A stretch of DNA of 64,000 nucleotides, taken from NCBI GenBank assembly GCA_021234155.1, contig JAJEKV010000051.1, positions 5,708,698-5,772,697 on the forward strand, written 5' to 3'. The position numbers and the translations under genes were made by a program. The notes beneath the pieces were generated by a model. The model saw only the letters and a list, made by a program, of their open reading frames with translations, was not told the DNA's origin and did no database searches. Shown piece by piece: positions 1-64,000 of this stretch (positions are counted from its first letter, which is position 1; every line of letters starts with the position of its first letter). The DNA comes from Isoetes taiwanensis (taxonomy: Eukaryota > Streptophyta > Lycopodiopsida > Isoetales > Isoetaceae).

Positions 1-1215
1 TGATAGGGGTTCGAGTCTCCGTATTTCATATTCTAAAATCTTAGGCAAAGCCGTATAGAGGTTCGATATTCCCTCGAAACCTTAGGCGAAATCGTATTTC
101 ATATTTCAAAATCATAGGCGCCTCCAATCATAAATGACTATAAGCGAAACGGGAGGTGCCCAGAGGCCTCAACATACGATCTGTGTCGTAGGATCGACGA
201 ATCTGACGACTGTGGTAGTCTAGGGTGCACCTCGTTAAGAATATGTAGCAAAATAACAATCACAGAAATCATCTTAGACTTAGATGCATCACCTGAAAAT
301 CTCTCTATGGAACTTAGCAATGCAATGTTAGCACACAACATGAACAATGATAATAAAAACCCACATTATTAGAGATACCCGAGCATTATCAAGTCATCCA
401 AATACATCGTAAATGCACATACCATAACCTTGCAATAATTATAAGATAACCACACGACAGTGAGAAACCATGAAATAACCATCCATAGGTATCGCGATTA
501 CGGCTTCCGGTTCTCTGCATGCCACCGGAGTTGATGTCGAGGCCACAGCTAGCAAGTATCTCTTCCTGGCGAGGTAAGCCTCATGTGTGCACATATTCCT
601 AGCCTGTGTCCAGTGCTAGGGGACCAGTTCCCAGCTAGGGGGGCACTTCCAAGCGATGTAGCGTGACTAAGCATACTCGCCACAACAAATGGACTCTGGT
701 CCAATATGCACGCATACATCAACCAGCCAACTTCAGAACATGCCCGCATTATCAGAATTTCGCCATACTTATCATCGCCGGTCAGAATCCAAAGTCATAT
801 CTCACATGGGTTTCCATGCATATACACCAAGAGACATATAGAACAATGCCAACATTTTGCAATATCATTGAAATTCGTATGTATTATAGCACCACATCGA
901 TGTCTAATCAATAAAAAACATGGTAACATAATGCAAAACGTGATACATAACCATGGTCTCAAGCATTTAGTATATCTAGGTATATTATACAAGAGCACAT
1001 AAAAAGTCTAGCATTTCCCCCATAGTCACAGCCTCAACATTTCACAATAGCTTAGGATTTTATTTGGCCAAAACAACTTCATGTTGTTGCCATGCTCTAG
1101 AAGCCCCCATAAGCTTCTCTAGGCCATATTTGGCACCTTAACTCCACATATATTTCTCATGAAATTCCAAATTATAGTTTATTTAGCTTTCTAACTTCAA
1201 TATAATTATCAAATG
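1..1215. repeat. Diverged direct repeat, copy A
   Basis: This stretch matches 2,030-3,190 in the same orientation across almost its whole length. Shared landmarks include the phrase CAAAATCTTAGGCGAAA near the left end, GTGGTCTCAA near 950 and 2,935, and CACCTTAACTCCACATATAT near 1,135 and 3,108. The left edge is cut by the window and similarity stops near 1,215. Copy A has CA or TG at many places where copy B has CG. No open frame is shared by the two copies, so I see no gene. It could be part of an old tandem repeat or a pair of long terminal repeats around a non-coding interior. The sequence does not decide which. Confidence 0.7.
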
Positions 1216-2029
1216 TACTTGGTAGCGCTGGAACAGTTCTGCCGCTTTTGGACCGAAATTTCTGGCGCGGCTTTGTAAGTCAGAAAAACTTCAGCCCTTC
1301 TTGCCATCATTTCGCTTCTCTGGGAGCCATCTCGCCTGCCATTTGTATATTGAGATCCCTTTTCAGGGCATCGCGGGCAAATGGTAGAGGCGACACCGCT
1401 TGCGCACCAATATCAGGCTCGCGCAGCTTTGTTTTGTGGGGGTGTCAATTACTCGTACATTCCAGACGCGTGGAGTTCTTCGGCTGGGGACGCCATTTCC
1501 ATCGGCGGTCAGGGCTGAACTGTCTTGCACTTCACTCCAGCGAACGCCAATCGTGCGGGAATAACTCAAGATGGGTTGCAACCAACCTGATGGTCAACAG
1601 GATCATGAAGCCCTCTGCAGGATAGTTCCGTTGCGTGACCTATTTTGCAGTTCAAAAGGAGATAATTTCAAATCAAATAACGACCTTCCGTAAATTGTTT
1701 CATCTCGCGCTATTATGGTCTTTTTGCATAATTGCTATATTAATACAATCACATACACCCCACTGGGTTTCTGCAGGCATGTCATAAGCTGATCGCTTCA
1801 TGCATGCTGCCGCGAAATATTTTCTATCACATGTTTTAAAAGCCAGTAATTGCCCTCACCATAACTAGTTTGATTTTACATGTCGCTGAGAGTCCACCCA
1901 CATGGCCTGCGCTTAAAATGATCGATAATAAAAGCATACCAGTTCAGATAGAAAATAAATCAAATTCAACATCATTTAGGTTGCATTGAGTTTAAAAATG
2001 ATGTATTCGGACATTCGGTTATTTTGGTA
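1216..2029. other. Spacer between repeat copies, no recognised gene
   Basis: About 0.8 kb separates the two repeat copies. A 125-codon open frame at 1,248-1,625 has no recognisable motif, no family resemblance and a second overlapping frame on the other strand. I treat it as chance. Nothing else is visible. Confidence 0.4.
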
Positions 2030-3190
2030 GGGTTCCAGAATATAGTATTCAAAATCTTAGGCGAAAAAGCGATATAGAGTTCGATATTCCTCATAGAATA
2101 GCCAGTAGAAATCGTATTTCATATTTAAAATCGCGGGCCTCGTCACCGTATTCTCATGGCGGGTACCGGAGGCCTCTTTCCTCGATCATTGTCGATGGGT
2201 CAAACCGATCAGGCGGCTACGTGGTGATCTAAGAGATTTTCATTGAGAATATGTAGCAAAATAACAATCGCGTCATCCCCAGACTTAGATGCATCACGAA
2301 AAATCTCTGGACTTATTGTGGTAACTACAAGCGGGCAATGGGACAAAACCACGTCAGCAGAGATACGGTGCATTATCCAAGTCATCAAATACATATTCGT
2401 AACACCTGCGCAAATAATTACTTAAGATAACCCGACGGTGAAACCATGAAATAACCATCACCAAGAGTATACGGGTACAACTCAGAGTTTCCCTCCGCAC
2501 CCGCAGATTCGATGGAAGCCCCAGCAACAAATATCGTGAGGAATGCGCCTCATCGCCATATTTCCACCTAAGCATATTAATCCGGTGCTGGACCGGTTTC
2601 TGACTGGGGCACGCTGGCGATATGCGTGACCAGCATCTTTTCGCTACAGCTCAAATCTGGACTAAGATTATCATCTGCCTCCATCGCCCGACAACGGAAC
2701 ATGCCCTGCGTATCCCGAGGTGGCTTCGCCACTATCGTCGCAGTCCAAGAATCAAAAGTCGCCATCTCGCGCCCAGGATTTTACGCATACCAGGGACCTT
2801 CGCCGGAACAATGCAAAACGCTTTACGTGATATATCGTGGGGCAATCGCGTAAAGCCAATGTTTTGCCCATCCGCGATGTCACCAATCCGATAAAAACGT
2901 GGTAAAACACTTGATACCGAACATGATGCATAGCCGTGGTCTCAAAGCGTTTGCCGTCGGTATATTATGCCGAGATACCGCCAAAGTGCAGCGACAGGTA
3001 TCAGACTCAGCATTTCGCAATAGGCGGGGTTTTGTTTGGTAAAACAGCTTCATTACGTTGCCAGTGCTGCCAGAAGCTACATAAAGCCTGCAAGGCCGAG
3101 GCTGGCACCTTAACTCCACATATATTTCTCGCCAAATTCAGGTGCCGTTTATTTGAAACTTACAGCACCAACCGCCAATTTAATAAAATT
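2030..3190. repeat. Diverged direct repeat, copy B
   Basis: Partner of copy A at 1-1,215. It begins near GGGTTCCAGAATATAG and ends just after the shared CACCTTAACTCCACATATAT block, beyond which the flanks of the two copies no longer match. It keeps many CpG dinucleotides that are CA or TG in copy A. It is followed by a very GC-rich stretch, about 3,240-3,330, with a GGGCGGTG-like tandem motif. No gene is supported. Confidence 0.7.
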
Positions 3191-3744
3191 GCACCCTCCC
3201 ATCTGCCTGCTGCATGCATATGCACAGGGGTGTGTGGTTGCTTGCCGTGCCGCACTTGGCACAAGCGGTCGGGGTGCGGCGGGCGGTGGGCGGTGGGCGC
3301 GGCGAGAAAGGGATGGCTGGGCGGGGCGGGGCCTGTGGGGGAAATTAATGAATATGGCAGCCTGACTTCATCATAAGCATGAGAATACCTTAAGCCTGCA
3401 GACTATTGAATTCAGCAGAAAAGTAGCCTTAGCGGCACAAATAAGCAATCATTGAATAACGGAGTAAAAGAGAATCACCACAACTACTGGCCCATTCTGG
3501 CCAAAAATTCCACTTGTAATTGCATAAGAAGGAAACAAATGGCTGTGCTTATTTCCCGAGGTCCGAGGGCAGAAGCAGGGAAGACAAAGGAGGACAAAAC
3601 GACTGACAGAGTTAAACAAAACCAGCCAAAACTGGTGAGAGAATTCAGCGAGATTTATTCCCAGATGAGATCAACAACTTCATAGGGGAGTTGAATATGG
3701 CTCTTTCAGGCAGAGAATTAATACAAAGTAGGCACTGCCCAAAT

Positions 3745-4110
3745 CATTAAGGAGTTGACTGACGTGAAGAAGCAATTGAGGAGTTGCCTAGACCTGGGGT
3801 TTATAAAGAATCTAGGTATATGGGTTGGGGTCGAAAGGCCTATTGTCGAGAAAAAAGATGGAAGTCTAAGAATGTGTTATTGACTAGTCTGGCGTTGCGG
3901 TCAGAGCGACTTGATGGACCAGAGCCCGCAAAGGTGCAAGGGTTTTCCTCAGATAGATGATATGGTTTAAGGTTAATATCCTGGTGAGCAGAGGGGTACA
4001 TATGTTGTGCGATGGTGAAATCTTGCCTTGAGGGATTAGTGTATGTGAGTTTAAAAGTCACATGAAAGATGCAATTACTTAAGTATTCTGAAAGAAAAAC
4101 CAAGATGACA
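3745..4110 (+). pseudogene. Decayed Ty3/gypsy reverse transcriptase fragment
   Basis: Short consecutive frames match the start of a Ty3/gypsy reverse transcriptase. A segment near 3,748-3,810 reads KELTDVKKQLRSCLDLGFIK, corresponding to the ...LKELLDKGFI... helix. Near 3,840-3,882 comes PIVEKKDGSLRMC, the hallmark VKKKDGSLRMCIDYR block, ending in a stop where the family has IDYR. Near 3,943-3,966 FPQIDDM corresponds to LPRIDDL. Frameshifts separate the blocks. The catalytic YVDD region is not visible, so this is a dead remnant. An upstream frame at 3,452-3,685 may be part of the same element but has no motif I recognise. Confidence 0.72.
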
Positions 4111-6240
4111 ATCGCATTACGAAAGAAGAAAGGACATCCAATAAGAATATGGCCAGAAGGACTGGTAGTATTTTCCTTTCAGCAGGCCCAGGAGATAGAC
4201 TAGTGTTCTAAGGGTGGCATTTCAAAAGGCTTATGGACTTCCTGTTATAAGAGCAAAATCCAAAATTGAGATCTTTTAAAGAGTTATTGAAGAGCGATAT
4301 GAATGACATGTACGCCGTACTAGGGCTCTTCGGCGAAGTTGATGCGACGTTTTACCTTCTCGCCAGCAGCCCGTCTTCAATACGAAAGAATAACGTTTGC
4401 TTTGGAATGATATGGCCCGATTTATAAAGAGGATTGTGAGAATATCCTTTATACCTCGATTTTTACGTATTAAATAAAGAAGATTTGAGTTTCAGAAATT
4501 AAGGTTCTAAAGTGTAATAATTATTGACTAAATGTGGATTTGTGTGGAGTGGCATCGTAACTTAAGCGGTGATTAATTTTAGGACAAAGTGTGGAATAGA
4601 TCCCACCCTCATAGATCAGCGGGTTTTCGCGTTCCCAGGCGGGCGCTGGCGCCTTGTCGCAGTACAGCCAGCGATCGCCACTGGTGAGGTCAAACTGAAA
4701 TAAGGAACAACCCGACCAACTCCGGCAGATAGCGAAATTTCCAAGCGCCAAAGTGTGGTCATCTAGATCTGGCAGGAGACCCCACCCTGCGGAAGTCGCC
4801 CCAGCCGCACTTTCAAAAATTTTAGAACTAGGAGCCTCATGGTGCCGCTATTGTGGAATGGCTGAAATAAATAATATAACTCAAACTGCCTCCGTTGAGT
4901 AAAGTGGTTACAATAGGATCGTGGAAGCCCTTGCAGATATACCACTGACACGCTTGACCACCATTGTCAGTTAGACCAGGTGATGGGCATCCCGGCGTAA
5001 AATTCGCAAATTCGGTTATAAATGTAATGACTCAGGCCCTCCGTCCGCGTCCTTTCCTCCGAGGCGGTTTTCTTGCTCGGAAGCTTCATCTGTATACGTT
5101 TATTAATCCCCATATGGTACCCTGCATAAATTGCCCACCGAACTACCCACCAGAATCATGAGGAGTTCCGAAACCAAAGGTTGGACTGCCTGTTTGGTGC
5201 TTGCTTCCTAGTACCATGGTACTTCGCCTGAAACTTGACCATAGAGCAACATTGGTGATCGTGCAACATCGATAATTAACCGAAAAAATAAAACACTTTC
5301 GCGTACGTTACTATGAGAACTCATACCAATTAATTGTATAACACTTAATATAAATGCTCCACTTTAAGCTTTGAGCTGTTTTGTTCATATATTTTGTTGA
5401 AAAAAAGAACCTTATCCAGGATAATGATTTTAAACCGATTTATATCGTTTCATGCTATATTGAGTGGAGAATGGAGTATTGGTTTTTAATGACTCGCCCC
5501 ATTGACCATATTGGATAAAAACGGAACTTTAAATGTTTAAATTTTTCATCAGAAAAAATACTTACATGGACACACTATCAAGGCGGTAGAACATTCGAAG
5601 TGAATTGGATGGGCGGCAAAAGTTTGGAGATATTCCGGGGCTGTTTTGGAATTGGTTTCAATGGCGCCGGGGTTTCATTCTGATGTGAGCACTACATAAA
5701 GAAGCGAGGATGGTAATTTTATTGTGGAATTAGGGTTCCACTGATGAATTGGTTTACCAAATTCGGACGACACCGAAACAGGATCACTTTTGGAGGCAGA
5801 AGTTATAAATGGGTATATCTGGGGAAGTTGAAGTTAAAGCTGGTTTCCAAATTTAAGTATTGCTACGTAGTGTGAATGTTCGTTGTGAAATATCCCGCAC
5901 GGTTTTAATATTAAATATTCTGAAAATTGAAAATCTTAGAAATAATTGTAAAGGAAACAAATGGAGCACTGGATGTTTGTTTACGCAATGGCGAAATATG
6001 AGAGCAATGGAAGCCCTCGGAATCCCCGGTAATTTTTTTTTCAAAGGGATATCATTTCGCTCTGCTCGGGAATAAAACTGGCATGGTCCACCAATCAAGT
6101 CTGATCCGAGAAAACACCCTTATTCACCCTTGTTCTGGCTCCTAGAATTCTCTTCGAGGCATGAAACTGATAATCAGCAAGAAGGAGAAAGGTCTACCTA
6201 ATTAGAACCAGCTTTGGATAAAGTTAAGTAAAACCTGACT
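4111..6240. other. Repeat-derived DNA without a recognisable gene
   Basis: I see no coding region I can support. A 76-codon frame on the minus strand (4,521-4,751) lies in a locally GC-rich patch and reads like protein, with a segment GDRWLYCDKAPAPAWE, but I do not recognise it. It may be decayed LTR-element sequence, given the neighbouring gypsy remnant. The rest is AT-rich with short unrelated frames. Confidence 0.35.
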
Positions 6241-6249
6241 TGCTCTGAG

Positions 6250-6430
6250 CGAATCAGATCCGAGGTCAAAATCAAAGGAATCGAATCAAGAATCCAGTCA
6301 GTCAGGAATCAAAATCAAAAGAATCGAAGTCAAAGTCAGAATCAGAATCCGAATCAAAATCCAGATAAAGGTCAAAATCGAAATCAAAATCAAAATCAAA
6401 AGATCAAAGATCAAAATCTGAAGTCTGAGA
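6250..6430. repeat. Imperfect AATCAAAATC simple repeat
   Basis: A purine-rich low-complexity tract is built from variants of GAATCAAAATC and AGTCAAAATC repeated about fifteen times. The unit length drifts between 6 and 12 bases, as in a degenerating minisatellite. Confidence 0.8.
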
Positions 6431-8934
6431 CTCGACTCCAAAAATTTACAGATTTTTGTGCGGTGCAATTTTAATCATGTGGTTAGTGTTGGTACGACTA
6501 AGATCCTTGCGTGCAGAAATACAGGTTCTCATTTTGAAGGCGTTTTTGGACCACGCTAAAATGGAAGCAGAGAGAGTTGGAGCTGAAGCTACATGAAACT
6601 GAAAAGTGGCCATGAGTCCACAGATCATAAAACCTTGCTCCCGGGTGTTTGTAGAGCCATTCCTTAGGTATGTGTTTACAAGCGGGTGGAATCTATACAC
6701 TTTACTTTAGACTTATGTCGAGACCAAGTGAGCTTTCTTTTGCCTGAAATTATCTACGCGGGATGACTGACCGTTTTCTTCAACGAAAAGAGGTTGGGCT
6801 CGATGATGGAAATGCATAAAATCACTTGCAAAATCGCATGCAAAGGATTTAAAGTGGGCATCCATTTTATGGGCATTTCAGTTATGGGTGAATTGAGAAT
6901 GCATATCTCAATTGCCAGATTCTCAGGTTGGAAAAATGTGCTTAATATAGCAAACTCAGAGGAGGATAGGTACCAGGATATAAAAACAAATTACGAAATC
7001 GCCGAATCAACATATACCTCAAAAACAATTCGGATCATCGCATATTAGTGACACCATATGGCTTTGACGGAGAGATCCATCCTGACCTCATGGGGGCCCC
7101 GCCAGTACTTCCTCCACATCCAGTTCGCCATGAAGGCGCGAAGTGCCAAGCACCATTTCATACGAAGTCACACATCACTGTATTGAATAGGTTGGTGGTG
7201 GAGCTCAGGAAACACCTGAAAACAAAGAAGCTTTACTTACGATGTTTGCCCTGAGCGCCATTTCGAGGATGAATCGTAAACGCCACTCCCAGGATCTTGG
7301 CGTTTGCCGCCAGGCGGTATGTGGATTTGCCGTTTGCCCTCTTCAGCAAGTTGCATGGTTTCAGGCGAACTCCTGGCGTCGGTCGGTTTCATTTGGTCAT
7401 ACCTCGAAGGTTGTAGCGGATACCTGGACCAGGTTATTGTCTTAAGGCCGACGTGGTATCTGCACAATTGCTACGGCATGCCAGCCGGACTTATTAACGT
7501 TTTCCACACCAAAATGCCAGTGAGTTTTAAATCTTTGTCGATGGCCATTCGCTCTGCACTTTGTTTGGATCCCGCGGTAGTCGGTCTATAAGGTGGGCCA
7601 GCTAAAATCTATTCTATTTCCTTCATATTCCTATAAAAAACACATAGATTCAGGAATAAAAATAATACAGCATGGCTGCATTTGGCCTATCTAATGATGA
7701 CGAATTATGCGTAACGGAATTGGTACGGGTAGTGACTCGAACGATGTCTAGTTGGGGCTGGAAGGCCACCGGGTAATTTTAACGTAGAGCTCTTTGGAAC
7801 AGGTTTCACTGAAAGTTTAATTGGTGAGCCAATATAAGATGTTGACTTATGTGTTTTCTTTCTCTGTTTGAGGCCACAATTCAGTGATTGATTCCTTCTT
7901 TCACCACACTCCCGTTAACTAAAATGAGAAGGTATCGGCCGCTATTTGGGTGGCCCGCGGAAGTGGGTTTTGTTTGTATGATGAGAATTACACACATTCA
8001 CGATAGTTGTTCATGATCTTTCTGCTGAATGTGGCAGCATCCAACATGTTCTCTTAGTGAAATTTTTATGGCAGTCTGTGAAAAGCATATGACAAACATT
8101 TCAATCAAGACTTACATCTCTCACGGGAGGGGCATTCTATAACAAAAGTGGGTAGATGCACAATAGTGGGGATCAATGGTGCCTTGGTTTCTTTGTAAGC
8201 TTGCGGGATGAAATCTTAACAAAATTAGGTTTGCCATTGTGTTGTAGAATGTGGTGAAACTGTAGTAGCCTAGACAGAGGAACATAGATTGGCCATGACA
8301 TCGGCCAATTGAATTCATTAGTCTCCTGGTATGATTGTCCATTTGGCATATAAAAGTGGTCTGGAAGTGCCTAATGAATTTGTAATCAAAATTTGGGTTC
8401 TTTATGGATGGAGACTAGTAGTCCATCGAGTACAAGTGCAAACAGATAGGGACAAGACCCACTGCTCTATATAGCAGCAAGAAAGTTTTGGTGAAATGGC
8501 CTTTTCATAGCAAGCCAGGAGTTCCTGATTGTCTTTTGTGAGGGAATCCTTCTAGTACACAGGTTTTGAAAGGAGAGTGGAGAATGATACATCTTAGTGA
8601 GATATATGCCATGATGAGTACTAGAAATATATAATTGTCTTTGGCATTATTGTGCACATTCACACCATATCACACTGTCAAGCATATCAAAAATATATAA
8701 CATTATCACACGCAATAAACTTTGTTTTGCTTTGACCGATTTTTCTTGGAAGTTATCAAACTATGAAGTAAATATTATTTCAATCCAAAAATTCATCAAT
8801 TTTTTCTTGATTTATATCAACATAAAAAAGTACGTTTCTCAAGGCTTTATAATATAGACATCCGAACACAAAGTCATTACAAGGACACCACTTGCAACAA
8901 TGATATGATTTATAAACTTCCCAACACATATGGG
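6431..8934. other. Unassigned repeat-like DNA
   Basis: Several 60-95 codon frames are present (for example 6,446-6,700 minus, 6,794-7,048 plus, 7,237-7,467 minus, 7,304-7,591 plus). None shows a domain motif and those at 7,240-7,590 overlap on both strands. A segment near 8,180-8,400 faintly recalls the integrase zinc-binding region of LTR elements, but I could not make a convincing alignment. I support no gene here. Confidence 0.35.
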
Positions 8935-11690
8935 GTTCTTGCAACATATGATTGCACTCATTCCTAAGATTGATAATCCTGCTGTGCTTGGGGATTGGAG
9001 ACCAATCACATTGACAAATACCACTTATAAAGAACGGCCAAGATCCTTGCCAGCAGAGACTCCAACCCTATTCTCAAGATACAATTAGCCCATGCCAATC
9101 AGCCTTTCTTCCTACTAGGAATATCTTGGACTTAATTTCATTGGAGCTAGTGAAGGGTTGCATTGGAATAACATAGGCCCCTCCTCTGGTCAAATTGGCC
9201 TGGCCCTTGATGTTGAAGCTGTTTCAAAGAGAGCCTATGACAACACATTAAATTGGGAGTTTCTAAAAGGGCCATGAACCACTTGGGGCTATCGATGATA
9301 ATAATACAACTTTGTGTGGAAAATGAATGCCATGCATCTTCGGCTTTGATTATTAGCAGTGCCCACCAAAGATGTTTGAGGTCGAGAAAGAGGTGTCGGC
9401 GAGGATGTCCTCGGCCCTATCTATTCTTGATAATTCTGAGAGAGATGGTTTACAAAGCTAGCCCGGCATTTGCAAAGGATTGGGAAAATTCATGCTCTTA
9501 ACATCCCAAACTCAAATGACCCTTTTATCATCTCATGCAATATGCTGATGACACCTTTATTTTCTTGAGAGAGAAGATGATCACAGTCTTAAAATTTCCT
9601 ATAAGGCTTTAGATCATTTTGGGGAGGTGTCAGAGGGTTATGCTCAACAGGATAAATGCTCCATTATCAGTGAGACTAATCAGAAGCAGAAGTTATGGGA
9701 ATAAAGGTTGTAGGGAAGAAGATGGCAGAAGCCAAATTACTTGAAGTTTCAATGTAAACAGCAGCACTTCATGGCACAGGAACCATTAGTCAGCGAGAAT
9801 TAAGAAGAAGCTCATGCTCTACCCAACTACTCTACCGTAGGCGGCGGTGCGGAAATTGCCGAAACTCTGTCATATAACCCGGTTCTCCGCGTCTGGCCTA
9901 TATACGCAATAGTAGCGGTAAGCCTCTGCGCGGCATAGAGAGTGCTATAAGGAGATTTATTTGGCGGGGGTCACACAAAGTAGCTTGGGCGATTTAGCCA
10001 AACCAAAAGCGAAAGGTGGGCGGGATGCGGGGATACGACATCCAAGCCTGAAACTCACGGCGGGGAAAAATGGTTTGAAGCAATTCCGCGACCATAATCC
10101 TTCACGCGAAAAGCTAATACACTATTGGGTGGAAAAGTACATCCGGTTAAGCAGGTCACACTTTAAAACACCTCTTACGGTCACGCTTTCTTAAATGACC
10201 CTATCTTGAAACCTCTCACCTCTTATGAGAAGGATAATTGGGGCATGGTGTACTATGTTTTAGGACCTCACGTGATAGATGCTCAATGCGGGGAGATATG
10301 AAGAATTTCTTTGTCTGCTTTTGGTTCAATAAAAACTAAAATGATTGTCACATTTCTTCCTCTTGAAATATATCACGATGGTTTTAATCTTTGGTTTGCA
10401 AACAATAGGAGATCACGGTTGATGGGGGAGGCGGATCTCATGGGATATATTGAAACTAAAACTAGAGTCGACTTTGGATGAGAAGATATATCATAGAAAT
10501 TGATAGGCATTGTCAGAATTTGGGGATTAAGCTGCTCGCGGATGAACCACCAAAGAAACTCAAAAACCGTCGGTGGCTCTCGAGAACAATGCAGACCAGG
10601 ATTAAAACCAGCCGAACTAAGATAAAACTTTCAAAATATCCTGTTTCATGGTCACCAAAGTCCATTCCGGATTGGTTCAATATCAAAACACTCATCTATC
10701 AAAGAATGAATCGGTTAAAGTAAAGTCATGCTGGGATGCTTCCGGTGTGTCCTTGGTTGGAGGACTTACGGGTTTGAACTTCCGCAATTAAATCATGAAG
10801 CCAGGGAAATATACTTGGATTTTCACTACATCCACTGATATGATGATACAAACTCTGAAAGCCTTTGATTTGGGTGATTTGGAAACATAGAAATGGGAAT
10901 TGTGCCATTAGCCATAAAAAATCGAGATCTCATATCCCTTAAAAATGCCTTCACGGACATTACGAAGAAAATCCAACGCCATGGCTCATAAAATACAAAA
11001 GGGAAAAAAATATGTAATGAGGATTGGGATAAAGTTGGGAGGTTTAATGGTGCTTTCAATTTTTTCCTCTTGTACTATAGAGTTTGATGGTATTCTCCCG
11101 CGACTCACCCGAGGAAGAGACTTCTCGGGATGGGGAGCACAGGTGAGATTGTTTGAAGATGAAGAAGAAGTCGATGATGAATCAAGGATGTCAGGTGTTG
11201 GTGATACATTGATTGACACAAGCTTAGGAGGTCATCCGTACCAAGAGCCATCGGGGAAAATGTTAAACAAGCATGAGGTATGGGTACAATGGACTAAAAG
11301 CAGTTTCCTTAATCCTATTTCTGAAATGTATGACAGGAAGCCCATGTTACATACTCCCTCATGGACTACACCAAATTCGGTGCTCGGAGGTTGGATGAAT
11401 CTTTGGGGCTCTTTGGTAATACAAGGTTGAGGACCTCCGCGATTCGAGGATCTAATTGATGTCTCCTAGATTGCTTTACTTCCGATATCTATTTTCCTTA
11501 TATATCAATGGTCATCAATTTTGTGGACTAGAAACTATGGTGATCACTACATGATCGGATAACTTATATGCGAGATGTTTTATCGGTCTGTGGTATAGGG
11601 GTTTCAATCGTCGGTTCACCACTGATTGATACTATTTTTTGTAATATATTTTTCTTTAAATGAAATATAAAAAAACCCTTGCCCTCAAAA
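8935..11690 (+). mobile_element. Degenerate L1-type LINE with poly(A) tail
   Basis: Broken frames on the plus strand follow the order of a plant LINE ORF2. IALIPKIDNPAVLGDWRPIT (about 8,950) is the reverse transcriptase entry motif. A CQSAFLPTRNILDL-like block (about 9,090) and LALDVEAVSKRAYD (about 9,205) correspond to the FLPGR and catalytic-Asp regions. QYADDTFIF (about 9,540) is the YADD box, split by a frameshift. The post-RT block IRRFIWRGSHKVAWA lies near 9,945-9,990. The element ends in an AT-rich 3' region with TTTAAATGAAATATAAAAAA and an A-run at about 11,688. Stops and frameshifts make it inactive. The 161-codon frame at 10,945-11,430 lies inside it and has no recognised domain. 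The 5' part, including the endonuclease, is missing or unrecognisable. Confidence 0.8.
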
Positions 11691-11966
11691 AAAAAGATGT
11701 TCGACATTATTAAAGCGACATAGAAAAGTTTTTATGTATGCATACAATCTTAGCACTTCAAATTTTATGTGTCATATTGTTCTTTCATAAAATTATCTAT
11801 GTTCTTGTTCCCTTGCATGACCGATGGAATTTCATGTACATCATTGTAATCATAAAAGCGGGGTAATACAACCAAACTAAGCCAAGATTTGTCACAGCAC
11901 CAAGCGCAATATTAGGGTACATAGTTTGAGTTGTAAATGTTACATCTAAATGGTAGATTTAACATT

Positions 11967-14900
11967 TTATTCTAGTTGGTCTTGTGGTTTGGGAGAAAGG
12001 AGTATTGCAGTATACATCCGAATCCGATCTGATCTAGATGAACAAACTGTAAGATTCCGATCCGTCTTGGACAAATCTGTAGATGGTGACACAATAAGTG
12101 ATCTAGAGTATATTTGGGACTTGAATCGTCTCCAAGCCAATTGGATTGTTACAGCAGCCCAAGTTCGCCAACCTGGTGAATAATAACGTGCTATACGTTT
12201 CAAATTTTCATTTGCAACTTTGTATCGGAAGTGCTCAGTGACATATTTAAGATCTTGTGCCTCAAGGCCAAAGGCTTCAACTGAAGTCAAACATGTTAAT
12301 GTTGCTATTGAAGGTGGCAATCTATCTACAAAAGGTTTGCGAAGACACCATGAAAGCAACTCATCTCCACAAAAGTTCCCAGGCACAAGTGTAAAAACAC
12401 TAAATTTGTTCCCACTTAGTTGATGAATGCTTTGTAGATACCCTCTTACAATGAATACCATTTGCAATACAGGATCTCCATTTCGTATTACCTATAATAG
12501 TAAAAGATTGGTACATTAGTAGAAAATTAAAGATACCATAATGCATACTCAATTTTAAAAAGATATATACAATCTTATTGATTACAGATACTTTTGTTAG
12601 GTGCAATTGAAACTAAAGTTTACCGTTTCACCCTTCACAAGAAGTAAAGGCTTGACACGATCACATATAGAATCCAAAACAATCTCATCCATTTGGACAA
12701 AAAGTGGGACCTGTATATAAATGTGTCAATGGCATGTCGATCATCAAATGTCATTTAAAGATATATTTACTTGGCGAATAAGATCAAGGCATAAATGGCG
12801 CTTTATGTCACGTCTAATCCCTTCAGGAAGATCATGCACTATCAATATCTCATCAACTCCTCGGGTTGATGCCCATTTCTGACGTTCATATTTTCGAACA
12901 CGCTGTCGAAGAGTTGACGGGAGTTGCCTACGCTTCATCCACCATTCAAGATCTCTAATTTTATTGCGCATGACTTCTTTTTTTGCTAGAATGGATTGTA
13001 AGAATACCTAGATAAGATAAAGAAATTAGTAATAATGCTTATTATTTCTAAAGTCTACCATGAAATTGCAATTCAACAGTAGTTACCTGTATGTTTCCAA
13101 TAAGAAGAGTGAACAATAACAAACCGCATGTGATAACTAGTATAGCAAATGCCACCTCAATTAAGTTATTGCTTGGTATGAGTGCATTACCAAATGAGCT
13201 GGAGATATAAGTATTCTAATTTTTACTATTAGAAGGATGTCAAGCTTTATTTAGCAAGTGCAAGAGATCACCTTAAAGTCATTATACCCCAGAATATTGA
13301 ATATAAGACACGATTTAACCAGTTTCTAGTTGTTACAAGTGGCACCGTAGTTTGAAAAATGCCGTATCGGTCGTGATCGGCTACTAAACAATGTGACGTT
13401 ATGTTCAAATACTCAGATGATAAATATCCATATTTGTCATTCGTGTAGAACGTTATTGGTTCATCACAACCTAGTGATCTGATAGTGCAAGTATCTGACT
13501 TTTTACAGCTTGTATAGAAACACGATACAATGCGATGAATTGCAAGCAAGTACCAACATGAACCGGCCACCTAGTAAATAATGAGTAATTGCCAATGAGA
13601 TGCAAATAAAACCATCAGAAGAAAAAGGAAATTAAAGAAAATTAATTTATCTCGTGAATATAAACTAATAAACGGTTCCCTATAATTCTCACATGATCCC
13701 AAGTACCACGCCAAAACAGACAGGTTCCACATTGACTATCATGAAGGAAGATATTGCTCAAGTCTCACAATATCTTGCTAAGGATCTGGAGGGCATGCAT
13801 GCATAATTGTTGAAGTGGAGTAGGCTTCATATTGCTCAGGTCTTGACTAGTATATTCAATAGGGCTCCCCAAGAAGGCTTTCTCTTACATTGGAATGCCA
13901 CTACCCTACCCTTTATACGGCTGCTGACTGCCACTGCCCTGTCACGATCAAAACCTCATTGGAAAAAATGTTTGCCAAGATTTTCAAACATCAATTCACA
14001 GCATGGAAAAAAGAACTAGGGTTTGTGCATTTCGCCAAACTGATTTTAAAGCTAAGCACTATTTTCCTATTGTGCACTTTACTAGTAGACAATCAAAATA
14101 AATGACAGAGATCATTATCGCTGCTTTATGGATTTTGAAAAGATTTTTTATCATTCTTAGGGAGGAGCTATGGGGGAGATTGCCACAATTAGGTGTCCCT
14201 CAAGAATTGCAAAATGCAGTAAACTGGTTATATCAAACAGTCTCAAATCGAAGCCGCCATTCAGTTAGCCTATCAATAGTAGTGCGGGAGTGTGCCACGA
14301 ATGTCCACTCCCTGTCAGACTATTTGAACTATACATTGATCAACTTGAGGGTTGGTTTGCTTAGCGTGGAAATGGAGGGGTTCGGCTTATTCGTCACATT
14401 ATCAGGTAGCTGATATGCAAATGATGTGGATCTTTTGGCTTATACCCCTGCAAGCATGTATCAACATCTGAATGCACTTAGTTGGTTTTGTTAGAACACT
14501 GGAATGTGGGTCAACTTGGCCAAGATCAAGATTCTTTTGTATAGAGCACCTCGTTTCACCTGGTACTAGGGTCAAAATGTGGAGGTGTTGCAAATGTACA
14601 AAAAAGAAATTTAAAACCACCACATACTAGAGCACATGTATCCAACAATGGATGATCACAGGTTGGAAGGTGTTGTATGCCATGCAAAATAATAGCCACA
14701 AAAGAGAGCTTCATGACTGGTCCTATTGGGTCTTAAATCCCACACTTGCCTGTGGCCCGCAGTTGAATTGAGACAAGCAGATGGGCCAATCAACTGCGTG
14801 AAAATAGGAATGTCAAAGTTGTCAAATGGGAACAATTGAAGATGAATGGAATACTCTTTAGATTTGCCCAACATTTACGACTATCTGAGTACGTCATTTT

Positions 14901-17900
14901 GATACACCTAACTAGCTACTATATGTGCTTTTATAGATCCAAAGGTTCTTCATCGTTAAGCTGAGTGATTTCTTCAACGCATTGATATGTACAGATTCAT
15001 CAATGAGTTTATTACTGTCAAAACATTTTCCTCAAAAATCCTTTAGGTTGGGTTTTTTTTTATTGTGTATAGTATTGGGCTTCTTGTGCTCAATTCAATT
15101 CAATTCAATTTAATTAAGTAATGAAAACACATTCTTAATGTCCAGGGAAACCAAAGGTCTATGTGATCTAACATAATGGATGCAACAAGTGCATTACTAG
15201 TTAGGATTAAAACATATAGTTATATCTGAAACTAGTATATGTCCATGTAAATATGAAAAGTACTCTTTACACCCGTAGGCAATTGCAGCAGTAACTAAAT
15301 TTCACAATATTATAGTTGTCAACTAATATTACTGGCATAGTTCAGATACATCTCATTATTTGGCTGTAGCAATTTCATGGTATTGAGAGAGGGATTGGTG
15401 TGAAGGTCAAATGGTTGACATGGTCTTTTCAACCATCCTGGAGGTCTTGATAGATTGATCTCACTAGGTTCAAAGTTTATTTAGAAGAGATGAAAAAAGC
15501 CAATGTGTTTCAATTGTTTTAGTACTCCATCTCTTTCCTTTTAGGATAATTCGATGTAAATGCTAATAATGATACTTCCTTAGGAGGTATATCCATTGCA
15601 TGGGGTAAATTTTGATATATTCTATACTGTGTATAGGTTGCTAGTAGTGATCACAGGGGCGATTGGGATATAAAATATGATAGGCGGGACAAAATCTAAT
15701 CTGGTGCAAAGGCAGCATTGAGCATGGCCGAAAGGCAAAATGTGGGGGCAGTCATCAAAATAGTACTTATAGAGATAGTAAATTTCAAAAGAGACTCGGA
15801 TCATGTTGTTCTGGTAAGAGTGCAAAAGTACCAGAGTTAATGAGGCCTAAACTGTTGGAGCAAGGTTTCTTTAACTGTACAAACATATCAATTACATGCA
15901 GTGGTAATGAAAAGGCTATAGCTAGTAGTACAATGAAGATATGAAGAGAGAGAGTTAAACTACAGGTTACTATGGGTGGGAGCATGATTAACAGTCATCG
16001 TATCGTTTGTACGTAGTAATGGTGCATGCGTACGTGCGTACGTAAATGCGTCGCCCAAATGTTGGATGTCTTGTTGATCGAGCACCAACCTCGCGTTGGA
16101 GGTAGCGTCTTTCTCATCATGGTTGATTCCAAAGCATGTGCATCGGATCCATATGCAAGAAACTTCTACTTGTGCCAATGGTAAATGCTAGGCTTTTCTC
16201 CTAGCTTAATTAATATTGAACACTTTCATCCCATATCGTTTATGGAGCTATGCTCTCATCAGACTATCATGATCGAGGATTTTCTTGTTTTCAAATTTTA
16301 ATCGGTGGAAGAATCGGCCACAATGGACTTCAGGAGGCTACTATAACTATGTAGAATGCATAACAACTGGTTATTTTTGGAAAGTGTTGATTGGGTGCAA
16401 AGAGATCCATTGAGGGCATCTTCATGCTATTGGGCAATACTGGAGTAGTTGCAGTGTGGCAATATATCAACCCCTCAGTGTTTTTATTCCGTCCTCTATA
16501 AGTTTATTATTCAGGGCTATAGATTTCACTTTAAATCCAATCCACTTACTTCAAAGCTCTAGTTGCTTATGTGAGTTCCAAATGTTGCTTGGTTCCATGT
16601 TTTTTTGTTTCAAGATTTGGATTTTCTTCTACACGATGACACTCATTGCCTTCTCCTTTACTTCCTTTATTGTATCCAGGAACTTCTATGATGTTTGACC
16701 ATTTAAAATGTTGGTTCCCAGTCTCTAAATTTCTTTTGACTTGTTTGTTCAAGAGTCCCTCATTAAAAATTTAAATGGCATAGGTACTCACTTGGCCCAC
16801 TCTAATAGGTAGACAAAGATATGTGTGTCCCTATTGGTACCGGGGTTGTTACATCATTAAAAGGAGCTCACGGTAACGAAATGCATGTGATAGCCTTTAT
16901 CACGAGATGCTCATGAGCAACTGCAGCGATGCATGCACAAATTGCAGGCGAGGCTCTAGGTCCACTAAGGTGAACTCCAGCCGGGAGGGAAGGCAACTCC
17001 ATATATCTGCTTAGGCCCCAGCATGTTCAAATGCACGAATGACTTCAGTCCAGACATGCAATTACTACACCATCATGTCGGCCCATGCCGCCGAAAGCCC
17101 AAACAAGCCACAATCCACACCTTGTAGGCAGTCCTGAATGCCTATTGGGATAGTCGGCCATTGACCTAAAAATCCCGAAGGAAACATCAAAGATCAAAAA
17201 CAAGAGGCCATAATATGGCGGTGGTCGGGACTATCAAGAAGGCGAGGGAGAACCTCATTGAACACCTCTAGATACTGGTCCTCACTCGTATGGCATTCCA
17301 TACACCCATACACATTGTTAGGGCAAGTTGCATCGCTGCGACGCCGCGGTAGTATTATCACACTTATGATTCTTGATCTGGTCACGAGGGAGTTATATTG
17401 CGCTAGAGGTTGAAGGGATGTCCTCTATCTTGACGGAGAATCTCACTATGGCGCAATAAGAAATCATGCGGGGCATGGAGTTGACCAGTTAAGGCATCTG
17501 TGCTAGAGGGGTATGAGGACTATTCGGGAGCAGATGCTGATCTTTTCGGCCGCCAAACAATTGCAAACCTTCCCCGAGGTCCCACCAAAGCCCAAGCTAC
17601 TCTTAATCATGCTCCTACTTTACCCGCTCCAGCCACACATCCCCAGTCATGCTTCATATACCTCCATACACCGCATCTTTGCTTTAAACCGCCACCTCCC
17701 ACTTGCCACTGGGCGGACTGCATGCATGCAGTAATCGCTAATAATGGGGAATTATTAGCTTCCATATGGTCTCTTAGAATTGTCGAGGCTTCCTATGGTA
17801 GAAAGGAAATAGTCTTAATTCAATTGCTACAGATATGGATCTCATCTTTCTTATGGAGACATGGAAGCGTGTCGGCCATAGGCTACGGGCACATGAGGCT

Positions 17901-20900
17901 ACTGGCATTACTCGGGTCTTCAATAACCGCATACTGGGAGACTACTACTACCGAACAACGTCTGGCACAATCAATCTCCCTATACAAGATGATAGGCGGA
18001 TACGACGTTGCTTGTGGAGTGCAGTGCGGATGCGTTGATGACCCCCTCTTCGTGGCGGCCTGCTACTTCCCACATGCAAAAAGCAACTTTTATTACACCA
18101 ACTCAAATGTAGATAATCTGGACCCCTATGTCAACCTATATGATGACATACAGGAGCACATGACTCATCGAGGATTTCAATGCATGCAGAGGGATGGAAC
18201 AACCCATAATTTTGATCCTTAGCTGAGGATATGTTGCAGCTGCACTCTGCAGGAATGGCTTGGACATGGGCATCAGATGACAACTAGGTCGCACGCTATG
18301 GTAGAAAGTTGCTTTTGCTCAACAATATCTTTGACATGATAATTTGCAATAGAGGAGCACATTTGCCATCCTCCTGTAGGTACATTTGCAGGTAGAGGAG
18401 AACCAGGTGGGCAGGTCCAGTATGGTGGACTATGTGTTGGTGGCTGAGCAGGGTATGCATATTGTCAATCACTTTTGCATGGGCGCAGATAGTAGAGATG
18501 AAGAAGTCAACTCAAACCACCTATCACTTTATCTACAACTGGCTTGGTATGCTCTTCGAGCTCCTTCTAGTGCAGCTCCTTGCATGCCTCAGCTATGTTT
18601 GGATTACAAAGATGCAGAGGCTTATGCTCAGATGCTCACAAATGACCTGGAAGGAATTTTGCAATTTCCTACCAATTCAATACTATGAATAGTTTGTCGT
18701 GGAATGTTTGGAATGCCACTTCTTTTTCAAGTAAAATGAGCAGATTATCTCTTTATTTGTAAAATTTCCATGAATTTTTATTGCCTTCAAGAACATAAAT
18801 GTTGTACAGGTGATATCACAAGTTGGCTGCTATTACAGATTGTGACTACAAAGTTCTAATTCTGGCAACTGACTCAATCTGGAGTCTTCACTACTTGGAG
18901 GTCTTCTATTGATGTACATTTATCCAAATTGATAGGTTTGGTTGTTTCATTATTATTAAATGGTAGGACAAGATTAGAAAGGGACATAGTGTATGTTTAT
19001 GCTCATAATCGACCGAGTCAAAGGGGTTCTCTATGGCCTTCTGTAAGAAGTAAGGTTCTTAGATTTGTGAATGATGTTGCTTGATTTATGGTTGGTAATT
19101 TCAATATGGTGGAAGTAGAAGCTGATAAATGTGTTATGGATCAAAACTAATTCAAGGGTTTGAGAGGGAGCAATGGGGACGCTTTTAGCAAGATTGTGGC
19201 TGGGTGGAAATTGATGGGGATCAATCCTACACATGGTGTAATGGTTATATGGATAGTGGTAGAGCGTGTGCTTGCCATGATCACAACTATGATAATTGCA
19301 ATTGTCGTTGATTTGGTACTTGATTTTTGCAGGACTAATCTTTTGGATAATTTACTTTAGATCACAATCCAAATGGTTCTCTTATTTGCTGTCAAATAAT
19401 AGAAGGCCAACTAACACATTTTTCAAGCTAACGAAGGGGAAATGTTAGGTGTTGTTGTTGCCATGGCTCTTGACAAATCATTTGCAAACGAATGAGGTCA
19501 TAGAAGTACTTGACGCTAGAGTATAGTTGACACTGGAATATGCGGAGCTCAGGCCCCTTCTTTTGTAGTTAGAGAATAGAATAGAATAGAATAGATTTTT
19601 TAACGTCTACGGAGACCAATAGGTCATGGGACCCATACAATGGGCTAGTACAATCATTACTACTAGGATTAAAAACCCTTGCCTCGACATAAATTAAGGT
19701 ATTGAGGTTGAGCAGGTGAACGCGGCTAGGTTGATAGCTGGTCTACAATGGTTCAAGTCTAGTGATAAGTCAAATTCCTTTTTAGGGCTGCTAAAATGAG
19801 GCAACGACAACTTTAGTTAATTCTATTTTCTTATTTCTGGCCCAATGGTGATAGGTCACAATTCCTTTTTAGGGCTGTTAAAATGAGGCAGATTTAACGA
19901 CTTAAGTATTCTATTCTTTTGTTTCTGATCCAATGCGGCTAAATCACACCTTCATTTTGTCTTATTCTTTGCTAGAGGCAGCAATTATCTTTTAATGGAG
20001 ATATGCAATCTGCTATGTGGACTAAAGTGCATTTTATTGTCTCAGTAGAGCAATGTGCACTTCTGAAGATAAATATCATTAGGGATGACCTAGGTTCCGC
20101 GGCTAACATCTTGAAGGAAGGAAATTTTCCAGGTCTTGATGGTTTTCCAATAGAAGTTTTTCAAGAATATTGGGGATGGATTAAAATTATGCATATAATG
20201 CATTTTGTGAATCTAGAAGGTTTAGAAGTTTGGATAAAATTCTCAATACAGCTTGTGTTTCCCTTATTTCCAAGTGCAAAGAATCCAAAACCATTTCAGC
20301 GTCCTATAGCACTGTCCCTATTGTATATAAGATGTTTGCGAAAGCAGTGGCAAATAAGCTGCCTAGTATTTTTGTCGAGTCAATATTTTCAACCTAGATA
20401 GGATTTTTGCCTGGAAGGTGCGCCCTTGATAATGTTGTCGCGGCTATGAAGGCATGTATTGGGCAAGGATAAGGGCCCATTGCATTGCGTATCTCAAGCT
20501 TGACTTTAGTAAGGCTTATGACAATGTGGATTGTATTTTTTAGAGAACTCCTATTGGTGTCAGGGTTTGGTATCCCATTCATAAGGGATGTTCTCCTTAG
20601 CATCTGGAGTATTGGTATATTGGAAAAAGTGTTACTATATGGAGTCTAGATGATGAATCCCATCATGTGTCTTACTTATCCTTGGAAGGTGCTGCCTCAT
20701 GGCAAGGCAACCAAACTTCTTAGTATTCCTGTGAGCATTCATGTTTCAACTTCTAATGCTTGGGATGCCATAATAGATGGGTTGTAGAGGCACCTTTTTT
20801 GGGTGAATATTGCTAGGCTCCCTATGCCTGGAAGGGTGATAGTTACAGGTATCTCGGAGTTAATGTGCTTGTATACAAGATTGTCCCTAGAGTGTCAGAT

Positions 20901-23144
20901 CTATGTCCGTTATGCAAGCGTGAAGCTGAGATCATTAAGCATTGCTTCTTGTTATATAATCATCTTAATAGGTATGGGAGTGGTTGTTCTTTCTTTGGTC
21001 TAATGGTAACACACTGGTCTTATGACATCTATATCTTAAGTTCGAGACCACCCAGAGTCACACTATATATAGGCCCATCTTATAGCTCGTTGTAGGGTTC
21101 ATGTGGACGTTAAAATAATATCTATCTGTCTATTTCAGGTCTCACTAACAAGTCAACCTATCTATATATCTTTTTCAGGTCTCTCTAACAAGTCAACCTT
21201 TTGGCAATTCACCCCAGTGCCTGGATGAGATTACAAAGCCAGACTTTTCGTCTAGCATCAGATTGGTTGCTTTAAACTATCTCAAAGGTCTGGATGTGGC
21301 AGATGACCATGTTTTTCAATATGCTAAAGGTAGCATTGCTAAGGCTTATTAGTGTTCTTCACTTACCCCTCTTAAGTGGCACTTGATCTTTGAGGTGTAT
21401 TTGGATGTGGACTCTTATGCATAGCCAGGTTTCTTCACTTAATAAGTTTTGATGATCCTCTGAAATTTTATTTCGATCTTTGCATATTTACTTGTACAAG
21501 TGCTTCTTGTTAAATAAAGTTTGGCCTCCTTCAACAAGAAGAAAATGGAAAGAGACAAATAATGTTTGTTTTCTCAGCTTAAAAATATAAATTCTATTCT
21601 ATTCTATTCTTCCAATATAACATCGAATATTTTTCGAGGCAATCATCAGATCTAAAAACATTTCAAAGCTTTACCAAAACCTCACCCCACTTCAAACTCT
21701 TGCTATGGCAATACAAAATTGATATTATCATGTATCACACTTTTTGTTCATCAATGCTCCTGCAATAGTCTTCAAGGTCATCAGCAAATAGTGTACTTAA
21801 GATGTATACTTTCACAACAATGTTTTATTTACAAATATATGTGACTCCCAGGGGATTCACCTATATGTGTTTGGATATGGCATGTGTGTTCTTATGGTCA
21901 GGCCATGATCATTGTAAAATGAGTGGGGGAAGGACCCACTTTAGCCATGTACAGTAGTGGAGGCAGAGCTCATCTGGGTATGTTGTGTCCCATAAGCTTC
22001 AGTTTCTGGTGGACGTCATCTATTCATCCACCCATCCATCTATCATAGGCATGAAAATGCTTTGCTATATCCTTATACTCCTTAAAATACGACTAGACAA
22101 CTGAGATAAATGGTAGATACCCCTTATTATATGTACAAAATATGCAATAAAAAACCCCTTAGCATACACTCAGATGGTTTATATAGATACCACAAGTGCA
22201 TCCTCCTTGATACAACTAATGTTCTACTTACAAGTTATTTGATGAAGAGAAAATATTGCTGAAGAAAATGAGTACTTACATGTGCAGCGATCAAGTAAGC
22301 AGTTAAGTTAAGCACAAAACCCCACCATGCAGTTCCAAATATATATCCAGTAACATGTTGCATTCGTTGTACAAGCATGAGCAAATGAATAACTTTGTAA
22401 GTGAACTCAAAAAGGAAAATGACCATTAGATTCATTATTGCATGCACTGTTTCTGATTGCTTAATGTTTGTAGGAATAATCTTCCAAATTGCAATCTGGC
22501 AATTTTACTTTGTTAGAATGCTTGAACTATTTTAATGAATATAAAAAAGTAAATATGCATATTTCACGAACCTGTAATATTGGAAAAATCACTAGAACGT
22601 CAAGAATAAATCCTCCAGTCGGATATAGATAATGTAATGCAATCTTTCGTGCATCCCATACAAGTTTTCCGCGTCCAACTACAAGCGATTTTTTGGCAAC
22701 ATAAGCCAGCTTAAGTTGCAACCACATGTGCCACAAGGAACTCACATCAATAATGCACCTCAATACAGTTGGAAACATTGCAAAGACACCATCTACGGCT
22801 AGGCATGCCACTTCTTGTTTCATAATCATTGCAAATAAGAATAATGGATCGATGGCCAAACTCATGAATCTAGAAAGGAGAAAGAAACGATTCCATTTTT
22901 GAATGCTCTTGCTTCGAGGATCCAAAACCTTTCCAAATATCCACTCTTTTCTTGCTTTATGCATATGTGAGTTAGAGATTTTACCGGGTGTGAGGAAGGA
23001 TTCTTTAGTATCTCGTTCTAATGCAAAAGAACTTACATGGTGACATTTAGTAAGATGATGAGGTGGGGGTCCTCCGCTAGAGCAATAGATTGGGTACCCG
23101 GGTTTGGGTGGAGTATTGTGCTCACTCTCCACCTTAGAAGTCAT
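11967..23144 (-). CDS. CNGC2-like: Cyclic nucleotide-gated ion channel, CNGC2/CNGC4 clade
   Basis: Seven exons read from right to left: 23,144-22,572; 22,495-22,280; 13,570-13,272; 13,198-13,087; 13,007-12,771; 12,710-12,624; 12,491-11,967. All six introns are GT-AG and phases match, giving 682 codons, normal for plant CNGCs. Exon 1 carries the N-terminal region and first membrane segments (VLDPRSKSIQKWNR, LVVGRGKLVWD). Exon 2 has GYIFGTAWWGFVLNL. The pore helix is WGIMTL and the filter triplet is G-N-A at residues 366-368, followed by the S6 block LLLFTLLIGNIQ. The linker has EWWMKRRQLP. The cyclic-nucleotide site is PGNFCGDELLSWCL (546-559) and a calmodulin-binding IQ motif lies near 619-634. 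These features, and the C-terminal end, resemble Arabidopsis CNGC2 and CNGC4, plasma-membrane Ca2+-permeable channels of immunity and development. Intron 2 is 8.7 kb and full of LINEs. The start is the first ATG of exon 1; an upstream coding exon is possible. Confidence 0.93.
13800..14900 (+). mobile_element. LINE reverse transcriptase fragment in CNGC intron 2
   Basis: Plus-strand frames, broken by stops and shifts, spell the middle of a LINE ORF2. Blocks include QEGFLLHWNATTL with a FAKIF-like segment, then EELWGRLPQLGVPQELQNAV (about 14,163), a GCPLS-like region, and LFGLYIDQLEGWF (about 14,320). DVDLLAYTPASMYQHLNAL (about 14,425) follows the catalytic Asp pair, then MWVNLAKIKILL. A later segment, GWKVLYAMQNNSHKRELHDW (about 14,665), matches the same position of the minus-strand element at 33,220-34,620, so both belong to one family. 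It lies antisense to the channel gene. Confidence 0.82.
14901..16990. other. Intronic DNA with no recognised feature
   Basis: AT-rich intron sequence of the channel gene. A short CAATT repeat lies at about 15,090-15,115 and a GTACGTGCGTACGT tract near 16,030. I see no supported coding region; the frames at 16,456-16,698 and nearby are low-complexity and unrelated to known families. Confidence 0.4.
17000..18690 (+). mobile_element. 5' part of a LINE with AP-endonuclease domain
   Basis: A plus-strand LINE piece in CNGC intron 2. The 240-codon frame 17,500-18,222 mixes frames. The true endonuclease path includes DLIFLMETWKRVGHRL (about 17,834), then LFVAACYFPHAKSNFY (about 18,046) and YVNLYDDIQEHMT (about 18,128). 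A later segment is SMVDYVLVAEQGMHIVNHF (about 18,420) and a C-terminal block ends near SLYLQLAWYAL. These are the EN-domain blocks of plant LINEs. The reverse transcriptase that should follow is absent; near 18,690 the sequence switches to the start of a second LINE. It has stops and is inactive. Confidence 0.75.
19563..19700 (-). mobile_element. LINE/SINE 3' end with ATTCT tail
   Basis: Read on the minus strand, this is a GGCAAGGGTTTTTAATCCTA block, then GTACTAGCCCATTG, GGTCTCCGTAGACGTTAAAA and a short (ATTCT)n tail. The same order occurs at 57,630-57,775 (plus), 33,222-33,340 (minus), 25,665-25,745 (minus) and 40,700-40,862 (plus). It is therefore the 3' end of a repeated retroposon family, here inserted into an older LINE. 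Confidence 0.72.
19768..19955. repeat. Tandem duplication of about 87 bp
   Basis: Two adjacent copies share AATTCCTTTTTAGGGCTG and AAAATGAGGCA and a TTTCTGNCCCAATG block. The period is about 87 bases, with many substitutions. Confidence 0.7.
20993..21140 (+). mobile_element. tRNA-derived SINE with TATC tail
   Basis: The head resembles a tRNA gene: a box A-like GGTCTAATGGTAACAC near 20,997 and a box B-like AGTTCGAGACC near 21,039. It is followed by a short body and GTGGACGTTAAAATAA running into (TATC)n. The same head and tail pattern is at 31,576-31,733. It is not a functional tRNA: no cloverleaf can be completed. A 40-bp tandem repeat containing AACAAGTCAACC follows at about 21,134-21,200. 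Confidence 0.65.
21885..22045 (+). mobile_element. SINE body with GTGGACG 3' end
   Basis: Contains ATGATCATTGTAAAATGAGT, a GGGAAGGACCCAC block, CATAAGCTT and GGTGGACGTCATCTATTCATC. This matches the fuller copy at 49,250-49,485 block by block. The tail here has drifted from (ATCT)n to CATCCA-type repeats. The tRNA-like head is not clear in this copy. Confidence 0.6.
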
Positions 23145-23876
23145 TGGGTCCTCCCTTTAGAAAGGGCACATTCCACACCAAAAACAAGAACAAAATGAAT
23201 GTGAGTAGGAATAGGAAGGAGGAAGAATATATAGGAGTAGTAATAATTACACCTCAAAATCCAAAATATTTCAAAAGGTCTAACATCGTATTATTGTTCT
23301 ATTTTATATGGAATAACACCGCCACAACATATTGCTGCAAGAATTAGTGCACCACCCATGCAAAGAACTATATTGGTGCTTTCTTACCTCATCAAATTGA
23401 GAGTGTCCACGTTTTAGCAAATAATAAGCAGAGATATCTAAGGGAGGTCTATCTTTGTCTAGACATCAATCAATGCCTTCTTATCTCATCCTTTTATTTA
23501 GTAAAGGAATATTAATAGACAAGGATCTTAACACTCGTGACAAGGCTTAGTGTTAACGTACACGCATATCATATGATTAGACAATCTATTTTGTTGCACA
23601 TAGAAGAAGTTCGTGCTAAGACAAACATGCAACTACCAACTCTACCAATTTTGCGCGCATGCACAACATCTCACATCAACATTGAATGTTCTTCCAATTT
23701 GAAAGTAATTTTTTTTCTAGATTACACAATTTTGTGCCAAATACGTTTTAGAAGCATATTGAAAAAAGCAAAATTGCACACCTTAGATACATAATTAAAA
23801 GTTCTTAATGAACATCATAGAATATACTAGCATATAACAATTGATCTAAAAGTCATCTCATCGATAGGATAAAGAA
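23145..23876. promoter_or_regulatory. Intergenic region between divergent Ca2+ channel and Ca2+ pump genes
   Basis: This 732-bp interval separates the start codons of the channel gene (minus) and the Ca2+-ATPase (plus). A TATA-like CTATATATTC, read on the minus strand, lies at about 23,226-23,235, some 85 bp upstream of the channel ATG. On the plus side only weak AT-rich elements precede the pump ATG, such as CATATAAC near 23,831. No repeat insertion is recognised in it. If the candidate upstream exons of the channel at 23,388-24,419 are real, the two transcription units overlap instead of sharing a simple bidirectional promoter. Confidence 0.5.

Positions 23877-64000
<40,124 letters not shown>

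Follow-up and report, generated by a model that had tools for sequence, protein, structure and literature searches.

A CNGC2/4-type channel gene and an ACA8-type Ca2+-ATPase gene lie head to head in Isoetes taiwanensis, probably with separate core promoters

In the quillwort Isoetes taiwanensis, a CNGC2/4-type channel gene on the minus strand and an ACA8-type type IIB Ca2+-ATPase gene on the plus strand were found to be divergent neighbours, arranged head to head with 732 bp (23145-23876) between the CNGC start codon at 23144 and the ACA start codon at 23877. The window, the whole 64,000-nucleotide stretch of DNA that was analysed, is part of the 10.4-Mb contig C1058, and positions are those of the window. 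Splice models and PDB matches bore out the original prediction in its gene identities, strands, coordinates and 732-bp spacing, and the observation of channel-pump pairing is confirmed; the predicted span, 22572-25582, is bounded by the 3' ends of CNGC exon 1 and ACA exon 3. The original prediction also knew of no described CNGC-ACA head-to-head pair; literature searches in the open part of PMC found none either, nor any description of paired or divergently transcribed plant Ca2+ channel and Ca2+ pump genes. The kind of arrangement is ordinary, and the pair of members is unusual. Like the plant head-to-head pairs in the available text on rice (PMC4885881) and Arabidopsis (PMC2851598), the two genes lie on opposite strands with starts less than 1 kb apart, as measured between ATGs; unlike those examples, the pair has an AT-rich 732 bp between its ATGs and is known here from genome sequence alone.

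This is probably a pair of ordinary genes, each with its own core promoter, whose head-to-head adjacency is specific to the Isoetes lineage and does not represent an old selected module; the likelihoods that we attach to this explanation and to its rivals overlap, so that their total is not one. CNGC and ACA would each be driven by a core promoter of their own in the short intergenic region, with open chromatin and perhaps some regulatory sites in common. A rearrangement or duplication within the lineage would most likely have brought the two genes together, and their shared chromatin is likely to give weak to moderate co-expression, at most modest. It is possible that, as originally predicted, one bidirectional core promoter sets the balance of influx and efflux.

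The CNGC gene comprises seven exons, which join into a single open frame of 682 aa from the ATG at 23144 to the stop at 11967, with GT-AG boundaries in all six introns:

22572-23144, minus strand: CNGC exon 1, 191 codons, ATG at 23144 (splice model; plant CNGC match; top hit in the genome search)
22280-22495, minus strand: CNGC exon 2 (splice model)
13272-13570, minus strand: CNGC exon 3 (splice model)
13087-13198, minus strand: CNGC exon 4, with the pore segment SSFGNALIPSNN (splice model)
12771-13007, minus strand: CNGC exon 5 (splice model)
12624-12710, minus strand: CNGC exon 6 (splice model)
11967-12491, minus strand: CNGC exon 7, with the cyclic-nucleotide-binding domain and the stop (splice model; Pfam)

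We take exon 5 to follow the last transmembrane helix and to hold the C-linker, and a segment of exon 7 is presumably of the IQ type. Among the best 60 of 95 PDB matches, two CNGC15b constructs ranked at the top (best E = 2.3e-130), followed by CNGC5 and CNGC1. Residues 71-631 align with CNGC15b, as in a full-length plant CNGC with a cyclic-nucleotide-binding domain. Pfam cNMP_binding matched with E = 2.7e-4 and 21.3 bits, under the curated cut-off of 27.5, and at E ≤ 0.01 the Pfam search gave no ion-transport domain.

The likeness of this 682-aa protein to the Arabidopsis group IVb channels amounts to 54% identity with AtCNGC2 and 49% with AtCNGC4, over 545 shared columns and with provisional Arabidopsis sequences. 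A second CNGC2/4-type copy, on the 29.5-Mb contig C1067, is 61.7% identical to the window CNGC. When two-against-two site patterns were compared among four sequences only, two of them (CNGC2 and CNGC4) provisional, the window CNGC sided with its Isoetes paralogue at 26 sites, and not with CNGC2 (9) or CNGC4 (4). These counts favour a separate duplication, and the assignment of the window gene as the CNGC2 orthologue and of the C1067 gene as the CNGC4 orthologue is disfavoured; by such comparison, "CNGC2/4-type" would be a fair label. In the pore, the window CNGC has GNAL, as against AND in CNGC2 and GNL in CNGC4. The pore segment of the C1067 paralogue, SSFGNLSPTNH, is one residue shorter than that of the window CNGC, and its length presumably parallels that of CNGC2 and CNGC4.

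For the pump, 22 exons were placed from the ATG at 23877 to 63157, and the gene extends past the window end, with two more exon matches in the 10 kb that follow (stretch L043). The exons form three in-phase, stop-free blocks with AG and GT at every internal boundary; a phase mismatch indicates that one or more short exons between 25582 and 32131 are absent from the model, and the donor following exon 2 (GTTAAT) is a predicted one.

23877-24032, plus strand: ACA exon 1, 52 codons, ending in KKWR (PDB match; exon-end scan; splice model)
25323-25396, plus strand: ACA exon 2, with the calmodulin-binding/autoinhibitory motif (PDB match; splice model)
25543-25582, plus strand: ACA exon 3 (splice model)
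32131-32213, plus strand: ACA N-terminal exon (match to a paralogue peptide, L047, with E = 5e-4 amid many chance rows; splice model)
36981-63157, plus strand: 18 more ACA exons, all sharing a phase, with TGES, DKTGT and KGA motifs (PDB; Pfam; splice model), continuing in L043

The conserved body, which begins 13 kb downstream of the ATG, matched ACA8 best among PDB sequences (8.8e-170), followed by plasma-membrane Ca2+-ATPase 1 (3.5e-89), and the Pfam domains E1-E2_ATPase, Cation_ATPase_N and Cation_ATPase all scored above cut-off. We take TGES, DKTGT and KGA to be the P-type pump motifs. The 90-aa peptide of exons 1-3 was compared with 177,635 PDB sequences; only eight matched up to E = 10, and the top three were the three entries of ACA8 (E = 0.055, 0.2 and 0.65). 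It aligns with the ACA8 segment QQWRKAALVLNASRRFRYTLDLK, the calmodulin-binding autoinhibitory segment, so that the type IIB combination of a P-type ATPase with such a segment at its N-terminus was found, on ACA8 matches that are weak singly. The placement of the 5' exons nevertheless appears convincing despite these weak E-values, because all three matches are to ACA8, the first intron fits at KWR, and the pump paralogue on contig C974 shares the KKWR exon end. Exon 1 also matched ribosomal protein L10 weakly (E = 1), which was dismissed as chance.

With the ACA8/9/10 group (ACA8, PDB 8qmp and 4aqr) the window pump shares an intron-rich gene, the KWRK...RFR N-terminal motif, DKTGT and TGES; it differs in its calmodulin/autoinhibitory motif, which has diverged from NASRRFRYTLDLK. 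The canonical form is retained in the C974 paralogue, while the window motif (25323-25396) keeps the W and F positions, and calmodulin control of the window pump may be altered. Identity to ACA8 is 66.9% for the C974 paralogue and 60.0% for the window pump, rough figures over 305 shared columns that include some intron residues.

Several introns of the two genes contain inserts or repeats. One insert lies in the pump's first intron, outside the 732 bp:

24541-25150, no strand assigned: (AGGA)n run (24541-24578), then a retroelement-like insert, in ACA intron 1 (retroelement nature judged by eye)

Farther along the pump's introns, three diverged copies of a ~0.94-kb unit, each with a stretch like AAAATGGAAGTTGGGGAGCCATTTT, were seen by eye at ~25980-28700, and a reverse transcriptase ORF lies at 57836-58636 on the minus strand (RVT_1, E = 1.8e-24). 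LINE-like fragments were likewise recognized by eye at ~18000-21500 in CNGC intron 2; a Pfam search of the ORF at 17500-18219 in the same intron found nothing. No direct or inverted repeats of at least 18 bases were reported in 22500-26000, although the (AGGA)n run falls in that range.

Between the start codons lies the following stretch:

23145-23876, no strand assigned: both 5' leaders, with candidate promoters that are either shared or back to back (GC 33%; single genome match)

Its GC content is 33%, with 11 CpG against 20 expected. Motifs were counted on both strands against 500 first-order random sequences, giving 3 TATA-like matches (2.66 expected), 3 CCAAT (1.83), 2 HSE-like (0.60) and 1 ABRE-like (0.20). 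The CGCG box is a Ca2+/calmodulin-responsive motif of the CAMTA type; one palindromic copy lies at 23653-23658, which counts as 2 on both strands against 0.17 expected (~0.09 sites). The CAMTA core CGTGT (0.21 expected) and GGCCCA (0.07 expected) were both absent from the 732 bp. The 800 bp examined upstream of the unpaired CNGC paralogue also contain a CGCG box, which is therefore not a mark of pairing; in the 660 bp that precede the outer first exon of the C974 pump gene, none was found. None of these motif counts is taken as evidence, and neither composition nor motif counts revealed a clear bidirectional-promoter signature in the AT-rich 732 bp. A sigma-70 promoter scan, meaningless for a plant, gave no excess (4 found against a mean of 3.0 in shuffles). 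In a whole-genome search that skips very common words, the stretch matched only itself, and from this self-match no recent duplication of it was seen.

The genome searched was an assembly of 1,658,258,908 bases in 1110 contigs; for the published I. taiwanensis assembly, PMC8566536 gives 1658.30 Mb, made up of 204 scaffolds plus 909 contigs, with 39,461 genes. Introns are not modelled in the searches, and short exons escape them. The C-terminal half of the CNGC gave 24 matches at 12 places, with all 32 candidates scored, and the N-terminal half gave 14 matches, with all 38 scored, including a few weak places absent from the C-terminal set. At least 86 matches were obtained for the pump with 87 of 140 candidates scored, and were grouped by us into at least 32 places; five of these 32 were set aside as other P-type pumps by their lower identity, leaving about 27 that are type-IIB-like. 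A PF00122 family search gave 81 genome matches (124 of 124 scored), none of them in the window, whose pump was presumably missed on account of its short exons.

No ACA match was found on contig C1067, which carries the other CNGC2/4-type gene (87 of 140 pump candidates and 124 of 124 PF00122 candidates scored), and pump probes found nothing in 8.4 kb of 5' flank of that CNGC. Conversely, both CNGC searches gave no match on the contigs of five ACA8-like pump paralogues (C974, C908, C1037, C996 and C978). This contig-wide absence is a better test than the 6-kb stretches read at the 5' ends of the pumps on C974, C908 and C1037; these contained no CNGC, a weak test in that the C974 stretch reaches only ~0.7 kb past the outer first exon and no first exon was located for C908 and C1037. 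Besides the window, three contigs carry both types of match, ~0.87 Mb apart on C1063, where the CNGC match is weak and has stops and the pump matches are 31-51% identical, ~5.5 Mb apart on C1078 and ~17 Mb apart on C907. A second close CNGC-pump pair did not turn up in the genome, and the arrangement was not found at paralogous copies, in a pump search that is not exhaustive at 87 of 140 candidates scored. A lineage-specific origin is favoured because no ACA was found beside the C1067 gene and no CNGC beside the five ACA8-like paralogues; the same absence is compatible with an old pair that was lost beside the duplicates.

By chance, roughly 0.004 divergent CNGC-ACA neighbours would be expected, or 0.005 with all 32 pump places, if 12 places for CNGC and ~27 for type-IIB-like pumps are taken among 39,461 genes, with a divergent share of 25% (6,077 of 24,638 neighbours in Arabidopsis, in the available text of PMC2851598). 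This rough figure is low for the named pair, yet the pair was picked post hoc among very many meaningful-looking ones. Mean gene spacing in the genome is ~42 kb (1.658 Gb/39,461 genes), against which the two genes, at 732 bp, are unusually close together, and selection could be what keeps them so.

Yardsticks for co-expression come from Arabidopsis, where the available text of PMC2851598 gives divergent pairs a mean r of 0.152 below 400 bp and 0.060 above, convergent pairs beyond 400 bp a mean r of 0.050, and random pairs 0.014. Back-to-back promoters are favoured for the CNGC and the ACA because raised co-expression is there confined to divergent pairs below 400 bp. That threshold runs between transcript ends, and the 732 bp of the window between ATGs; the distance between the two transcription starts may fall under or over 400 bp, and with leaders of ~170 bp on each side it would drop under.

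Chance adjacency without any shared control, with independent promoters and that of the ACA perhaps reaching into its large first introns, is somewhat unlikely. It overlaps the favoured explanation, which differs solely in allowing shared chromatin effects. The single instance among 12 CNGC places and at least 32 pump-like places is consistent with it, as are the 13 kb that separate the conserved ACA body from the ATG and the inserts in intron 1. Total independence is made improbable by neighbouring Arabidopsis genes, which are on average co-expressed above random in the available text of PMC2851598.

A doubtful alternative is that channel and pump are co-regulated from a single bidirectional promoter, which would raise the capacities for influx and efflux in step, as a transcriptional layer above the calmodulin feedback on both proteins. 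According to the accessible part of PMC9194748, Arabidopsis cngc2 and cngc4 mutants are defective in flg22-induced Ca2+ influx, CNGC2-CNGC4 heteromer currents are inhibited by calmodulin, ACA8 and ACA10 shape flg22-induced signals, and Ca2+/calmodulin relieves ACA autoinhibition. By analogy with these roles of CNGC2/4 and ACA8/10 in the same flg22-induced Ca2+ signals, joint transcriptional control would make sense, and the divergent order, the 732-bp spacing and the palindromic CGCG box (~0.09 sites expected) point in the same direction. Against it, the arrangement was not found at paralogues of either gene, and the CGCG box is present 5' of the unpaired CNGC paralogue too. The composition of the 732 bp (GC 33%, CpG 11 against 20, TATA-like 3 against 2.66) is unlike that of the plant bidirectional promoters described in the available text of PMC4885881, which are GC-richer with fewer TATA boxes. 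Unless the leaders are long, the ATG spacing also falls in the range where Arabidopsis divergent pairs, in the available text of PMC2851598, are not co-expressed beyond convergent pairs. Co-regulation together with conservation would make the pair a rare plant case in which genes for Ca2+ entry and Ca2+ removal are physically linked, and it would then show naturally whether transcription, beyond calmodulin feedback, matches channel and pump amounts; if not, the pair would be a tidy example of meaningful-looking neighbours arising in a large genome. The stronger form, in which the quillwort channel and pump are driven from one Ca2+/calmodulin-responsive bidirectional promoter with its CAMTA-type CGCG box, entry and removal capacity being set jointly as a genetically linked module, is very unlikely.

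Least probable of all is a misplaced ACA start, with a foreign exon 1 at 23877 and the real promoter farther downstream: the first ~40 codons of exon 1 lack an ACA match, and the C974 paralogue seemingly has two alternative first exons, so that another start could exist in the window pump, but in the top three PDB matches ACA8 aligns with the DIMKKWR that closes the exon, with the phase-0 intron and with the motif of exon 2, the KKWR exon end recurs in that paralogue, and of five W[RK]/GT candidates in 14000-25323 exon 1 alone combines a Met in frame with a length above 20 codons. Two separate core promoters within the 732 bp remain our preferred reading.

In the C974 paralogue itself (stretch L045, G000:C974:3806800-3812799, minus strand), the two similar first exons lie at ~5185-5334 and ~2370-2531, ~2.8 kb apart, each with KWR ahead of a possible splice donor, which suggests a duplication of exon 1 and the presence of two promoters in that gene.
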